64,000 nt of DNA from Lancefieldella parvula DSM 20469. Lineage in GTDB: Bacteria > Actinomycetota > Coriobacteriia > Coriobacteriales > Atopobiaceae. The notes under the pieces were generated by a model, which had not been told where the DNA came from, ran no database searches, and saw only the letters and a program-made list of their open reading frames with translations. Positions 1 through 64,000 of the stretch are shown here, one piece after another; positions within the stretch are counted from its first letter, which is position 1, and each line of letters begins with the position of its first letter. The translations under genes were made by a program, and so were the position numbers. The stretch covers positions 1,116,001-1,180,000 of the forward strand of contig NC_013203.1 in NCBI RefSeq assembly GCF_000024225.1, in the 5' to 3' direction.

Positions 1-786
1 TTGTACAAGAATGTGCAAAGAAACTACTGCTAAAACACCCGTTAAAGTAAATACCAGTAACGCAATAGTATCGTAAGCGTCAAGTATCTCAGTGTTCCAC
101 CTACTTCTATGAACAGCCATTCCCCAGCCTCGAGACACAATAGACTGAAACGTGCTCATCGACTTCTCCAGCGCACTCATACACACTGCGTTGATTATAG
201 CGACTGACTGCATAATAGCTTTTCTCGCGCCCAGATGATGGTGTTGCTGATGTGTCTGCGAATCAAAATCACATGCCTGAGCGGCAGTATTTGCTGACTG
301 AATTTGACGAGATGTTGTAAGGTCTGCAAGCAACTGCGGCATTAACTGCATAGAAAGACTCAAGACCAACTGCAATCCCGGAAAACGAACGCTTGAGCGC
401 TGTAGCAACTCGAGTGGCGAAACTACCGCAAACAAACACTCCAGCCAGCTTAAAGTGCTCACAAGTACTAATCCTGAGGTAGCTCCATACACTAAACTCT
501 CTACATACAGCTGCGTATGACCAAAAGAATACAAAACGGTAGAACCCGATGCCGAAAAGAACGGATTAATAACTGTCATCAAGATAATAATTGGAGCATA
601 CCAAATAAGCTGTTTAACAGCATGCTTAACATCAAACAGTTGAGCTGTGCACAGTTCAGCGGCCATAAAGGTAATCAACGCGCAAAAAGGCTGAAAAGAA
701 AAGGCAGCAAGTACTGCTTCACATCCAAACAACACAACCGTGGCAAATGGATGCAGACGAGAAAAACTTGTGCGTGCAGGATTCAT
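1..786 (-). CDS. ECF transporter transmembrane (T) subunit, partial
   Basis: This reading frame starts with ATG at 786 and runs open off the left edge of the window (262 codons visible), so its C-terminus is missing. It has several hydrophobic stretches, and residues 203-222 contain ALEKSMSTF followed by SRGWG, which resembles the Ala-Arg-Gly coupling helix of CbiQ/EcfT proteins that contacts the ATPases. The family is the integral-membrane coupling subunit of energy-coupling-factor vitamin or metal importers. The ATG overlaps the stop codon of the upstream DUF4430 gene (TAATG), so the two are probably translationally coupled. ATPase and substrate-binding subunits are not visible and would be expected beyond position 1. 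The substrate cannot be read from this gene; a cobalamin-type ligand is suggested only by its neighbours. Confidence 0.8.
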   Translation of the reverse strand, partial: MNPARTSFSRLHPFATVVLFGCEAVLAAFSFQPFCALITFMAAELCTAQLFDVKHAVKQLIWYAPIIILMTVINPFFSASGSTVLYSFGHTQLYVESLVYGATSGLVLVSTLSWLECLFAVVSPLELLQRSSVRFPGLQLVLSLSMQLMPQLLADLTTSRQIQSANTAAQACDFDSQTHQQHHHLGARKAIMQSVAIINAVCMSALEKSMSTFQSIVSRGWGMAVHRSRWNTEILDAYDTIALLVFTLTGVLAVVSLHILVQ

Positions 787-1451
787 TAGTTCACCGCGTT
801 AACATACGTCCAAACAACCGAATCACCATCGTGCAAAATATATGCATCTGAAGTGTAATTGGGCTGAACGCCATTAACCGAATAGACCCAACCACTCTGT
901 GGACCATGATCTCGCTCTGCAAGCCCGTTAATAGCTGCAACATACATACCAAACGAAGTACTGCGAGCATTTACCCCTGCGCCACTTGCAAGTAACGCAT
1001 CATAGACAGAAGCGCCCTCTTGTACCTGGAGGTTAACAGAAAACGAAAGTCCCTTTGCGGCAGAACCATCAACTGTAACGTTTACAGAAAGCGTGCTCTT
1101 GTCTTTATGAGGAACAACTGCATCATTTGTTGAATTGTCAGAGTTAGAAGATTCTGGCTCTGACGTGTTCTGATTAGAAGAATCTTGAGTTTTAGACGCA
1201 TCAGAATTTGATTGAGTGTCTGAACCTGAACTTCCTTGCGTTTGTGCGGTCTGAGAGTCCGTCTGAGTACCAGAGGCTTCTGCCACTGTTTGACCTTGCA
1301 CTGCATTTGGCGCCTCTTGAGAGGAAGCGCTTGAAGTGAGTGCAAAGAAATACTGAACCAATGTCCATGCGAAAAAAAGCATGAACAAAAGAGACACAAT
1401 TGATACAGCTAAATAGACAATCCGTTTAGATTCTCTTGTGAACTTAATCAC
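786..1451 (-). CDS. Membrane-anchored DUF4430 (transcobalamin-like) protein
   Basis: This 221-residue protein has one N-terminal membrane helix (about residues 12-36), a Ser/Thr/Gln/Asp-rich extracellular linker (about 40-110) and a C-terminal domain (about 120-220) ending in VVWTYVNAVN. The C-terminal domain resembles DUF4430, a fold related to the beta-domain of cobalamin carriers such as transcobalamin. The start is GTG, with AAGGTGA five bases upstream, and it overlaps the stop of the large upstream protein by four bases. It sits between that protein and an ECF T subunit. I infer that it presents a ligand to the transporter at the outer face of the membrane; the ligand itself is not shown by the sequence. 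Confidence 0.75.
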   Translation of the reverse strand: MIKFTRESKRIVYLAVSIVSLLFMLFFAWTLVQYFFALTSSASSQEAPNAVQGQTVAEASGTQTDSQTAQTQGSSGSDTQSNSDASKTQDSSNQNTSEPESSNSDNSTNDAVVPHKDKSTLSVNVTVDGSAAKGLSFSVNLQVQEGASVYDALLASGAGVNARSTSFGMYVAAINGLAERDHGPQSGWVYSVNGVQPNYTSDAYILHDGDSVVWTYVNAVN

Positions 1452-4400
1452 TTGTTCACCTTGCCTCTGCCATTGGAAACATGGTGAATTGCAGCGGTTT
1501 CTTTCTTAAGTAACGCTACAAATACTGCAAGGACTGCTGCAGAACCAAAAAAACCAAAGATACTCAAAAGCGGAATGGTAGGCGCAGAGGATCCCTGTCG
1601 TGGGGCGGCAGTTTCCTTGTTTACATATTCAGTCTGTGGAAGTTGCTTCTTGTCAGAGCTGGTATCTGCAGTCTCATTCTCAGATGGGGCTTGTGTGACC
1701 TCCTCACCTGCATTTGTGGGAGTAGCTGAGAAACTTTCATGCGCCGCCGGAGATGAAGAGTCTTGAGCTGGCGCATCTGTGGATGTGATATCTGTCCTGT
1801 TAGAAATATCACCAGATGGCTGGGTATTCTCGCCAGATGGTTTCTGATTAATAAGCGAGAAAAGCGTACCAGAGTCATTGGTGTAGTAAAGGTTGCCCGC
1901 AAAGTCTGCAATAACTGACGACGTAGTGTAGTTCTGATGATCTTTATCGGGAGTGTAAATCTGAGCTGCTCGACCAGTGCCCAACTTGTATACCCACACG
2001 CCACCAGGCAGTCCATTTACAGTGAAATATGCATAGGTGCCGCTTTGCTGAACAGAAACAAGAGGCGTGCTCTGAGACTTACCTTTGCCAGCACGTGCCT
2101 GGTCAGTCACGGTAAACGTGTCAAGAGAAATTACGGAGATAGTTCCGTAACCCTCGGCATCAACACCGTTAACAAAGACATTAGAACCGCTGATTGTTGG
2201 TGTGGAAGTAGACTCTGCTGCAAATTTAACCCGCTTCTCTTCAACAAGAGAAGAACCGTTTCTCCTAATAAGATGCAATGTACCATCATTTCTGGTTACA
2301 GCAAGATAGGTTCCATTACCATTTTGATCAACAGAAACAGGGACAATACCTGCACGAATTGGTGAGCCAAGATTAAGCTCAGCCTCAATGGCGCCAGTTG
2401 TGCCATTGATGAGTCTAGCTGAGGAAGACTCATCTCCAATCACAAAGTCAGAGCCAGAAGCAGCTGCGCCAGACCAGTAATACCCTGAAGGCTGACCAGG
2501 GGTTGTTCCAGGAGTATTTGCAGGTTGTGCCTCCTGCTTCCAACGAAGCGCACCAGTAGCAGCATCAACAGCAATCATGTAACCACCGGCAGCATCAAAG
2601 CCACTCATCTTGGTAAACTCAGCCAAAATGGTGCCGTTATTAACAGTCAAACTAGAAACAGACTGTAGTGTATTGGCAGTATCAAGTGGTTCTGTCTTCC
2701 AGATGCACTCCATAGTTGTTGCCGAGAAAGCAGTAAGACATCCATCATCAGTAGCAACAACAATCATGCCATTAACGTATAGAGGTCGTGCAAAGTACGA
2801 AACTGTAGAACCAATCTGCGCCTCAGCAATAAGACTTCCCGTTGCGGCGTCAACTGCTTTGAGAGTAGAACCACTCACGTAATAGATGGTATCTTTAACA
2901 ATTACCTGGTCAGAAATGAATCCAGGTACATTCTGAGTGCCCTCAGTCACACTCCAGCGCAAAGCCGCAGAATTAATTGGAGTGTTCTGGGTGGTAGTAG
3001 AGCTGTTTCCGCTGCCAAAACCGCTCCATGATGCCTCGTAATTAGGGTGCTCAGCAAATGGATTAATAACCAGCTCATTTTGAGGAGTTGGAATGGAGCT
3101 ATTCTGACCACCATATGTCCAGGTAATAGTAGTGTTTTTGTCTAAGGTAACGTTGTTTGCCATCTTGTCCGAAAGCTGGCCGTTCACAAAGAGCTGCCAC
3201 CACTTGAAGGCGCCATTTACCTGTGTTGTTGCAAGCGTAAGACCCTGCGCAGGAGACGTAATAGAAGATAGAAAACCACTATCCGCACTGTATGTTAAGC
3301 CATTATTCTTCAGGTAATCATACGTTACCTTATCAGCAGTTGAACCCTTGCGAACCTCAATGGTCTGCGTAGGAGCCCAATGCTGAGGCTTACCATCTTT
3401 ATCAAGACCCACTACGGAAAGGGTAACGGAAACAAGCTGACTTGAATCTAAGTTTTGCTCTGCAGATCGAGCGCCCTTCTCGCCCTTCACAGTAAAAGTG
3501 GCAGAGACCTTCTGATTAGCAAGAGCCTGGAACTGCTCATTATCTGGATACAGGCTTGCATAGCGAGAATAACGTGCACTTGAAAGAAGTGCCGAAACTG
3601 TAACAGACGTGTTGTACTCAGGAGTCTGCGCCAGAACAAGATTCTCGTTCTGAATGATTTTTGGTTGAGAAGAACTATATGTGCGTGCCTGATTAGCAGG
3701 GCCCATTGGATCATATGTAGAAAACTCAGAAGGTACAATACCGCTTGCGGTCTTATCGGTATTATTAACGTCATAAGACCAGGTCAAAGAACCGTCTGTT
3801 GCACGATAGAACTTATTTGGTGTAGCCAGGGACTCAGAAATGCTGTCTTGTTTGTTCTGCTGGCCAGAAGGAGTAGCAAGAGCATCCCAGAAATGAGCCT
3901 TTGACTCCTTCATCAAAGAAAGCTCTGCGTCAATGTCAGATTGATTGAGGGGGCTTACCGTAAGCGTAAGAGTCTTAGAGGCTGTTACCTCGGGATTCTC
4001 CTTATCAGTAACAGTTAGGGTGATATCTACCTGCTGTGCAGAGGCAGAAGGAAGAGGCTGATATACCGTCGCTCGGTAACCATTAAACGTAACTGCAGCA
4101 TTAGAGGAAGTGTAAGTAAATTGATAGCGCTTTCCGTCCAAACCAAAATTCTTTGGTGTAGGCATCTGAAGATCGTCTGTGACAGCCTGAGCATTAATTG
4201 AGTGATTGGTATACACATCTTTAATGGCTGCTACCGAGAAACGCCTGTTGATACGCCTCAACAGATTATTCTGAGCATCACTAATAGCCGAAGGATCACC
4301 TGGAACCGTTATGGTAAAGGATCGCTGATAGCTTGTCTGAGGGGCATCGGAGCCGCTCAAAGAAACGTTTGCAGTCAGCGTTACCTGTTTATCACGAATA

Positions 4401-5233
4401 CCACGTATAACCGTTGCCTTATAAGGTTCAGTACCATAACCATCAACACGAACGGTAGACGTGTCAGAACTGGTCCAAGTTACCTTAGACCATGAAAGCA
4501 AATGTCCATCAACAGAAATAAGCTTATGTGGAAGGGTAAAGTTTGAAGTTACGGAAGATTCATTTTGTCCTGTCGCAAATGATGGAGCAAGATTTTGAGA
4601 TACATCACTCAGCTGCACCTGAGATTTTGCCTCATCCCAAGGAATTAAAACGTTGCAGGTATACTGAGCAGTCTTTCCATCCTTGGAAAGTTCAAAGGTT
4701 ACTTTAGCCTGACGCAAAATAAGAGTACTTTTCTGGTTAGTTAAGCCAGCGGCATCCATCCAGAAGTACTCAATAGAACCATTAGTTGCGAAGTCAGTAG
4801 AAACACCAGCGTGAGCATACGAAGCTGTCGAAGACATCTGAACAGATGCCACTCTAACGTTAACTTCTCCAGCACCAATACGACGCAACTCTTCTGCAAC
4901 CATGGTGTTGAGGTTAGTATCTACGCCATAACGAGGTTTAGGCTTATAGAAAGAATTGGTCAGTGCTTCTACAGCCTGATCTAGTGTTTTATGTGGATAG
5001 GCAGTCTCATCAGTAGTTGCTGCAGCACCAGAACCCGTCTCTTTAGAGGTTGTAGTTGTTCCAGATGTGTCAGCTGTCTCACTAGAAGCGTTGTCATTAG
5101 CAGTAAGGACAGTCTCTGATGAAGAAGTTGCTGCAGTAGTCAACTCCCCCGCTGCTTCTGCAAATGCAGGCGCTGGTAAGAGTGCAAGCACTAAAAGTAT
5201 GGAGAAAAGGCTATTAAGCGCCTTTTTGATCAT
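1448..5233 (-). CDS. Giant surface protein: Ig-like repeats, DUF4430-like domain, PQQ-type propeller
   Basis: The 1261-residue product begins with a clear signal peptide (hydrophobic core, then PAPAFA and a likely cleavage site). About residues 150-460 hold two bacterial Ig-like repeats. About 600-720 is a DUF4430-like domain with a FKWWQLFVNG segment ending ITWTYGG. About 775-1135 contains repeated propeller blades of the PQQ/WD-like type (for example VDAATGALRWKQ). A Ser/Thr/Pro tail, one membrane helix (about 1220-1243) and a basic end follow. I chose ATG at 5233 because GGAAGGA lies correctly upstream; a TTG at 5251 would overlap lgt and precede the signal peptide. The architecture fits a ligand-catching cell-wall protein feeding the neighbouring ECF system, which is inference. 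Confidence 0.75.
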   Translation of the reverse strand: MIKKALNSLFSILLVLALLPAPAFAEAAGELTTAATSSSETVLTANDNASSETADTSGTTTTSKETGSGAAATTDETAYPHKTLDQAVEALTNSFYKPKPRYGVDTNLNTMVAEELRRIGAGEVNVRVASVQMSSTASYAHAGVSTDFATNGSIEYFWMDAAGLTNQKSTLILRQAKVTFELSKDGKTAQYTCNVLIPWDEAKSQVQLSDVSQNLAPSFATGQNESSVTSNFTLPHKLISVDGHLLSWSKVTWTSSDTSTVRVDGYGTEPYKATVIRGIRDKQVTLTANVSLSGSDAPQTSYQRSFTITVPGDPSAISDAQNNLLRRINRRFSVAAIKDVYTNHSINAQAVTDDLQMPTPKNFGLDGKRYQFTYTSSNAAVTFNGYRATVYQPLPSASAQQVDITLTVTDKENPEVTASKTLTLTVSPLNQSDIDAELSLMKESKAHFWDALATPSGQQNKQDSISESLATPNKFYRATDGSLTWSYDVNNTDKTASGIVPSEFSTYDPMGPANQARTYSSSQPKIIQNENLVLAQTPEYNTSVTVSALLSSARYSRYASLYPDNEQFQALANQKVSATFTVKGEKGARSAEQNLDSSQLVSVTLSVVGLDKDGKPQHWAPTQTIEVRKGSTADKVTYDYLKNNGLTYSADSGFLSSITSPAQGLTLATTQVNGAFKWWQLFVNGQLSDKMANNVTLDKNTTITWTYGGQNSSIPTPQNELVINPFAEHPNYEASWSGFGSGNSSTTTQNTPINSAALRWSVTEGTQNVPGFISDQVIVKDTIYYVSGSTLKAVDAATGSLIAEAQIGSTVSYFARPLYVNGMIVVATDDGCLTAFSATTMECIWKTEPLDTANTLQSVSSLTVNNGTILAEFTKMSGFDAAGGYMIAVDAATGALRWKQEAQPANTPGTTPGQPSGYYWSGAAASGSDFVIGDESSSARLINGTTGAIEAELNLGSPIRAGIVPVSVDQNGNGTYLAVTRNDGTLHLIRRNGSSLVEEKRVKFAAESTSTPTISGSNVFVNGVDAEGYGTISVISLDTFTVTDQARAGKGKSQSTPLVSVQQSGTYAYFTVNGLPGGVWVYKLGTGRAAQIYTPDKDHQNYTTSSVIADFAGNLYYTNDSGTLFSLINQKPSGENTQPSGDISNRTDITSTDAPAQDSSSPAAHESFSATPTNAGEEVTQAPSENETADTSSDKKQLPQTEYVNKETAAPRQGSSAPTIPLLSIFGFFGSAAVLAVFVALLKKETAAIHHVSNGRGKVNK

Positions 5234-5237
5234 GCTT

Positions 5238-6053
5238 CTAATTCCTTCCAACTTGTGGTGAGTCTAGCCTTCTTGCCATGACAAGCACCACAATTCCAAG
5301 TACAACTAAAGGCAGACTAAGCAGCTGTCCCATGGTGATAAAGCTGCCAAAGAGATAGCCAAGTTGTTCATCAGGGACACGAACAAATTCCACTACAAAC
5401 CTAAAAATGCCGTACAGCATCAAAAACGTTCCAATGAACGTTCCTTGTGGACGAGGAGGATACTTCCTAGATAGGACATACAAAATAGCAAACATTACGA
5501 GTCCCTCGAGAAGTGCTTCGTAGAGCTGAGAAGGATGACGATAGACCGCACCTCCTGTCTCAAACATTACTCCCCAGGGCAGATTGGTTGGCTTTCCCCA
5601 AAGCTCACCGTTGATGAAGTTTGCGCAACGTCCAAAGAAAAGGCCAAGAGGCGCACCAATAACTCCCAGGTCACAAATAGTAGGAATAGAGAGACCAGAA
5701 GCCTTACAGACAATAGAGCCACCAATAACAGCTCCTACAAGACCTCCGTGGAAACTCATGCCACCTTGACTTAAAGCAAATGCATCAAGTGGATGAGCTA
5801 TGTAATAACCAGCGCCGTAGAAAATAACGTAAAACAGACGGGCGCCAACAATAACTCCAAACGAGATACCGACCATCAAATTTAATACGTCATCAGGAGT
5901 AATGTTAAGTTTCCAGCGTTGAGCAGTCCTGTACATTACTACGCCAGCAAGCACAAAGCCTACTAGATATGCCAGACCATACCACCTGATAGACAGCGGA
6001 CCCAGAGAAAGCGCTACTGGGTTTAATGAATGATAGAAAGCATCAAGCCACAC
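5238..6053 (-). CDS. lgt: Prolipoprotein diacylglyceryl transferase
   Basis: Lgt transfers diacylglycerol from phosphatidylglycerol to the lipobox cysteine of prolipoproteins in the cytoplasmic membrane. The 271-residue multi-pass protein shows RWYGLAYLVGF near the N-terminus, GGMSFHGGLVG, and the family signature region GRCANFINGELWG followed by RHPSQLYEALLEG. The length is normal for the family. Translation appears to start at GTG 6053 with AGGA upstream. It lies 21 bases after dcd and directly before the giant surface protein. At least one lipoprotein client is in this window (the tannase-like protein near 38650-40473). Confidence 0.95.
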   Translation of the reverse strand: MWLDAFYHSLNPVALSLGPLSIRWYGLAYLVGFVLAGVVMYRTAQRWKLNITPDDVLNLMVGISFGVIVGARLFYVIFYGAGYYIAHPLDAFALSQGGMSFHGGLVGAVIGGSIVCKASGLSIPTICDLGVIGAPLGLFFGRCANFINGELWGKPTNLPWGVMFETGGAVYRHPSQLYEALLEGLVMFAILYVLSRKYPPRPQGTFIGTFLMLYGIFRFVVEFVRVPDEQLGYLFGSFITMGQLLSLPLVVLGIVVLVMARRLDSPQVGRN

Positions 6054-6074
6054 AATATGTCCTACTTACTAGTA

Positions 6075-6632
6075 CTACTTAGAAAGAACATGCGAAGGAG
6101 TTGCTCCGCGCTGACCCTGATAATGACTGCCAAGATTTTCACAGCCATAAGGACGCTCAACAGGAGAACTCATACGCTCAAAAGAAAGCTGACCAATCCT
6201 CATGCCAGGATGCAAAATAATCGGAAGGTTAGCAACGTTAGAAAGCTCCAGCGTAAGCTCTCCATCCCAACCTGGATCAACATAACCTGCAGTTGAATGA
6301 ATCATAAGACCCAAGCGTCCTAAGGTGGACTTGCCTTCAAGTTTGCCAAGAATATCGTCAGGAATAGCAATACGCTCAAGAGTAGTACCAAGCGCAAACT
6401 GACCAGGATGAAGAACAAAAACTTCTCCCTCTGGAACATCAATTGACTCAGTAAGACCTTCTTGAGCTACAAGCGGATCAATTGAGGTATGCGTAGAATT
6501 GCGAAAGATTCTAAAGTTTGAACCAAGACATACGTCAACCGATGCAGGCTGCACGTTTTTCTCGCATAAAGGTTCAATAACGATACGACCAGCAGCAATC
6601 TCGGCTTTAATGTCGCGATCAGAAAGGACCAC
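6075..6632 (-). CDS. dcd: dCTP deaminase, dUMP-forming type
   Basis: The protein deaminates dCTP and, in the bifunctional subgroup, also cleaves the product to dUMP for thymidylate synthesis. EGKSTLGRLGL, HSTAGYVDPGWDG, ELTLELSNVANLPI and YQGQRGATPS match the mycobacterial-type bifunctional enzyme closely. I chose GTG at 6632 (VLSDRDI) because AAGGTGG sits just upstream and homologues begin there; the frame can be read back to a TTG at 6659. It heads a minus-strand run with lgt. The bifunctional activity is inferred from similarity. Confidence 0.93.
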   Translation of the reverse strand: MVLSDRDIKAEIAAGRIVIEPLCEKNVQPASVDVCLGSNFRIFRNSTHTSIDPLVAQEGLTESIDVPEGEVFVLHPGQFALGTTLERIAIPDDILGKLEGKSTLGRLGLMIHSTAGYVDPGWDGELTLELSNVANLPIILHPGMRIGQLSFERMSSPVERPYGCENLGSHYQGQRGATPSHVLSK

Positions 6633-6697
6633 AACGTCCACCTTTCTTATATCATACAAATGTATGGTCAGAAAACCCAGTTATCCACTTATATAAA

Positions 6698-6735
6698 ATA
6701 TCACGCCCCACACAATAGTGTGTAGAACGTGATAT
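6698..6735. repeat. Inverted repeat upstream of dcd
   Basis: ATATCACG at 6698-6705 is perfectly complementary to CGTGATAT at 6728-6735, and inside it CACAC (6709-6713) pairs with GTGTG (6718-6722) around an AATA loop. It lies between nfu and dcd in an A+T-rich stretch. It lacks a clean flanking T-run, so an operator or leader hairpin is at least as likely as a terminator. Confidence 0.5.
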
Positions 6736-6861
6736 AAAAAATTTGTAAATAGGCAGGTCAGTTATGGTTCATCATAACTTCTCTGCATAAAAAACACGTT
6801 TATGCTTATAAAACTAATAGTTGATAAGCGCCAAACGTCCATTTTTGGCGGTGGCAATAAC

Positions 6862-7098
6862 TTACAGCATTGCAGGCTGAACGCGCTTAACGCCAGGAAC
6901 GTGCTCAATCAGGATACGCTCGATGCCCTCAGACATATCGTATGCAGACATAGGACAGCCAGCACAAGAACCAACCATCTCAAGGGTAACGGTACCGTCA
7001 TCGCTAACGTCAATAAGTTCAACGTCACCACCGTCAGTCTGAAGGCTCTGACGAATAACATCAAGGGTTGCATTCAAAAGGTCACGATTAATGGCCAT
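6862..7098 (-). CDS. NifU C-terminal-domain (Nfu) Fe-S carrier
   Basis: This 78-residue protein is a stand-alone NifU C-terminal domain. It carries the cluster-binding motif CAGC (about residues 45-48) within GSCAGCPMS, preceded by GGDVELIDV. Nfu proteins carry a Fe-S cluster and pass it to target enzymes in the cytoplasm. AGGAG lies six bases upstream of the ATG. It appears to be its own transcription unit between the U32 gene and dcd; no SUF genes are nearby. Confidence 0.9.
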   Translation of the reverse strand: MAINRDLLNATLDVIRQSLQTDGGDVELIDVSDDGTVTLEMVGSCAGCPMSAYDMSEGIERILIEHVPGVKRVQPAML

Positions 7099-7123
7099 GT
7101 TAGCTCCTACTCAAACTCTCTTA

Positions 7124-7137
7124 AGCGCGTACGCGCT
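7124..7137. promoter_or_regulatory. Perfect 14-bp palindrome upstream of nfu
   Basis: AGCGCGTACGCGCT is a perfect dyad within the 91 bases between the U32 stop codon and the nfu start, about 25 bases before the nfu ATG. Its position and G+C contrast with the A+T-rich surroundings suggest a repressor operator or a short hairpin. No regulator is identifiable from the sequence. Confidence 0.4.
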
Positions 7138-7189
7138 CATAACTTACAACAAGAATATCCTACCCAAAATTCCAAACTTATTTCTACGC

Positions 7190-9820
7190 CTATCCAATTG
7201 GCGAGAAAAGATGTCCAACTGAAGCATCTTTGAGACGTGGAGGCAATGATGCACTCGACGCTGTTGCCTCAATCGCTGCAGCTACGCGAGAAGTGGCCTC
7301 TCTTGTCTGCTCCACACTCAAAAGTGTTGCGTCCACCATAAAACGCTTCACGCCGGCTGAAAGCATCTCAGAGATTTCTGGCACACCATCAAAAAGTTTA
7401 GGACTCCAAATCTTTGAGCGACCGTGTCTGTCAGTTCTTACGGGCATGTAATCATTATCAATACCCCTAAGCGTATGCTCCTCAAGGCGCAACTGACAGG
7501 CATCACAATCGTGAATGCACTTACCCGTAGACATCAAAATACAATGCTCAGTTGTCATGGTACGAATACGGCCGCTAACCATATAGCCCACAGGAATCGA
7601 GGCGTTTCTCGCCATGTGACAAATCTCTTGGAGGGTAAGTTCTGAGTTGAGCCAGACGCCTTCTGCATCCATGTCAGCAAGAGCCTGCAAAGCGTAATCG
7701 TTGTGGATTGGAATACACTCACGCACCTCTGGGACAGCTCCACGCTCAACGGCCAGCGCTAGCTCAGAGATGTTGCCTACGGCAATCGGCTTACCAGATA
7801 CGACGTACGGATCCAAACGATTGTGGTCAATCTCGCGGCACACCTCGTCAAGCCATGGCACTATCTTGGCGAGAAGATCTTCTGGCCACGAAGCGTCTGT
7901 AAGTACATCTGTTGTTGCGTACAGACGATCTGCTCCCGCCTTGAGTGCAACGCGTGCCTGCTCAGGAGTCTCAACCAGAACACATATCTCTGCCTGCGAT
8001 GCATTTGTTTTTGCAGCTGCCTTGTCAAAAACAAAGAGTTTCTCTTGATCCTGAGCTTCTCGCTCCTTTTGATAGGCAAGGCGTGAAAGCGGAGCAATCT
8101 TATACTCACGATCCTGGTACTCCTCCAGAAGCGCAGCCTCAAGCTGCTCACATGCTGCGGCGCGAACCTTGTGAACAGCACTAAAACTCATGCCACACGC
8201 GTCATCCATCTGTACGTCAAAACTCACTGCCTCAAATGGAGAGGTCCCCATACGTCCTACGTGCTCAATAAGCTCGTCAGAAGTTACCGCCTTAGTGCGA
8301 GCTTCCTCAACCACAAAGCCTTCAGCAGACGCACTTGCCGCTCCATCTGTTGTAGTAAGCACCACGGTAAAAGGCTGGCCGATGCGAGCAATAATAGTCA
8401 CATCAACAGCTCGTTTGCGAGGATATTCCAGTGAAGAAATCTGCTCAGCTGCCACACGTGCTGCCTCAGAGCGAATAATGCGCACCGTAGAACCAGTCTG
8501 CATAACGCGAGAAGTGCGGACGGTGACCTTCTGACCAGGTTCAACATCTGTAGGACAAAGAGCGGTCAGGAACTTGTCAGGCTCATCTAAAGGTCTAATC
8601 TCAAGCAGGTCATTCTTGCCAATAGGCGCATGTGCAATAAGGTCAACGTCAGCCTGCTTGTAGCGACGCAGCTTAACGCGGCCACCATTCAAGCCACTCT
8701 TGCGCTCAAGAGCATCTTCAAGCGAACGTCCTCCAGTAACCTCACCTACAACCTCGCCGCGGTTATTGGAGCGCTCGTAGCTCATCATCTTGTTGCCGGC
8801 GGTGCCGTGCAGATATGCATTAGTCAAGCCGCGGTTAAACGAACGTTTAAGCAAACGATGGCGACGTGCCACATCGGCCTGGTTATCAACGCCTTTCTCG
8901 GCAGCATCAATTGCCTGGCGATACGAAGACACAACAGAGTACACGTACTCAGGCGCCTTCATACGACCTTCAATCTTAAGCGAGCCCACGCCCGCCTCAA
9001 TCATGTCCGGCACGTCATCAATAGTGCAATAATCCTTAGGACACAGCAGCCTATCAATGCCGCCCATCGAGACAACTTCGTGCTTAGAATTGAGCAGCTC
9101 ATACGGAAGACGACACGGCTGAGCACAAGCTCCGCGGTTAGCAGAACGGTCTCCACGCATGGATGACATATGGCAAATACCCGAATAACAGAAACACAAG
9201 GCGCCGTGACCAAAGCACTCTAGTTCAACACCAAGCTTGGAAATAGTAGAAATCTCTTCTTTAGTAAGCTCTCTGGACAGGGTAACGCGTCCTACACCAA
9301 GCTTTTTACAGGCAGAAACACCACGCGTATCGTGAATGTTTGCCTGCGTTGATACGTGACATTCAATCTCTGGCCAAGTCTTTCTAACCTGAGCCATAAG
9401 ACCCCAGTCTTGGATGATAAAAGCATCTGCTCCAAGAATCCATGCACGACGAATCAGGCGCAGTACGCGCTGCATTTCATCCCACTTAACAACAACATTA
9501 ACAGTGACGTACACGCGAGCGCCAGCCAGATGAGCTTGCCTACAAGCACGTGCAAAAGACTCGTCATCAAAGTTGTCTGCGCCACGGCGCGCGTTAAAGT
9601 TGTTACCCAAACCGCAATAAATAGCGTCCGCACCGCCAGCCAAAGCAGCAGCAAACGGTGCAGGTCCTCCCGCTGGTGCGAGAAGTTCCATCTGTGTTGC
9701 ACGAGGAAGCGGTTGAGATGAAAACTCTAAGTCAGAGGCTTCCTCCGTCCACTCCAGCTCGTTCATGCGATTTAACTCGTGAGCTGTAAATTCTCGCTCA
9801 CGACGATTACGTTCGTTCAT
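7190..9820 (-). CDS. U32 family protein (RlhA-like rRNA hydroxylation type)
   Basis: The 876-residue product is a long U32-family protein. After a charged N-terminal extension of about 40 residues, MELLAPAG opens the barrel. The family signature is at residues 205-216 (HGALCFCYSGIC), with further cysteines at 232 and 236 in SANRGACAQPCR; these probably ligate a Fe-S cluster. A second cysteine group (EHCILMSTGKCIHDCDAC) lies near the C-terminus. Long U32 proteins of this kind include RlhA, which hydroxylates C2501 of 23S rRNA; older annotations call them peptidases or collagenases. I favour an RNA-modification role by family analogy. The central part probably corresponds to DUF3656. Confidence 0.8.
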   Translation of the reverse strand: MNERNRREREFTAHELNRMNELEWTEEASDLEFSSQPLPRATQMELLAPAGGPAPFAAALAGGADAIYCGLGNNFNARRGADNFDDESFARACRQAHLAGARVYVTVNVVVKWDEMQRVLRLIRRAWILGADAFIIQDWGLMAQVRKTWPEIECHVSTQANIHDTRGVSACKKLGVGRVTLSRELTKEEISTISKLGVELECFGHGALCFCYSGICHMSSMRGDRSANRGACAQPCRLPYELLNSKHEVVSMGGIDRLLCPKDYCTIDDVPDMIEAGVGSLKIEGRMKAPEYVYSVVSSYRQAIDAAEKGVDNQADVARRHRLLKRSFNRGLTNAYLHGTAGNKMMSYERSNNRGEVVGEVTGGRSLEDALERKSGLNGGRVKLRRYKQADVDLIAHAPIGKNDLLEIRPLDEPDKFLTALCPTDVEPGQKVTVRTSRVMQTGSTVRIIRSEAARVAAEQISSLEYPRKRAVDVTIIARIGQPFTVVLTTTDGAASASAEGFVVEEARTKAVTSDELIEHVGRMGTSPFEAVSFDVQMDDACGMSFSAVHKVRAAACEQLEAALLEEYQDREYKIAPLSRLAYQKEREAQDQEKLFVFDKAAAKTNASQAEICVLVETPEQARVALKAGADRLYATTDVLTDASWPEDLLAKIVPWLDEVCREIDHNRLDPYVVSGKPIAVGNISELALAVERGAVPEVRECIPIHNDYALQALADMDAEGVWLNSELTLQEICHMARNASIPVGYMVSGRIRTMTTEHCILMSTGKCIHDCDACQLRLEEHTLRGIDNDYMPVRTDRHGRSKIWSPKLFDGVPEISEMLSAGVKRFMVDATLLSVEQTREATSRVAAAIEATASSASLPPRLKDASVGHLFSPIG

Positions 9821-9846
9821 ACTACCTAACTTGCCTTCAGAACTTA

Positions 9847-10452
9847 CTACTTCTTAAGTGTAGAAAGTGCTGGATGAATCTTGTCTTTGTCGGAAAGAAT
9901 AACCTTTGCAGGATCTAAGTTCTTCTCACCAAGAAATGCTGGCCACTCTACACCAAGCTCTGGATCGTTCCACATAATGCCACCCTCGTCACCTGGATGA
10001 TAGATGTCGTCACACTTGTAACAGAACTCAGCAGTCTCAGAGAGCACCAAGAAACCGTGGGCAAAGCCGCGTGGAACAAAAAACTGTCTGCGGTTCTCAG
10101 CGGAAAGGATGACACCCTCCCACTGACCCCAGGTTGGACTTCCCTCTCGCAGATCAACAGCAACGTCAAAAACAGTGCCAGAGATGACACGGACAAGCTT
10201 TGCCTGTGGATGCTCAATCTGGAAATGAAGGCCACGAAGCACACCCTGAACGGAATAAGACTGATTGTCCTGTACAAATGAAGCGCCGATGCCGCCAGCA
10301 ACAAAGTTTTCTTCACGATAGGTCTCCATAAAGCCACCGCGAGCATCACCGTACAGCTTTACATCCACAACCTTTACACCTTCAATCGAGGTGTCATAAA
10401 ACGTAAAATTGCCCGATTGAATAGGGTTTTTAAGCTCTTTTGGAAACTCCAT
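9847..10452 (-). CDS. rfbC: dTDP-4-dehydrorhamnose 3,5-epimerase
   Basis: RfbC epimerises dTDP-4-keto-6-deoxyglucose at C3 and C5 in dTDP-L-rhamnose synthesis. The cupin-like protein shows DARGGFMETYRE, QDNQSYS, GVLRGLHFQ with the catalytic-base histidine, and PRGFAHGFLVLS. I chose ATG at 10452, with AAAGGTG upstream; a GTG at 10461 would lie inside that SD sequence. The gene is separated from rfbB, rfbD and rfbA (18640-21512) by the lic and glycosyltransferase genes, which still places it in the same surface-polysaccharide block. Confidence 0.93.
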   Translation of the reverse strand: MEFPKELKNPIQSGNFTFYDTSIEGVKVVDVKLYGDARGGFMETYREENFVAGGIGASFVQDNQSYSVQGVLRGLHFQIEHPQAKLVRVISGTVFDVAVDLREGSPTWGQWEGVILSAENRRQFFVPRGFAHGFLVLSETAEFCYKCDDIYHPGDEGGIMWNDPELGVEWPAFLGEKNLDPAKVILSDKDKIHPALSTLKK

Positions 10453-10568
10453 AGCGTTCACCTTTCAATTTCTTTAGGTAATCTACTATATACGAGTCAA
10501 GATTAATAAGGCTTTTGAGCTATGATATTCATGCAGTTAACGTGTAATTTGCAATTCAAAGGATACTT

Positions 10569-11249
10569 GTGAGAATTCTTGCAGTCGTTCCCGCTTACAA
10601 CGAAGAAGCCTGCATTGCTTCGACTATTACAGAATTGTGCCAGGTGGCTCCTCAAGTTGATTACATCATAATCAATGATGGCTCCTCTGATCGCACACTG
10701 GATATCTGTAAAGAGCGCGGATTTAACTATCTTAATCTACCTGCTAACGGAGGCCTTTCTGCTGGCTTTAGAACTGGCATGCGCTATGCCAAAGAACACG
10801 GCTACGACGCCGTAGTGCAGTTTGACTCCGACGGTCAACATAGGCCCGAGTACATTGCACCAATGGCTCAGGCAATGGTAGAAGAAGAAGCAAATATTGT
10901 TATTGCTTCTCGCTTTGTCACCAAAGCTCGCGGAAACTCCCCCCGAGAAATTGGCTCTAAGCTTATTTCTTGGCTCATTAAATCAAGTACCGGTCAGACT
11001 ATCACTGACCCTACGTCAGGCATGCGCATGTACGACCGCGGCCTTATTGAGACGTATGCGCGCTCCTTTGACTTCTCCCCCGAGCCAGACACCATCTCTT
11101 TGCTGATGCGTCGTGGTGCAAAAGTTGTCGAGATTGAAACCGAAATGCGTGAGCGACAAGGCGGCAAGTCCTACTTAGGCTTCTATAACTCAATAATGTA
11201 TATGGCCCGCACGTGTCTCTCGCTTTTACTCTTTCAGTGGTTTAGATAA
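10569..11249 (+). CDS. GT2 family glycosyltransferase (polyprenyl-phosphate sugar transferase-like)
   Basis: The 226-residue cytoplasmic GT-A enzyme has VVPAYNEEACI at its N-terminus, NDGSSDRT, and the metal-binding region FDSDGQHRPE, all typical of DPM1/DolP-sugar synthase-like GT2 enzymes. It starts at GTG with AAAGGA upstream. It is followed after nine bases by a DUF2304 membrane protein. That pairing is common in polysaccharide loci and suggests the two act together at the membrane, probably charging a lipid carrier with sugar. The sugar is not deducible. Confidence 0.88.
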   Translation: MRILAVVPAYNEEACIASTITELCQVAPQVDYIIINDGSSDRTLDICKERGFNYLNLPANGGLSAGFRTGMRYAKEHGYDAVVQFDSDGQHRPEYIAPMAQAMVEEEANIVIASRFVTKARGNSPREIGSKLISWLIKSSTGQTITDPTSGMRMYDRGLIETYARSFDFSPEPDTISLLMRRGAKVVEIETEMRERQGGKSYLGFYNSIMYMARTCLSLLLFQWFR

Positions 11250-11258
11250 GGTGACACT

Positions 11259-11645
11259 ATGACTTTAGTTCTTAGAATTCTGCTGCTTATTGGCGCCCTT
11301 TTTGCCATGGGCATTGTCATCAATAGCGTCCGCAAATCAAAAATTCGCATCTCCGACTCAGTCTATTGGGTAGTTTCTGCTGTAATTCTGGTTTTATTTG
11401 CACTCATCCCTCAGCTTGCCTATTTCTTCTCAGGACTTTTTGGCTTTATGAGCCCTGCAAACTTTGTCTTGCTGCTAGTTATTGTCATGATTCTTATCAG
11501 ACTCTTCCATCAGTCCTGTGCAATCTCCAAGCTCACCTATAAAGTTGAACAACTATCCAGCGAGCTTGCTCTGCGTGATAAAGATACTCGTGACGAGAAA
11601 AGCCTTGATTTTATAACTGATCTCAACCAGCATACTCGCGTGTAA
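11259..11645 (+). CDS. DUF2304 small membrane protein
   Basis: This 128-residue protein has three hydrophobic helices (about residues 4-20, 35-57 and 62-82) followed by a charged helical tail (KLTYKVEQLSSELALRDKD) likely to form a coiled coil. It matches the DUF2304 layout. It is co-transcribed with the GT2 gene just upstream. DUF2304 proteins usually accompany GT2 enzymes in cell-wall polysaccharide clusters; their exact role is unknown, with a partner or flippase-like role being a common guess. Confidence 0.8.
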   Translation: MTLVLRILLLIGALFAMGIVINSVRKSKIRISDSVYWVVSAVILVLFALIPQLAYFFSGLFGFMSPANFVLLLVIVMILIRLFHQSCAISKLTYKVEQLSSELALRDKDTRDEKSLDFITDLNQHTRV

Positions 11646-11692
11646 AAGACAAGTTGGCCTTCTGTCGGTACGCTAACACAGGAAATTCATCT

Positions 11693-11721
11693 AAAAAGTC
11701 CGCTTACGCAGCGGACTTTTT
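11693..11721. terminator. Bidirectional terminator
   Basis: AAAAAGTCCGCT (11693-11704) pairs with AGCGGACTTTTT (11710-11721) across a five-base loop. The A and T flanks make it work for the plus-strand GT2-DUF2304 unit and, in reverse, for the flippase. The flippase stop codon at 11704-11706 lies inside the hairpin. Confidence 0.85.
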
Positions 11722-12954
11722 CTTTTGATCTTTAAATCCCAAGTAGCAGAAAATACCAAATACTAACGCAAGAATTGCAAGCGAACTATCATAGAGCACG
11801 CACGCTCCCATAATGCCAAAGTTGCTTACAAACCATCCCCCCGTAAGCGCGGCAAAGCCTGCACCTGCAGCGTAACTTACAAACACAGCAACTTGCTTGC
11901 GCATGGTTACTACGGCATAGTACAAAATGACTGTTAGAGCATTAAGTAAACCGCCAAAGAGTAGCGTCAAGAGCTCTAGCTTATAAGGTTCAAAATTAAG
12001 ACCATATAGAAGACCAAGAGCCGGAGCTCCTAGCGGCCAAGCCAGGGCCATCGAAACAACGGTAGCTAAAGCAACTACCGCAAAGCCTTTAAGAATCAAG
12101 CCTACAAACTGTTTATCTTGATGATTATTCCAATATTCAGCCATCTGAGTAAGTAGCGGCTTAAAAACAAAGTTGCTTAAAAGATTGATAACCATAGCTG
12201 GCATAGCTAATGCTGTAAAGAAAGTAAGGAGCGCTTGATCACTCAAACCACCTAGTGCATAGCGGGGTGCACCAACAACGTATGTCAGCAAAAATGAACC
12301 AGCAAACAAAGGAGCAGTGGTTAACAGCAGTTTTATAATTTGTTTAATATCGAAGGTAGGCTTAAGTGTTGCCATCCTTTTTGTAGGAGGGACAACAAGC
12401 GCAATCATAATCACTAAAGATGCAACAAAAGAAATAACTGCACCAATAAGCAGGTTCTTTGTAAGAATCACACCTACTGCAAAGCCAACAACAGTTGTAA
12501 GTACACGATAAAAGAACGCTCTACCAGCAATATCCAAACGACCATGCTGCTGGAACATGCCGTGAAATACGTCCTCTACAACATCAAATAAACGCAGTGA
12601 TGCAATGAGAGCATACAGTATTCCCTCATAGCTTAATCCCTGAGATTGCAAGGTAAAAATAATAATTCCTGCAATCATTAAGACAGTTGTGATAATTCGT
12701 GCGGCAAGATATACACCAAACGAAAATACTTCTTCTGTATCGGTAACTTGATATGTTCTGATTTCAAAATGACCAATAACCATAAGCTGCTGTGCAACAG
12801 CATAAGCAAGCGAGAAAATACCACCGGCAGCAGCTCCCATGGTACGTGTGACCACCATCAACATAAGCACGGTTGAAGCGGCATTCATCAAGGAACCAAG
12901 CGTATTCCAAAAGTAGTTTTTTTTCAGCTGTTCAGCAGAAGTATCAATAGTCAT
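11704..12954 (-). CDS. Wzx-like polysaccharide flippase (MATE/MOP superfamily)
   Basis: The roughly 416-residue protein contains about 12 membrane helices and a polar N-terminus (SAEQLKKNYFWNTLGSLMNAAST) typical of polysaccharide export flippases that turn lipid-linked repeat units to the outer face. I chose ATG at 12954 (MTIDTSAEQL); the frame extends further but would overlap the licD gene upstream. It begins two bases after that licD stop, so licD and flippase form one operon. The context suggests that it exports the lic- or rhamnose-containing unit, which is inference. Confidence 0.88.
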   Translation of the reverse strand: MTIDTSAEQLKKNYFWNTLGSLMNAASTVLMLMVVTRTMGAAAGGIFSLAYAVAQQLMVIGHFEIRTYQVTDTEEVFSFGVYLAARIITTVLMIAGIIIFTLQSQGLSYEGILYALIASLRLFDVVEDVFHGMFQQHGRLDIAGRAFFYRVLTTVVGFAVGVILTKNLLIGAVISFVASLVIMIALVVPPTKRMATLKPTFDIKQIIKLLLTTAPLFAGSFLLTYVVGAPRYALGGLSDQALLTFFTALAMPAMVINLLSNFVFKPLLTQMAEYWNNHQDKQFVGLILKGFAVVALATVVSMALAWPLGAPALGLLYGLNFEPYKLELLTLLFGGLLNALTVILYYAVVTMRKQVAVFVSYAAGAGFAALTGGWFVSNFGIMGACVLYDSSLAILALVFGIFCYLGFKDQKKKSAA

Positions 12955-12956
12955 AG

Positions 12957-13880
12957 TTAGCTTTTCTGACCAAAGTCCTCGAATGCCTGACGACTTCCTT
13001 TGGTAACATCTACGTCTTTCCACTTACCAAAATCAAGCGCACCAGGATGATGATTCTTACGATCCTTCTCTGGAGGAAGCTGCATGTAATTGCCATATCC
13101 TCTGGTTAAAAGCTTGTCATATTCCTTAGGAAGCATAGTAGTAATGTCTTCAAAAGGAACGCGAACCATAGGAAAAACATCTTCTTTGTCCATTGACCAG
13201 TTCTCTGGATCAGGTTCGACGAAACTTGCATAGTGATTGGTATTCTCGTCCTCTGCAGTGCGAGCAGCCTCGTCCCACTTACGTTGAATAAACGCAGATG
13301 AAACTCTAAAAAGCTTCAAACCGTGATGAATGACAAAGCACCCTGCAAGAGCAACTTTCTTTTTCCATCCAGTCAAGGGAACACGAGGAGTTGGTGTAAC
13401 CAGTAAGAAATTCAAGCGACCCCAGAACCATGTTTGCCGCTTAACTTTAGCAAGCTTCTTTGGATCTGCTGGAATTTTATCGAAAGGAAAAATTCCAATT
13501 GAAATAGCATAGGTAAAAGGGCAGGTCATAAACTCATCAGGGACACAGATCGTTCCCTTTAAAGAGAGGTTTGTATTGACCGCCGGAAAGAAATTGTTTT
13601 TTCTTCCGTTTTGAATACAAAAATCTGGACGAAGAAGCGCTGGCGCCTTCTCCAAAAAGATTTCATAATCCTCGCGAAACATTGAGATATCTACATCATC
13701 ATCCCAAGGGATAAACCCTTTATGTCTGACAGCTCCAATGGCTGTTCCGCCATATGCTTGATACGAAATACCAAGTTCTGTACAGACGCGATCAAGCTCA
13801 TCCATCAAAAGTGTGGAAAGAATCTGAATTCTTCTCAGTTCATCGGGGTTCTCGTATGTCTTAAATCCGTCAGACTCCAC
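12957..13880 (-). CDS. licD: LicD family phosphotransferase, copy 1
   Basis: LicD proteins transfer phosphocholine, or a similar phosphodiol group, from a nucleotide donor to a surface sugar. The motif GGTAIGAVRHKGFIPWDDD followed by VDISM is diagnostic, with the Asp run forming the metal and substrate site. The ending GNYMQLPPEKDRKNHHPG is also family-typical. GTG at 13880 has GGGAG five bases upstream; ATG at 13892 is an alternative adding four residues. It is paired with the flippase and is clearly diverged from the second licD at 17795-18640. Confidence 0.9.
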   Translation of the reverse strand: MESDGFKTYENPDELRRIQILSTLLMDELDRVCTELGISYQAYGGTAIGAVRHKGFIPWDDDVDISMFREDYEIFLEKAPALLRPDFCIQNGRKNNFFPAVNTNLSLKGTICVPDEFMTCPFTYAISIGIFPFDKIPADPKKLAKVKRQTWFWGRLNFLLVTPTPRVPLTGWKKKVALAGCFVIHHGLKLFRVSSAFIQRKWDEAARTAEDENTNHYASFVEPDPENWSMDKEDVFPMVRVPFEDITTMLPKEYDKLLTRGYGNYMQLPPEKDRKNHHPGALDFGKWKDVDVTKGSRQAFEDFGQKS

Positions 13881-13943
13881 TAGGGCTCCCATTCGCCATC
13901 ATCCGATAACATTCTTATAATACTAAACATCGGAGCTAATCGA

Positions 13944-14747
13944 TTGGATATAGCAATGTATACACCTCAGGATCACACGTTTGCTATTTGCGCTTATGGC
14001 GAGAGTCCCTATCTAGAAGAGTGCATTCTCTCGCTCAAGGAGCAGACTCTTTCTACGAATATTCTTTTGGCTACTTCAACACCAAATGATCTGATTAAGT
14101 CCCTTTGCAAGAAATACGACATTCAAATGCACGTCAATCCTGGCCCAGGTGGTATTGCTGGCGATTGGAATTTTGCAGTGAGCGTTTGTACAACACCTTT
14201 AGTAACCATTGCTCACCAAGATGACCTTTACAAACCTAACTATGCAGAGTATATGCTTGAACGTATAAACAGCTCTTCTCGCCCACTCATTTACTTCACT
14301 AATTATGGTGAGCTGCGTGACGGTGAAGAAGTTCTTGAGAATCGTCTGCTTAAAGTAAAGCGTCGCCTCTTGTACTCGCTCTCAAAACCAGAAAATGCAG
14401 GTAAGGCATGGGCCAAACGTCGTGCACTTGAGTTAGGTTGTGCCATTTGCTGCCCAAGTACCACGCTGATCCTTCCCAACCTTGAACTTCCTGTTTTCAA
14501 GGCTGGATTTGGTTCTAACCTAGACTGGGAAGCTTGGGAGGCAATTAGTAAACGTGAGGGTGAATTCTTATACGACACCCACGTGCTGATGCTTCACCGT
14601 ATTCATGAAGATTCTGAGACCAGCCATCTTATTCACGATAACCGTCGTGAACAGGAGGATCTGGAGATGCTCAAGAAGTTCTGGCCAACCCCTGTGGCTA
14701 AGCTCATTAACATGGCTTATAAGAGTGGCCAGAAGAGCAACGGCTGA
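13944..14747 (+). CDS. GT2 family glycosyltransferase
   Basis: The 267-residue protein shows FAICAYGESPYLEECILSLK at the N-terminus, ATSTPNDLI, and GGIAGDWNFA with a downstream HQDD metal-binding element. These mark a GT2 glycosyltransferase of the kind found in LicD-containing polysaccharide loci. The start may be TTG at 13944, with GGAG eight bases upstream, or ATG at 13956. It is transcribed alone on the plus strand between minus-strand lic genes and divergently from licD copy 1. Acceptor and donor are unknown. Confidence 0.85.
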   Translation: MDIAMYTPQDHTFAICAYGESPYLEECILSLKEQTLSTNILLATSTPNDLIKSLCKKYDIQMHVNPGPGGIAGDWNFAVSVCTTPLVTIAHQDDLYKPNYAEYMLERINSSSRPLIYFTNYGELRDGEEVLENRLLKVKRRLLYSLSKPENAGKAWAKRRALELGCAICCPSTTLILPNLELPVFKAGFGSNLDWEAWEAISKREGEFLYDTHVLMLHRIHEDSETSHLIHDNRREQEDLEMLKKFWPTPVAKLINMAYKSGQKSNG

Positions 14748-14766
14748 CAACATCTGTTCTCTACAC

Positions 14767-14803
14767 AAAAAGACCCGCAGCTCAACAGCTACGGGTCTTT
14801 TTT
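14767..14803. terminator. Bidirectional terminator between GT2 and licB
   Basis: AAAAAGACCCG (14767-14777) pairs with CGGGTCTTTTTT (14792-14803), and an inner AGCT/AGCT pair extends the stem. It serves the plus-strand glycosyltransferase and, in reverse, the licB gene that ends at 14826. Confidence 0.88.
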
Positions 14804-14825
14804 AGTTTGTTTGAATAAAGCTAAT

Positions 14826-15773
14826 CTATTCTTTACTAAAGAGCTCACTCCAGTCTGGAGTTGCAGAAAGAACCGTTCCTACAATAATGACAATGCAGCA
14901 AATTACAACCAGTGGAGATGGAATTGCTTCAGGCATAATTGCTGGCAAGATAATACCTGCAAGAGCCGCAAAAATTACCGACCACGCAGAGTAAGAAATG
15001 TTCAGTGCCATACCGCGAGAAGCGCCAATGGCGTCAATTGCCTTGTAGTAAAAGAGATATGAGGCAGTACCTGCAAGAGCAGCAATAAAGACAACGCCAT
15101 TAGCAGGAGTTAGTGCAACCTGTGCAGCAAAATCAACGGAACCAGCCAATGGCAAGACGAGAAGGCCGTATGCAAATGCAGAGGTGGTTTCCCTAATCTG
15201 AAGAGCAGTCTCATTATCAACAGCATCGTCTTGCATACCCCAAGCCAAAATAACCGCCTCAGAGCCCCAGCCAAAGACACAAGCAGCAACGCCCAAGATA
15301 CCCACAAGAACGTTTCCGTTACCCTCGCCTGCTGCTGTTGAGAGACCAATAACCATGACACCAACAAGAGCAACAATAAGAGCAATAACCTGCTTTAAGT
15401 TCATCTTTTCTTTGAGCAAAAGCCATGCTAAAACCGAACCAACTGCAGGATAAAAAGCTGAAATTGCAGCGGTGTAGCCAGGTCCAATGGTGTTAATAGC
15501 AGCTAGGTAACCACTCATACCAATTGGTCCACCCAGGAGTGCGCCAAGCATGACTACACGGCCACTCTTTGTTTTTGCTGCCTCAAGGGTGTCTTTAAGT
15601 CTGCCTTTCTGAGCCATCATGACTAAAAGAACTGCAGCGGCAAAGAAATCGTGCATGAATGCACTGGCAAATGACGCCTGAGCTGAATCAACATAAGGAC
15701 TCATACCAAGAGCAACACCGAGAATAACGGTATCAACCGCCCAAAGAATACCGCTTAAAAGACCGTAATACAT
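14826..15773 (-). CDS. licB: LicB-like DMT-family permease (choline uptake)
   Basis: The 315-residue protein has ten predicted membrane helices in two EamA-like halves, with PAVGSVLAWLLLKEKMNLKQ in the first half and SYLFYYKAIDAIGASRGMAL in the second. It directly follows the licC-licA fusion gene on the same strand, 18 bases downstream. In known lic loci the DMT transporter LicB imports choline for phosphorylation by LicA. The choline substrate is inferred from the operon rather than seen in the sequence. Confidence 0.88.
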   Translation of the reverse strand: MYYGLLSGILWAVDTVILGVALGMSPYVDSAQASFASAFMHDFFAAAVLLVMMAQKGRLKDTLEAAKTKSGRVVMLGALLGGPIGMSGYLAAINTIGPGYTAAISAFYPAVGSVLAWLLLKEKMNLKQVIALIVALVGVMVIGLSTAAGEGNGNVLVGILGVAACVFGWGSEAVILAWGMQDDAVDNETALQIRETTSAFAYGLLVLPLAGSVDFAAQVALTPANGVVFIAALAGTASYLFYYKAIDAIGASRGMALNISYSAWSVIFAALAGIILPAIMPEAIPSPLVVICCIVIIVGTVLSATPDWSELFSKE

Positions 15774-15791
15774 AGTTTTCCCCTTTTGCCC

Positions 15792-17582
15792 TTAGTTTTG
15801 AGCGTCTTCGTACCAAGAAAGAACACGATCAATATTGTTTGCAGCGTAGCGATAGTAAATGAAGAACCACTCGCCTACGTTCTCGCCCTCTGCTTCCTTA
15901 ACCAGAGACCAAAGATACCAGCACCAACCGGCAAAGACTACATAGCTCCAGAAGTGTCTACGTTGCTCAAAAGTTGCCACTTTTCCAAAGTAGTAATCAA
16001 TAGCAGCATTAGCTTCATCGTCAGTAAGCTCACAGCAAACTGCGAAGGTACCAAAGTCATTAGCCTCATCTGACATTCCTGCATATTCCCAGTCAATAAG
16101 GCTGTAGGTGTCTGACTCATCAATCAAGAAATTCAGATAGAAGAAGTCATTGTGAGAAATAACAACTGGATACTCATCGGCATCTGCATACTTCTTCAAG
16201 CGCAGGACCTTTTCACGAAGATCATAATAGCCAGGAATCTCAATAGGACCCTCTTCAAGCAAGAGTTTCTCGTAATTAAGACCCTCATTGACAAAGTCAA
16301 AGGAACGATCAAGTGAGGCACCACTGTGATGCAGTTTGCGCCCCATCTCCATTGCACGTTTAAGCTGCTTAGGATTATGAGGATCAAGGTTCTGAGCGTT
16401 CTTTACAAACTTAGAAATCTTCCAACCCTCTTTTTGATCCTCGTAAATAAAGGTGCTATCAAGACCCAGCTCACGAGCAAGACGAAGACCAGCCTCTTCA
16501 GCAGCGCGATCAACAAGCTTCTCGGTGCCAACACCTGGATGCCTATAAACATACTCCTGAGCGTCTTCACCATGGCCCACAATAAAGTGAGCAGACAGAT
16601 TGGTAAGACCCTGCTTCAGTGGATAGAAGCCGTGAATGTCCTTCTTCTGGCAGTGAAGTACAGAAACAATATTGTCAAAAATCTCTGAATCTATATTCTC
16701 AATGAAGGCTGGGTCAAACTGACGCAGCTCATCAAGGGAGTCAAACTCATAAATCACGCCGTCAGGATATTTTCTAATGCTCATAGAGAGCTCTTTGATG
16801 TGACGGACGTAAATCTCTTCCCAGAGCATATCAACAGTCTCTGGCTTGTCGTAAACCTCTTCAAGAATATCTACAAACTTCCTTGAGAATTGTCTGTCAA
16901 AGAAGACGTGTCCAAGCATAATCCAAGAGTTAGAGCCACCAATTTCTACGCCGGCAATACGTCCACCACGGCCTTCTTTAAGACACCACTCGTCAGTTTC
17001 TCCTGCCACATAAGTTGCTGAATAGTAGGCCTCAAAAACATAGTGCTCAAAAGGATTCTCAGTAAAATAATCATCAGAAGAGCAAATATAGGTGTTATCC
17101 AGCTGCTCTTTGACATACCAGAGTGTAGAGTTATTGTTTCTCGTTGCGTAATCTGGGTTTACAACAATCTTGACACCATACTTTGCAGTCAGGTAGAAGA
17201 AATACTCCTTTTTATAGCCAACAACTACGGTGATATCGGTAACGCCAGCCTCCATAAGCTGATGGATCTGGCGCTCAATGAGAACTTCTCCTCGAACCTT
17301 CAAGACACCTTTTGGCTTCTCATAAGAGATTGGTGCAAAGCGAGAAGACAGACCAGCTGCCATAATAATGGCATTCTTGACCTCGTAAGGCTTCAGAGCT
17401 TCGAGACCCTTTGAAGTAATTAGATTATCGTCAATAAGACCCTGATCCTCCAGTGTTTTGACTGCTGAGTTAACAGATCCAAGGGAAAGGTCTGTATGTT
17501 CTGCGAGCTGCCTCTGATTGAACTTCTCGTTAGACTGAGCGATGGTTTTAAGTACGGAAAAAACGTTCTTTGTCAGTGCCAC
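15792..17582 (-). CDS. Fusion: winged-helix regulator, LicC nucleotidyltransferase and LicA choline kinase
   Basis: One 596-residue protein joins three modules. Residues 1-65 form a MarR-like winged helix (QRQLAEHTDLSLGSVNSAV). Residues 70-300 form a LicC-type cytidylyltransferase (IIMAAGLSSRFAP with EKPKGVL). Residues 310-596 form a choline kinase (ISHNDFFYLNF about residue 474 and IDWEYAG about 495). It should convert choline to phosphocholine and then CDP-choline for LicD. I chose GTG at 17582 because GGAGG lies upstream and the winged helix starts there; the frame reads back to 17633. A 24-codon reading frame overlaps the start, and an inverted repeat lies further upstream, so self-regulation by the winged helix is plausible. 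Confidence 0.88.
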   Translation of the reverse strand: MALTKNVFSVLKTIAQSNEKFNQRQLAEHTDLSLGSVNSAVKTLEDQGLIDDNLITSKGLEALKPYEVKNAIIMAAGLSSRFAPISYEKPKGVLKVRGEVLIERQIHQLMEAGVTDITVVVGYKKEYFFYLTAKYGVKIVVNPDYATRNNNSTLWYVKEQLDNTYICSSDDYFTENPFEHYVFEAYYSATYVAGETDEWCLKEGRGGRIAGVEIGGSNSWIMLGHVFFDRQFSRKFVDILEEVYDKPETVDMLWEEIYVRHIKELSMSIRKYPDGVIYEFDSLDELRQFDPAFIENIDSEIFDNIVSVLHCQKKDIHGFYPLKQGLTNLSAHFIVGHGEDAQEYVYRHPGVGTEKLVDRAAEEAGLRLARELGLDSTFIYEDQKEGWKISKFVKNAQNLDPHNPKQLKRAMEMGRKLHHSGASLDRSFDFVNEGLNYEKLLLEEGPIEIPGYYDLREKVLRLKKYADADEYPVVISHNDFFYLNFLIDESDTYSLIDWEYAGMSDEANDFGTFAVCCELTDDEANAAIDYYFGKVATFEQRRHFWSYVVFAGWCWYLWSLVKEAEGENVGEWFFIYYRYAANNIDRVLSWYEDAQN

Positions 17583-17647
17583 GGTTCCTCCAAATGAAGA
17601 CCAATTAACTGCATGAATAAACTTTTGAACCAATTTACTCTAGTCAT
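17573..17647 (-). CDS. Possible 24-residue leader peptide of the licCA fusion gene
   Basis: ATG at 17645-17647 is preceded by AAAGGAG with four-base spacing. It opens a 24-codon frame (beginning MTRVNWFKSL and ending LEEPWH) whose TGA at 17573-17575 lies just past the GTG start of the licCA fusion, an overlap of 10 bases. The strong ribosome-binding site and stop-start overlap suggest translational coupling or a regulatory leader peptide. It resembles no known family and could be chance. Confidence 0.45.
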   Translation of the reverse strand: MTRVNWFKSLFMQLIGLHLEEPWH

Positions 17648-17657
17648 AATACTCCTT

Positions 17658-17694
17658 TGTTCAAATTTGTACAAGTGTAAACACATTTTGAACA
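17658..17694. promoter_or_regulatory. Inverted repeat upstream of licCA (candidate operator)
   Basis: TGTTCAAA (17658-17665) and TTTGAACA (17687-17694) are perfect inverted copies separated by 21 bases, with further short dyads between them (TTGTACAA and GTGTAAACAC). It sits immediately upstream of the leader reading frame and the HTH-licC-licA gene. A spacing of this size suits a dimeric winged-helix regulator; the fusion protein itself is the obvious candidate ligand-sensing regulator. Confidence 0.5.
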
Positions 17695-17735
17695 TAATAG
17701 CTTTAGAGGATTACCAGAAACTGCTGATCTAACAA

Positions 17736-17760
17736 AAAACGGCACCAGAGATGCCGTTTT
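17736..17760 (-). terminator. Terminator of the rfb-licD operon
   Basis: AAAACGGCA (17736-17744) pairs with TGCCGTTTT (17752-17760). Read on the minus strand it is followed by a T-run and lies 35 bases past the stop codon of licD copy 2, the last gene of rfbA-rfbD-rfbB-licD. Confidence 0.82.
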
Positions 17761-17794
17761 ACCTTTTATGTATTACTTTACAAGCGAGAAAACC

Positions 17795-18640
17795 TTAGTA
17801 AGGACCAAAATCCAAACGCGCTGGATAGTGGTTTTTACGCTTCTCAACTGGAGGCATCTGCATGTAATCGCCGTAAAGCATCCTGAGGAACTTATCATTT
17901 TGATTAGGGAACGATACTTGAATTCCGTCAAAATCAAGCTTATCAACAGGAAAAACCTCATCAACTGGATAGGTATTTACAAACCTATCAGTATCATGCA
18001 GGTAGGCAATTCTTTTTGTCTTAACGTGAGCAAAGCGGTTGCGGGCTTCCTGCTCACGTTCATACATTTTCTGAGTAGAGAGATGTAGAAGTTTGCAAAC
18101 TCCCCTACCCATAGTAACTGCTGCTTTTAAAAGCTTTCCTTTGATGCCGTCGGCCAAAATAACAGGACGAGGCACGTCAACCAAGATACGCATATGCGAC
18201 CAGAACCACGCATCGAATGCCTGCTTCTTATATTCTTTCTCGTCATCTGAAACGTTATCAAAGCAGTAAACATCCAAGAAAATACCAAGATCAAGCGGAA
18301 GTGGAGCAAGCGCTTCTTCGCAGAACTGTGTACCCTTGAGCATGATTCGAGTAGTTGGGAACGGATAGTTAATGTCCCTCTCGGTATTCATGATTGAATA
18401 CTTTTCTGACCACTCTTTGTCATAAATATCTAGGAGCTTATTGAAGTCTTCTGCAGGAAGGCAGACATCAATATCATCATCCCAGGGAATAAATCCTTTA
18501 TGACGAAGAGCCCCAATAGCGGTGCCACCAAAGCCAAAATAACGGATGTTATTGGCCTCACACGTATCAACGAAGTCCTTTAAGATCATCAGCTCAACCT
18601 GCTGAAGATGCTTAAGTGTCTCTGTATCGTATGTGCGCAT
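17795..18640 (-). CDS. licD: LicD family phosphotransferase, copy 2
   Basis: The 281-residue protein carries the LicD signature GGTAIGALRHKGFIPWDDD followed by IDVCL, and ends with GDYMQMPPVEKRKNHYPA. It should transfer phosphocholine or a related group to a surface glycan sugar. Its ATG overlaps the rfbB stop (TAATG), so it is the last gene of the rhamnose operon. A copy of the dispersed CGAGAAAACC motif ends at the base before its stop codon on the plus strand. Having two LicD enzymes implies two acceptor sites or two polymers, which is inference. Confidence 0.92.
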   Translation of the reverse strand: MRTYDTETLKHLQQVELMILKDFVDTCEANNIRYFGFGGTAIGALRHKGFIPWDDDIDVCLPAEDFNKLLDIYDKEWSEKYSIMNTERDINYPFPTTRIMLKGTQFCEEALAPLPLDLGIFLDVYCFDNVSDDEKEYKKQAFDAWFWSHMRILVDVPRPVILADGIKGKLLKAAVTMGRGVCKLLHLSTQKMYEREQEARNRFAHVKTKRIAYLHDTDRFVNTYPVDEVFPVDKLDFDGIQVSFPNQNDKFLRMLYGDYMQMPPVEKRKNHYPARLDFGPY

Positions 18641-19707
18641 TATCGACCTTCATACATCTTCTTGTAGTAATCCTGGTAATCACCAGAAACTACATTCTTA
18701 ACCCACTTACGGTTCTCTAGATACCAGTTGATAGTGGTAACAATTCCCTCTTCAAATGGAGTTTCTGGATACCAGCCCAACTCTTCTTTAATCTTATCAG
18801 GTGCAATGCCGTAACGGCGGTCATGACCCTTGCGGTCAGTAACGTAAGAAATCAGATCCTCAGTAATCTGAGTGTCCCCAGTGATTCTTGCAACTTCACT
18901 GATGATGCGCTTAACAATGTAAAGGTTATTGCGCTCGTTATGACCACCAATGTTGTAAACCTCACCCAGTCTGCCGCCCTCAAGAACCATAGCAATTGCC
19001 TTACAGTGATCATCAACGTAGAGCCAATCTCGAACGTTGAGTCCATCACCATAGACAGGAAGAGACTTATGTTCTAAGCAATTCTCAATCATCAGAGGAA
19101 TGAGCTTCTCGGGGAACTGGTAAGGGCCATAGTTGTTGGAGCAACGCGTGATTACCGCAGGAAATCCGTACGTGTCATGCCAGGCTTTTACAAACATATC
19201 TGCAGAAGCCTTAGATGCAGAGTAGGGGCTGTGTGGACTCAAAGATGTGGTCTCACGGAAAAATGCTTTTGGATCATCAAGTGACAGTGAGCCATAGACC
19301 TCATCAGTAGAAACCTGCAGATACTTATGGTCTCCGTAAGAACCCTGACCATCATTCCAGAAAGACTCTGCAACACTCAAAAGAGCAACAGTACCCATGA
19401 CATTGGTATCGGCGAAGGCGCCTGGATCTTCAATGGAGCGATCTACGTGGCTCTCTGCAGCAAAGTTGATGACATAATCGGGATGATGAGCCTCAAACAG
19501 CTGTGTCAGAGCCTCTTTATCCCTAATGTCTACGTGAGCAAAGGTGTAGCGAGGGTCTTGATCATATTCCGAAAGATTCTCAAGGTTGCCCGCATAAGTC
19601 AGAGCATCCACATTCAAGATATGAATGTCCTGATTTCTTTTGAGCATATAGTGGATAAAGTTAGATCCAATAAATCCAGCTCCACCAGTTACTAAATAGG
19701 TCTTCAC
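18640..19707 (-). CDS. rfbB: dTDP-glucose 4,6-dehydratase
   Basis: RfbB converts dTDP-glucose to dTDP-4-keto-6-deoxyglucose. The 355-residue SDR-fold protein has the NAD motif GGAGFIGSNF, FAAESHVDRSI, STDEVYGSL, and the catalytic SPYSASKASAD with Tyr and Lys. The start is GTG at 19707, one base after the rfbD stop, with GAGG upstream. It lies in the operon rfbA-rfbD-rfbB-licD. Confidence 0.96.
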   Translation of the reverse strand: MKTYLVTGGAGFIGSNFIHYMLKRNQDIHILNVDALTYAGNLENLSEYDQDPRYTFAHVDIRDKEALTQLFEAHHPDYVINFAAESHVDRSIEDPGAFADTNVMGTVALLSVAESFWNDGQGSYGDHKYLQVSTDEVYGSLSLDDPKAFFRETTSLSPHSPYSASKASADMFVKAWHDTYGFPAVITRCSNNYGPYQFPEKLIPLMIENCLEHKSLPVYGDGLNVRDWLYVDDHCKAIAMVLEGGRLGEVYNIGGHNERNNLYIVKRIISEVARITGDTQITEDLISYVTDRKGHDRRYGIAPDKIKEELGWYPETPFEEGIVTTINWYLENRKWVKNVVSGDYQDYYKKMYEGR

Positions 19708-19708
19708 A

Positions 19709-20608
19709 CTAACCTCTTTCTACCTTCGAAAGATATGTGGCAAGAGCCTCTTGCCAAGGCCTCATACAATTTCCAATAGTACTCTCAAGATGTCCGTTTA
19801 CCAAAGATGAATATGCAGGGCGAGAAGCACTTTCTGGGTGCAGCTCTTTCCACTGAGCAGAGGTTACTCTGGTAACCTTACAGTCAAGATTGCTGCCAGC
19901 CATAATAGCCTCTGCAAAATCAGCCCACGAACACGTTCCCTCATTAGTAGCGTGGTAGATGCCATAGTTCTCAGTGGCCGCAATACACAAAATTGCGTGA
20001 GCCAGATCATTTGCGCTGGTAGGGTTACCTACCTGATCATCAACAACACTAATCTCTGGATACTTGGCGCCTAGGGTGCGCATGGTTGCCACAAAGTTCT
20101 TGCCAACATAGCCATAAAGCCATGCAGTTCTCACCACAAATGTTCGGGGATTTGCCGCAAGCGCAAGTCCTTCTCCCGCTAATTTAGATCGACCATATGC
20201 AGAAACAGGATAAGGAGCATCTTGTTCTGTACGAGGAGTGCTTTCTTTGCCGCTAAACACATAATCAGTGGAAACCTGAACAAGCTTTGTCTGCGTAGCG
20301 CTACAAGCTCGTGCAAGATTCATAGGACCAAGTGCATTTACCGCAAACGCTGCCTCAAAATTACTTTCACAACCATCTACGTTTGTTGCGGCGGCACAGT
20401 TAATAACAACGTCATAGCGTTCATGCTGGTCAAACCACGCGCTTACTGCCTCTGAACTGGTAATATCAAGTTCATCAGCATCAGTATAATCAACATCTGG
20501 TTCAACAAAAACCTCTGGAATTGGACCAATCTCAGAGACACCGGATTCAAAAAGACGTTTGAGCTCGTTGCCTAACTGGCCATGTGCACCAGTGATAAGA
20601 ACGTGCAT
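19709..20608 (-). CDS. rfbD: dTDP-4-dehydrorhamnose reductase
   Basis: RfbD reduces dTDP-4-keto-rhamnose to dTDP-L-rhamnose. The Rossmann motif TGAHGQLGNEL, VNCAAATNVDGCE, STDYVFSGK and the catalytic YGRSKLAGE are all present. ATG at 20608 has AAGGAG upstream and lies one base after the rfbA stop; an open extension to 20743 overlaps rfbA and is not needed. The length of 299 residues is normal. Confidence 0.96.
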   Translation of the reverse strand: MHVLITGAHGQLGNELKRLFESGVSEIGPIPEVFVEPDVDYTDADELDITSSEAVSAWFDQHERYDVVINCAAATNVDGCESNFEAAFAVNALGPMNLARACSATQTKLVQVSTDYVFSGKESTPRTEQDAPYPVSAYGRSKLAGEGLALAANPRTFVVRTAWLYGYVGKNFVATMRTLGAKYPEISVVDDQVGNPTSANDLAHAILCIAATENYGIYHATNEGTCSWADFAEAIMAGSNLDCKVTRVTSAQWKELHPESASRPAYSSLVNGHLESTIGNCMRPWQEALATYLSKVERG

Positions 20609-20609
20609 G

Positions 20610-21512
20610 TTACTCTCCTTTTCCAGAAGGAAGAATTCGTCCTTCTGCAACACTCTTGAGGTGTTCACCATAGGCAGATTTACCGTAGCGCTCTGCACAT
20701 TCAATGAGTTTTGCGCTATCAATCCAGCCGTTCTCAAAAGCAATCTCTTCTGGAACGCTTACCGGCAGACCTTGAGCTGTTTCAACGGTACGGACAAAGG
20801 TTGATGCCTCAAAGAGAGACTCCATAGTTCCCGTATCAAGCCATGCAAAACCGCGGCCAAGAGTGACAACGTCAAGGGTGCCGTCCTCAAGATACAGACG
20901 GTTAAGATCAGTAATCTCGTACTCACCCCGAGCACTTGGCTGAACTTGCTTTACCAGCTCAGTAACACGCTGATCATAGAAATAGAGACCAGTTACTGCG
21001 TAGTTAGACTTTGGATGAGCTGGCTTTTCTTCAATTGAAATAGCGTTGTAGTTCTTATCAAACTCAACAACGCCAAAACGCTCTGGATCATCCACGTGAT
21101 AACCAAAGACTGTAGCACGGCCAGCAGTTTGTGCCTGCTGAGCAGCTTTTCTAACAAGTCCTGAAAGACCATTTCCAAAGAAGATATTATCTCCAAGAAT
21201 GAGAGCTGCAGCATCATCGCCAATAAACTCTTTACCAATAACAAATGCCTGAGCCAATCCATCAGGAGAAGGTTGTTCAGCATAGCTGATAGAGATGCCA
21301 AAATCAGATCCGTCACCCAAAAGCTTTTCAAAATTTGGAAGGTCACGAGGAGTAGAGATAACAAGAATGTCTCTAATTCCCGCCAGCATAAGCGTAGACA
21401 GAGGATAGTAAATCATTGGCTTGTCATAAACAGGTAAAAGCTGTTTAGACGTAACGGTTGTCAGCGGATAAAGCCTCGTGCCGCTACCTCCTGCAAGAAT
21501 GATGCCTTTCAC
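20610..21512 (-). CDS. rfbA: Glucose-1-phosphate thymidylyltransferase
   Basis: RfbA makes dTDP-glucose, the first step of the rhamnose pathway. The 300-residue protein starts [18 protein letters not shown], the nucleotide-binding signature, and contains [22 protein letters not shown] and [18 protein letters not shown]. It is the first gene of the rhamnose operon; about 75 bases separate it from the membrane protein gene upstream. Confidence 0.96.
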
Positions 21513-21587
21513 AATCTACTCCTCATCAATCGGGTTTCTCGCGCAATGGTACTTAGAATAACGCTCATCCGTAAACTTACCAAAGTC

Positions 21588-23765
21588 CTACTCAACGGCC
21601 GTAATTCTATATAGTCTATAAGGTCCTTCTTGAAGAACAATCTCAAATCCAGGATCTTTATCGGTGATCTGTAGGCCTGAGAAGAAATCGCTTTGATTTC
21701 CTAGCAAGGCTGGATTTTCTAAGTCAAGCAACAGAACATATCTTGCTCCAGTTTCTCGGACCGCTTGTTGAACCTCTGGATTAGTAGCTACCTCATTAAG
21801 CTTTGTACGAATAATCGCACTTTGTGGCAACTCTTCTTCTTCAACTTTCTCTCGATAGAAAATATTCATGCCATAAAGTGAATTGAGAACCAACGAACCA
21901 TCGTATGGATTATTGACCACCAAATTATCGCCAACAATCTGCAGAGCTCTTCTTACGAACTCGTCCTCACTTGTCTTATAAGTTGTCCACTCACGAGGCT
22001 CAAAAACCTCATTAAGCCAAATGATTCCCCAGCGAAGCTCACTGCGTTCTCTTCTGGGCAGGCTTGCTAAATCCCAAGGACTTAGGAGTGCACAACCCCA
22101 CAACACAGCAATAATGCACATGAGAATGCCAGAGTTTTTAATAAACATGCAGGGCTTACAGGATGATTGATCTCCATTTGCAGAAATGGTGCAAGCAAAA
22201 TTCTCTGAGTTGATTTTCTCGCCTTTGTTGCCTTCTTTAACTGTCTTAATTCCGTGTTTAATCAGATCAAACAAAAGCGTAATGGCAGTTTCCATGCCAA
22301 CAATTACAACAGGCACTGCAGCGATTGTCACCATTGCAGCAGTTCTCTCTGGATCGGTATACCAAAATCCCGAGAAGAACCTCTTAATAGGAAGAACCTC
22401 AGAAAGACTTGCCACATAAATGAGAGCCGTCATGAGAAACGCCAGAATAAGCCAACGACAATTCTTCTTCAAAATGCAGCTAACAAATCCAATCCAGAAC
22501 GCAACCGCAAAGAGAATCTGTGGCATGTTCATGAACAAGCCAAAGTTCAATACGGTTTGAGCTGCCGCAAGCGGCTTGACGTAAATCTCCCACACAAAAT
22601 TGACCGTAGGAGCCAAGAAGCTTGTATTAAGCAGGAAAACCCAAATGCCAACCGCAAGGCCCGCTGTAACAACTTCCATAACCGCTAAAAGCGCAATACC
22701 TTTTGTTTTTGAAAGCATGAATTTGTCTTGAAGAAAATTGGTAAGTCGTGGCAAAAAACTGCAAAGCACATAAGGTAAAACACAGATAGCCCAGAAGAAA
22801 TCTGCACTTGGATGCATCATGGCAAGGGCGAGAATACCCATCACACACAAAAGCACTAGCCTTGGATTTACAAACGAAGTCAACTTTAGCTGTTCAGCAA
22901 CAGAATCATTTTTGTCCGGAACAGCACCATTGAGCATCAAGATGACAAGTACAACAGCACTAGGAACAGCGCAGAATCCCATTACGTTTGGAAATACTGC
23001 ATGAACAGTAACCATTCGAAGAGGAAATGCCAGCTGTGCAAAAACTACAAATGAGGTTAGAACGCTAGCAACGAGGTTTTTCTTTCCTATTATTTGAAGC
23101 AGTGCGCAGATACCCACTGGATATATAACTGCCACGGAGACAAACCACACAACGTTTTCTGTCAGCGCTTCATTAAGACCGGTTATGACCGTAGCAATAG
23201 CAGCTACCGAGTGAAGGGCATTTGGATAGAAGCCTTCATCAAAGAAGGGAGTCTGAAACTCTGGCCTTGCTCCCGTATAAAAGGCAGCATGCAGCATGGA
23301 ATAAATGCCCGACTGAACACTTCTTGTAATGTACGCAAGGTGCGCGTAGTTATCAGCGGACTGCAAAAACCATGAAGGGTTTCTGATTGCCTTGTGGAAA
23401 ATAACAAAGAATATTGCAGTAGAGATAACAGCAGTTACTAAGAGAAAGACTCTGTTTAGAGAGTCCTTCTCGCCAGGGTTTGTATGAGATTGATTTTCCT
23501 GAATGGGTCTGATTTTCTGAATAAGATAGGCAAGCCCAGCAGCAATCAGGATAAAAAAGCCAACGCCTCCCAAAAGCGGTGTTACGCCTCTTAGGCCCAG
23601 AGGATAGATAGCAATTCCAGAAAAACCAATGAGGCAGACCGAGATAAGCGGAGCTACCACAAGGGATGTCATTCGTTTAGTGCCAATAGCGCGAGAAAAA
23701 AGATATCCTGGTACATAACAAAGAACCAGTACAACTACTACGGCTAGAACAAACTGTCTCCACAT
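21588..23765 (-). CDS. Large multi-pass membrane protein (DUF6541-like)
   Basis: The 725-residue product has roughly a dozen hydrophobic helices and an extracytoplasmic C-terminal region (about 570-725). It begins with a hydrophobic helix including LCYVPGYLF, and an early extracytoplasmic loop contains SWFLQSADNYAHLAYI. This layout resembles actinobacterial DUF6541 and membrane GT-C-type glycosyltransferases, which use lipid-linked sugars at the outer face. Its place just upstream of the rhamnose operon supports a cell-wall glycan role. I do not see an unambiguous catalytic motif, so the assignment is tentative. Confidence 0.6.
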   Translation of the reverse strand: MWRQFVLAVVVVLVLCYVPGYLFSRAIGTKRMTSLVVAPLISVCLIGFSGIAIYPLGLRGVTPLLGGVGFFILIAAGLAYLIQKIRPIQENQSHTNPGEKDSLNRVFLLVTAVISTAIFFVIFHKAIRNPSWFLQSADNYAHLAYITRSVQSGIYSMLHAAFYTGARPEFQTPFFDEGFYPNALHSVAAIATVITGLNEALTENVVWFVSVAVIYPVGICALLQIIGKKNLVASVLTSFVVFAQLAFPLRMVTVHAVFPNVMGFCAVPSAVVLVILMLNGAVPDKNDSVAEQLKLTSFVNPRLVLLCVMGILALAMMHPSADFFWAICVLPYVLCSFLPRLTNFLQDKFMLSKTKGIALLAVMEVVTAGLAVGIWVFLLNTSFLAPTVNFVWEIYVKPLAAAQTVLNFGLFMNMPQILFAVAFWIGFVSCILKKNCRWLILAFLMTALIYVASLSEVLPIKRFFSGFWYTDPERTAAMVTIAAVPVVIVGMETAITLLFDLIKHGIKTVKEGNKGEKINSENFACTISANGDQSSCKPCMFIKNSGILMCIIAVLWGCALLSPWDLASLPRRERSELRWGIIWLNEVFEPREWTTYKTSEDEFVRRALQIVGDNLVVNNPYDGSLVLNSLYGMNIFYREKVEEEELPQSAIIRTKLNEVATNPEVQQAVRETGARYVLLLDLENPALLGNQSDFFSGLQITDKDPGFEIVLQEGPYRLYRITAVE

Positions 23766-23798
23766 GTGTCAGTTTCCTTATTTGGTGGCCATTACCGA

Positions 23799-25010
23799 CT
23801 AGATAAGCTTAGCCCAACGCTTCTTGCCTGCCTGAAGAAGAGCTCCCTCAAGAACCGATGGCTCAACCTTATACGTCTTTGCTGCTATTGGTTTCTGATT
23901 AATCTTAATGCCGCAACCATCAATGAGACGACGTGCTTCGCCGTTACTTGAAGCAATTCCTGCCTCAACTAAAATCTTTGGTAAGTATATAAGTCCATCT
24001 TCATCTGCCTCAAGGGTAATTGCAAACTCTTTGACATCGTCAGGAACCTCATTGTTTTTGAACTGAGCATCAAAAGATGCCTGTGCCTTAAGGCCTTCTC
24101 CCTCACCATGGTAAAGATCAACAATATTTCTACCAAGAGCGCGCTTAAGCTGGTAAGGATCAGCAGTGCCATCCTCAAAGCTCTTATCAATTGCATCAAG
24201 CTCGTCAATGGAAAGTGTGGAACAAAGACGATAATACATTGGAATAATCTCGTCAGTGATAGACATGACCTTGCCGAACATATCATTTGGCTCATCAGTC
24301 AGACCGATGTAGTTACCGTAAGACTTACTCATCTTCTTAGTACCGTCAGTACCTACAAGCAGAGGCATAGTCAAAGCAATCTGAGGTTCCATGTCCATAT
24401 CACGCATAAGATCTCGACCGGCAAGTAGGTTAAAGATTTGGTCGTTTCCACCCATCTCTACATCTGCCTTAATAACAACAGAATCGTATGCCTGAAGAAC
24501 AGGGTAAATAAACTCATGAAGTGCGATTGGCTGCTGGTTGTGATAGCGATTAGAAAAGTCTTCTCGCTCAAGAATGCGAGCAATGGTGAATTTGCTCATA
24601 AGACCAAGCATGGTTTCCAAATTCATTGGCTTAATCCAGTCACCGTTGTGAACAACAGTAGTTCTTTCTGGATCAAGAATCTTCATTGCCTGATTAACGT
24701 AGGTCTCTGCATTGGCATCTACCTGCTCTGCAGTTAAAGGAGGGCGAGTAGAATCACGACCAGAAGGGTCACCAATCAGTGCAGTACCACTACCGATAAT
24801 TAAAGTAACATTATGGCCAAGGTCCTGAAACTGGCGCATCTTGCGCAGAGGAACCGCATGGCCCAAGTGCAAATCAGGGCTTGTTGGATCAACGCCAAGT
24901 TTGATGTTAAGAGGGGTGCCTTTCTTGAGTTTTTCTTTTAAACCATCCAAAGGAACAATCTGCATAGTTCCAGAAGTAATAACACGGAGCTGTTCTTCTA
25001 CTGAAAGCAC
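23799..25010 (-). CDS. tyrS: Tyrosyl-tRNA synthetase
   Basis: TyrRS charges tRNA-Tyr. The class I motifs are HLGH (in DLHLGHAVPLRK) and KMSKS (in GTKKMSKSYGNYIGL), and an S4-like RNA-binding domain occupies about the last 65 residues (EAGIASSNGEARRLIDGCG). I chose GTG at 25010 (VLSVEEQLR) with GAGAGG upstream; the frame can be read to 25070. No T-box leader fits in the 162 bases upstream. It may be co-transcribed with the membrane protein gene downstream (33-base gap). Confidence 0.95.
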   Translation of the reverse strand: MLSVEEQLRVITSGTMQIVPLDGLKEKLKKGTPLNIKLGVDPTSPDLHLGHAVPLRKMRQFQDLGHNVTLIIGSGTALIGDPSGRDSTRPPLTAEQVDANAETYVNQAMKILDPERTTVVHNGDWIKPMNLETMLGLMSKFTIARILEREDFSNRYHNQQPIALHEFIYPVLQAYDSVVIKADVEMGGNDQIFNLLAGRDLMRDMDMEPQIALTMPLLVGTDGTKKMSKSYGNYIGLTDEPNDMFGKVMSITDEIIPMYYRLCSTLSIDELDAIDKSFEDGTADPYQLKRALGRNIVDLYHGEGEGLKAQASFDAQFKNNEVPDDVKEFAITLEADEDGLIYLPKILVEAGIASSNGEARRLIDGCGIKINQKPIAAKTYKVEPSVLEGALLQAGKKRWAKLI

Positions 25011-25116
25011 TCTGTATCCTCTCAACGCGAGCCTGTTAAACCATATAGTTGCTATTACAAATAGTATCAATTCAAAAATATTATCTATCAGAATACAACA
25101 GAGTTATAACTCTTTA

Positions 25117-25146
25117 TTCACTGAAACATAAATATCAGACTATAAT
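25117..25146 (+). promoter_or_regulatory. Promoter of the PBP gene
   Basis: TATAAT at 25141-25146 is a perfect -10 box, with TTCACT at 25117-25122 as a weak -35 at 18-base spacing. AAGGAGG at 25162-25168 is the ribosome-binding site of the penicillin-binding protein gene starting at 25173. Confidence 0.7.
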
Positions 25147-25172
25147 AGTGAGGACTATGACAAGGAGGCTCA

Positions 25173-27305
25173 ATGGGTATTAGAACCCGTCGTGCACGTA
25201 AACACGCAAATACACATGCCGTAGGTTTTGGCATTGCTGGATTCTTTGGCTTTATGGCTCTTTTCGCCCTCGCACTTGCTCTTTCTTTGGGTGCAGCTGT
25301 TTCTTCATGGCTTGAAAACCTGCCTGATTACAACTCTGCTGATGCTTACCTAGTAGCAGAGCCTACACGCGTCTATGATTCCAAGGGTAACGATATTGCA
25401 GACTTCTATCTGCAGCAACGTCATTCTGTTACCTTGGATCAAATTTCTCCTTATGTCATTCAGGGCACCATTGATACTGAGGACAAACGCTTCTATTCTC
25501 ATGGTGCTATTGACCCTTGGGGTATTGCCCGTGCGTCTGTTGGCTCACTATTTGGTGGCGGCGAAGGCGCTTCCACCATTACACAGCAGGTTGTTCGTAA
25601 CACCGTTCTTTCTAACGAACAGTTTGAAATTTCTTTGAAGCGTAAGGTTCGTGAGGCTTACATTTCTATCCAGATGGAGAAGAAGTTTACTAAAGACCAG
25701 ATTCTTAATATGTACCTCAACACCATCTACTACGGTAATGGTGCCTACGGTATTGAAGCTGCAAGTATCATTTACTTTAACAAGCATGCAAATGAACTTA
25801 CACTTGCTGAAGCAGCAACGCTTGCAGGCCTTCCAAATGCGCCTTCTGCCTATGATCCAACTGTCAACCCAGAGGCAGCAAAAGAAAGACGCAATACTGT
25901 TCTAGAGCGTATGCATCGAGAAGGTCATATTACAGATGACCAATACAATGAGGCTGTTGCAGAGGACTTAGTGCTTAATCCTGGTACTCTGACCGATAGC
26001 GTTGGTCAGTTCCCCTACTGGACTGACTACATTCGCAGCTTACTCCAAGAAGATTTTGATAGCGATACTATCCTTCAGGGTGGATTACGTGTATACACCA
26101 CACTTGATCCCGATCTACAGAAAGACGCTGATGAGGCTGCTAGAAGGCGTATTGCTGAGCTTGGTAACCCTCGCTTGGGCGCTGCTCTAGTCTCCATTGA
26201 TCCTCAAACTGGCTACATTAAAGCAATGGTTGGTGGACAAGATTACTCAAAGAGTCAGTACAACATTGCAACTAGTAGTAACCGTCAGATGGGCTCCAGC
26301 TTTAAGATGTATACGCTGGTAGCTGCTCTTTCTGAAGGCATGAACCCAGAGATTGTTCTTAACGGCAATTCTCCTATGCAAATTACTCCAACCTGGCTGG
26401 TTAGGAACGCAGGTAACTACAGCTACGGCGCAATTACTCTACGTCAAGGTACGGTTTACTCTTCTAACACAGTTTATGCACAGGTTGCTGAAGCTATTGG
26501 TATCGATAAAATCCTTCAGACGTGCTATGCCATGGGTATCCGCACACAGCTACAGCCATATCTATCTACCACTCTTGGCTCTCAGGGCGTAACTCCTATC
26601 GAGCAGTGCACGGCATTTGCAACACTTGCCGCAGGTGGTGTTCGTCGTGACGCTGTCGCAATTACCCGTATCGAAGATCGTAACGGAAACGTTATCTATG
26701 AGCATAAGGACAATCCTGTACAGGCAATTAGCCCAGCTGTTGCTGCAGCTGCTACAGATGTTCTAAGCGGCGTTCTTACCTCTGGTACTGGTCGCTATGC
26801 TTACAACTTAAAGACCTTCAACCAACCAGTTGCAGGTAAGACGGGTACTTCCGATAACTCTGAGGACCTTTGGTTCTGTGCCTATACCCCACAGCTTGCA
26901 ACAGTTGCTTGGTGTGGATATCCAGATAGTCGTGACCCTGTTATTATTGGCGGCGGAGAATCCTCTACCTTCGTTACTGCTCAGTACGTTTGGGCTTACT
27001 ACATGAATGCTGCTTTAGCCGGTGTTTCGCGTGCTGAGTTCCCTAAGACTACTGAGAAGATTTCCTATAAGCCTGACAGCTACTGGAAATTTGTTGGTGG
27101 CTCTGCTAGTGCCAAACAAAAAGAGAGTACCACCACCACTACTAACAACAATAACAATGATGAAGAGGAAGAGGAGACCACTGACGAGGAGGAAGAGGAC
27201 AATTCAACCACTACTCCTACCACTCCTACTACTCCAGCCACGCCTGGTACCGGCGCCGGTACTGGTGCAGGCGCAGGAGCTGGGGCTGGAACGGGAACTC
27301 CATAA
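25173..27305 (+). CDS. Class A penicillin-binding protein (glycosyltransferase/transpeptidase)
   Basis: This bifunctional peptidoglycan synthase has one N-terminal membrane helix (about residues 20-45). Its GT51 domain shows EDKRFYSHGAIDPWGI and GASTITQQVVRN. Its transpeptidase domain carries SSFK (active-site Ser), SSN and KTGTS. The last 60-70 residues are low complexity: an Asn/Glu-rich acidic run, Thr/Pro repeats, then a Gly/Ala/Thr tail. It polymerises and cross-links cell wall outside the membrane. It stands alone between its own promoter and a strong terminator. The tail could be a wall-interaction spacer. Confidence 0.95.
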   Translation: MGIRTRRARKHANTHAVGFGIAGFFGFMALFALALALSLGAAVSSWLENLPDYNSADAYLVAEPTRVYDSKGNDIADFYLQQRHSVTLDQISPYVIQGTIDTEDKRFYSHGAIDPWGIARASVGSLFGGGEGASTITQQVVRNTVLSNEQFEISLKRKVREAYISIQMEKKFTKDQILNMYLNTIYYGNGAYGIEAASIIYFNKHANELTLAEAATLAGLPNAPSAYDPTVNPEAAKERRNTVLERMHREGHITDDQYNEAVAEDLVLNPGTLTDSVGQFPYWTDYIRSLLQEDFDSDTILQGGLRVYTTLDPDLQKDADEAARRRIAELGNPRLGAALVSIDPQTGYIKAMVGGQDYSKSQYNIATSSNRQMGSSFKMYTLVAALSEGMNPEIVLNGNSPMQITPTWLVRNAGNYSYGAITLRQGTVYSSNTVYAQVAEAIGIDKILQTCYAMGIRTQLQPYLSTTLGSQGVTPIEQCTAFATLAAGGVRRDAVAITRIEDRNGNVIYEHKDNPVQAISPAVAAAATDVLSGVLTSGTGRYAYNLKTFNQPVAGKTGTSDNSEDLWFCAYTPQLATVAWCGYPDSRDPVIIGGGESSTFVTAQYVWAYYMNAALAGVSRAEFPKTTEKISYKPDSYWKFVGGSASAKQKESTTTTTNNNNNDEEEEETTDEEEEDNSTTTPTTPTTPATPGTGAGTGAGAGAGAGTGTP

Positions 27306-27336
27306 ACTCTAGTTTGTCTTCTAATTTGTCTACAAC

Positions 27337-27371
27337 AAAAAAAGAGTCTGCACTAAGCAGGCTCTTTTTTT
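27337..27371. terminator. Bidirectional terminator between PBP and argR
   Basis: GAGTCTGC (27344-27351) pairs with GCAGGCTC (27357-27364) with one G-T wobble, flanked by seven A and seven T bases. It can stop transcription of both convergent genes. Confidence 0.88.
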
Positions 27372-27416
27372 GAATGACACGTACTTTGACGGGTTTCTCA
27401 CCAAAAATTCTACAAG

Positions 27417-27857
27417 TTACAAAATGCTATCTACATTACCAAGTTGCGTAATAATACGTACGGTGTCTGCAGCGTGAACAGTTTTGTCCACAATCATCAA
27501 AACAGTATCGTCACCGGCAACGGTACCTACGACATGATCAAGCTCAACATCGTCGAGAGCAAACGCAACCGCTGATGCAGTACCGGGATGACAGCGAATC
27601 ACAATAAGATTCTCAGCCGCAGTAGCCCCGACCACAAACTCAGAAAGCATTTTTTGTAGATGCATATCTTCAGAAAGCACATAAGCGCCCTCGGGGAGCT
27701 TTTGCAAATCCATTTCTGCAGTATCACGAGAAACGGTTGCTTGAGTACAGGCAAAGCCACGATCTTTAAGCATGTCAACAAGATCGCGCTGCGTGCGGAT
27801 TGATTCGCTACGAACAAGTTCACGAATTACGTCCTGTCGAGCATTTCTATGCTTCAC
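27417..27857 (-). CDS. argR: Arginine repressor
   Basis: ArgR is an arginine-sensing hexameric DNA-binding regulator. The N-terminal winged helix is visible (IRTQRDLVDMLKDRGF, then QATVSRDTAEM). The C-terminal oligomerisation and arginine-binding domain has CHPGTASAVAFALDD and GTVAGDDTVLMI. I chose GTG at 27857 with AGAAGG upstream, giving 146 residues; an upstream GTG at 27884 lacks an SD. No arginine genes are adjacent, so it acts in trans or regulates elsewhere. Confidence 0.92.
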   Translation of the reverse strand: MKHRNARQDVIRELVRSESIRTQRDLVDMLKDRGFACTQATVSRDTAEMDLQKLPEGAYVLSEDMHLQKMLSEFVVGATAAENLIVIRCHPGTASAVAFALDDVELDHVVGTVAGDDTVLMIVDKTVHAADTVRIITQLGNVDSIL

Positions 27858-28079
27858 GACGCCTTCTTTCTTTATACGATTCACTAACTTTTGAAAACAA
27901 ATGATAGTAAATAAAGATTATACTTAATCAACCCTTATGCGCACGCAAAACCGCTAAACGGTGTAAATAATCCGCTCGTCGGTTGAAATATTACATTCAC
28001 CGTTTTCTAAAAGTATTTATACACTTCTCGCCGTATGATTCATCATGAGTGAAACTATTTTTACGACCTGGAGACCACC

Positions 28080-29129
28080 ATGCCCCTGAATGATTCATCT
28101 GATAGAAGACAGGACTTCTACGGAGACTCTGCAATGCATCGCCGCCCTCCACAAAATAACCGTCCTCCTCGCGATGATGGTTTTACTGATAGGCAAGCTA
28201 GACGTCGTAAAAGAAATACTCTTAGTTCACAGGCCATTCCTTTTAAAAGACAGTCTTTACTTCATCGCATTGGTCCTCGTACGCGAACCTATATTGTTAT
28301 TGGACTGGCCGTTATTGCAATACTTTTATTGATCTTTATTATTTCGAGCTGTGTTCGTAGTTGTGCAAAAGAATCAACTCCAGGCGCGGAAGTCAACTCC
28401 GTTGATTCTCGTGTTGCTGTGGGAACTTCAGAAGAGCTAACCAAAGCGCTTGCAGCCAAACTTGATCAGAACAAAAATCTTGCGTGGATTGCAGAACACG
28501 CTGACAAATACAGCGATAAAAGCCTCATTGAGCTTGCACTCGCCCATCCTGAAGCAATTGATTTTGTTGCAAACTACCCTGATTCTGACGGCAAAGCAAA
28601 AACCTATGATGATTCGCTCACCAAAGGTACGGCTCCCCAGTTCTATACCTGGGACTCCAGATGGGGCGGCGTCTCATATGCCGGCTCTGTAATTGCTACC
28701 AAGGGCTCTGGTCCAGCTGCTCTCTCTATGGCATACATGGGACTTACAGGGAAGAACAACTGGACTCCAGCAGATATTGCAGGGGCTATTGAAACTGCCA
28801 AAGCTTCTGATACCGACTCTGGAATGAACAAATCATTTCTCGAGAAGAACTTAGCTGATCTTGGTCTTACCGCTGATAGCTATAACATTTCTGCTGGTAA
28901 TATTACCGCGCTTCTAGATGCTGAAACCTTCCTACTTGTTGAGGTTAAAGACAACAAGCTGAGCTCAGATGGTGCTCACTGGATACTGGTGACCAGCAAA
29001 AATGACGACGGCACCGTAAATGTTCACGACCCTCTATCTCCTGAGGTGAGCTCACGTCCATGGGCGGCAGAGACTATTGCCAGCGCTGCAAATGCCCTAT
29101 ACACCGTGTCAGCAAAGACTACTGAATAG
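28080..29129 (+). CDS. Membrane-anchored C39-like protein with Ser in place of catalytic Cys
   Basis: The 349-residue protein has an Arg-rich cytoplasmic N-terminus, one membrane helix (about 70-90) and an external C-terminal domain. Residues 188-330 resemble the papain-like Peptidase_C39_2 fold: WDSRWGGVSYAG, then GSGPAALSM, HWILV (His300) and VHDP (Asp317). In active members the glycine motif is GCGP with the nucleophilic Cys; here the residue is Ser210. A stalk containing EHADKYSDKSLIELALAHPEAI is seen in related actinobacterial surface proteins. The protein may be a non-catalytic binding protein or an altered hydrolase. It is monocistronic. Confidence 0.7.
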   Translation: MPLNDSSDRRQDFYGDSAMHRRPPQNNRPPRDDGFTDRQARRRKRNTLSSQAIPFKRQSLLHRIGPRTRTYIVIGLAVIAILLLIFIISSCVRSCAKESTPGAEVNSVDSRVAVGTSEELTKALAAKLDQNKNLAWIAEHADKYSDKSLIELALAHPEAIDFVANYPDSDGKAKTYDDSLTKGTAPQFYTWDSRWGGVSYAGSVIATKGSGPAALSMAYMGLTGKNNWTPADIAGAIETAKASDTDSGMNKSFLEKNLADLGLTADSYNISAGNITALLDAETFLLVEVKDNKLSSDGAHWILVTSKNDDGTVNVHDPLSPEVSSRPWAAETIASAANALYTVSAKTTE

Positions 29130-29176
29130 CAAAGTCAACGAACAACAAGACGTTTTATAGAGAGGAAGAGGTGCGA

Positions 29177-30898
29177 CTATAAAAGCACCTTCTGTGCAGC
29201 TTTGCCAAGCTCAGCAATGCGCGCTTCAGCCTCTTCACGAGTAGCGCCATTAGCAAAGAGATAGGCTTTGACCTTAGGCTCAGTGCCCGATGGACGGAAG
29301 ATAACCTTATTATCTCCCTCTAACCTGTACTCAATAACATTGGAAGCTGGTAGAGTCTGAGAGGCCTCTTTTTGCAGGCCAGAGACGCGTGGCATCTGTG
29401 CACACTCAGCATAGTCAGTTACGCCGACAACCTTGTAATTACCAACCATATCAAGTGGATTCTTACGCAGACCACTCATAATCTCGGCCATCTTTGTAGC
29501 ACCTTCAGCGCCTGGGTACGCGGCGTTAACAACGCCATTAAGGTAGTAGCCGTAGCGCTGATACAAGGCATCCATCGCCTCATAGAGGTCCATGTTGCGA
29601 GCGGCATACCAAGAAGCCATCTCAACGCAAAGCATGGTTGCAACAATAGCGTCCTTATCGCGAGCATGTGTGCCAACAAGGTAGCCATAGGACTCCTCAA
29701 AGCCCATGAGGAAGCGATCCTCCTCACCAGCATCCTTGAGCTGGTCAATTTGATCGCCGATGTACTTAAAGCCAGTGAGAACACGACGCATCTCAAACCC
29801 TCGAGCACGTGCCAAGACATCGGGCATAGCAGAAGATACGATAGTAGAAACGGCAACCTTATCCTGGGGTTTCTCGCCACGCTCTTCAGCCATGGTAAGA
29901 AGCCAGTCCATAAGAAGGACGCCCATCTCGTTACCGGAAAGCAGTACGTAATCACCATTATGAGGAATTGCGGTTCCCATACGATCTGCGTCAGGGTCAG
30001 TTGCAACTAGAAGATTTGGTTTGACCTTGTCAGCAAGTTTTAGACCCAGCTCAAGCGCCTCACGGAACTCTGGATTTGGATAGGAGCAAGTTGGGAAGTT
30101 TCCGTCTGGCTCCGCCTGCTCTGGAACAACATCAACGTCATTGACGCCAATCTCTTTGAGAATGCGAGTAACACACTCCATGCCTGTGCCATTAAGCGGC
30201 GTATATACAACCTTGTAGCCGTCAGCAGCCTTAAATCCTGGAATAGAAACGCGTTTGATAGCTTCAATGAAGTTATCTAGAACTTCTTCTGGTGTCCAAA
30301 CAATAAGACCCTTCTCCAGACCCTCTTCAAAGTCCATGGGTTTGACATCAAAAGGATTGACGCGCGCGATATTTGCGGAAATCTCAGCCGCAGCCTCGTC
30401 AGTAATCTGACCACCATTGTCGTTATAAACCTTATAACCGTTGTAGGCCTTAGGATTGTGACTTGCGGTAAGCACGATACCTGCAGAAGTCTTGAGATAA
30501 CGGACAGCAAACGAAAGCGTTGGAACAGGCTCAATGCGTGGGTAAACATACACGCGAATGCCATTAGCTGCCAAAACACCAGCTGCAACTTTCTGGAAGT
30601 CCTCACCTTTGAGGCGAGAATCCCTTGCAAGAGCCACAGTAGGATTTTGGTAGTGAGCATTAAGATAATCCGCAAGTCCCTGAGTTGCTTGAGCAACAAC
30701 GTAGACGTTCATGCGGTTGGTGCCGACGCCAATGATACCGCGAAGACCAGCAGTACCAAAAGCGAGTGAGCGATAAAATGCATCGTATAACTTATCCTCT
30801 GCTTCTGGTTTGGTAAGTTCACCAAGCTCTTCTACCAGGTCTTCTTCGGTGACGTTTGCACGCCAGGACTCAAATGTTTCCATAACTTTTGCATCCAT
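29177..30898 (-). CDS. Phosphohexomutase (phosphoglucomutase/phosphomannomutase)
   Basis: The 573-residue alpha-D-phosphohexomutase interconverts hexose 1- and 6-phosphates. The active-site phosphoserine loop is TASHNPKAYNGYKVY, the metal loop is ATDPDADRMG, the sugar loop is GFEESYGYL, and RPSGTEPKVKAY binds phosphate. ATG at 30898 is preceded by GGGAG; a TTG at 30910 is an alternative. It would supply glucose-1-phosphate to RfbA. The sequence type resembles the long bacterial PgcA-like mutases. Confidence 0.93.
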   Translation of the reverse strand: MDAKVMETFESWRANVTEEDLVEELGELTKPEAEDKLYDAFYRSLAFGTAGLRGIIGVGTNRMNVYVVAQATQGLADYLNAHYQNPTVALARDSRLKGEDFQKVAAGVLAANGIRVYVYPRIEPVPTLSFAVRYLKTSAGIVLTASHNPKAYNGYKVYNDNGGQITDEAAAEISANIARVNPFDVKPMDFEEGLEKGLIVWTPEEVLDNFIEAIKRVSIPGFKAADGYKVVYTPLNGTGMECVTRILKEIGVNDVDVVPEQAEPDGNFPTCSYPNPEFREALELGLKLADKVKPNLLVATDPDADRMGTAIPHNGDYVLLSGNEMGVLLMDWLLTMAEERGEKPQDKVAVSTIVSSAMPDVLARARGFEMRRVLTGFKYIGDQIDQLKDAGEEDRFLMGFEESYGYLVGTHARDKDAIVATMLCVEMASWYAARNMDLYEAMDALYQRYGYYLNGVVNAAYPGAEGATKMAEIMSGLRKNPLDMVGNYKVVGVTDYAECAQMPRVSGLQKEASQTLPASNVIEYRLEGDNKVIFRPSGTEPKVKAYLFANGATREEAEARIAELGKAAQKVLL

Positions 30899-31245
30899 AA
30901 TGACTCCCAAACCTCAAACAGCAATCTATATGTCTTTATAAAAGATACTACGCGTATTTTAATCGAAAAATAACAGATGATTTGGAACATTATGTATGAA
31001 CTATCCCGGTCTTCGGTAAGTGGACAATGCTATGAGTGCATAAAATCATCGTATGCCCCCGCAGACAGGGCAGATCTACAACCACGGACCGTAGTCGCTG
31101 ACAGCCTACAGTTAAAAAGACAACCTGCAGTCAAAAGCAGCACGAGGGTTCTTGGTGTATTTCGCTCTCTCCAAACTTTTTGAGAAAAAACATGGGAAAA
31201 TATAAGCTAATACGTATTCAATTCCTACGGGCGAAAGGTGTCCCG
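30899..31245. other. Divergent intergenic region of 347 bases
   Basis: This gap separates the phosphohexomutase from rlmKL. The outer parts are A+T-rich and must contain both promoters. The middle (about 31050-31170) is distinctly richer in G+C and holds a tandem 19-base repeat. I see no convincing protein-coding frame; the 68-codon frame at 30977-31183 has no SD and no protein-like composition. Confidence 0.6.
31100..31137. repeat. Tandem imperfect 19-bp repeat
   Basis: Units at 31100-31118 and 31119-31137 share GACARCCTRCAGTYAAAA (15 of the first 18 bases identical). It lies about 110 bases upstream of the rlmKL start and could be a regulator-binding array or part of a structured RNA. Confidence 0.55.
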
Positions 31246-33528
31246 ATGTCTCAAGAACTTGAGTTCTTTGCAACATGCCCAAAGGGCTTTGAGAAGCTTC
31301 TTTCACAGGAGCTAGAAAGCCTGCACATCAAAAAGGTGCGCCCTCTTGGCGGACAAGTTGCGTTTTATGGCTTGCTTGCCGATGCTTACCGTGTCTGTCT
31401 TTGGTCTCGTCTCGCGTCTCGCGTCATTTTAGTGCTTGATCGCATTGAAGCCGCAACTTCAGACACTCTCTACGAAGAACTCTCCCACCTTGCTTGGGAA
31501 GACCATATTGGCCCACGTGCCACTATTGCAGTTAATGCTCACGGCACAAATGACCAACTCAGAAACACAAACTTTATTGCTGTCAGAACAAAAGACGCCA
31601 TTGTAGACAGACTTGCAGCTAAGCGCGGAAGCCGTCCTATGGTCAACACGCTTGCGCCTGACGTAACTATTGTCGTGCGCATATCACGTAACCGTGCCAC
31701 GGTTGGCATCGATCTTGCTGGAGAAGCGCTCTTTAAGCGCAGTCTAACTGGCGGTCGAGGGCCGGCACGTGAGTTTGCGCCGCTCAGGCTCGACTACGCT
31801 GCTGCCCTTCTGTATCTACAGGCGCAAACTGCTACGAGTGCATCGGGTTTCTCGCCAGACGCGCTGCTGCCGGCGCTGCTGTTCCCAGGAGCAGGCGCGC
31901 TAGCGCAAGAGGCTGCGGGCATGGCGCTAGACGTGGCTCCGGGCATCTTGCGCGCTCGCTGGGGCATGACGGGCTGGGCCGGTCACAACGACGATGTCTG
32001 GCAAGATTTGCTTGCCGAGGCCGACGAACGTGCCGAGAAAGGCCAAGAGCGCCAAATAACACTCTATGCAGCGGATTCTCGACCAAAGGCCAAGGAGGCT
32101 GTGCTTTACACGTTGCGTGCAGGCAGTCTCAAAGCAGACGTACAGTTCTTGGCAGCATCTGAACTCCTCAAACACGCTGAGCACTTCACAGGAGTTGTTG
32201 CAGACCTCTCGTGGACCAAAGAGGAGCCTACACTCCAGGGCTCTGCTTACGCCACGCTTGGACTTTTTGCGGGACAGGCAAGCACACTGCTCACCAGCGA
32301 TACAAATACCGATACGGTACTCAGGGCTACTCCTACGCAAACGCTTTCCGTCTACGTAGGTAACTCCATTGCCACCATACGCTCCTACCCTGCTGCAAAT
32401 GCAGAGGGAGCCGATAGCAGCGCTACTAATGCACCAGTAAGCAGCTCTAAGCCTACATCAGTTCCCGCAGGTCCTACCGTTATGGTCAACAATCAGCCGG
32501 TAAGCGTGCTGGTTCCTGCCTCAGACCAGTTTGCTGCACGTCTTACTAAAGTAGCTAAGCAACGCGCTAAATGGGCTCGTAAAAACGATGTCTCATGCTA
32601 CCGTGTATACGATGCTGATCTGCCCGATTATGCCGTTAGTATTGACATTTACAAGGGTGCTACAAAACCAACTACCTGGCTACAAATCTCTGAGTACGCT
32701 GCTTCTAAAGAAATTGATCCAGACCTTGCAAAGCGTCGCCTTTTAGATGTCCTGGCTCTTGCTCCCCGCATTCTAGGTGTACCCAGCTCAAACGTGAACC
32801 TAAGAACAAGAACACGAGCAAAGGGCGGCTCCCAGTACTCTAACGAGGGCAGTGCAACAGACAATTCAAGAAAAGAAATGCTGCTTATCGACGAGGGTGG
32901 TCTGCTCTTTGAGGTCAACTTTGCTTCCAGGCTGGACTGCGGAATCTTCCTAGATCACCGTGATACGCGCGCGGAGATTCGTGAGCTCATGAAAAGAGCT
33001 GGTACTGCCAAGAGTTTCCTCAACTTGTTTGCCTATACGGGCACCGCTACCTGTTATGCAGCAGACGGTGACGCGCTCCACACCACCACTGTTGACCTCT
33101 CCAAACCTTCGCTTGAGTGGGCTAAGCGCAACATGAAACGTAACGGTTTTGGTGGCGAAGACCATGAATTTGTCCAAGCAGACGTCTTATCTTGGATTAC
33201 CGAAATGCGTCACACCAAAAACCGCTGGAACGTTATCTTCTGCGACGTTCCAACCTTCTCCAACTCATCACGCATGAAGCAAAGTTCATTTGATGTCCAA
33301 AGAGACCATGCTGAGCTCATTATTGGTATTTCTCGCCTTCTGACTCATGGTGGCGTAGCTATTTTCTCATGCAACCTACGTACTTTTAAACCAGATGTTG
33401 AGAAAATCGAGCGAGCTGGCGTAGTCATTGAAGATATAACTAGCAAAACTATTCCGGAGGACTTCTCGAGAAATCAAAAAATTCATCACGCATATAAAAT
33501 CTCGAGAAAACCGCGGGAAAACGGCTAA
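31246..33528 (+). CDS. RlmKL-type 23S rRNA methyltransferase with degenerate RlmL half
   Basis: The 760-residue protein aligns with E. coli RlmKL through its length. The N-terminal THUMP region (FFATCPKGFEKLLSQELESL) is intact. In the middle, where RlmL (m2G2445) needs DPMCGSGT and NPPYGER, this protein has FPGAGALAQ (213-221) and ADLSWTK (about 319-325), so SAM binding and catalysis look lost although RARWGMTGWAGHNDD is kept. The C-terminal RlmK half (m7G2069) retains NLFAYTGTATCYA and VDLSKPSLEWAKRNM but reads CDVPTFSNS (666-674) where E. coli has DPPTFSNS. ATG at 31246 has AAAGGTG upstream. The likely activity is m7G only. Confidence 0.85.
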   Translation: MSQELEFFATCPKGFEKLLSQELESLHIKKVRPLGGQVAFYGLLADAYRVCLWSRLASRVILVLDRIEAATSDTLYEELSHLAWEDHIGPRATIAVNAHGTNDQLRNTNFIAVRTKDAIVDRLAAKRGSRPMVNTLAPDVTIVVRISRNRATVGIDLAGEALFKRSLTGGRGPAREFAPLRLDYAAALLYLQAQTATSASGFSPDALLPALLFPGAGALAQEAAGMALDVAPGILRARWGMTGWAGHNDDVWQDLLAEADERAEKGQERQITLYAADSRPKAKEAVLYTLRAGSLKADVQFLAASELLKHAEHFTGVVADLSWTKEEPTLQGSAYATLGLFAGQASTLLTSDTNTDTVLRATPTQTLSVYVGNSIATIRSYPAANAEGADSSATNAPVSSSKPTSVPAGPTVMVNNQPVSVLVPASDQFAARLTKVAKQRAKWARKNDVSCYRVYDADLPDYAVSIDIYKGATKPTTWLQISEYAASKEIDPDLAKRRLLDVLALAPRILGVPSSNVNLRTRTRAKGGSQYSNEGSATDNSRKEMLLIDEGGLLFEVNFASRLDCGIFLDHRDTRAEIRELMKRAGTAKSFLNLFAYTGTATCYAADGDALHTTTVDLSKPSLEWAKRNMKRNGFGGEDHEFVQADVLSWITEMRHTKNRWNVIFCDVPTFSNSSRMKQSSFDVQRDHAELIIGISRLLTHGGVAIFSCNLRTFKPDVEKIERAGVVIEDITSKTIPEDFSRNQKIHHAYKISRKPRENG

Positions 33529-33601
33529 ATTATTCCGTTTGTAGGTAAAAAGGATACGTTTGTACATTCGTCTAGTTATAACTATGTATATGGACTAACA
33601 T

Positions 33602-33625
33602 ATGATAATGGACTGTACTTATCAT
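33602..33625. promoter_or_regulatory. Inverted repeat before kup
   Basis: ATGATAA (33602-33608) and TTATCAT (33619-33625) are perfect inverted copies with a ten-base spacer, about 20 bases upstream of the kup ATG. It overlaps the likely 5' UTR or promoter and could be an operator or a leader hairpin next to the GAGAGGA ribosome-binding site. Confidence 0.4.
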
Positions 33626-33644
33626 CTGTTGAGAGGATTAATAG

Positions 33645-35927
33645 ATGACTACAAGTAAAGCTGCATTTAATGCACTTTTTTCTAAGAACAAAGCCAAGAA
33701 ATCAACTGGCATTCCTCTAAGTGCTGGCATGGTACTGGTTACCCTTGGTATTGTTTATGGTGACATCGGAACCTCGCCAATGTACACCATGAAGGCAATT
33801 ATTGCTGGTAATGGTGGCCTTTTGACCATGGATACTGATGTTGTTTTAGGTGCTTTGTCCCTTATTATCTGGACGCTGACGCTTATTACAACCGTTAAAT
33901 ACGTCATGGTTGCAATGAAAGCAGACAATCACAATGAGGGTGGCATCTTTGCTCTCTACAGTTTGGTTAAAAAGAGTGCCAAATGGCTAATTATTCCTGC
34001 CATGATTGGTGGTGCAGCGCTTCTTGCTGACGGTATTTTGACTCCAGCTGTTACCGTAACCACTGCTATTGAGGGTCTGCGTACTATTCCTGCTGCACAT
34101 GCCATTATTGGCGATAATCAACACATTGTTGTCATAATTACCATCACAATTCTCTGCACGCTTTTTGCTCTGCAGAAGGCAGGCACTTCTACCATTGGTA
34201 AGGCCTTTGGTCCTGTCATGACCCTTTGGTTCTTGTTCCTGGGTGCTATGGGCGTTATGAACATGCTTGCTGACATCAGCATTGTCCGAGCACTTAACCC
34301 AATCCGTGGCATTCTCTTTCTCTTTGATGGCAAGCTTAACGCAGCTGGTCTCATGGTTTTAGGTAGTGTCTTCCTTTGTACTACTGGTGCAGAGGCTCTT
34401 TATTCCGACATGGGTCACGTTGGCAAGGGCAACATCTACGCCAGCTGGCCTTTTGTTAAGATCTGCCTGATTCTGAACTACCTTGGACAAGGTGCATGGC
34501 TCATCACCAACCGCAATGACACTACCCTTAACGCCATCAAAGACCTCAATCCTTTCTTTGAGATGCTTCCTGGTCAGATTAGACCATTTGCGGTCATCCT
34601 CTCTGCACTGGCTGCAATTATTGCTTCTCAAGCTTTAATTACTGGCTCTTACTCCATTGTCTCTGAGGCAATTAAGCTTGACCTTATGCCTCACATTAAG
34701 ATTAACTACCCTTCCACAACCAAGGGTCAAATTTACATCCCACTTGTTAACAGCATTATGTGGGTTGGTTGCATTGGCGTTGTTCTTATCTTCCAGAGCT
34801 CTGAACATATGGAAGCAGCATACGGTCTTGCAATTACCGTTACCATGCTCATGACCTCAATCTTGCTTTACACCTATCTAGCCGTCATCAGAAAACGCCT
34901 GTGGGCCGCTATTCCATTTATTCTCTTCTTTGGCGCTATCGAGGCTATGTTCTTCTTCTCAAGCCTCACCAAGTTCTTCCACGGCGGCTACTTCACCGTT
35001 TTGATGGCCACCGCAATCTTTGTCGTTATGTTTGTCTGGCGCCGTGGTACCGCAGTTGAGAGAACACAGAGCGTTTATCTCCCTGTTGATAAGTACATTG
35101 ATCAGCTTCGTAGCTTGAGTCACGATGCAGATTATTCAACTCTTGCTGATAACCTGGTTTTCCTTACTAACGATTCATCCTTTGATAAGTTAGACCGCGA
35201 CATCCTTTATTCCATCTTGGATAAACGTCCAAAGCGCGCAAAGGCTTACTACTTCATTAACATTTCGCTGACGGATGACCCGAATACACGCGAGTTTATT
35301 GTTAACGATTTTGGTACAGACTTCCTGTTCAAGATTACGCTGCGACTTGGCTTCAAAGTTAACCAGCGCATCAACACCTATCTCTACCAAATTGTTGGTG
35401 ATTTAATACAGAACAACCAACTTGCTCCACAAAACCATAAATACTCTATCTACAAAGAGCACTCTGAGATTGGTGACTTTAGGTTCTGTCTGCTACGTAA
35501 AGTTCTAGCCCCAGAGACTGATATTAACGGTTTTGACGCCCGTTGCCTTGAACTTAAGTATTTTATTCGTCGTATCTGCGGATCACCTGCACGTTGGTAT
35601 GGTCTTGAAAACTCCAATATTGTCTTTGAGTATGTTCCTTTGTTCTCCAAAGTTAAGCGTAAGCAGAAGCTCACCCGTATCATGCTTGACGACGTAGCTC
35701 AGACAGGCTCAATGCCACTTGTCGAGGCTCCTATGAAAGAACGTATTGCAGAGATTGAGGAAGACGAAGATATCTTTGCAGAAGCACTACATAAGGAGCG
35801 TGTTGAAAACGCAGCCACCGTTGCAGACTATGTTGGTGGCGACACCGCTAGCTTCCGTCCTCTTAAGCTTGACGAAGAAGATGTTGATGAGGATGTCTTT
35901 GAAGAGCAAGTGGACAGCAATCACTAA
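33645..35927 (+). CDS. kup: KUP family potassium uptake protein
   Basis: Kup is a K+/H+ symporter of the cytoplasmic membrane. The 760-residue protein opens its transport domain with LGIVYGDIGTSPMYTMK, the family signature, and has about 12 helices over residues 20-450. It has ALYSDMGHVGKGNI and SQALITGSYSIVSEAI, both typical of the family. A hydrophilic cytoplasmic C-terminal region of about 290 residues follows, ending in an acidic tail (EEDVDEDVFEEQVD). It is monocistronic with a terminator directly after. Confidence 0.95.
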   Translation: MTTSKAAFNALFSKNKAKKSTGIPLSAGMVLVTLGIVYGDIGTSPMYTMKAIIAGNGGLLTMDTDVVLGALSLIIWTLTLITTVKYVMVAMKADNHNEGGIFALYSLVKKSAKWLIIPAMIGGAALLADGILTPAVTVTTAIEGLRTIPAAHAIIGDNQHIVVIITITILCTLFALQKAGTSTIGKAFGPVMTLWFLFLGAMGVMNMLADISIVRALNPIRGILFLFDGKLNAAGLMVLGSVFLCTTGAEALYSDMGHVGKGNIYASWPFVKICLILNYLGQGAWLITNRNDTTLNAIKDLNPFFEMLPGQIRPFAVILSALAAIIASQALITGSYSIVSEAIKLDLMPHIKINYPSTTKGQIYIPLVNSIMWVGCIGVVLIFQSSEHMEAAYGLAITVTMLMTSILLYTYLAVIRKRLWAAIPFILFFGAIEAMFFFSSLTKFFHGGYFTVLMATAIFVVMFVWRRGTAVERTQSVYLPVDKYIDQLRSLSHDADYSTLADNLVFLTNDSSFDKLDRDILYSILDKRPKRAKAYYFINISLTDDPNTREFIVNDFGTDFLFKITLRLGFKVNQRINTYLYQIVGDLIQNNQLAPQNHKYSIYKEHSEIGDFRFCLLRKVLAPETDINGFDARCLELKYFIRRICGSPARWYGLENSNIVFEYVPLFSKVKRKQKLTRIMLDDVAQTGSMPLVEAPMKERIAEIEEDEDIFAEALHKERVENAATVADYVGGDTASFRPLKLDEEDVDEDVFEEQVDSNH

Positions 35928-35962
35928 GCCACTAACGTGTAGTAGTTTCTACTAGTCACAAC

Positions 35963-35993
35963 AAAAGCCGACAGTTCATATCTGTCGGCTTTT
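35963..35993. terminator. Terminator after kup
   Basis: AAAAGCCGACAG (35963-35974) pairs with CTGTCGGCTTTT (35982-35993), followed by more T. It ends kup; because of the A flank it may also act on the minus strand for the HAD gene ending at 36055. Confidence 0.9.
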
Positions 35994-36054
35994 TCTTTAA
36001 GCAATATGTCTCGAGCAGAACTCTGTATAACGCTACTCGTTCAGCACCAAGCGC

Positions 36055-36957
36055 TTACTCCCCCAGTGCCCACTTTAAAAATCGCGAGAAACCCGCCTCA
36101 TCGTTAGTTAAGGTGATATAGGTTGCAGCTTCAAAATCCTCACGACGAGCATTAGCAACTGCTGTGCCCATTCCTGCAGCAGAAAGCATAGCAACATCAT
36201 TAAGCGAGTCGCCAAAGGCTGCAGCATTTTCTGTTGAAATGCCAAGATGATTGCAGAGCCATTGAAGTGCGGCGCCCTTTGAAGTGCCGTCAGCCAAGAT
36301 TTCCATTCCCATACTCATGGAAGCCGTACCACTCAATCCTTTTACCGAAGCCACAGCATCTGCTACAAGTGCTTGGTACTTCTCGCCTTCTGAAACTGAC
36401 CAATAGGAGCCAAGTCGTTCAATGGTAGATACGCTATTAATAAATTCCTCGACGCTTTGGTCAAAAGGTGTACGAGAACGCTGCATAAACGCCGCGTGAT
36501 CTGCAGGAATACCAAGCTGAGAAATAAGGTTGTGCCTTGAGCGCTCTAGGTAAACTCCGCCATCAGCAAAAATATCAAATGTCACAGGATAATTCTTGAG
36601 CTTTTGATACAACTCAAGTGCCTGTTCCTTGGTAACAGTAGACTCGTAAAGCACTGTCTGAGTAGAAAGGTCTCTAATAACGGCACCGTCACAAGAAATC
36701 GCATACTTAGAAGCAGGATGATTCACAACCTCTTTTGGCAGCACGTTAAACGCTCGACCGGAACAAGGTACAAAAGGAATACCTAGATCTGCCAGGCGGT
36801 CTAGCATTGCCATATTATCAGCAACAAGAGATTTATCGGTATGGAGAAATGTCTCATCCATATCGGAGAAGACGATTTCTACTTTCAGATTTGATACATC
36901 CTGATTAAGCCAAGACTGTTTTTGAGTAATAAGTTCTTCTGTTGAAAGCTCTGACAA
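36055..36957 (-). CDS. HAD superfamily (Cof-type) phosphatase
   Basis: The 300-residue protein has the HAD nucleophile motif FSDMDETFL (about residues 30-38), a C2-type cap, and the late motif AFGDSLNDVAML. These place it with Cof/YbiV-type sugar-phosphate and nucleotide phosphatases. The start is a TTG at 36957 with GAGG upstream, and an N-terminal extension of about 27 residues precedes the HAD core. It follows the ACT-domain gene by 12 bases. The substrate is unknown. Confidence 0.88.
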   Translation of the reverse strand: MSELSTEELITQKQSWLNQDVSNLKVEIVFSDMDETFLHTDKSLVADNMAMLDRLADLGIPFVPCSGRAFNVLPKEVVNHPASKYAISCDGAVIRDLSTQTVLYESTVTKEQALELYQKLKNYPVTFDIFADGGVYLERSRHNLISQLGIPADHAAFMQRSRTPFDQSVEEFINSVSTIERLGSYWSVSEGEKYQALVADAVASVKGLSGTASMSMGMEILADGTSKGAALQWLCNHLGISTENAAAFGDSLNDVAMLSAAGMGTAVANARREDFEAATYITLTNDEAGFSRFLKWALGE

Positions 36958-36969
36958 AACACAACCTCT

Positions 36970-37257
36970 TTATGGACGATACATAAACGTGAAAACCTCT
37001 TCACGCTGCATGTTAACCTGTACACCGAGCTTTTCTGAAACGGCATCAAGACGCTCTTTGAGACTCAAAAAGGACTCGGCATCCTGAAGTTCGATTAGCA
37101 TGGTCATGGTAAAAATACCAGACAGAATAGTCTGTGCAATATCTAAGATGTTGGCATTTGACTCGGCCAAAGTGGTAGAAATTGCTGCGACAATTCCTGG
37201 GGCATCGCTGCCCAAAACAGTAACAACAGCTCGATTAGCAGATGTTTCTGAAGCCAT
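36970..37257 (-). CDS. ACT-domain protein (UPF0237-like)
   Basis: This 95-residue protein consists of two ACT-like halves (AVVTVLGSDAPGIVAAIS and ILDIAQTILSGIFTMTMLI). It matches the small stand-alone ACT proteins of the UPF0237 type, which are presumed to bind amino acids or similar ligands. ATG at 37257 is preferred; the frame runs open to 37308, where it would overlap the CarD-like gene. It lies between that gene and the HAD phosphatase on the same strand, but no pathway can be named. Confidence 0.85.
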   Translation of the reverse strand: MASETSANRAVVTVLGSDAPGIVAAISTTLAESNANILDIAQTILSGIFTMTMLIELQDAESFLSLKERLDAVSEKLGVQVNMQREEVFTFMYRP

Positions 37258-37294
37258 AATTTCCCATCTCTTGAACGGATGGGACAATTGTACT

Positions 37295-37795
37295 CTATAC
37301 CCTTCCAATTTCTACGCCGTAGCGCGAGCTAAATACCTTCTGAATCTCATCAACAGTACAATTAAGTGCTGTAATAAGCTCATAAAGACTACGATTGCTA
37401 GCTATCTTAAAAATTCTCTCGTGAGAAATCGGCGGCTTCTTGTTAAGTGAACGTGCGGTATCAATACGAGCTCTAAACGTTTTAGCAATACTAATAGAAT
37501 CTTTACAAGAACCTTCTCTGATAGCGTGTCTAAAATGAGATTCTTCAAGCGATGTGTTATGAATACGAAACGTAATGAGTTCAATTTGAGGATAGGTATC
37601 AACAAGATTCGTTGCCTCATCACGTGTCATAAGATTACGAAGTCTGAACTCTTGATCAAGAGGAAATACAATCTGAACAGGGTGTTTTTGTCCAATAGGA
37701 GACAAAATATAAGCCGGAGTAGGCTCTGACACCACATCTTTAACAAGACATACGCCCTGACCTGGGTGAACGCAAAACTCGCCAACAGCTCGCAT
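37295..37795 (-). CDS. CarD-like transcription regulator
   Basis: The 166-residue protein opens with GEFCVHPGQGVCLVKDV, the RNA-polymerase-interacting fold shared by CarD and the TRCF RID domain, followed by a helical C-terminal part rich in charged residues as in CdnL/CarD. CarD proteins bind the RNA polymerase beta subunit and stabilise open complexes at rRNA and other promoters. ATG at 37795 has GAGAGGAG upstream. It is shorter and more divergent in the helical part than typical CdnL, so it may be a specialised paralogue. Confidence 0.8.
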   Translation of the reverse strand: MRAVGEFCVHPGQGVCLVKDVVSEPTPAYILSPIGQKHPVQIVFPLDQEFRLRNLMTRDEATNLVDTYPQIELITFRIHNTSLEESHFRHAIREGSCKDSISIAKTFRARIDTARSLNKKPPISHERIFKIASNRSLYELITALNCTVDEIQKVFSSRYGVEIGRV

Positions 37796-37916
37796 AACAC
37801 CACTCCTCTCGGATAACAATAGTATACCATGAGAAAGGTGTTATACGCTAATAACCTGCAGCTTTATAAAGTACGGCAGAACACTCAATAAAATAACAAG
37901 ATTTTATATAAGGAAT

Positions 37917-38639
37917 CTAATCAATCATTGTGATTGATTCAATGACTGGCTGCTCTGAAGCAGGAATAGTTCCGTTAGAGTCAGTAGGAGTTGCACCTTT
38001 ACAAATTGCATCGACAACGTCCATTCCACTTGTCACCGTGCCAAATGCTGCATAGTTTCCATTTAAAGTTGAGTTGTCTGCCTGCATAATAAAGAACTGT
38101 GAACTTGCCGAGTTTGGATCTTGAGCACGTGCCATGGAAATAGTTCCACGTGTATGCGAGATGTCATTCTCAACACCATTTTTGGTGAACTCACCCTTAA
38201 TCTTATTCTCTGATCCGCCCGAACCATTGCCCTTGGGATCTCCACCCTGAATCATGAAGCCGTCAATAATACGATGGAATGTAAGTCCGTTATAAAAACC
38301 TGATTCGACGAGATGCGCAAAATTAGAAACGGTAATAGGCGCAACGTTTGCATTAAGAGTAGCCTCGATAGTACCGTAATCCTTCACAACAATACGAACG
38401 TGATGTATGCCCTTTGCATAAGGGTCATCAGCTGCTACCGAATCAATATAGCCCTTGTTTTGCGTACCCTGGGACTGCGTCTGTTGTGTCTGCTGCGATT
38501 GCTGAGATTGCTGAGATTGCGAGCTTGCTTGTGACTGAGACTTATTAGCACCTCTAAAAAAAGAGAAAAATATTGCTCCTATCGCAAACAAAACGATGAC
38601 AATTGTGACGTACAACCGACGATTCTTTGTTTGAAACAC
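37917..38639 (-). CDS. Membrane-anchored cyclophilin-type peptidyl-prolyl isomerase
   Basis: The 240-residue protein has an N-terminal membrane helix (about residues 10-28), a Gln/Ser/Thr-only linker (SQSQQSQQSQQTQQTQS and flanks) and an extracellular cyclophilin domain. The active-site features are FHRIIDGFMIQGGDP, MARAQDPNSASSQFFI and FGTVTSGMDVVD. I chose GTG at 38639 because TTAGGAG lies seven bases upstream, just beyond the stop of the tannase-like gene; longer readings overlap that gene. It likely assists folding of secreted proteins. Confidence 0.92.
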   Translation of the reverse strand: MFQTKNRRLYVTIVIVLFAIGAIFFSFFRGANKSQSQASSQSQQSQQSQQTQQTQSQGTQNKGYIDSVAADDPYAKGIHHVRIVVKDYGTIEATLNANVAPITVSNFAHLVESGFYNGLTFHRIIDGFMIQGGDPKGNGSGGSENKIKGEFTKNGVENDISHTRGTISMARAQDPNSASSQFFIMQADNSTLNGNYAAFGTVTSGMDVVDAICKGATPTDSNGTIPASEQPVIESITMID

Positions 38640-38649
38640 GCTATGACTC

Positions 38650-40473
38650 CTAAGCAGACGCACACGAGACAATCCAAGACACCAAGTTGGCGGTTGCATT
38701 GCCCGTTCTCTCAGCAAGAACGTGACCCTTATCCCAAACAAGTGTGTAATCAACACTACTCACACCTGAAAAATGCTTCAAAGACAAACCCAGATTAAAC
38801 GAGGTACAAATTGAAGTATCTGTATTCTGGGCACCCTCATTAATGCGCCAATAAGGAGCAACCGTTGCTGACTGATACCCCTTATAAGATGCGCTCGTAA
38901 AATACAGAGGATTAAACATGTCAACACGTGTTGGAATGTCATTCTCAAGCGTATCTGTCTTATTCAGATCAGAGGTCCAATCATTAGCGTAGCTGGACTT
39001 CCAATCAGTAAGCTTCATATAGGTATCCAGATTCTTTTTGATGAGGTTAGCAGTTTGCTCATCAAAATGCAGAGTGCTTTGCTCGCCAACACCAAAAAGC
39101 TGATTTGCGCGTGTGCTTCTATCAGGAGCATCAAAAGCTCCAACAGGAAGTGATGCACTTCTCAAAGCGCGCGAGAAACCCCTCAAATTCTCAAGTTCAA
39201 CGCTCTGACGACGAAGGTTATAAACAACCCAAATTGATTCAGAGTTCAAAGAATCAAAATAGTGCTCAGCAGTATCGTAAATGGTAGATTGAACCTGCTG
39301 AGTAGCAGGAGCCGCGTTATCTGTACCACGAACTGTTGCAAGATTTGGATCGCCAGGGAAAGTAGGCTCTTCCAGACGCTGAGGCGTGAAAGTATACGGG
39401 AATGCATTATCCTTAATAAAGTTACTTGCAGAAGTCTTAAGCTCGTTGACGAGAAGATCTGCATATGATCCGGCAGTATAGACACCAGAGTTAGTCTCAT
39501 CAAGACTGACCTTACTATCATTGCTGTCGAGAAGATCCATGTTGTTAACAAATGAAGCATATGCGCCAGCAAGATCTTGTGAGAGAGGTTGCGTCCACAC
39601 GCCCTCAGCACGAGAATCTGTTGCATCTGCATACTGACCCGCTGACCACTCATACGCTGCGTCTGCAAGGTCATACGATGTTGCAGGACACCATGAAGCA
39701 CTGCCGTAAATTGAGTCTGAAAGCTGCTCGCCCTTCTCGCTATGTGTAGCAGCACCAACTGCCTTAAGGTATGGCATATAAAGCGAGGAATCTCCCGAGG
39801 TTCCTAGCACCGCGCTGAGGCCGCCACCAGCTGCAAAGCCAAACACAAAAATCTTAGATGTATTGCAAGGAAGCAACTCATTGTTGTAGCGCAAATACCT
39901 AATAGCAGCCTTAAAATCTACTGCTGGCCAAGGAGAACCGCCTGCATAAAGCTCGTCCGAACCTGTGGTTGAATCGTAGCCCGCACTTCTCCCGCGAAAA
40001 CCTGCATATACATATACAAAGCCAGCCTCAAGATACGGTGCAAGACCTTCGTATGCATAGCTCGTAGGTGCACTCTGAGGGAACAGTGTTGCCGTGTTAA
40101 TAGGCATGACAATAGGTGCAGTTCGCGCAGTAAAGCTTCCGACAACAGCCTTCTCACTCACTTCACACTCGTACGTAGAGCCATTCTTCTTTCCCGAGAA
40201 ATACTTTCCAGGTACAAAGACTGACAGCGTGTTCACTGACTTGCTTGCAGGCTTAGTGCAGTACTGAATGCCCAGCTGATAATAGCAGTCATTATCCTCA
40301 TCATAACTCCACTGAGTCATGTCCAATTTAAGTGACTTAAACTCTTCAAGGTCCACGTTAGATGCAGGTTGATTCGTATTATCAGATGTCCTTGCTTGTG
40401 GAGTACATGCTGCTAAGGTGCCTGCAACTCCTAAAGCAGAAAGGGACAAGAATTCTTTTCTCGTGAAGGCCAT
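38650..40473 (-). CDS. Tannase-like alpha/beta-hydrolase lipoprotein lacking the nucleophile Ser
   Basis: The 607-residue product begins with TRKEFLSLSALG, resembling a twin-arginine motif with RK, followed by a lipobox LAAC (Cys23), so it should be a membrane-bound lipoprotein. The body looks like a subtype-B tannase/feruloyl-esterase alpha/beta hydrolase (YVYAGFRGRSAGYD, SPWPAVDFKAAIRYLRYN, WDKGHVLAE near the end). The nucleophile elbow, normally GxSxG, reads GFAAG at 212-216, so the catalytic serine position is Ala214. It sits directly upstream of the cyclophilin gene (10-base gap). It may bind rather than hydrolyse its ligand. Confidence 0.7.
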   Translation of the reverse strand: MAFTRKEFLSLSALGVAGTLAACTPQARTSDNTNQPASNVDLEEFKSLKLDMTQWSYDEDNDCYYQLGIQYCTKPASKSVNTLSVFVPGKYFSGKKNGSTYECEVSEKAVVGSFTARTAPIVMPINTATLFPQSAPTSYAYEGLAPYLEAGFVYVYAGFRGRSAGYDSTTGSDELYAGGSPWPAVDFKAAIRYLRYNNELLPCNTSKIFVFGFAAGGGLSAVLGTSGDSSLYMPYLKAVGAATHSEKGEQLSDSIYGSASWCPATSYDLADAAYEWSAGQYADATDSRAEGVWTQPLSQDLAGAYASFVNNMDLLDSNDSKVSLDETNSGVYTAGSYADLLVNELKTSASNFIKDNAFPYTFTPQRLEEPTFPGDPNLATVRGTDNAAPATQQVQSTIYDTAEHYFDSLNSESIWVVYNLRRQSVELENLRGFSRALRSASLPVGAFDAPDRSTRANQLFGVGEQSTLHFDEQTANLIKKNLDTYMKLTDWKSSYANDWTSDLNKTDTLENDIPTRVDMFNPLYFTSASYKGYQSATVAPYWRINEGAQNTDTSICTSFNLGLSLKHFSGVSSVDYTLVWDKGHVLAERTGNATANLVSWIVSCASA

Positions 40474-40601
40474 AATTTCCCCTCGAATAGTTTATTCAGT
40501 GGAGGCAGCAACGACCGCTGACCTAGTTCAAGCTAGTTGTCTATTGTACCAATTTGCAAACGTGTATGCTTAAGAGCAAGCGTTTAGAGAAACGAGTTAG
40601 C

Positions 40602-40871
40602 ATGCCAAAAATCGTCAACTTTTTTGACCTCATTCATCTTAATGAAAGACTTGCTCAGCAGGGCCTTCTAAGCAAAGTTCACCTGCGCGACGCGTGTGGC
40701 AAGCAGTCTCTTTGGATAGAACTCCCCTCTGACGAGAAAACCGATGGACGCGAGAAAACCAACGATCAAGAGCTCGAAAAAACAAAAGAGCAAGTTGAAG
40801 CATTTTTTGCAATAAAGGGCATGACCGTTGAATTTGACCTCACTGGCGGAAAAAATTTCTGGATTGTATAA
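40602..40871 (+). CDS. Small acidic protein with RDACGK motif
   Basis: The 89-residue protein starts MPKIVNFFDLIHLNERLAQQ and contains HLRDACGKQSLWIE, a charged linker and a C-terminal KGMTVEFDLTGGKNFWIV. I do not recognise an enzyme; I recall a coriobacterial family named for the RDAC motif but cannot verify it. ATG at 40602 is the most protein-like start although its SD is weak. The linker DEKTDGREKTND is encoded by an 18-base direct repeat that contains two copies of the CGAGAAAACC motif. Confidence 0.6.
   Translation: MPKIVNFFDLIHLNERLAQQGLLSKVHLRDACGKQSLWIELPSDEKTDGREKTNDQELEKTKEQVEAFFAIKGMTVEFDLTGGKNFWIV
40733..40768 (+). repeat. 18-bp direct repeat carrying the CGAGAAAACC motif twice
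   Basis: CGAGAAAACC occurs at 40733-40742 and again at 40751-40760, exactly 18 bases apart and in phase with the reading frame (EKTDGR then EKTNDQ). It is the only place in the window where two full copies are adjacent. Confidence 0.7.
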
Positions 40872-40880
40872 ATTGCCCGC

Positions 40881-40908
40881 TTGACGAAGTGCTTCAGTCT
40901 GTTATAGT
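40881..40908 (+). promoter_or_regulatory. Promoter of tRNA-Phe
   Basis: TTGACG (40881-40886) and TATAGT (40903-40908) are separated by 16 bases and lie 24 bases before the tRNA, a good housekeeping-sigma promoter. Confidence 0.75.
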
Positions 40909-40932
40909 AAATAAGCTTTTCGAAGCACCAAT

Positions 40933-41008
40933 GGCTGGGTAGCTCAGTTGGTAGAGCAGGGGACTGAAAATCCCCGTGTCAGGGGTTCGATTCCCTTCCC
41001 CGCCACCA
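40933..41008 (+). tRNA. tRNA-Phe (GAA)
   Basis: The 76-base sequence folds as a standard cloverleaf: D arm GCTCAGTTGGTAGAGC, anticodon stem GGGGA/TCCCC with loop CTGAAAA (anticodon GAA), T loop TTCGATT, and an encoded CCA at 41006-41008. Six acceptor pairs are good, but position 4 (T) faces position 69 (C), a mismatch. Confidence 0.95.
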
Positions 41009-41018
41009 CGACTTGAAT

Positions 41019-41049
41019 CGGCTCAGAGAGAAATCTTTGAGCCGTTTTC
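41019..41049 (+). terminator. Terminator after tRNA-Phe
   Basis: CGGCTCA (41019-41025) pairs with TGAGCCG (41038-41044), followed by TTTTCTTT. Confidence 0.85.
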
Positions 41050-41147
41050 TTTATCTTTTGATGTTGACGTTACAAACAGTAAAAGATGTACCTCTTTTAA
41101 GAAGCACATCTTTTATAAGATTCTTGCATTAAAAAAAATGAACTAAA

Positions 41148-41375
41148 CTATCGATACGTACGCAACGCTTCAATTAGTTCAGAAGCTTCGATGCCTAAAG
41201 CTTCAGCAAAAGCATAAACTTCTCCAAGTTTAACGCCACGTTCGCCCGATTCAACTTTTGATACAAATGCTTGATCTCCAGCAAGACGCTCTGCAACTGT
41301 CTCTTGGGTAAGACGCTGCTTCTTTCGTAAATCGCGAAGGCACTGGCCTACTAATCTGTTAGATATCTGCTCCAT
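41148..41375 (-). CDS. XRE family helix-turn-helix regulator
   Basis: This 75-residue protein is almost entirely a Cro/C1-type HTH: GQCLRDLRKKQRLTQETVAERL, then QAFVSKVESGERGVKLGEV. It lacks any sensor domain. It is alone on the minus strand between the tRNA and the DUF2207 gene. No SD is evident before the ATG, so it may be leaderless or poorly translated. Its target is unknown. Confidence 0.85.
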   Translation of the reverse strand: MEQISNRLVGQCLRDLRKKQRLTQETVAERLAGDQAFVSKVESGERGVKLGEVYAFAEALGIEASELIEALRTYR

Positions 41376-41435
41376 AAATGCAGCGTAAAACTATCAACTC
41401 AAATATGCCAAAATCGCATATTTTTAAAGAAAAGA

Positions 41436-41466
41436 AATTCTCCCCACCTAAACTGCGGGGAGAATT
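41436..41466 (-). terminator. Terminator of the DUF2207 gene
   Basis: AATTCTCCCC (41436-41445) pairs with GGGGAGAATT (41457-41466). On the minus strand it is followed by TTCTTTTCTTT and lies about 50 bases past the DUF2207 stop. Confidence 0.82.
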
Positions 41467-41516
41467 GAATCCTTTATTCTTCGTTTATTGCGACATTCAT
41501 CGAGGTGTTTATGGTA

Positions 41517-43499
41517 TTAAAAACCGCCTCCGCCGCCTCCGCCGCCGAAGCCACCGCCGCCTCCGCCGGAGAAGCCGCCACCAAATCCGCCACCAGAGCT
41601 TGAACTAGAAGAAGCAAGTGCCGCGGTAGAGACAGAATGAGCAGCTGTAACACTCTTGGTTACGCTATCGATTGCATTAACACGCATGCCATTTCCATAG
41701 TAATACCAACTATAAACGGGCATAAACTGTGGATCCTTAAGCAACTCGGGCATTGCAACTTTCAACTGACTAATAACCTTATCTGCCACACCAAGCGCGA
41801 CTGCCATAACTAAAAGCCTATTCCAAAGAATAACGTCGGTTGGAATTGCCTCATGAAGATTAGTAAATTCAGTAAGCCACTTTCTTAGAGCACGGGTCTT
41901 AGCAAGCGTCTCAACACCCTCTCTGTTCATCAAATCAAACTTACCAATGTTTATAAGCGCAATAAGACCGGCAATAACAAGAAGCAGTAAATTAAAGAGT
42001 AAATTACCAATCGAAACATCCGCCACAATACCCATAAAGAATGCAGCAGCTGCAACAAGAATATCAACAGCAATCAGAGCACCAAGAATTCCCTTGCCAT
42101 GGAATGGGATCTTATTTGTTTCAAACTTAGCAGCATAGCTAAACTTAATAGGGCTCTCCCATGACTCATACGCCTTATTAAAATCTTCTGGATGATCAGA
42201 GGCATATTTGCCAATTTGTTTCATAGTAACGGTAGTATTTACCGCTCCAGATTCCCCGGCCTTATCGAAAATCAATCGCATAGCCATGCTATCAATCTTA
42301 TTTGATAAAGAACTACCAGGATAGAAAGATGGCTGGTCTTCCTGAAAGTCTTGGACCTTTGTAAGACAATAATCAGACTTTTCCATACCAAGGAAGTTTG
42401 TATTAACTGTCTTATTCAAACTAATGTACTTTGCATCAGAAAGGTGCATAAGAGTTGCCGTCAGAGCATCTCCCTTAATTCCCTCACCGTTATAAAGCAT
42501 AGAAAGAACTGCTGGATGATCATTAGATGGAACGTCCCTGTAATAAAGGTCATTAAACTGAGGAGCCATGACCTTTTTATATTTAATGCGTAGCAGAATA
42601 GCTGCCACAAAGGTGATAGCTGCAAATACTAACGGCGCATAAAGTATGAGGGCTACCTGAATTTTTGCAAGCTCACGCTTGTGATTTGCTTCGTCTGCCC
42701 ATGCTTGTTCCTCAGATAGAATGCTGCTTAATTTATTCTGCTGAATAGGAGCTAGCCCAGAAACCCAATCTGTTGGGAACGTAATACGAGCTTCCGCGAA
42801 CTCGTCAGTTCCTACACCAGGAACTTTGTAAACAACTGCATTCTTAGTAATTTCTACGTTTGCATCCAGCGGGCCGTGTCCCCAAGCACGGACAGTATCT
42901 CCAGCAACGATCGATTGACCTGAAGGAACCGGAAGATGGATGGTAGCTGTTACATTATGAGACTCTGAATCCCAACCATCAGATACAAACTTCCAATACA
43001 ACTCTGCAGTATCAGACCAATTTGTTACAACATTAGTAATGTCATACTCGATAGTTATATTTGCAGATTCATCATCATGTGCTGAATAAATTTTCAAATT
43101 CAACATATCGCTTGATTGAGTAGGAACATAATACTCATCTGAGTTGGCGCTGTTTCCACTAGAGTTTTTACTATAAATCTGGCGTGATCCTTGACTATCT
43201 TGAACAGTAACTGAAGTGATATTTATTTCAACGTTCTGTCCATTGTATTTATTCTTTCCAACTGGAAGATTCCAATAAACACCGTGATAGCTTCCTTTAA
43301 AATAAAATGTACGAGTTTCTACAACATGCAACGTTCCGTCTTTTTGAACCGTCGCATCAATATCTACCCTATCTATTGAAAGATCACGTGCAAATGCTTT
43401 TGTTGGAGCAATTAGAAACGCAACAGCCAACAGCATTATGCAAAGTGCAATCCTTACAAACTGGCTCATTTTAGAAGAGCGAAGCGAGATTTTATACAT
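41517..43499 (-). CDS. DUF2207 membrane protein with Gly-rich tail
   Basis: The 660-residue protein has a signal peptide (about residues 12-37), an extracytoplasmic domain of about 230 residues with YHGVYWNLPVG and ITIEYDITNVV, a membrane helix near 285-305, and a helix pair near 470-515. It ends in a glycine-rich tail (GGGFGGGFSGGGGGGFGG). This is the layout of DUF2207 proteins, common in Gram-positive bacteria and of unknown function. AAGGAG precedes the ATG. It is unrelated to the Tad genes as far as the sequence shows. Confidence 0.85.
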   Translation of the reverse strand: MYKISLRSSKMSQFVRIALCIMLLAVAFLIAPTKAFARDLSIDRVDIDATVQKDGTLHVVETRTFYFKGSYHGVYWNLPVGKNKYNGQNVEINITSVTVQDSQGSRQIYSKNSSGNSANSDEYYVPTQSSDMLNLKIYSAHDDESANITIEYDITNVVTNWSDTAELYWKFVSDGWDSESHNVTATIHLPVPSGQSIVAGDTVRAWGHGPLDANVEITKNAVVYKVPGVGTDEFAEARITFPTDWVSGLAPIQQNKLSSILSEEQAWADEANHKRELAKIQVALILYAPLVFAAITFVAAILLRIKYKKVMAPQFNDLYYRDVPSNDHPAVLSMLYNGEGIKGDALTATLMHLSDAKYISLNKTVNTNFLGMEKSDYCLTKVQDFQEDQPSFYPGSSLSNKIDSMAMRLIFDKAGESGAVNTTVTMKQIGKYASDHPEDFNKAYESWESPIKFSYAAKFETNKIPFHGKGILGALIAVDILVAAAAFFMGIVADVSIGNLLFNLLLLVIAGLIALINIGKFDLMNREGVETLAKTRALRKWLTEFTNLHEAIPTDVILWNRLLVMAVALGVADKVISQLKVAMPELLKDPQFMPVYSWYYYGNGMRVNAIDSVTKSVTAAHSVSTAALASSSSSSGGGFGGGFSGGGGGGFGGGGGGGGF

Positions 43500-43554
43500 A
43501 GAAACTCCTTTATGTTACTTTCGCAACTCTTCTTAAAAGGATACCACGTACTTA

Positions 43555-43827
43555 TCAATCTACTGGTGAGTATGAATTATCAAGTTCAAACAAAGCGGGT
43601 GGTAAACCTTTATCCCACTCCTCTCCTACTTCCTCAGAAAGCAAATACTCGTCAGTCTCTATAAAGGGAAGGTTAGCAATTTTTTTATTTCTTGATGTTT
43701 CGAGATTGCATACAAGCGAGCTTGGACCGCTGAAGTCTAGAAGGCAGCCGTAACAAATTCTCATGTCCTGAAACAGCTTTTCTCCGCATCTGGGGCAAAT
43801 TTTTACGGAGTAGTTTTCTATAGCCAT
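43555..43827 (-). CDS. Small zinc-ribbon protein
   Basis: The 90-residue protein has two CxxC pairs (Cys11/14 in CPRCG and Cys25/28 in CYGC), a zinc-ribbon knuckle arrangement, followed by an acidic C-terminus. ATG at 43827 has AAGGAG five bases upstream. The first 143 bases overlap the end of the DUF192 frame. As the last gene of the Tad operon it could be a regulator or assembly factor; no function is known to me. Confidence 0.7.
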   Translation of the reverse strand: MAIENYSVKICPRCGEKLFQDMRICYGCLLDFSGPSSLVCNLETSRNKKIANLPFIETDEYLLSEEVGEEWDKGLPPALFELDNSYSPVD

Positions 43828-44206
43828 AGCGACTCCTTCTTTCAACGTTGCTTTCCTCAGTATTTATTTCTTGAATGAGCACTTTCTGACCCACCTCAAA
43901 CCATGGGAAATCATCAACTGATGGTCTTTCAAATGTGCAATAGGCACCCGCGCAGCTATGAATTTGTTTAGGCTGTACTCGTCTCCGAATTTTTAAAATT
44001 TCTCCGTGATCATCTGCAAATGCGATATCAATCGGATACGTCATTCCAAAGGTGTGGACTGAAGAGCACTTCAGAAGTAATACTGAAGGAGCTGTTATCT
44101 CGGTGCCCAAAAGACCGACGAACTTTTCGAAGCCCCCTTGTAACAATTCAAAAATTTGCTCTGAATTAGGGACTTCTTCTATCGAAACCTGTACATTCAT
44201 TTTCAA
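43685..44206 (-). CDS. DUF192 domain protein
   Basis: About residues 1-120 form a DUF192 domain, with the characteristic HTFGMTYPIDIAFADDHGEI and AGAYCTFERP. DUF192 proteins are small, often secreted, and have unknown function. The last 47 codons run, in another frame, over the start of the zinc-ribbon gene and have a basic composition unlike DUF192, so the true C-terminus may have been extended by a frameshift or lost stop. The start overlaps the preceding pseudopilin gene by four bases (ATGA), placing it in the Tad operon. Confidence 0.75.
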   Translation of the reverse strand: MKMNVQVSIEEVPNSEQIFELLQGGFEKFVGLLGTEITAPSVLLLKCSSVHTFGMTYPIDIAFADDHGEILKIRRRVQPKQIHSCAGAYCTFERPSVDDFPWFEVGQKVLIQEINTEESNVERRSRYGYRKLLRKNLPQMRRKAVSGHENLLRLPSRLQRSKLACMQSRNIKK

Positions 44207-44661
44207 ATCACAACTCCCGACTTATAAGGACTAATAACAATTGAAGTTGTATGAGTAAGATACAAAGGAGACTCTAGTGACACTAGGGGAAGACGTAGAG
44301 TATGTGGCCAAGGTTTGTACTTAAGCGTTACTTGATATTTAGAAAAAACAGAGACCATATTCCCAATCCCCTCACTCTCTCCCTCCGATGAGACAACGAT
44401 GTCGCAACTGTCATCACATTTAAGAGCAGCTTTTATTTTATGAGTTAAGTTTTCTAGCGTTCCTCCATCCGTGGAATGACTGGAAGAAATTCCATGAGCA
44501 ATAATTTGATCCGCCGCAACACGATCAAACTTTGAGCACATATCTGCAAACTTAAATAGATTGATTGCAATTAGAGCAATCACTAATACAACCGGAAGAA
44601 CCAATGCAGTCTCAACAAACATCTGTCCTTTTTGGCAACAAAGGAATTTCATTTTTTTCAT
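44203..44661 (-). CDS. TadE/F-like pseudopilin
   Basis: This 152-residue protein has a short basic leader ending in KGQMFVETALVLPVVLVIALIAINLF, the TadE/F-type prepilin-like segment with the conserved Glu after the leader, then an extracellular domain with one cysteine pair (CDDSCD). It overlaps both neighbours by four bases. TadE/F pseudopilins are minor components needed to build Flp pili. Confidence 0.78.
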   Translation of the reverse strand: MKKMKFLCCQKGQMFVETALVLPVVLVIALIAINLFKFADMCSKFDRVAADQIIAHGISSSHSTDGGTLENLTHKIKAALKCDDSCDIVVSSEGESEGIGNMVSVFSKYQVTLKYKPWPHTLRLPLVSLESPLYLTHTTSIVISPYKSGVVI

Positions 44662-46715
44662 GTGCCACCAAAAACTTTCTTAACATCAATTTCTAAAGGA
44701 ATCTCAATATCAATGACAGGAATGATCAATTTTGCAATTGTGATTTTGTCTGGCAAATATTGCAGAGAAAATGCGCCAAGTGAACGAGCTAAAGCGATTG
44801 GATCTGATGTATTAGGTATTTTCTGAACTAGCTCACGAATCGTTGATTCTTTCTCGAAGCCAGTTTGTTTCAAAATTCTTTCTGTATTAACAAGAACGGG
44901 CTTCATTTGTCTTAAATCACTTGGCTCTAATCCAGCGTCAATAACTATTTGTTTTAAAGCGCTCCGTAATTTGGAGCCGACACTTCCACCTGTTATCCCA
45001 TCAATGTCATCAAGAAATTCTGATAGCTTAGAAGACCAAGAAGTTACGCCGTCCCCATATAAAGTTAAAAGAGATCCCCACAAGCTCATTACTTTATCTA
45101 TAGTTTGTCCGATAAACCCTCCTCTCCTTTCAACCTGGTCAAAAAAGCTTGAAAGAACGTTATCTGTAGATGAGCTATCTGGAGCAAGTACCGCTCCGGA
45201 TATTGCATATCCTTCTGGAAGAAAAACTGACTGCTCAAGCGTCCCCAAACTTCCTTGGAATTCTGGAGATGAGCCTCCTCTTCTCACAAATGAAATACAT
45301 CCCCAAGCACCTGGTGGACATAATCTAGGCCTAGCAACCTTTAACGCATCAAGTGCTTTTTGAAATATTCCGGTTGATTTATCTGCAGCTTCAGATAACT
45401 TCTTTTGTAAATCTTTTATTTGTTGGCGTGACGATTCATAAACTTCAGACTCTTCAACTACAATCTTCCAGTAATACTCAAACCCGTTATCAATATTTGT
45501 TGAGGCAGATGCTACCCTTCCTACATCGCCACTTGTAAAATGACAATGTTGACACTCATGAACCGCTCCAGAATCTAAATCTTGCAACGATGCAAACCCT
45601 GCGCTTTCTCCAGTTACTCCTGGACAAGACCTATGAGCATGAATGGTTTTCTCGCCGTTTTCATAAGTACAAGGCCAAATAGGCTTTAGATACAGATCTG
45701 TTTTCTTTGTCTCCTCTAAGTTATGTGGCAATCGAGGTAAATTCATTTCAACTTCACCATCAGCTGTTTCTTTATAAAATCCTCTAGAGAGTTCCTGGTG
45801 GGCAAAGTTATAAAAAGCTTTTCGTATAGCAGAATCACGCAATTCTTCTGCAGTGCTTCCATTGACAATTTCTTGATCATATCGAGATCTGTAATATGCT
45901 CTAGCTCGCTTTAAAGCGATACCAAACGTCCAAGAAGTTGGCGACGGGATAGATGGGTTTATATCCCCAGAAAGACCAGCAAGATGCTCCGCTCTTTCGC
46001 GCATAGAATACGGACCTCCACCGCAGTCTGCCTCCCACGCCCTCTTCTTAGATGTTTCTGCTTTACTCTGTAACTCTTCAATCTCTTTTGCTATCTGCTG
46101 TAATAGTTCTCTCTGTTCTTTTAATTCATCTGATGAGACGTCGCTATTTAAATGTCCAAAATCAGATTGTGACTGAGCAGGAAATAGAAGAGCTGATCCC
46201 ACGAAGTTACCCGCATCAATAGAGTTCTTTTGTATACAAGAGCTCGCCGCCACTGCTGCAAAAACTGGAAGCATTTTCTCAGTTGCTTCTAAACCTTCAC
46301 AAGCTGAAGTAGCAAATTTTTTACGCGCTTCAAGTGTTTTAAAACCTGCATCACACAATTTGGAACCTGCCGAAGCTAAACCTGGAACACATGAAGCAAC
46401 CAATCCAGCTCCAACACATAACAATCCTGATAACCCAAGGCTCAATATGCTTGCATTAATTACCTGCGCAATAGTTGTGTATTTGGCTACGACGTTTTCT
46501 CCTGCCATAGAAGCCGCATCTGCTATTGACTGAGTTTTGTATGCCCTCGATGAAACCCAAGCAACCGACACCAGCGCAAATACAAGAGCTAAACAGACCA
46601 AAAGAGCACTTGCAAAAGCGATTGACGTAATACCACCTTTATCGTCTATAAACATAGAAAGTCCAAGCCTTATTCTCCTATGCTTGTCCTTTCCAAAAGG
46701 CAATCCAATCTGCAT
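44658..46715 (-). CDS. TadG-like pilus assembly protein with embedded metal-binding module
   Basis: The roughly 685-residue protein has an N-terminal helix preceded by DDKGGITSI and followed by KTQSIADAASMAGENV, as in TadG-type proteins. A long extracytoplasmic region contains helical coiled-coil stretches (about 190-220 and 410-440). A compact Cys/His module (His360, Cys363, Cys388, Cys391, by rough count, in HAHRSC and CQHCHF) resembles an Ada-type zinc-binding motif. ATG at 46715 has GAGGG upstream and lies inside the preceding gene. The end is hydrophobic. The role in pilus assembly is inferred from position. Confidence 0.65.
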   Translation of the reverse strand: MQIGLPFGKDKHRRIRLGLSMFIDDKGGITSIAFASALLVCLALVFALVSVAWVSSRAYKTQSIADAASMAGENVVAKYTTIAQVINASILSLGLSGLLCVGAGLVASCVPGLASAGSKLCDAGFKTLEARKKFATSACEGLEATEKMLPVFAAVAASSCIQKNSIDAGNFVGSALLFPAQSQSDFGHLNSDVSSDELKEQRELLQQIAKEIEELQSKAETSKKRAWEADCGGGPYSMRERAEHLAGLSGDINPSIPSPTSWTFGIALKRARAYYRSRYDQEIVNGSTAEELRDSAIRKAFYNFAHQELSRGFYKETADGEVEMNLPRLPHNLEETKKTDLYLKPIWPCTYENGEKTIHAHRSCPGVTGESAGFASLQDLDSGAVHECQHCHFTSGDVGRVASASTNIDNGFEYYWKIVVEESEVYESSRQQIKDLQKKLSEAADKSTGIFQKALDALKVARPRLCPPGAWGCISFVRRGGSSPEFQGSLGTLEQSVFLPEGYAISGAVLAPDSSSTDNVLSSFFDQVERRGGFIGQTIDKVMSLWGSLLTLYGDGVTSWSSKLSEFLDDIDGITGGSVGSKLRSALKQIVIDAGLEPSDLRQMKPVLVNTERILKQTGFEKESTIRELVQKIPNTSDPIALARSLGAFSLQYLPDKITIAKLIIPVIDIEIPLEIDVKKVFGGT

Positions 46716-47154
46716 AAGAACCCTCAATCCAATCTGGATACGTACTAGCAGATAAACTTGATTTCAAAATAATTCCCTGATTATCCGTCTGACCTGCAAG
46801 GAATAAACACCAGCCTATTGGCGGCATCGCTGCTACATGACCCGTAATTTCAATCAAGACGTCGTTTTCTTTTTTATCAATAGAGATGTTCCAGTCCTCA
46901 TCTCCACCCTTATGGAATAGAGGTATTTCCGGTATAGCTTTAAGTCTGCGTTTGATATAGGACTCTATTAACTCAGTGTCAGAAGACGTTGTTGCTACTC
47001 TTAATCCTTCTGCACAGGCTCCATCCATAACTGTCTTTGTATAGAGAATGCAGATAGGCTCCACAAGCAATGCAATAATCATCAGAATAACTGGGAATAA
47101 CAGTGCAGCTTCTACTGACGCTTGGCCAGCATTCTGCTTAAAACGAGAGAACAT
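46678..47154 (-). CDS. TadE-like pseudopilin
   Basis: The 158-residue protein starts MFSRFKQNAGQASVEAALLF, the TadE leader with GQ-x-SVEAAL, followed by a membrane helix and an extracellular domain (about 60-158). It overlaps the preceding 82-residue pilin-like gene by 17 bases and the following gene by 38 bases. It is one of three small pilin-like proteins in this operon besides Flp. Confidence 0.82.
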   Translation of the reverse strand: MFSRFKQNAGQASVEAALLFPVILMIIALLVEPICILYTKTVMDGACAEGLRVATTSSDTELIESYIKRRLKAIPEIPLFHKGGDEDWNISIDKKENDVLIEITGHVAAMPPIGWCLFLAGQTDNQGIILKSSLSASTYPDWIEGSYADWIAFWKGQA

Positions 47155-47386
47155 CTTTGGCTAAATCTAAAAGAGAGTCATGCATAGTATGTGAAGCAGC
47201 TTGGGTAGCCAGTTGAACAACTGCTCCGTTTTGTACAAAGTGATATATCGCACCAAGAGACGTAATAACCATCAAACACGAAAATAAAACTAGGGCATAT
47301 TCAAGCATAGCCTGTCCTTTTATATTTTGAACTCCTAGTTTGATTCTTCTAATAGATTCTTTACATCTTGAGTAGAGATATGACAT
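47138..47386 (-). CDS. Small pilin-like membrane protein
   Basis: The 82-residue protein has a basic leader ending NIKGQAMLEYALVLFSCL, resembling TadE/Flp prepilin cleavage regions, then one membrane helix and a short tail. AGGAGG eight bases before the ATG lies inside the upstream gene, supporting a start that overlaps that gene by 52 bases. It could be a minor pilin. Confidence 0.7.
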   Translation of the reverse strand: MSYLYSRCKESIRRIKLGVQNIKGQAMLEYALVLFSCLMVITSLGAIYHFVQNGAVVQLATQAASHTMHDSLLDLAKDVLSF

Positions 47387-47799
47387 GTTGAGACCCTCCT
47401 TATCTCTCCTTGATCAGAAATAGTCACAAGTTCTGACCAATTTCCACCATTAACTAAACAGCTCCATACATTGCCAGCTAAATCTATATATCCGGAATAA
47501 ACAAGCGCACAATCAGCTCTTTGCTGATAGTTCTCTAAAACACTTTGTGCTTCTTCTTGAATAGTTTCTTTACTATCTCTTTGCACGGAATTCTGTTCAA
47601 ATAAATCTTCTACTGATGCATTTGAGATTGACTGTTCATTAGTTCTTTTTTCTTCTTTAATTTTCTGAGTTTGCGCATGGCCTAATTCTGTTTTAGATGA
47701 ATCGGTCTGTTTTCTTGGTAAGAAAAGAAACGCAGCAAATAGCAAACACACAGTGGAGATAATGAACACAGAATACGCAGCAGTACTCTTTTTACTCAT
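47335..47799 (-). CDS. Unknown membrane-anchored protein in the Tad operon
   Basis: I do not recognise this 154-residue protein. It has one N-terminal membrane helix (about 9-28), a charged, Gln/Glu-rich stalk (30-95) and a small external domain with two cysteines (CALVYSGYIDLAGNVWSCL) that may form a disulfide. Its start overlaps the flp stop by four bases and its end overlaps the next pilin gene by 52 bases, so it is tightly coupled to pilin expression. A pilus accessory role is inferred from position only. Confidence 0.55.
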   Translation of the reverse strand: MSKKSTAAYSVFIISTVCLLFAAFLFLPRKQTDSSKTELGHAQTQKIKEEKRTNEQSISNASVEDLFEQNSVQRDSKETIQEEAQSVLENYQQRADCALVYSGYIDLAGNVWSCLVNGGNWSELVTISDQGEIRRVSTCHISTQDVKNLLEESN

Positions 47800-47987
47800 A
47801 GAGAATTAATTCCAGAAGTAATTGCTTCCCAAAGTTCAGAAACTTTACCCTTAAAAGCAATGATTGCGACAATCGCAATAACCACAAGTACGCCAACTAA
47901 GATTGCATACTCTGTAGTTCCCTGTCCAGACTCATCCTCTTTTAAGCCTCGAATAAACCTAAAAAATTGATTTGAGAACATCATCAT
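47796..47987 (-). CDS. flp: Flp-type major pilin
   Basis: The 63-residue prepilin has a leader ending ESGQG and the Flp signature GTTEYAILVGVLVVIAIVAI, then a short KGKVSELWEAITSGINSL end, typical of type IVb Flp pilins. AAGGAAG and GGAGAA lie upstream of three tandem ATG codons. It should be cleaved by a TadV/CpaA prepilin peptidase, which is not in this window, and polymerised by TadA-TadB-TadC. Confidence 0.93.
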   Translation of the reverse strand: MMMFSNQFFRFIRGLKEDESGQGTTEYAILVGVLVVIAIVAIIAFKGKVSELWEAITSGINSL

Positions 47988-47998
47988 CTTCCTTTCTC

Positions 47999-48613
47999 CT
48001 AAGAAGAAAACGCAGGCCCAAGCAAAGGACCTAAAATTGCAAGTAACATTGCTGGAACAATAAGCGTTCCTAAAGGAATGAGCATTTTAATTGGAATCTT
48101 TTCGATTTCTGTTTCCAACAAGGAGCGCTGCTCATCTCGAAGAACTGAAGCTTGTCTATCTAATATTTCCGCAAGAGGAGTTCCAAAAGTAAGTGCCTCA
48201 TTCACAACAGTTGCAAAGCTTTTAAGCGATGGAACCCCTACTCTTGCTGCCATCTGATTTAGGGCTTCTTCGCGAGTATTAGCTCCAAGCTTCCAAGTCA
48301 TATGAGCATTTGAAAGCTCTTTTGACAGTTCGCCAGATTCTCGTAAACAATACAGATCTAGCGCCGAATCAAAAGATAACCCTGACGACAGTCCAAGAAT
48401 CAAAATATCAATCATTTCTGGCATCTCGCGTAGGCATGATTTTCTTGTAAACTCTGATTTTGCTCGAAGGTTCACTCTTTTGAAATTCTTCACACTTCTA
48501 ATAATGTGCTGATAATAACAACGAACATCACAATGATCTAAATTCACAGGCATAACTAAAACGAAAATAGCTATGCATAATGCAAATGCTAAGGAACAAA
48601 TTAGATCTATCAC
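47999..48613 (-). CDS. tadC: TadC-like pilus inner-membrane platform protein
   Basis: The 204-residue protein has the GspF/T2SSF fold: EMPEMIDILILGLSSGLSFDSAL, LNQMAARVGVPSLKSFATVV and terminal hydrophobic helices. I chose GTG at 48613 (VIDLICSL), which overlaps the tadB stop as GTGA and has AAGGAG upstream; the open frame to 48775 lies inside tadB. With TadB it anchors the TadA motor for Flp pilus extrusion. Confidence 0.88.
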   Translation of the reverse strand: MIDLICSLAFALCIAIFVLVMPVNLDHCDVRCYYQHIIRSVKNFKRVNLRAKSEFTRKSCLREMPEMIDILILGLSSGLSFDSALDLYCLRESGELSKELSNAHMTWKLGANTREEALNQMAARVGVPSLKSFATVVNEALTFGTPLAEILDRQASVLRDEQRSLLETEIEKIPIKMLIPLGTLIVPAMLLAILGPLLGPAFSS

Positions 48614-49545
48614 TTCATTACTCCTTTCATAATGCTTCGAATAATCAAAAGAGCAATACAGTCCATGATCATTGCAATTACCGTGCATATAACACCTGAT
48701 GGCGTAAATAAGCCCTTTTGAAAGTCTGGCGATACTAGTGACAAAATGATCAACAGAACAACTGGAAGAAGACATACAATTCGAGCAGATAATCTAACTT
48801 GAGCAGTCTTTGTTGCTATAAGTCTTTGATTCTTCTCTTGTAATTCAACCAACTCAGCAGTTTTTTGTAAAAGATTCTTAAGCGGAGAGCCTGTTCGATG
48901 TGAAATTACTAAGGCGCTAGCCAGCAAATTAACACCTGGAGCATCCAATCTCTCTGCCAAATCTTCAATAGCCTCTTCAATAGGAAAGCCGCACTTAATT
49001 TGCATATCAGCAATACAAAAACTTTCCGATACAACACCTTCTGTATGTTTACTAACATATTCAATAGATTGCGAAAGCGTAAGACCTGATCCAAGAGCAA
49101 CAGCAATAGTCCTAAAAATCGAAGGCATCATATGAGCTATTTCTAAAGCAGACTGATGCTTAGCATGTTCATATAGAAAATAAGGAACTAGAAATAACGA
49201 GAAAAGACCGCAAAGTACACCGATTACAGACTCAAATAGAATGCCAAACAGAATAGATGCAGCTATACCACTAATGAAAAACAGTACGAAAGCGTCATCG
49301 ACTAAAGTGATCCCATATTTGTAAAGAAAGCGATTGCGTAACTGCATTGATACATAATAGAAAGGCTCCCATTTGAGCAAACTCCGCATAAAAATACTAT
49401 TTCGTGCAAATTGAAAAAACTGAACCACATAGCCTGTTATTCGTACGCTTGCTTGAGAGACAATTTTTTCTTCACCGTTACGTACAAGAAAATAGATAAT
49501 TACTCCAAAAGCACCTCCTGTGATTGTGGAAGCAATGACATCCAT
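48610..49545 (-). CDS. tadB: TadB-like pilus inner-membrane platform protein
   Basis: This 311-residue GspF-type protein has HMMPSIFRTIAVALGSGLTL, a central GFPIEEAIEDLAERL, and two hydrophobic pairs of helices. AAGGAGG precedes the ATG, which lies 46 bases inside tadA. It is the partner of TadC in the Flp pilus motor platform. Confidence 0.9.
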   Translation of the reverse strand: MDVIASTITGGAFGVIIYFLVRNGEEKIVSQASVRITGYVVQFFQFARNSIFMRSLLKWEPFYYVSMQLRNRFLYKYGITLVDDAFVLFFISGIAASILFGILFESVIGVLCGLFSLFLVPYFLYEHAKHQSALEIAHMMPSIFRTIAVALGSGLTLSQSIEYVSKHTEGVVSESFCIADMQIKCGFPIEEAIEDLAERLDAPGVNLLASALVISHRTGSPLKNLLQKTAELVELQEKNQRLIATKTAQVRLSARIVCLLPVVLLIILSLVSPDFQKGLFTPSGVICTVIAMIMDCIALLIIRSIMKGVMK

Positions 49546-50852
49546 GAAGCCACCTCCTTTTTATTGAGTAATCCTTCTTTTATTGCGCGATTGATAAAAG
49601 AAGGAGTTTTTACAAAAAGCCAACTTCTTTTCTGCACGTCAAACGACACCACCTCTTGTACCTCGATTGATCCTGACGAAGACAAAGAGATTTCTGAAAC
49701 GCTGGTCACATACCGTTTCCCATCAGGAAACCTTTGAGACATAACTATCAAATCAAGTGCAGTTGCTATCTGCTGTTCTATGATTTCTGCAGGTAAGTCC
49801 ATTCCAAAACGAGCCATTAACACTAAGCGCAATATTGCCTCTTGAGCAGTTCCGGCATGCAATGTTGTCAGAGAGCCGTCATGACCTGTATTCATAGCCT
49901 GCAACATATCAATGCACTCTTCGCCTCTTACCTCTCCTACGACAATGCGGTCCGGCCTCATTCGAAGTGCATTTCTCACCAATGATCTAATTGTTATTTC
50001 TCCTGTTCCTTCTATCGAAGCAGGACGAGCTTCTAGCCTGACAACATTTGGATGTGAATCAAACTTAAGCTCTGCTGAGTCCTCAATAGTGACAATTCTT
50101 TCTGACTTTGAAATTTCACATGAAAGTGCATTTAAAAGCGTAGTCTTACCAGATCCCGTGCCGCCAACAACCGCGATTCCCTGTCTGCATTTCACAGCCC
50201 AAGACAAAAACCTTGCAAGCCATTGAGGCAATGATTCCATTTGCACCAGCCGGTCCAAAGAAGTAATTTTTCCGGTAAATCTGCGAATAGTTACTGAAGT
50301 ACCATTCACTGCAACAGGACTTGCCACTGCATTAACACGGTCCCCATTCTCAAGTCGAGCATCAACAATAGGACTCACTCTATCCAGTCTTCTACCTAAT
50401 GGAGATAAGATGCGATCCATAACAATCAAAATCTGTTCTTCCGAGTCAAAGACTGTTTTTGATTCAAATAGCTCACCATTTTTCTCGTAAAACAAATTGT
50501 TGCAGCCATTAATCATGATTTCGGTAACATCTTTATCATTCAGTAGCGGCTGAATTGGACCAAGACCACACACTTCATTAATTACCTGCTCAATTGTTTC
50601 CTCATAGTCAACTGAGCTAAAGAGTTCGTCCTTTTCTTCATTAACAATTGCTTCACAGGTAACTCTTAGTTCATCTCTTACACGATCGATATCACTACCT
50701 GTAATAAGAGAAGAAACCGTGGAAAGTCCTAATCGAGAAACAAGTTTTTCTTTTAACTTCTTTCTGGCCTTCTGAAATAGTTCTTTTTGAAGTTGTGAGT
50801 CATTCTCTTCTTGCGTCTCAATTTGCTTAGCAACGCGTTCAAAGACAAGCAT
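49500..50852 (-). CDS. tadA: TadA/CpaF pilus assembly ATPase
   Basis: This 450-residue secretion ATPase powers Flp pilus assembly. It has Walker A GGTGSGKTTLLNAL (about residue 230), an Asp-box region (VTIEDSAELKF), Walker B RIVVGEVRGEE and a His box (MNTGHDGSLTTLHA). An N-terminal helical domain and the CpaF-specific NDKDVTEIMINGCN are present. It starts one base inside the tadZ stop (TAATG). It is the diagnostic gene for this being a Tad system. Confidence 0.95.
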   Translation of the reverse strand: MLVFERVAKQIETQEENDSQLQKELFQKARKKLKEKLVSRLGLSTVSSLITGSDIDRVRDELRVTCEAIVNEEKDELFSSVDYEETIEQVINEVCGLGPIQPLLNDKDVTEIMINGCNNLFYEKNGELFESKTVFDSEEQILIVMDRILSPLGRRLDRVSPIVDARLENGDRVNAVASPVAVNGTSVTIRRFTGKITSLDRLVQMESLPQWLARFLSWAVKCRQGIAVVGGTGSGKTTLLNALSCEISKSERIVTIEDSAELKFDSHPNVVRLEARPASIEGTGEITIRSLVRNALRMRPDRIVVGEVRGEECIDMLQAMNTGHDGSLTTLHAGTAQEAILRLVLMARFGMDLPAEIIEQQIATALDLIVMSQRFPDGKRYVTSVSEISLSSSGSIEVQEVVSFDVQKRSWLFVKTPSFINRAIKEGLLNKKEVASWMSLLPQSQEVLLE

Positions 50853-52150
50853 TAACCCACTTCCTTCCTCCTATTAAACAAGCTAAATGGCCTTTTCTCA
50901 GAAGTTGCTTGAAGTGCATTTTGAGCCTCACGCAACTGTGGAAGAATACCTAGCTCGTTAAGAAAATGCGCTAGTACAAAGGAAATTGATTGTACAAATG
51001 AGGTTTCTTCTTGTAACAACGTAGAAAGCTTTCCTTGCTGGATTAGCTCTTGAAAGCCTGGTCCTCCTTTAAAAATCCTAAACATCTTTGCTGCCTCAAG
51101 ACCCACCTCAGCTTTTCCAACAGAAAAGTCCTGCTTGGCTTTTGGATTAGCCTTATTTTCGAGTCGGATAATACGCGTTCTTGCCACTCCAAGACGTACT
51201 GCAAGTCCGCTTACTTTTGCCAATGAATTAATGCACGTAAGAGGGTTCTCTGAAACTATAACTAGCCTATCTGCACATTGTGCTGCCTGAGCATAACAAT
51301 CTGTTGATGCTGTCGTGGTATCTACAAGAACCAGATCAACCAAACCAGAAACAGCTTGGAGAAAATTACTCACACAGGGAAATAATGGTTCTGCCATTTC
51401 CGGCTTTACGCAGGGCCCAAATAAATACAAATTTTTATGGACACAAGTTGCCTTTTCAAGTAGGTTTTCTTTTTCTGAAGGGACATCAGCAACAAAATCA
51501 GAGAAATCTTTTGGCTGTCTAATTCCAAGCTTCTCAAATGCATTTCCATAAGACAGGTCAAGATCAACCAATGCCACCTTCAAACCCCAAGATGAAGCAA
51601 GGAGAGCCATCGAAGAAACAATCGTGGTCTTTCCCACTCCTCCTCGTCCTGAAGTAAACGTAAGAATCGGAGCTTTTAAAGTCTTATCAAGAGGAATGAG
51701 AGATTGTAAATAGGAATTTAACTCTTGGATACTGGCAACATAATCTGGAGCTTCTGGTAAAGGCTGAGAAAGCCTGTCAGCCCCATATGATTGATATCCT
51801 CTTCCAACCTTTACCAGATCTCCTAATTCCATAGGGTCAATTACTAAATCGACTCCTGCCTTGGCTGCTCTTGAACGAAGTGATCCAGACGCGCCAGACC
51901 TTACAAGTACCACACAGCGAGCGTTTCCATCTTTAACAATTGCAGCTGCAAGATTTATATCCGAAACATCAGAACCGGTATTACCAATTAATACTGAATA
52001 ATCTTGAGGAGTTGAGTGCGAAACAATCGATCTAAGGGATGCCGCTGAATCAGCAAATTCACACCTATTGTTAATTCCTAGATAACTAAGAATAGCACCA
52101 AGCTCAACGCGTGCATCAAGACCTACGTACACAATCCACTTTTCTAACAT
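50852..52150 (-). CDS. tadZ: TadZ/CpaE-like ParA-family ATPase
   Basis: The 432-residue protein has an N-terminal receiver-like domain (about 1-120) and a C-terminal MinD/ParA ATPase domain with the deviant Walker motif SGRGGVGKTTIVSS and ALVDLDLSYGNAF. TadZ/CpaE proteins place the pilus machine in the cell, often at a pole. Its ATG overlaps the cpaB stop (TAATG), and it precedes tadA, as in most tad loci. Confidence 0.9.
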   Translation of the reverse strand: MLEKWIVYVGLDARVELGAILSYLGINNRCEFADSAASLRSIVSHSTPQDYSVLIGNTGSDVSDINLAAAIVKDGNARCVVLVRSGASGSLRSRAAKAGVDLVIDPMELGDLVKVGRGYQSYGADRLSQPLPEAPDYVASIQELNSYLQSLIPLDKTLKAPILTFTSGRGGVGKTTIVSSMALLASSWGLKVALVDLDLSYGNAFEKLGIRQPKDFSDFVADVPSEKENLLEKATCVHKNLYLFGPCVKPEMAEPLFPCVSNFLQAVSGLVDLVLVDTTTASTDCYAQAAQCADRLVIVSENPLTCINSLAKVSGLAVRLGVARTRIIRLENKANPKAKQDFSVGKAEVGLEAAKMFRIFKGGPGFQELIQQGKLSTLLQEETSFVQSISFVLAHFLNELGILPQLREAQNALQATSEKRPFSLFNRRKEVG

Positions 52151-52977
52151 TACGCTTCACCCCCTGGATTAGTAGACGAATCTGCTTGTGGCGCACTATT
52201 GCTGTCTTGGTCGGCTGTTGGAGAAGCAGGGTTCTCTGGCTGCACATCTTCACTTGCAGATGATGAGTTTGATTGATTCGTCGTGTCAGATAAATCTTTT
52301 GGGTTCTCTTCTTCAACGTAAGAATTGTTGTGTAGTAAGTCCTGAGCGTTAATCTTTGATCCAGGAAGAGTAAATCGAAGCGTTCCTCGAGCGTATGCTG
52401 AGAGCACGGCAGGAACCTGTTCTGGAGTCAATCCGAGCGTTACTGAAGAAGAAGTGTAAAGAGTACCCTCAGCGTCGTCTGACAATACCGAAATGTCCGA
52501 AGCAATACAGGTAATAAGAGAATCAGTAACCTCATATGCCGCAAGCTTTGTACCAGCACTGAGTCTCTCAGCTAATCCGTACTTCTCGCCATGAGAGATA
52601 GTGAGACCGATAAGATTTTCTGGAATAGTAATCTGAGAAGCAACCGATCGTAGATGAAGAGATACAACAGGCATGCCAACTCCAATAACAGATGAGACCG
52701 TACGACCCATAACACTTTCTGGATTAGTAATTGCGCCTTCAGGAATCAAATCTGAAATCCAGCTTTTTACCTGAGTGTTAGAAGATGAGAGGGTTTCTCC
52801 GGGTTCTATTTGTTTAGTAGCTACCAAAATTGAGGTAAGCTCACCACCATATTTTTGTATTGCCTCTGCTCGTGACTTCTCCGCTTCAGCACGGACGCTT
52901 TGTACGTATGCAAAGAAACAAAAACTAGCCAAAAGCGCGCTCAATACAGAAATTAAAATTCTTGTTTTCTTAGTCAC
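52150..52977 (-). CDS. cpaB: CpaB/RcpC-like pilus assembly protein (SAF domain)
   Basis: The 275-residue protein has an N-terminal membrane helix and an external SAF/CpaB domain (VATKQIEPGETLSSSNTQVK, VIGVGMPVVSLHL). It ends in a Ser/Asn/Pro-rich tail, unlike the usual C-terminus, which may reach into the thick wall. The start is GTG at 52977 with GGAGG upstream. It is the first gene of the Tad operon and follows a 303-base non-coding stretch. Confidence 0.85.
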   Translation of the reverse strand: MTKKTRILISVLSALLASFCFFAYVQSVRAEAEKSRAEAIQKYGGELTSILVATKQIEPGETLSSSNTQVKSWISDLIPEGAITNPESVMGRTVSSVIGVGMPVVSLHLRSVASQITIPENLIGLTISHGEKYGLAERLSAGTKLAAYEVTDSLITCIASDISVLSDDAEGTLYTSSSVTLGLTPEQVPAVLSAYARGTLRFTLPGSKINAQDLLHNNSYVEEENPKDLSDTTNQSNSSSASEDVQPENPASPTADQDSNSAPQADSSTNPGGEA

Positions 52978-53280
52978 TATTTATCCTCCCTCCATTTGCG
53001 ATACATCGATTTTGTACTCAACTTGAGAGAAGAAGAGTAAAAACAAAAGATTTACCTGCACAAATATGTCAGACAGCTGACGTGAATCTGTCACAAAGCA
53101 ATAAGTTCACAGGCTGCTGCAGTGACGGAAAAAATAGGTAATTTAAATTTTTATCTAATTTGATATATAAAAATTTTTAGAAAATCATAGTTGCTACATT
53201 TTTCAACCAAGACTTTACCAAGTTGTGAGACAAAAAACACCCTGGATACAGGGTGTTTAGAGGATTTACGCTACTAAAAC
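52978..53280. promoter_or_regulatory. Upstream region of the Tad operon
   Basis: This 303-base A+T-rich gap between rsgA and cpaB carries the rsgA terminator at one end and must contain the Tad operon promoter, but I cannot pick one confidently. The only other structure I see is a dyad, GTCAG (53068-53072) and CTGAC (53077-53081), about 90 bases before cpaB. There is no coding frame here with protein-like features. Confidence 0.5.
53235..53258 (-). terminator. Terminator of rsgA
   Basis: AAACACCCTG (53235-53244) pairs with CAGGGTGTTT (53249-53258) around GATA; on the minus strand it is followed by TTTTTTG, just past the rsgA stop codon. Confidence 0.88.
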
Positions 53281-54465
53281 TTAAAGCACAACATCAGGAT
53301 CAAGTGATTGCTGACTTTCTCGCATTTCTTTTGCCAAAGACAAATATGCCTTTAACTGTGGTTCTGTAATCTGACCCTCATGAAGCGCGTCTTGCACACT
53401 ACAACCAGGCTCATGCGTATGAGTACAGTCCCTAAATTTACACGTCTGAGCGGCCTCAGAGATGTGCGGAAATACCTTCTGCAATCCCCTCTCATGACCC
53501 ACAATAGGTAGGCTTCTAAGGCCCGGTTCATCCACAATAACACCAGCTTCAGGAAGCGCCACCATGCGACGAGCAACTGTTGTGTGACGACCAGCCTTAT
53601 CAGATTCGCGAACTTCTCCCGTTTCAAGCGCCTCATGACCTAACAATGCATTAAGAAGCGTTGATTTACCAGCGCCTGATTCACCAAGTACAATAGCTAT
53701 GGAACCGTAAGGAACAAGGTTTCGAACAGCGTCAATCCCCCACGCGGCTCCAAGATCTTGTGCGGTCTGCGCAAGATCTGCAAGTACATCGGTTTTCTCG
53801 CCCTCAAGTTTAGAAGCTGTTGCAACAATCTTTACCGTAGAGCCAAGAGCTGCAGTGATAGAAGAAATCTCTTGAGCCAAAAGCTCTGGTCCGGCAACAT
53901 CTGATTTAGTAAGCACCACAGCGCAGGCGGCGCCGCAGTCTTTAGAGATAACTGCCGAGCGAACAATGCGATCTACCGAGATGGTCTCTCCATCCAAGGC
54001 CTGCACTACAAGGACAAGGTCAACATTTGCAGCCAAAGTCTGCTTCTGACCACGGGCTCCACCCTTCCAACGAGCAATATCGGTCTCTCGTGGCAAAATG
54101 GCCTCAATGATACCCATATCATGCGACTCTGGAATGCGAGCACATACCCAGTCGCCTACGGCCACCGTAGAGTTCTGGCCCTTAGTCACGCGTGCGGCAA
54201 ACTCGGCGCGAAATACTCCCTGCTCCGAAACAACCGCGGGAAATCCCCTATCCAAGCGGACCACGCAGGCCATAGTCATCATCTGGCGAGAAACCCCTTG
54301 AGCTTCAAGCTCAGATACGACGTCTGTATAAGCCTGCATCTGAGCCGACGATGGAGTCAGCTGTTCAAACGCTGGAACATCCAGCAATGAAGAAAGGGCC
54401 GGCAGTGACCCTTGAGTCCTGCCGGCTCCTAGTTTCTTGGAACTTTTTGTACGCTTAGCGGACAA
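53281..54465 (-). CDS. rsgA: Ribosome small subunit-dependent GTPase A
   Basis: RsgA is a circularly permuted GTPase that matures the 30S subunit. An OB-fold region (VAVGDWVCARIP) precedes the G domain, in which G4 (LTKSDVA) comes before the P-loop LGESGAGKSTLLNAL. The zinc-binding C-terminus CKFRDCTHTHEPGC is intact. TTG at 54465 with GGGAG upstream is the likely start. A long N-terminal extension of about 75 residues precedes the OB fold. It follows the Ca2+-ATPase gene by 14 bases and may be co-transcribed. Confidence 0.94.
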   Translation of the reverse strand: MSAKRTKSSKKLGAGRTQGSLPALSSLLDVPAFEQLTPSSAQMQAYTDVVSELEAQGVSRQMMTMACVVRLDRGFPAVVSEQGVFRAEFAARVTKGQNSTVAVGDWVCARIPESHDMGIIEAILPRETDIARWKGGARGQKQTLAANVDLVLVVQALDGETISVDRIVRSAVISKDCGAACAVVLTKSDVAGPELLAQEISSITAALGSTVKIVATASKLEGEKTDVLADLAQTAQDLGAAWGIDAVRNLVPYGSIAIVLGESGAGKSTLLNALLGHEALETGEVRESDKAGRHTTVARRMVALPEAGVIVDEPGLRSLPIVGHERGLQKVFPHISEAAQTCKFRDCTHTHEPGCSVQDALHEGQITEPQLKAYLSLAKEMRESQQSLDPDVVL

Positions 54466-54479
54466 GAGTGCTCCCTACC

Positions 54480-57164
54480 TTATGCTTTGTTCTTCTGCAC
54501 AGAACGCATAACAGCCTTGTACAGCTCCATCAAAGGAATAATAGATGCAGCTAAAAGCATTGCCATGGCGTACTCTTTAAAACCAATCTCAGCAAAGCCA
54601 AACGCCTGAGAAAGTGGTGTCTCAATAACCACAAAGGTAAGAATCAAAGACATTACAAAGGAGCCCCACAGCCAAATGTTGTGACTAGTTAGCTTGAAGA
54701 TGGAACCACGCAGAGAACGCATGTTGAAGGAGTGGAACATCTCAACCATAGAAAGCGTCAAGAACGCCATGGTCATACCCTCAACGCCAGCCTCTGGGTT
54801 AATAATAACCTGTGAGATATCAAAGGTTCCATACTCAAAGTAGTGACCAATAAAATAGCTGGCAAGGGTGAGAAGAGCAATGATAGAACCTTGAACAAGG
54901 CAGTCAAAGCCAACGCCGCCCGCAAAGATTCCGTCCTTAGGATTACGTGGCTTACGCTTCATGATTCCTGGTTCTGCCTTCTCGGTAGCCATAGCAAGCG
55001 CAGGCAGAGAGTCGGTGATCAGGTTAATCCACAGAAGGTGGGTAGGCTGAAGAATAGTAAAGCCAACTAGGGATGCAATAAAGACGGAAATAACCTCTGC
55101 AAGGTTGGAGCTCAAGAGGAACTGGATGCACTTACGAATGTTGTCGTAGATGCGTCTTCCCTCTTCGCATGCGCTAATGATGGTGGCAAAGTTATCGTCA
55201 GCAAGAACCATATCTGCAACGCCCTTGGTAACGTCGGTACCAGTAATACCCATACCAATACCAATATCAGCACGCTTAATGGAAGGGGCATCGTTAACAC
55301 CGTCGCCAGTCATGGCTGTAACCATGCCCTTCTTGCGCCAAGTATCAACAATGCGAACCTTGTGCTCAGGCTGAACGCGTGCATAAACACCAATTGTCTC
55401 AATACGCTGCTCAAACTCTTCATCAGAAATCTTATCAAGCTGCGCACCCGTAATTGCCTGAGAACGATCAGCAATAATGCCCAGCTCAATTGCAATAGCA
55501 ACGGCTGTATCAATGTGGTCACCCGTAATCATAACGGTGCGCATGCCAGCTTCATGAGCCTCTGCAACAGCGCTCTTAACCTCAGGACGAACCGGATCAA
55601 TCATGCCAGAGAGTCCAACAAAGACCATATCATGCTCTAGGGTAGCTGGATCATAACTTTGAGGAGCTTCTGTTCCCCAATCACGGCGAGCAGACGCCAT
55701 AACGCGAAGAGCCTGATCAGCCATGGACTTGTTCTGAGCCAAAATCTCAGAGCGAGCCTCATCGGTAAGGTCAACAATGCCGTCGCTTGTCATAATCTTG
55801 GTACAACGAGCAAGCACCTCGTCAGGTGCACCCTTAGTGTGCTGTACAACCTTACCAGAACGTGTACGCACCACAACAGACATCATCTTACGAGAAGAAT
55901 CAAAAGGTGCCTCACCAATACGAGGGCGAGAAGAAGCTAAGTCACTTGTGGTGTATCCAAGTTTTGCGGCATCTGCAACAAGAGCTGCCTCAGTTGGCTC
56001 ACCTTTTGCTACCTGCTCTATATCATCCCAAGTAGCATCGGAGCACAGCGCCATGGTACGTACATGTGCGTCAAGATTTTCTGTCTCATGACGAACAACA
56101 GTCATCTTATTCTGAGTCAGAGTACCTGTCTTATCAGAGCAAATAACCTGAGTACAACCAAGGGTCTCAACAGCAGTAAGACGACGAACAATAGCGTGGC
56201 GCTCGCTCATTCTAGTTACGCCCATAGAAAGAACAATAGTAACAACGGCAACAAGGCCCTCTGGGATTGCGGCTACTGCAAGAGAAACTGCAACCATAAA
56301 CGTACTTAAAACAAGGTCAAAATTACCCAGCATCTCAGCGCCGTGCTTGATGAAACCTGTTGCAAAAACAAGCAATGAGATGACAACAACAAGAATAGTT
56401 AGTGTGTGTGAAAGCTTATCAAGAGCAATCTGAAGTGGAGTCTGTCCATCCTCTGCCTGAGCAATTGCGTCTGCAATCTTACCCATCTCGGTGTCCATGC
56501 CTGTTGCAACAACAACTGCACGACCACGGCCATAGACCACAATAGATCCGGAATAGCACATATTCTTTCGATCGCCCAAAGGAATATCATCTGTATCTTC
56601 AGCAAGACTGAGAATCTCAGCGTGTTTCTCGACAGGAACTGATTCACCTGTCAGTGCTGATTCCTCTACCTTCATAGAAGCACTCTCAAGAATGCGACAA
56701 TCAGCGGGAACAGAATCACCTGCCTCAAGCAGAATAATATCGCCCACAACAAGCTCAGTTGAGACAACTGTCTTAAGACGACCATCTCTAATAACCTTAC
56801 TCTGAGCTGCACTCATCTCTTGCAGAGCAGCAAGAGCTTCTTCGGCTTTGCCTTCCTGGACAACACCAAGAACAGAATTGACGACAACGACAAACAGAAT
56901 AATAACGACGTCTGCAACTCCGCCTTCCCCGGTATAAATTCCTTCAGCAGCAGAAATAGCAGCAGCAACAAGAAGCATAATGACCATAGGATCAGCCATC
57001 TGTGCAAAGAACCTTTTAATAATTGATTCTTTTGGCGCTTCTTTAAGCTTATTAAGACCATGAGCCTCAAGACGCGAAACTGCTTCTGCATCAGACAGAC
57101 CAATTTCGGCATCAGTTTTTTGCGCACTGATAACATCAGCCGCACTTGAAAGATATTCTTTCAA
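54480..57164 (-). CDS. SERCA/PMR1-type Ca2+-transporting P-type ATPase
   Basis: The 894-residue ion pump has LTGESVPVEK (actuator), CSDKTGTLTQN (phosphorylation Asp) and TGDGVNDAPSIKRADIG (hinge). The SERCA Ca2+ ligands look conserved: PEGL in helix M4, SSNLAEV in M5 (Asn and Glu) and NLITDSLPA in M6 (Asn and Asp). Together these make Ca2+ the best substrate, with export as the role. Translation starts at TTG 57164 with AGGAGG upstream. The message has a structured leader in which the ribosome-binding site can be masked. Confidence 0.92.
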   Translation of the reverse strand: MKEYLSSAADVISAQKTDAEIGLSDAEAVSRLEAHGLNKLKEAPKESIIKRFFAQMADPMVIMLLVAAAISAAEGIYTGEGGVADVVIILFVVVVNSVLGVVQEGKAEEALAALQEMSAAQSKVIRDGRLKTVVSTELVVGDIILLEAGDSVPADCRILESASMKVEESALTGESVPVEKHAEILSLAEDTDDIPLGDRKNMCYSGSIVVYGRGRAVVVATGMDTEMGKIADAIAQAEDGQTPLQIALDKLSHTLTILVVVISLLVFATGFIKHGAEMLGNFDLVLSTFMVAVSLAVAAIPEGLVAVVTIVLSMGVTRMSERHAIVRRLTAVETLGCTQVICSDKTGTLTQNKMTVVRHETENLDAHVRTMALCSDATWDDIEQVAKGEPTEAALVADAAKLGYTTSDLASSRPRIGEAPFDSSRKMMSVVVRTRSGKVVQHTKGAPDEVLARCTKIMTSDGIVDLTDEARSEILAQNKSMADQALRVMASARRDWGTEAPQSYDPATLEHDMVFVGLSGMIDPVRPEVKSAVAEAHEAGMRTVMITGDHIDTAVAIAIELGIIADRSQAITGAQLDKISDEEFEQRIETIGVYARVQPEHKVRIVDTWRKKGMVTAMTGDGVNDAPSIKRADIGIGMGITGTDVTKGVADMVLADDNFATIISACEEGRRIYDNIRKCIQFLLSSNLAEVISVFIASLVGFTILQPTHLLWINLITDSLPALAMATEKAEPGIMKRKPRNPKDGIFAGGVGFDCLVQGSIIALLTLASYFIGHYFEYGTFDISQVIINPEAGVEGMTMAFLTLSMVEMFHSFNMRSLRGSIFKLTSHNIWLWGSFVMSLILTFVVIETPLSQAFGFAEIGFKEYAMAMLLAASIIPLMELYKAVMRSVQKNKA

Positions 57165-57266
57165 AGTTCCTCCTGGGTTTCTACCTGACAGATTGATGCC
57201 CGATCATAATTCCCCAGGAGAGGGGCAAGGGCTCACCAAGGTTGCCGTGTCAGGACCTTACAACGC
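57165..57266 (-). promoter_or_regulatory. Structured 5' leader of the Ca2+-ATPase mRNA, SD-masking
   Basis: Read on the minus strand, the leader has CCTGACA (57248-57254) pairing perfectly with TGTCAGG (57184-57190), an inner GCCC/GGGC stem and a CCCC/GGGG hairpin. CTCCTGGG (57213-57220) is fully complementary to CCCAGGAG (57170-57177), which contains the SD, so the folded leader and the SD-masking helix can compete for strands. This is riboswitch-like, but I do not recognise a known class; key yybP-ykoY sequence blocks are missing. Confidence 0.5.
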
Positions 57267-57272
57267 CCTATC

Positions 57273-57299
57273 ATTTTACCGTATTCTCTCTTTTTTCAA
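57273..57299 (-). promoter_or_regulatory. Promoter of the Ca2+-ATPase
   Basis: On the minus strand TTGAAA (57294-57299) and TAAAAT (57273-57278) are separated by 15 bases, slightly short. Transcription would begin near 57266, right where the structured leader begins. Confidence 0.5.
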
Positions 57300-57417
57300 A
57301 CATAATAAATATTTCTTAAAACTCCTGTTATGTGGCAAATAATTGTCATACGAGGAGTACAATAGGCGCAGAACATAACAACATAAGCCAAACGTTAGAT
57401 TTGGCAAGGAGGCAGTT

Positions 57418-58422
57418 ATGAAAATTTTGTTTTATGGTGCTCAAAGTTACGACAAAGATTCTTTCAACCTTGAACTTCCAAAGTATCCTGATGTTTCAAT
57501 CGACTACATCGAGTCCAACCTTACACCTATGACCGCGGGCTTTGCCAAGGGTTACGACGCTGTCTGTGCTTTTGTCAACGCAGATGCTTCAATTCTGACT
57601 CTTGAGATTCTTGCAGGCTTTGACGTAAAGCTTTTACTCATGCGTTGTGCTGGATTTGACGCAGTTGACGTTAATGCAGCAAAAGATTTAGGCATTACCG
57701 TAACGCGTGTACCTGCTTACTCTCCTGAGGCAATTGCAGAGCACGCAATGGGTCTTGCGCTTGCTGCTAACCGTCGTATTCACCGCGGTTATAACCGTAT
57801 TCGCGAGAACAACTTCTCACTCGTCGGTCTTGTCGGAGAAACACTGCATGGTAAAACCGCAGGTATTGTTGGCACTGGTCGTATCGGTGCTGCACTTTGC
57901 CGCATCTGCAAGGGCTTTGGTATGCACGTTCTTGGCGCAGATCTCTACCCAAACATGAGTCTTGTAAACGATGAACATGTCGTTGATGAATATGTAAGCT
58001 ATGACGAGCTTTGGGAGCGCGCTGATTTCATTTCTCTTCATGCATTCTTAAATGAAGAGAGCTATCACATGATTAACGATAAAACTATCGGCAAGATGAA
58101 AGATGGTGTTGTCCTCGTCAATACCGCACGTGGTGCCCTTGTCGATACCAAGGCTCTTATTCGTGGCATTCTTTCTGGCAAAATTGGTGCTTGCGGCCTT
58201 GACGTTTATGAAGAGGAAAATCCAAACGTCTATAAGGACCGTGCCGCTGAGGTATTTGACTCAGTCACCTCTACTCTCTGTTCATTCCCTAACGTAGTTA
58301 TGACAAGTCACCAGGCATTCTTTACTCATGAAGCACTCTCTCAAATTGCTCAAGTTACACTTGATAATGCAACTGCTTTTGCTAAGGGCACTGATTACGT
58401 TGATAAAAGTGTGGTTTGCTAA
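57418..58422 (+). CDS. D-lactate dehydrogenase (D-2-hydroxyacid dehydrogenase family)
   Basis: The 334-residue NAD-dependent enzyme reduces pyruvate to D-lactate. The Rossmann motif is GIVGTGRIGAAL, the catalytic Arg is in NTARGALVD, Glu is in DVYEEEN, and the His is in TSHQAFFTHEAL. RCAGFDAVDV and the overall length match the LdhA/D-LDH branch. AAGGAGG precedes the ATG. It is followed by pyk on the same strand, so the two adjacent genes cover PEP to lactate. Confidence 0.9.
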   Translation: MKILFYGAQSYDKDSFNLELPKYPDVSIDYIESNLTPMTAGFAKGYDAVCAFVNADASILTLEILAGFDVKLLLMRCAGFDAVDVNAAKDLGITVTRVPAYSPEAIAEHAMGLALAANRRIHRGYNRIRENNFSLVGLVGETLHGKTAGIVGTGRIGAALCRICKGFGMHVLGADLYPNMSLVNDEHVVDEYVSYDELWERADFISLHAFLNEESYHMINDKTIGKMKDGVVLVNTARGALVDTKALIRGILSGKIGACGLDVYEEENPNVYKDRAAEVFDSVTSTLCSFPNVVMTSHQAFFTHEALSQIAQVTLDNATAFAKGTDYVDKSVVC

Positions 58423-58501
58423 GCACTAGGGAAACAAATGCTCTAAAAACGGTTACTATTGATATTCGAATCTGATTTCAATTCCTACGAAAAGGAGAGA
58501 T

Positions 58502-59944
58502 ATGGCTCGCAAAAAGACCAAAATTGTTTGTACTATGGGTCCTGCAACAGAAAGTGATGAGGTTCTTCGTGAACTCATCCTTGCTGGCATGAACGTCGCA
58601 CGTTTCAACTTCTCGCACGGTAGCCATGAGTATCACCGCACTATGATTGGTCGCGTTCGTTCTATCTCTGATGAACTTGGTATTCCTATTGCTATCATGC
58701 TCGATACAAAAGGTCCTGAGGTTCGCACCGGTCTTCTCGAGGATGGCAAAAAGGTCACTCTTACCACCGGTGAGTCCGTCATTGTTACCACTGATGATGA
58801 CGTCATCGGCAACGCTCAGCGTTTCTCACTTGACTACAAGAATCTTCCAAAAGAGGTTAAGAAGGGCTCTATCATCCTTATTGATGATGGCCTTATTGGT
58901 CTTGAAGTTGATCACGTTGAGGGCACTGATATGCACTGCAAGATTATCAACGGCGGTGAGCTTGGAGAGAAGAAGGGTGTAAACGTTCCTAACGTTAATA
59001 TCGGTCTTCCTTCCGTTACTGAGCAAGACCGCGCAGACATCATGTTTGGCTGCGAGCTTGGTATTGACGCAATTGCTGCTTCCTTCATCCGCGATGGCGC
59101 TGCAGTTGAAGAGATTCGTAACATCTGCCGTGAAATGGGCACTCCTAACGTACAGATCTTCCCTAAGATTGAGTCTGCTCTTGGCGTAAAGAACTTTGAC
59201 GAGATTCTTGCAGCTTCTAACGGCATCATGGTTGCCCGCGGTGACCTTGGTGTTGAGGTTCCTGCAGCTGAGGTTCCTCACATCCAGAAAACCATCATCA
59301 AGAAGTGCAACGATGCTTACAAGCCTGTCATCACCGCAACTCAGATGCTTGACTCCATGATTCGCAATCCTCGTCCAACCCGTGCAGAGGTTACAGACGT
59401 TGCTAACGCAATTTATGATGGTACTGACTGCGTCATGCTTTCTGGTGAGTCTGCAGCTGGTAAATATCCTGTTGAAGCAGTTAAGACTATGGCTTCCATC
59501 TGCAAGGAAACCGAGAAATACCTGCCAGTCAAGGATGTCTATCACCAGCGTGAGGGCCTTAAGAACGTCAATGGTGCTACTGGTTTTGCTGCCGTTGATA
59601 TGGCAATTCGCGTTGATGCTAAGTGCATCATTTGCCCAACACACTCTGGCCGCACTGCTCGCCTTGTTTCTAACTTCCGTCCAAAGCGTCCTCTGTATGC
59701 AATGTCTCCATCCGATGAGGCAGTTCGTCGTACCTGCTTCTATTGGGGTGTCTATGCATTCAAGACCTCTGAGCAGGGCACACTTTCTAACACCATGTAC
59801 AACGCTTTGAACGTTGCAAAGGAAGTTGGCGTTGTAGAGACTGGCGATATTGTTGTTCTGACCGCTGGCGATCCTCATACCAGCCCACGTCTTGGTGACT
59901 ACACCACTTCAACTAATGTTGCTATGATTTGCCAGGTTCAGTAA
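58502..59944 (+). CDS. pyk: Pyruvate kinase
   Basis: Pyk converts PEP and ADP to pyruvate and ATP. The 480-residue protein has KIVCTMGPATESDE, FNFSHGSHEYH, the active-site signature with the essential Lys (IFPKIESALGV), MVARGDLGVEVP and ATQMLDSMI. The C-terminal allosteric domain is present without the extra PEP-utilisers domain. AAAGGAG precedes the ATG. It lies 79 bases after D-LDH and ends at a strong terminator. Confidence 0.97.
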   Translation: MARKKTKIVCTMGPATESDEVLRELILAGMNVARFNFSHGSHEYHRTMIGRVRSISDELGIPIAIMLDTKGPEVRTGLLEDGKKVTLTTGESVIVTTDDDVIGNAQRFSLDYKNLPKEVKKGSIILIDDGLIGLEVDHVEGTDMHCKIINGGELGEKKGVNVPNVNIGLPSVTEQDRADIMFGCELGIDAIAASFIRDGAAVEEIRNICREMGTPNVQIFPKIESALGVKNFDEILAASNGIMVARGDLGVEVPAAEVPHIQKTIIKKCNDAYKPVITATQMLDSMIRNPRPTRAEVTDVANAIYDGTDCVMLSGESAAGKYPVEAVKTMASICKETEKYLPVKDVYHQREGLKNVNGATGFAAVDMAIRVDAKCIICPTHSGRTARLVSNFRPKRPLYAMSPSDEAVRRTCFYWGVYAFKTSEQGTLSNTMYNALNVAKEVGVVETGDIVVLTAGDPHTSPRLGDYTTSTNVAMICQVQ

Positions 59945-59966
59945 ACCGCATCTCAGTTTTAACGTT

Positions 59967-60005
59967 ATATGCACCCAAGTACAAACTTGGGTGCATATTT
60001 TTTTT
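59967..60005. terminator. Terminator after pyk
   Basis: ATATGCACCCAAG (59967-59979) pairs perfectly with CTTGGGTGCATAT (59986-59998), followed by eight T bases. Confidence 0.95.
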
Positions 60006-60036
60006 GCAACTCTTTTATACAAACTTATTGAACTAA

Positions 60037-61770
60037 CTATGCAATTTTCCAGCCAACGGTTTTCTCGCGCATGTTAACAAAATCAGCGTAAATACCGCCC
60101 TCTGCCATGAGAGATTCGTGAGTGCCTCTTTGCACAATACGACCTTTATCTAACACAAGTATCTGATCTGCATTGCGAACTGTCTTTAAGCGATGAGCAA
60201 TCATAATGACAGTCTTTGACTTTGTGAGCTCTGCAATTGCATGCTGCAACTCAAGTTCATTTTCCGGATCAACATTAGCCGTAGCCTCATCAAGTACAAC
60301 AATCGGTGCATCTTTTAAGATGGCACGCGCAATAGAAAGACGCTGGCGCTCGCCACCAGAAAGCATTGAACCACCTTCACCTAAGCGTGTTTCATATCCA
60401 TTAGGTAATGCCTGGATAAACTCCTCACAACAGGCGCGCCTAGCTGCATCGACTACTTGCTCATGAGTTGCACTTGGATTACCAAACTTAATGTTGTTCT
60501 CAATAGTGTCATCAAAAAGAAATACTCCCTGAAAAACGGTAGAGAAATTTTGAAGAAGAGCATCAACCTTATAGTCGCGTACATCGTGTCCACCAAGTGA
60601 CACTTGTCCTGTATTCACATCCCAAAAACGCTCAATAAGACGGACAAGCGTTGTTTTGCCAGATCCACTTGGTCCTACAATTGCGCAAGAAGTACCCGCA
60701 GGAATAGAAAGGCTTACATCTTCGAGAATTTGCCTATCGTCGTAGCCAAACGACACATGAGAAAGCTCTATGTCACAGGATGCCGCTTCCTCAAGACCTT
60801 CTCCCTCCTCCATTGCAGGAGTAGCGAGAATAGCATTTGTTTGCTCCATTGCAATTTCAAGGTTGCGTAAAATAGTTGAGAAACGACCAGCTGATTCTAA
60901 GCGACTAAACAACATAAATGACATAACTACTACCGTCAAACAAGAAGCTGTATCAAGTGTTCCCGATAGCCATAATTCAACTGATACCAAGCACATAATA
61001 ACGCTGGTAGCCTTAGAAACAACCATTTGCAGAACTGAGAAACGAAGTGCCTTAAATTCAAGTTTGAGTGCTTGAACACGACAATCATCAACAGCTTTGG
61101 CATATTTTCCCTCAGCATCGTCAATAAGAGAAAATGACCTTACCACATTAATGCCACGGACATACTCAAGTACGGAGCTGATCAAGGTAGTGTTGGCAGC
61201 CACATAATCATCTGATGTATTACGTACGTAAGCCTGAAGCAGCTCCATTGTTATACAGAAGAAAACAAAAGTAGCTGCAGTTATAAGACCTAATTGCCAA
61301 CAGAACACGAACAAGAATGCAACAATAATTGCTGTTAAAGCCAAACCTCCAACAACCATCATATAAAGCAGACCACCAAGATTTTGCATTACGTCAAGCT
61401 GATTAGTCATAACAGCTGTTACTTCTCCAAGGCTATTCTCGTTAAAATAACCCATAGGAAGGCGACGTAATGTATCTCCAATTTCTGCACGCTTTGCACC
61501 AGCCATACTGAAATTAGCATCACAGAAATTCTCACTCTTAAAGTGAGCGCAAACGAACGTCCCCATAATGCTTAAAAGCATTACTCCCAGTGCAGAAAAT
61601 ATCGTCTGGGTTGAGAGTGTGTTAGTAGTAAGAGCGGTAAAAACGATCCAAAGCGCCGTTATTTGTACGCCTTCAAAAAGGCAACCAAGAATGGTAAAGA
61701 AAAGACCTTTGTAGAGTTTCTGGCGATAAGAGCTTCCAAACTGAAAGTACATTTTTAAGACAGATAGCAT
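60037..61770 (-). CDS. ABC exporter half-transporter (membrane plus ATPase), second of pair
   Basis: The 577-residue protein has about six N-terminal membrane helices and a C-terminal ATPase domain with Walker A GPSGSGKTTL, the signature LSGGERQRLSIARAI, Walker B IVVLDEATA with catalytic Glu, and AHRL. It follows the other half-transporter by 14 bases. Such pairs form heterodimeric exporters of lipids, drugs, peptides or siderophores. Both ATP sites look complete, which is unusual for the asymmetric multidrug type; the substrate is not evident. Confidence 0.9.
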   Translation of the reverse strand: MLSVLKMYFQFGSSYRQKLYKGLFFTILGCLFEGVQITALWIVFTALTTNTLSTQTIFSALGVMLLSIMGTFVCAHFKSENFCDANFSMAGAKRAEIGDTLRRLPMGYFNENSLGEVTAVMTNQLDVMQNLGGLLYMMVVGGLALTAIIVAFLFVFCWQLGLITAATFVFFCITMELLQAYVRNTSDDYVAANTTLISSVLEYVRGINVVRSFSLIDDAEGKYAKAVDDCRVQALKLEFKALRFSVLQMVVSKATSVIMCLVSVELWLSGTLDTASCLTVVVMSFMLFSRLESAGRFSTILRNLEIAMEQTNAILATPAMEEGEGLEEAASCDIELSHVSFGYDDRQILEDVSLSIPAGTSCAIVGPSGSGKTTLVRLIERFWDVNTGQVSLGGHDVRDYKVDALLQNFSTVFQGVFLFDDTIENNIKFGNPSATHEQVVDAARRACCEEFIQALPNGYETRLGEGGSMLSGGERQRLSIARAILKDAPIVVLDEATANVDPENELELQHAIAELTKSKTVIMIAHRLKTVRNADQILVLDKGRIVQRGTHESLMAEGGIYADFVNMREKTVGWKIA

Positions 61771-61784
61771 TTCTACTCCCCTCC

Positions 61785-63590
61785 TTAAGCCTCATCAAGT
61801 GCGCCGATATGAGCGCGATACATAGTTGCATAGAGCGGGCATGTCTCCATAAGCTGTTCGTGTGTACCTTCAGCTTCAATAGAGCCATCATTAACGACAA
61901 CAATTTTGTCGGCATTTTGTACGGTTGATAGACGGTGCGCGATAACAACCAGCGTTTTACCAGCTACCAACTTTGCAACTGCAGATTCAACCTCTGCTTC
62001 CGATTCTGGATCTGCATAGGCCGTTGCTTCATCAAGCATGATGATAGGCGCATCTTTGAGCATAGCTCGAGCAATTGCCACGCGCTGACGCTCTCCACCA
62101 GAAAGATGCCCACCTGAGCCTCCTATGACAGTTTGATAGCCATGAGGAAGCGATTGAATAAAGTTATGACAACCAGAAGCTTTTGCACAAGCAATTACCT
62201 CATCATCGGTGGCGTCTTTTTTACCCATTCTGATGTTTTCCATAATGGTCTCATCAAAAAGGTAACTATCTTGATCAACGTAAGCTACAAGATCTGCAAG
62301 TTGAGATGGAGTACAGGAGCGAATATCTTGTCCACCAATAGATACAGAACCTTCATTTGGATCCCAGAAACCAGCAATAAGACGTGCAACAGTTGATTTA
62401 CCAGATCCACTTGGACCAACAAGCGCCGTAACTTGTCCTGGGCTAATATCTAAGGTAATCCCATGAATTACCTCATTGCTTCCATACGAGAAACGAACAT
62501 CGCTCAGTTTAATTTCGGTTCCCGTAAGTGTGCAAGGAACCTCAGCTCTAATCTGATCTGGGTAATTCAAAACCTCAGAAATTTCCTTAACAACAGAGCT
62601 AACCTGTGCAAGAGAATCCATAAAGCTCATTGCTTCAAAGAGCGGCTGAAAAATGCCTAAAGAAAGCACTGCACACATGACAAAGGTAGAAGGAGAAAGA
62701 GTTCCCTGAAGTACAAATAAGCATCCTAAGGGCAATACCGTTACTAATGTTGCTGGGGCAATTGATAGCATGGCATCTTGCCAAATTTGACAGTGACTCA
62801 TCCAATCAATAAAAGCATGAGCAGAGGCGTAAACCGCTTTAGAGAACTTCTCGTAAGAACTTGCCGACTGTCCAAAAGCTTTAATTACCTCAATCCCTAA
62901 CACATACTCAACTGAGGCATTATTCATCTCTCTACCAGTAACAATAGTATTCTGATACCAGTACTCATAGTCTTTCATCATGCCTGATAAACATGCAAGT
63001 CCTACGACAATGGTGAGTAATGCAGCAAGGGCAAGACGCCAATCCAAAATAATCAAATAAACAAAAACTGCAAATGCAGCAGTAAGGTTTGAAGTAAGCT
63101 CGGGAACTGCATGAGCAAGCGTAGTTTCGATGCTATCGATTTTCTCGACTAAAAGGCGTTTTAGAGAACCAGAAGGAGTAGAAAGAACATATCCCATTGG
63201 GATGCTCGTCAGCTTCTTTGCTACTCGAGTGCGCATGTTTGCAATTGTTGCAAACGTTGCCTTATGAGAAACGATAGTTGAAAGATGATGGAAAATTATT
63301 TTAACTAAATAGCTGAAGCCCGCTATAAGTCCCCAATGAAGGTAAAACGGCCATTCTTGAATTCCATTAAAGATGCCAACTACCATGTTGCCTGCAGCAA
63401 CATAGGGAACCATACCACCAAAAACACCAATAATGGCAAGAATGACAGACAGCGCATACATACCTTTTCTATCTGACCACTCAAGCAGCACAGTAACAGG
63501 ATTTATTTCGGATTGTTGAGAATCCTGTTTTGTGTTTTGGTTGGACTCAGTAGCTTGAACATTTTGGTTTTGACGCTTTGTCATACCCAT
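61785..63590 (-). CDS. ABC exporter half-transporter (membrane plus ATPase), first of pair
   Basis: The 601-residue protein has a Gln/Asn-rich N-terminus of about 45 residues, six membrane helices and an ATPase domain with GPSGSGKSTVARL, LSGGERQRVAIARAM, IIMLDEATA and AHRLST. ATG at 63590 has a GGGGGGCGG SD upstream; the open frame reads back to 63671. The Gln-rich N-terminal extension is cytoplasmic and not needed for transport. It forms an operon with the half-transporter downstream. Confidence 0.9.
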   Translation of the reverse strand: MGMTKRQNQNVQATESNQNTKQDSQQSEINPVTVLLEWSDRKGMYALSVILAIIGVFGGMVPYVAAGNMVVGIFNGIQEWPFYLHWGLIAGFSYLVKIIFHHLSTIVSHKATFATIANMRTRVAKKLTSIPMGYVLSTPSGSLKRLLVEKIDSIETTLAHAVPELTSNLTAAFAVFVYLIILDWRLALAALLTIVVGLACLSGMMKDYEYWYQNTIVTGREMNNASVEYVLGIEVIKAFGQSASSYEKFSKAVYASAHAFIDWMSHCQIWQDAMLSIAPATLVTVLPLGCLFVLQGTLSPSTFVMCAVLSLGIFQPLFEAMSFMDSLAQVSSVVKEISEVLNYPDQIRAEVPCTLTGTEIKLSDVRFSYGSNEVIHGITLDISPGQVTALVGPSGSGKSTVARLIAGFWDPNEGSVSIGGQDIRSCTPSQLADLVAYVDQDSYLFDETIMENIRMGKKDATDDEVIACAKASGCHNFIQSLPHGYQTVIGGSGGHLSGGERQRVAIARAMLKDAPIIMLDEATAYADPESEAEVESAVAKLVAGKTLVVIAHRLSTVQNADKIVVVNDGSIEAEGTHEQLMETCPLYATMYRAHIGALDEA

Positions 63591-63913
63591 CTTATACCGC
63601 CCCCCTGCCACAAACTTACAATGTACTATCTGCTGTTCAGGCTGACTTTGACAGCGGATATAAAGCTTCAACTGTCATAAGTTAGACTCATATAACTATT
63701 CACTAGTTTCAATCTACTAAATTGCTAAAACAAGCTAGTTTTATAAGTATTCGGTAAATGGTAAACACGTTATGTGTAATTGAATGCTCGTAAACAATCT
63801 CACTAAAATCCTTATGAAAGCTTAATGTAGCCTCAATAATTGGTTAATCTTTATAAGAGACCATGTATCACGAAGACGAGAAGCGTCTTTAACATCTCGA
63901 AAGGAAACTGATC
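63591..63913. other. Intergenic region of 323 bases before the DUF4342 gene
   Basis: This A+T-rich divergent gap must hold promoters for the ABC pair and for the gene at 63914. I see TATAAG near 63852 and a small hairpin AAGACG-AGAAG-CGTCTT at 63873-63889 in the plus-strand leader. No coding frame is convincing. Confidence 0.5.
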
Positions 63914-64000
63914 ATGGAAAAGCTTGAAAAGGTTGAGGTAATTCGCGAGAAGTGCGGCGTAAGCTACGAGGATGCAAAGGCAGCACTTGACGCTTGTGAT
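63914..64000 (+). CDS. DUF4342 (UBA-like) protein, partial
   Basis: Only the first 29 codons are in the window: MEKLEKVEVIREKCGVSYED then AKAALDACD. This matches the UBA-like helical start of DUF4342 proteins, which usually continue with a membrane segment. AAAGGAAA lies eight bases before the ATG. The function of the family is unknown, and the 3' end is beyond the right edge. Confidence 0.75.
   Translation, partial: MEKLEKVEVIREKCGVSYEDAKAALDACD

Follow-up and report, generated by a model that had tools for sequence, protein, structure and literature searches.

Fused RlmKL genes with an RlmL half lacking its catalytic motifs in Lancefieldella parvula and its order

The window, a stretch of 64,000 nucleotides from the genome of Lancefieldella parvula DSM 20469 (a single contig of 1,543,805 bases), contains a gene for a fused RlmKL methyltransferase whose RlmL half has lost its catalytic motifs and whose RlmK half possesses them. 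We consider it fairly probable that the RlmL half has been retained as a pseudo-methyltransferase with a part in RNA handling, and that the RlmK half makes m7G2069. By the motifs read, the same state is widespread and repeated in the order of the organism. The nearest named relative of the genome is Atopobium sp. BS2 (93%), followed by Lancefieldella rimae and Atopobium sp. oral taxon 199 (61% each). No account of RlmKL from this order was found among the literature matches listed (open-licence papers, titles and starts of abstracts). Copies without the catalytic motifs of RlmL or RlmK are called L-dead or K-dead in the following, those with them L-sound or K-sound, and copies sound in both halves intact.

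Architecture and motifs of the window gene

The gene is an uninterrupted frame from ATG to stop and encodes 760 amino acids (Table 1). Pfam returns matches to the RlmL ferredoxin-like domain, THUMP, UPF0020 (the RlmL methyltransferase, weak) and an RlmK-type methyltransferase, and NCBIfam NF008748 is matched with 618.6 bits (cut-off 466). The best sequence match among solved structures is E. coli RlmKL (PDB 3v97, E 7.8e-122), in two stretches (residues 7-282 and 420-753) that omit residues 283-419. Over its full length the protein shares with E. coli RlmKL (YcbY, PDB 3v97/3v8v) the order of ferredoxin-like, THUMP, RlmL and RlmK parts, as the preliminary description had claimed, and it keeps the RlmK motifs; the difference lies in motifs I and IV of RlmL, which are replaced. 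The NF008748 equivalog is passed alike by the L-dead window protein, one K-dead copy (625.1 bits) and one intact enzyme (822.4 bits), so that an automatic annotation as 'bifunctional' misleads.

Motif IV of methyltransferases has the general form [DNS]-P-P-[YFW]. Neither the NPPY of an active RlmL nor its motif I, DPxCGSGT, is present in the window protein, which has DLSW and LLFPGAGA instead; the loss of both had been noticed from the letters, and the alignment, in which motif I was placed by counting backwards from the shared EAA, now fixes LLFPGAGA as the replacement and leaves a G-x-G in place. The AdoMet motif of the RlmK half is intact, as described earlier, and the window's group keeps 61 of the 69 K-half columns that are invariant in intact enzymes (K-dead copies: 21 of 69), in keeping with an active RlmK. 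The preliminary description had also singled out DVPT in place of DPPT. These letters are indeed present, but they are no anomaly: DVPT is found in 72 of the 92 L-dead copies of the family (DPPT in 18) and in two f9 enzymes that are fully intact, and since it is usual in the former and occurs in the latter it is no sign of damage to the K half, which is ruled out as its meaning.

An AlphaFold2 model from an 18-row alignment (pLDDT 83.5, with values over 85 across most of the L domain; pTM 0.76), a check that the preliminary description had proposed, predicts an intact fold of the L half. The best structure match of the model is again 3v97 (Z 39.1, 655 residues, rmsd 5.7, 36% identity). Model residues 1-391 share the fold of the stand-alone RlmL-like structures PDB 3ldu, 3k0b and 3ldg (Z 35.0-36.7, compared by fold alone), which differ in being separate chains unjoined to RlmK.

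Table 1. Features of the rlmKL-like gene (positions in the window)
Feature	Position	Strand	Evidence
rlmKL-like gene, catalytic motifs absent from the L half and present in the K half	31246..33528	+	ORF, 3v97 match, NF008748
RlmL ferredoxin-like domain, residues 6-60	31261..31425	+	Pfam PF22020, E 1.7e-19
THUMP RNA-binding domain, residues 70-156	31453..31713	+	Pfam PF02926, E 9.9e-16
Former AdoMet motif I of RlmL, residues 211-218: DPMCGSGT to LLFPGAGA, G-x-G retained	31876..31899	+	Alignment
Retained loop APGILRARWGMTGWAGH	31936..31986	+	Alignment to homologues
Former catalytic motif IV of RlmL, residues 320-323: NPPY to DLSW (E. coli N309)	32203..32214	+	Alignment
RlmK AdoMet motif LNLFAYTG, residues 592-599, intact	33019..33042	+	Alignment
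RlmK motif CDVPTFSNSS, residues 666-675 (E. coli IDPPTFSNSK)	33241..33270	+	Alignment

Distribution and history of the copies in the order

Motif states were scored in 165 distinct full-length sequences. Left out were 15 identical duplicates and, as too short, L120 and L190; the twice-fetched loci L056, L022, L004, L005, L006, L150 and L054, as well as L002 and L009-L021, were skipped by hand. The window's family (f1; counts include L003, which belongs to the window's genus and is labelled Atopobiaceae) contributes 124 copies, of which 91 are L-dead/K-sound, 31 L-sound/K-dead, one is sound in both halves (G060) and one is scored dead in both (L089, K-dead through a one-letter difference, CAPPTF). 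This is the alignment of homologues by which the preliminary description wished its claim to be checked, and it places the window gene in the commonest class. A sequencing error or an isolated pseudogene is ruled out by the open frame and by this shared state. Families f3 and f4 are those which we take to be Coriobacteriaceae and Eggerthellaceae. All 5 copies of f3 are L-dead; the 21 copies of f4 comprise 13 L-dead, 6 intact, one K-dead (G288) and one incomplete (L210, cut by the chosen coordinates and hence scored K-absent). Both copies of f6 are L-dead, and all 10 copies of f2, f5, f8 and f9 are intact, as are three outgroup sequences.

Second copies in which the RlmL motifs are intact and the RlmK half is broken (L095, L097, L099, L154 and others) occur in four f1 genera and in G288; the latter has a second K match besides its K-dead copy, possibly a separate pair. 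In G068 (L165) and G069 (L166), L-sound copies stand in shortened frames of 525 aa. At the K-only locus L011, an opposite-strand frame of 377 aa also matches the RlmKL profile and is perhaps a separate RlmL neighbour.

By profile score, a sound L half is found in 48 of 317 genomes of the order at a cut of 1e-120, which divides the unbroken, motif-read matches (weakest intact 2.9e-125, strongest dead 2.0e-118), misses the intact copy of G230 (a split match) and passes copies that are partly unread, e.g. the partial match of G130. Above this cut are 38 of the 140 f1 genomes, belonging to 5 of 35 genera (g29, g30, g31, g32 and g35), none of the 62 f3 genomes and none of the 5 genomes of the window's genus.

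All trees were of a quick kind. The full-length tree (98 of the 165 sequences) requires three changes of the L state, and its starred branches force at least three for the L-dead/K-sound group. The K-only tree (72 sequences, without the K-dead copies and L119) requires five changes, with at least three forced for the L-dead rows, and sets f1+f3, f4 and f6 apart. Read as losses, on the assumption that a lost motif set is never regained, these changes mean that L catalysis was apparently lost on three or more occasions within the order.

The two kinds of copy in f1 seem to differ in origin. K-dead copies form one group in the full-length tree, beside intact f4 genes (starred branch, 99), and the intact copy of G060 groups with f4 in the K-only tree (starred branch, 95). 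The window, G071 and G131 have neighbours in common at their L-dead copies, and G186 of f3 shares the gene next door; none of those neighbours was seen in the short stretch around the L-dead copy of G077. Eight f1 K-dead copies examined lie elsewhere, in a setting that is different in each genus, and that of G137 shares no neighbour even within its genus. Gene family F2 recurs beside both kinds of copy. From shared and unshared neighbourhoods together with the placement in the trees, the L-dead copies look inherited and the K-dead copies imported, probably from an apparently f4-like donor, with a decay of the K half afterwards. Duplication within the family followed by reciprocal loss, with no transfer involved, is an improbable alternative. 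It would be in line with the presence of both kinds of copy in one genome (20 cases, e.g. G077, G131 and G133) and with the poor resolution of the THUMP-only tree (15 of 70 inner branches starred; 73 sequences, with L088, L089 and L119 omitted and the L-dead family copies halved). A THUMP-only test, however, rejects a single f1 clade with p-AU 0.005, for a group that was named after the first tree had been seen and with one very long branch present; the placement of the K-dead copies and of G060 with f4 opposes a duplication too, as do the neighbours common to the L-dead copies in three family genomes and missing at the K-dead copies. As the source of the K-dead copies, duplication is accordingly disfavoured.

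Erosion and retention in the RlmL half

Reference columns were L-half positions with at least 95% invariance across 20 intact enzymes, and a column counts as kept at 90% or more. The erosion in the 92 L-dead f1 copies is selective (Fisher 5.3e-5): they keep none of the 13 columns that lie in motifs I and IV, 15 of the 30 in the remainder of the L methyltransferase domain, and 17 of the 21 that belong to the N-terminal RNA-binding part. Motif I and IV columns are kept in 2 of 13 cases in f3, 4 of 13 in f4 and 2 of 13 in f6 (5, 14 and 2 sequences), and all 13 in the 32 K-dead copies. All four dead-L groups retain nine residues, namely E206, A215, P216, G217, R220, W223, G224, W228 and A243; those from A215 to W228 (E. 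coli numbering) stand in the loop APGILRARWGMTGWAGH, each at 90% or more in every group. The preliminary description had stated that flanking segments are conserved.

In L-dead copies, dN/dS (NG86, median of genus medians, with 377 of the pairs coming from one genus) is 0.18 in the THUMP part, 0.33 in L and 0.13 in K; L exceeds K in 12 of 12 genera, and the highest genus median of L is 0.55. K-dead copies have 0.17 in L and 0.29 in K (L above K in none of three genera, K above L in all three), and the single intact pair has 0.077 and 0.074. Among the matches listed, the window gene and its nearest relative give 0.094 for L and 0.036 for K, and a second pair in the window's genus gives 0.198 for L at very low dS. 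Purifying selection on the L half is relaxed but real, and the columns indicate that decay and keeping are both at work, in different places of it. Loss of the catalytic residues, with the remainder under purifying selection (relaxed relative to K, dN/dS below 1), is the pattern of a pseudoenzyme. Homologues, selection and structure model together support the earlier proposal that RlmL catalysis is lost and that RlmK and the central fold are retained.

Further loci bear on the fate of the L half. Forty were hand-picked from the K listing, each in a genome that falls short of the L score cut, and are no fair sample of L states (L238, L239 and L261 start at a contig end, L262 has masked letters); all forty have the K motif, and none has NPPY. 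Eight of the forty (L249-L256) have K alone with no L half attached, in frames of 367-454 aa from the f4 genera g82 and g59 and from f10. G218 (L242) keeps the N-terminal part and K, and its L motif stretch is missing. Some lineages of the order have lost the whole L half. With the relaxed dN/dS, these lineages show that the L half is dispensable, and they also fit a slow decay.

A purely passive decay, in which m2G2445 is dispensable and the eroding L half is kept only as it is translated before RlmK and must fold, appears rather unlikely to us. It would explain the excess of dN/dS in L over K, the series in the order from dead L by way of the missing core of G218 to the eight K-alone loci, and the wider reach of the K profile (287 of 317 genomes at E 1e-30, versus 262 of 317 for the L profile at E 1e-15). 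It does not easily explain that L-dead/K-sound copies were read in 30 genera of f1 (the label Atopobium counted with g1), or that all four dead groups, three of them with the few sequences given above, have conserved the N-terminal columns as well as the APG..R..WG..GW loop; the low L value of the window pair points the same way, but that of the second pair, at very low dS, is higher. Retention of the L half, as opposed to slow decay, is thus partly supported, and the scaffold role that the preliminary description had given to the central domain stands as one of two live readings, slow decay being the other.

The replaced motifs are themselves conserved in f1. At the position of E. coli N309, D is present in 91 of 91 L-dead/K-sound copies, followed by L in 81, S in 81 and W in 80; the glycines of motif I are present in 81 and 76 of the 91, and D264 of motif II has become R in 78. 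Other dead-L groups bear different letters at the DLSW and motif I sites, and several f1 members without the W or the glycines still keep the protein. In genera also bearing a K-dead copy, G-x-G is found in 11 of 21 and D..W in 15 of 21, versus 65 of 71 each in the rest of the family. The kept G-x-G and D..W could reflect residual cofactor binding, and the conservation of the replaced motifs could be structural or point to a variant active site. That the L half is changed and not dead, with D-L-S-W as a working motif and G-x-G binding AdoMet for methylation of G2445 or a new target, is a reading to which we give little credence: the constancy of these letters and their loosening in genera with the reverse copy would agree with it, but nearly all copies lack D264, the two prolines of motif IV and, in motif I, the Asp, Cys and Ser, and the letters of the other dead groups, the f1 members without W or glycines and the small number of related lineages behind the genus contrast speak against it. 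Because the two motifs are looser where a K-dead copy is present, the contrast hints, in lineages that are few and related, that a sound L copy can relieve a dead L of its remaining task.

Methylation at G2445 and RNA handling

Profile and domain searches of the window genome found no second RlmKL copy and no other RlmL, and the only THUMP protein found besides the window gene's was ThiI. The eight PF01170 places include the window gene; the other seven are, by eye, two HsdM-like genes and a single gene each of the RlmI-like, TrmA/RlmCD-like, PrmC-like, large restriction-modification-like and generic methyltransferase kinds. Ten PF05175 places comprise four already seen (PrmC-, RlmI-, TrmA- and HsdM-like), RlmD, RsmD, TrmB and three generic methyltransferases; the last three fall below every NCBIfam cut-off among the matches listed, and one of them could in principle make m2G2445. 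Since no second copy and no other RlmL were found, we infer that the organism probably lacks m2G2445 and keeps m7G2069; the absence of m2G2445 suggested in the preliminary description is strengthened in this way, as a conclusion from the genome sequence. For the 23S gene (G2445), neither exact or one-mismatch patterns nor RF02541 (which matched 10 of 14 control genomes) gave a match in the sequence searched; the rRNA stretches are probably absent there, and nothing follows for the organism. Three restriction-modification-type methylases were seen by eye in the 1.54 Mb genome (G000:C1:1373629-1374162, 238783-239163 and 203130-203339).

A close known parallel to the L half is a mutant of E. coli. 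According to PMC11194073, RlmL(N309A) in a sensitised ten-deletion strain makes no m2G2445 and still promotes 50S assembly, an effect that the authors ascribe to unwinding of helix 74 by RlmKL; deletion of rlmKL alone is cited there as causing no significant change in the ribosome profile. The window protein resembles this mutant in that the catalytic Asn lost is the same one (position checked). It differs in kind: N309A is a point mutation made in the laboratory, in the L half and in a strain with ten deletions, and the window protein is a fusion from which the entire motif set has been lost in nature. Because N309A RlmL still promotes assembly in E. coli, according to that source, the L half may by analogy survive as an RNA-handling module; published evidence of such an assembly effect concerns the E. 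coli relative only. In the preferred reading, the window enzyme would make m7G2069 but not m2G2445, and THUMP with the inactive Rossmann domain would still bind and open helix 74 of the 23S rRNA during 50S assembly and would present RNA to RlmK. Unwinding of helix 74 by RlmKL was reportedly described by Kimura et al. for E. coli only.

A second RlmKL probably reached a few genera, apparently from an f4-like donor, and its K half decayed afterwards. As the K half of the imported copy decayed where the resident L is dead, the two half-dead fusions may complement each other. A more far-reaching proposal, tentative and to our minds somewhat doubtful, is that the RlmL half in this order has turned into a module that remodels rRNA without methylating it, and that several genera regained the mark by importing an RlmKL that then lost RlmK, the two reciprocally half-dead fusions working as one split bifunctional enzyme with the dead halves as RNA grips.

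Whether the mark or the handling of RNA is the point of rRNA-modifying enzymes is an open question, for which the order seems to offer several natural catalytic-dead experiments. The protein part appears to be mostly kept after catalytic loss, and some genera appear to have regained an intact RlmL through the reciprocal copy. Because repeated natural losses and a reciprocal regain occur in one order, a clean comparative test of m2G2445 would be possible there.
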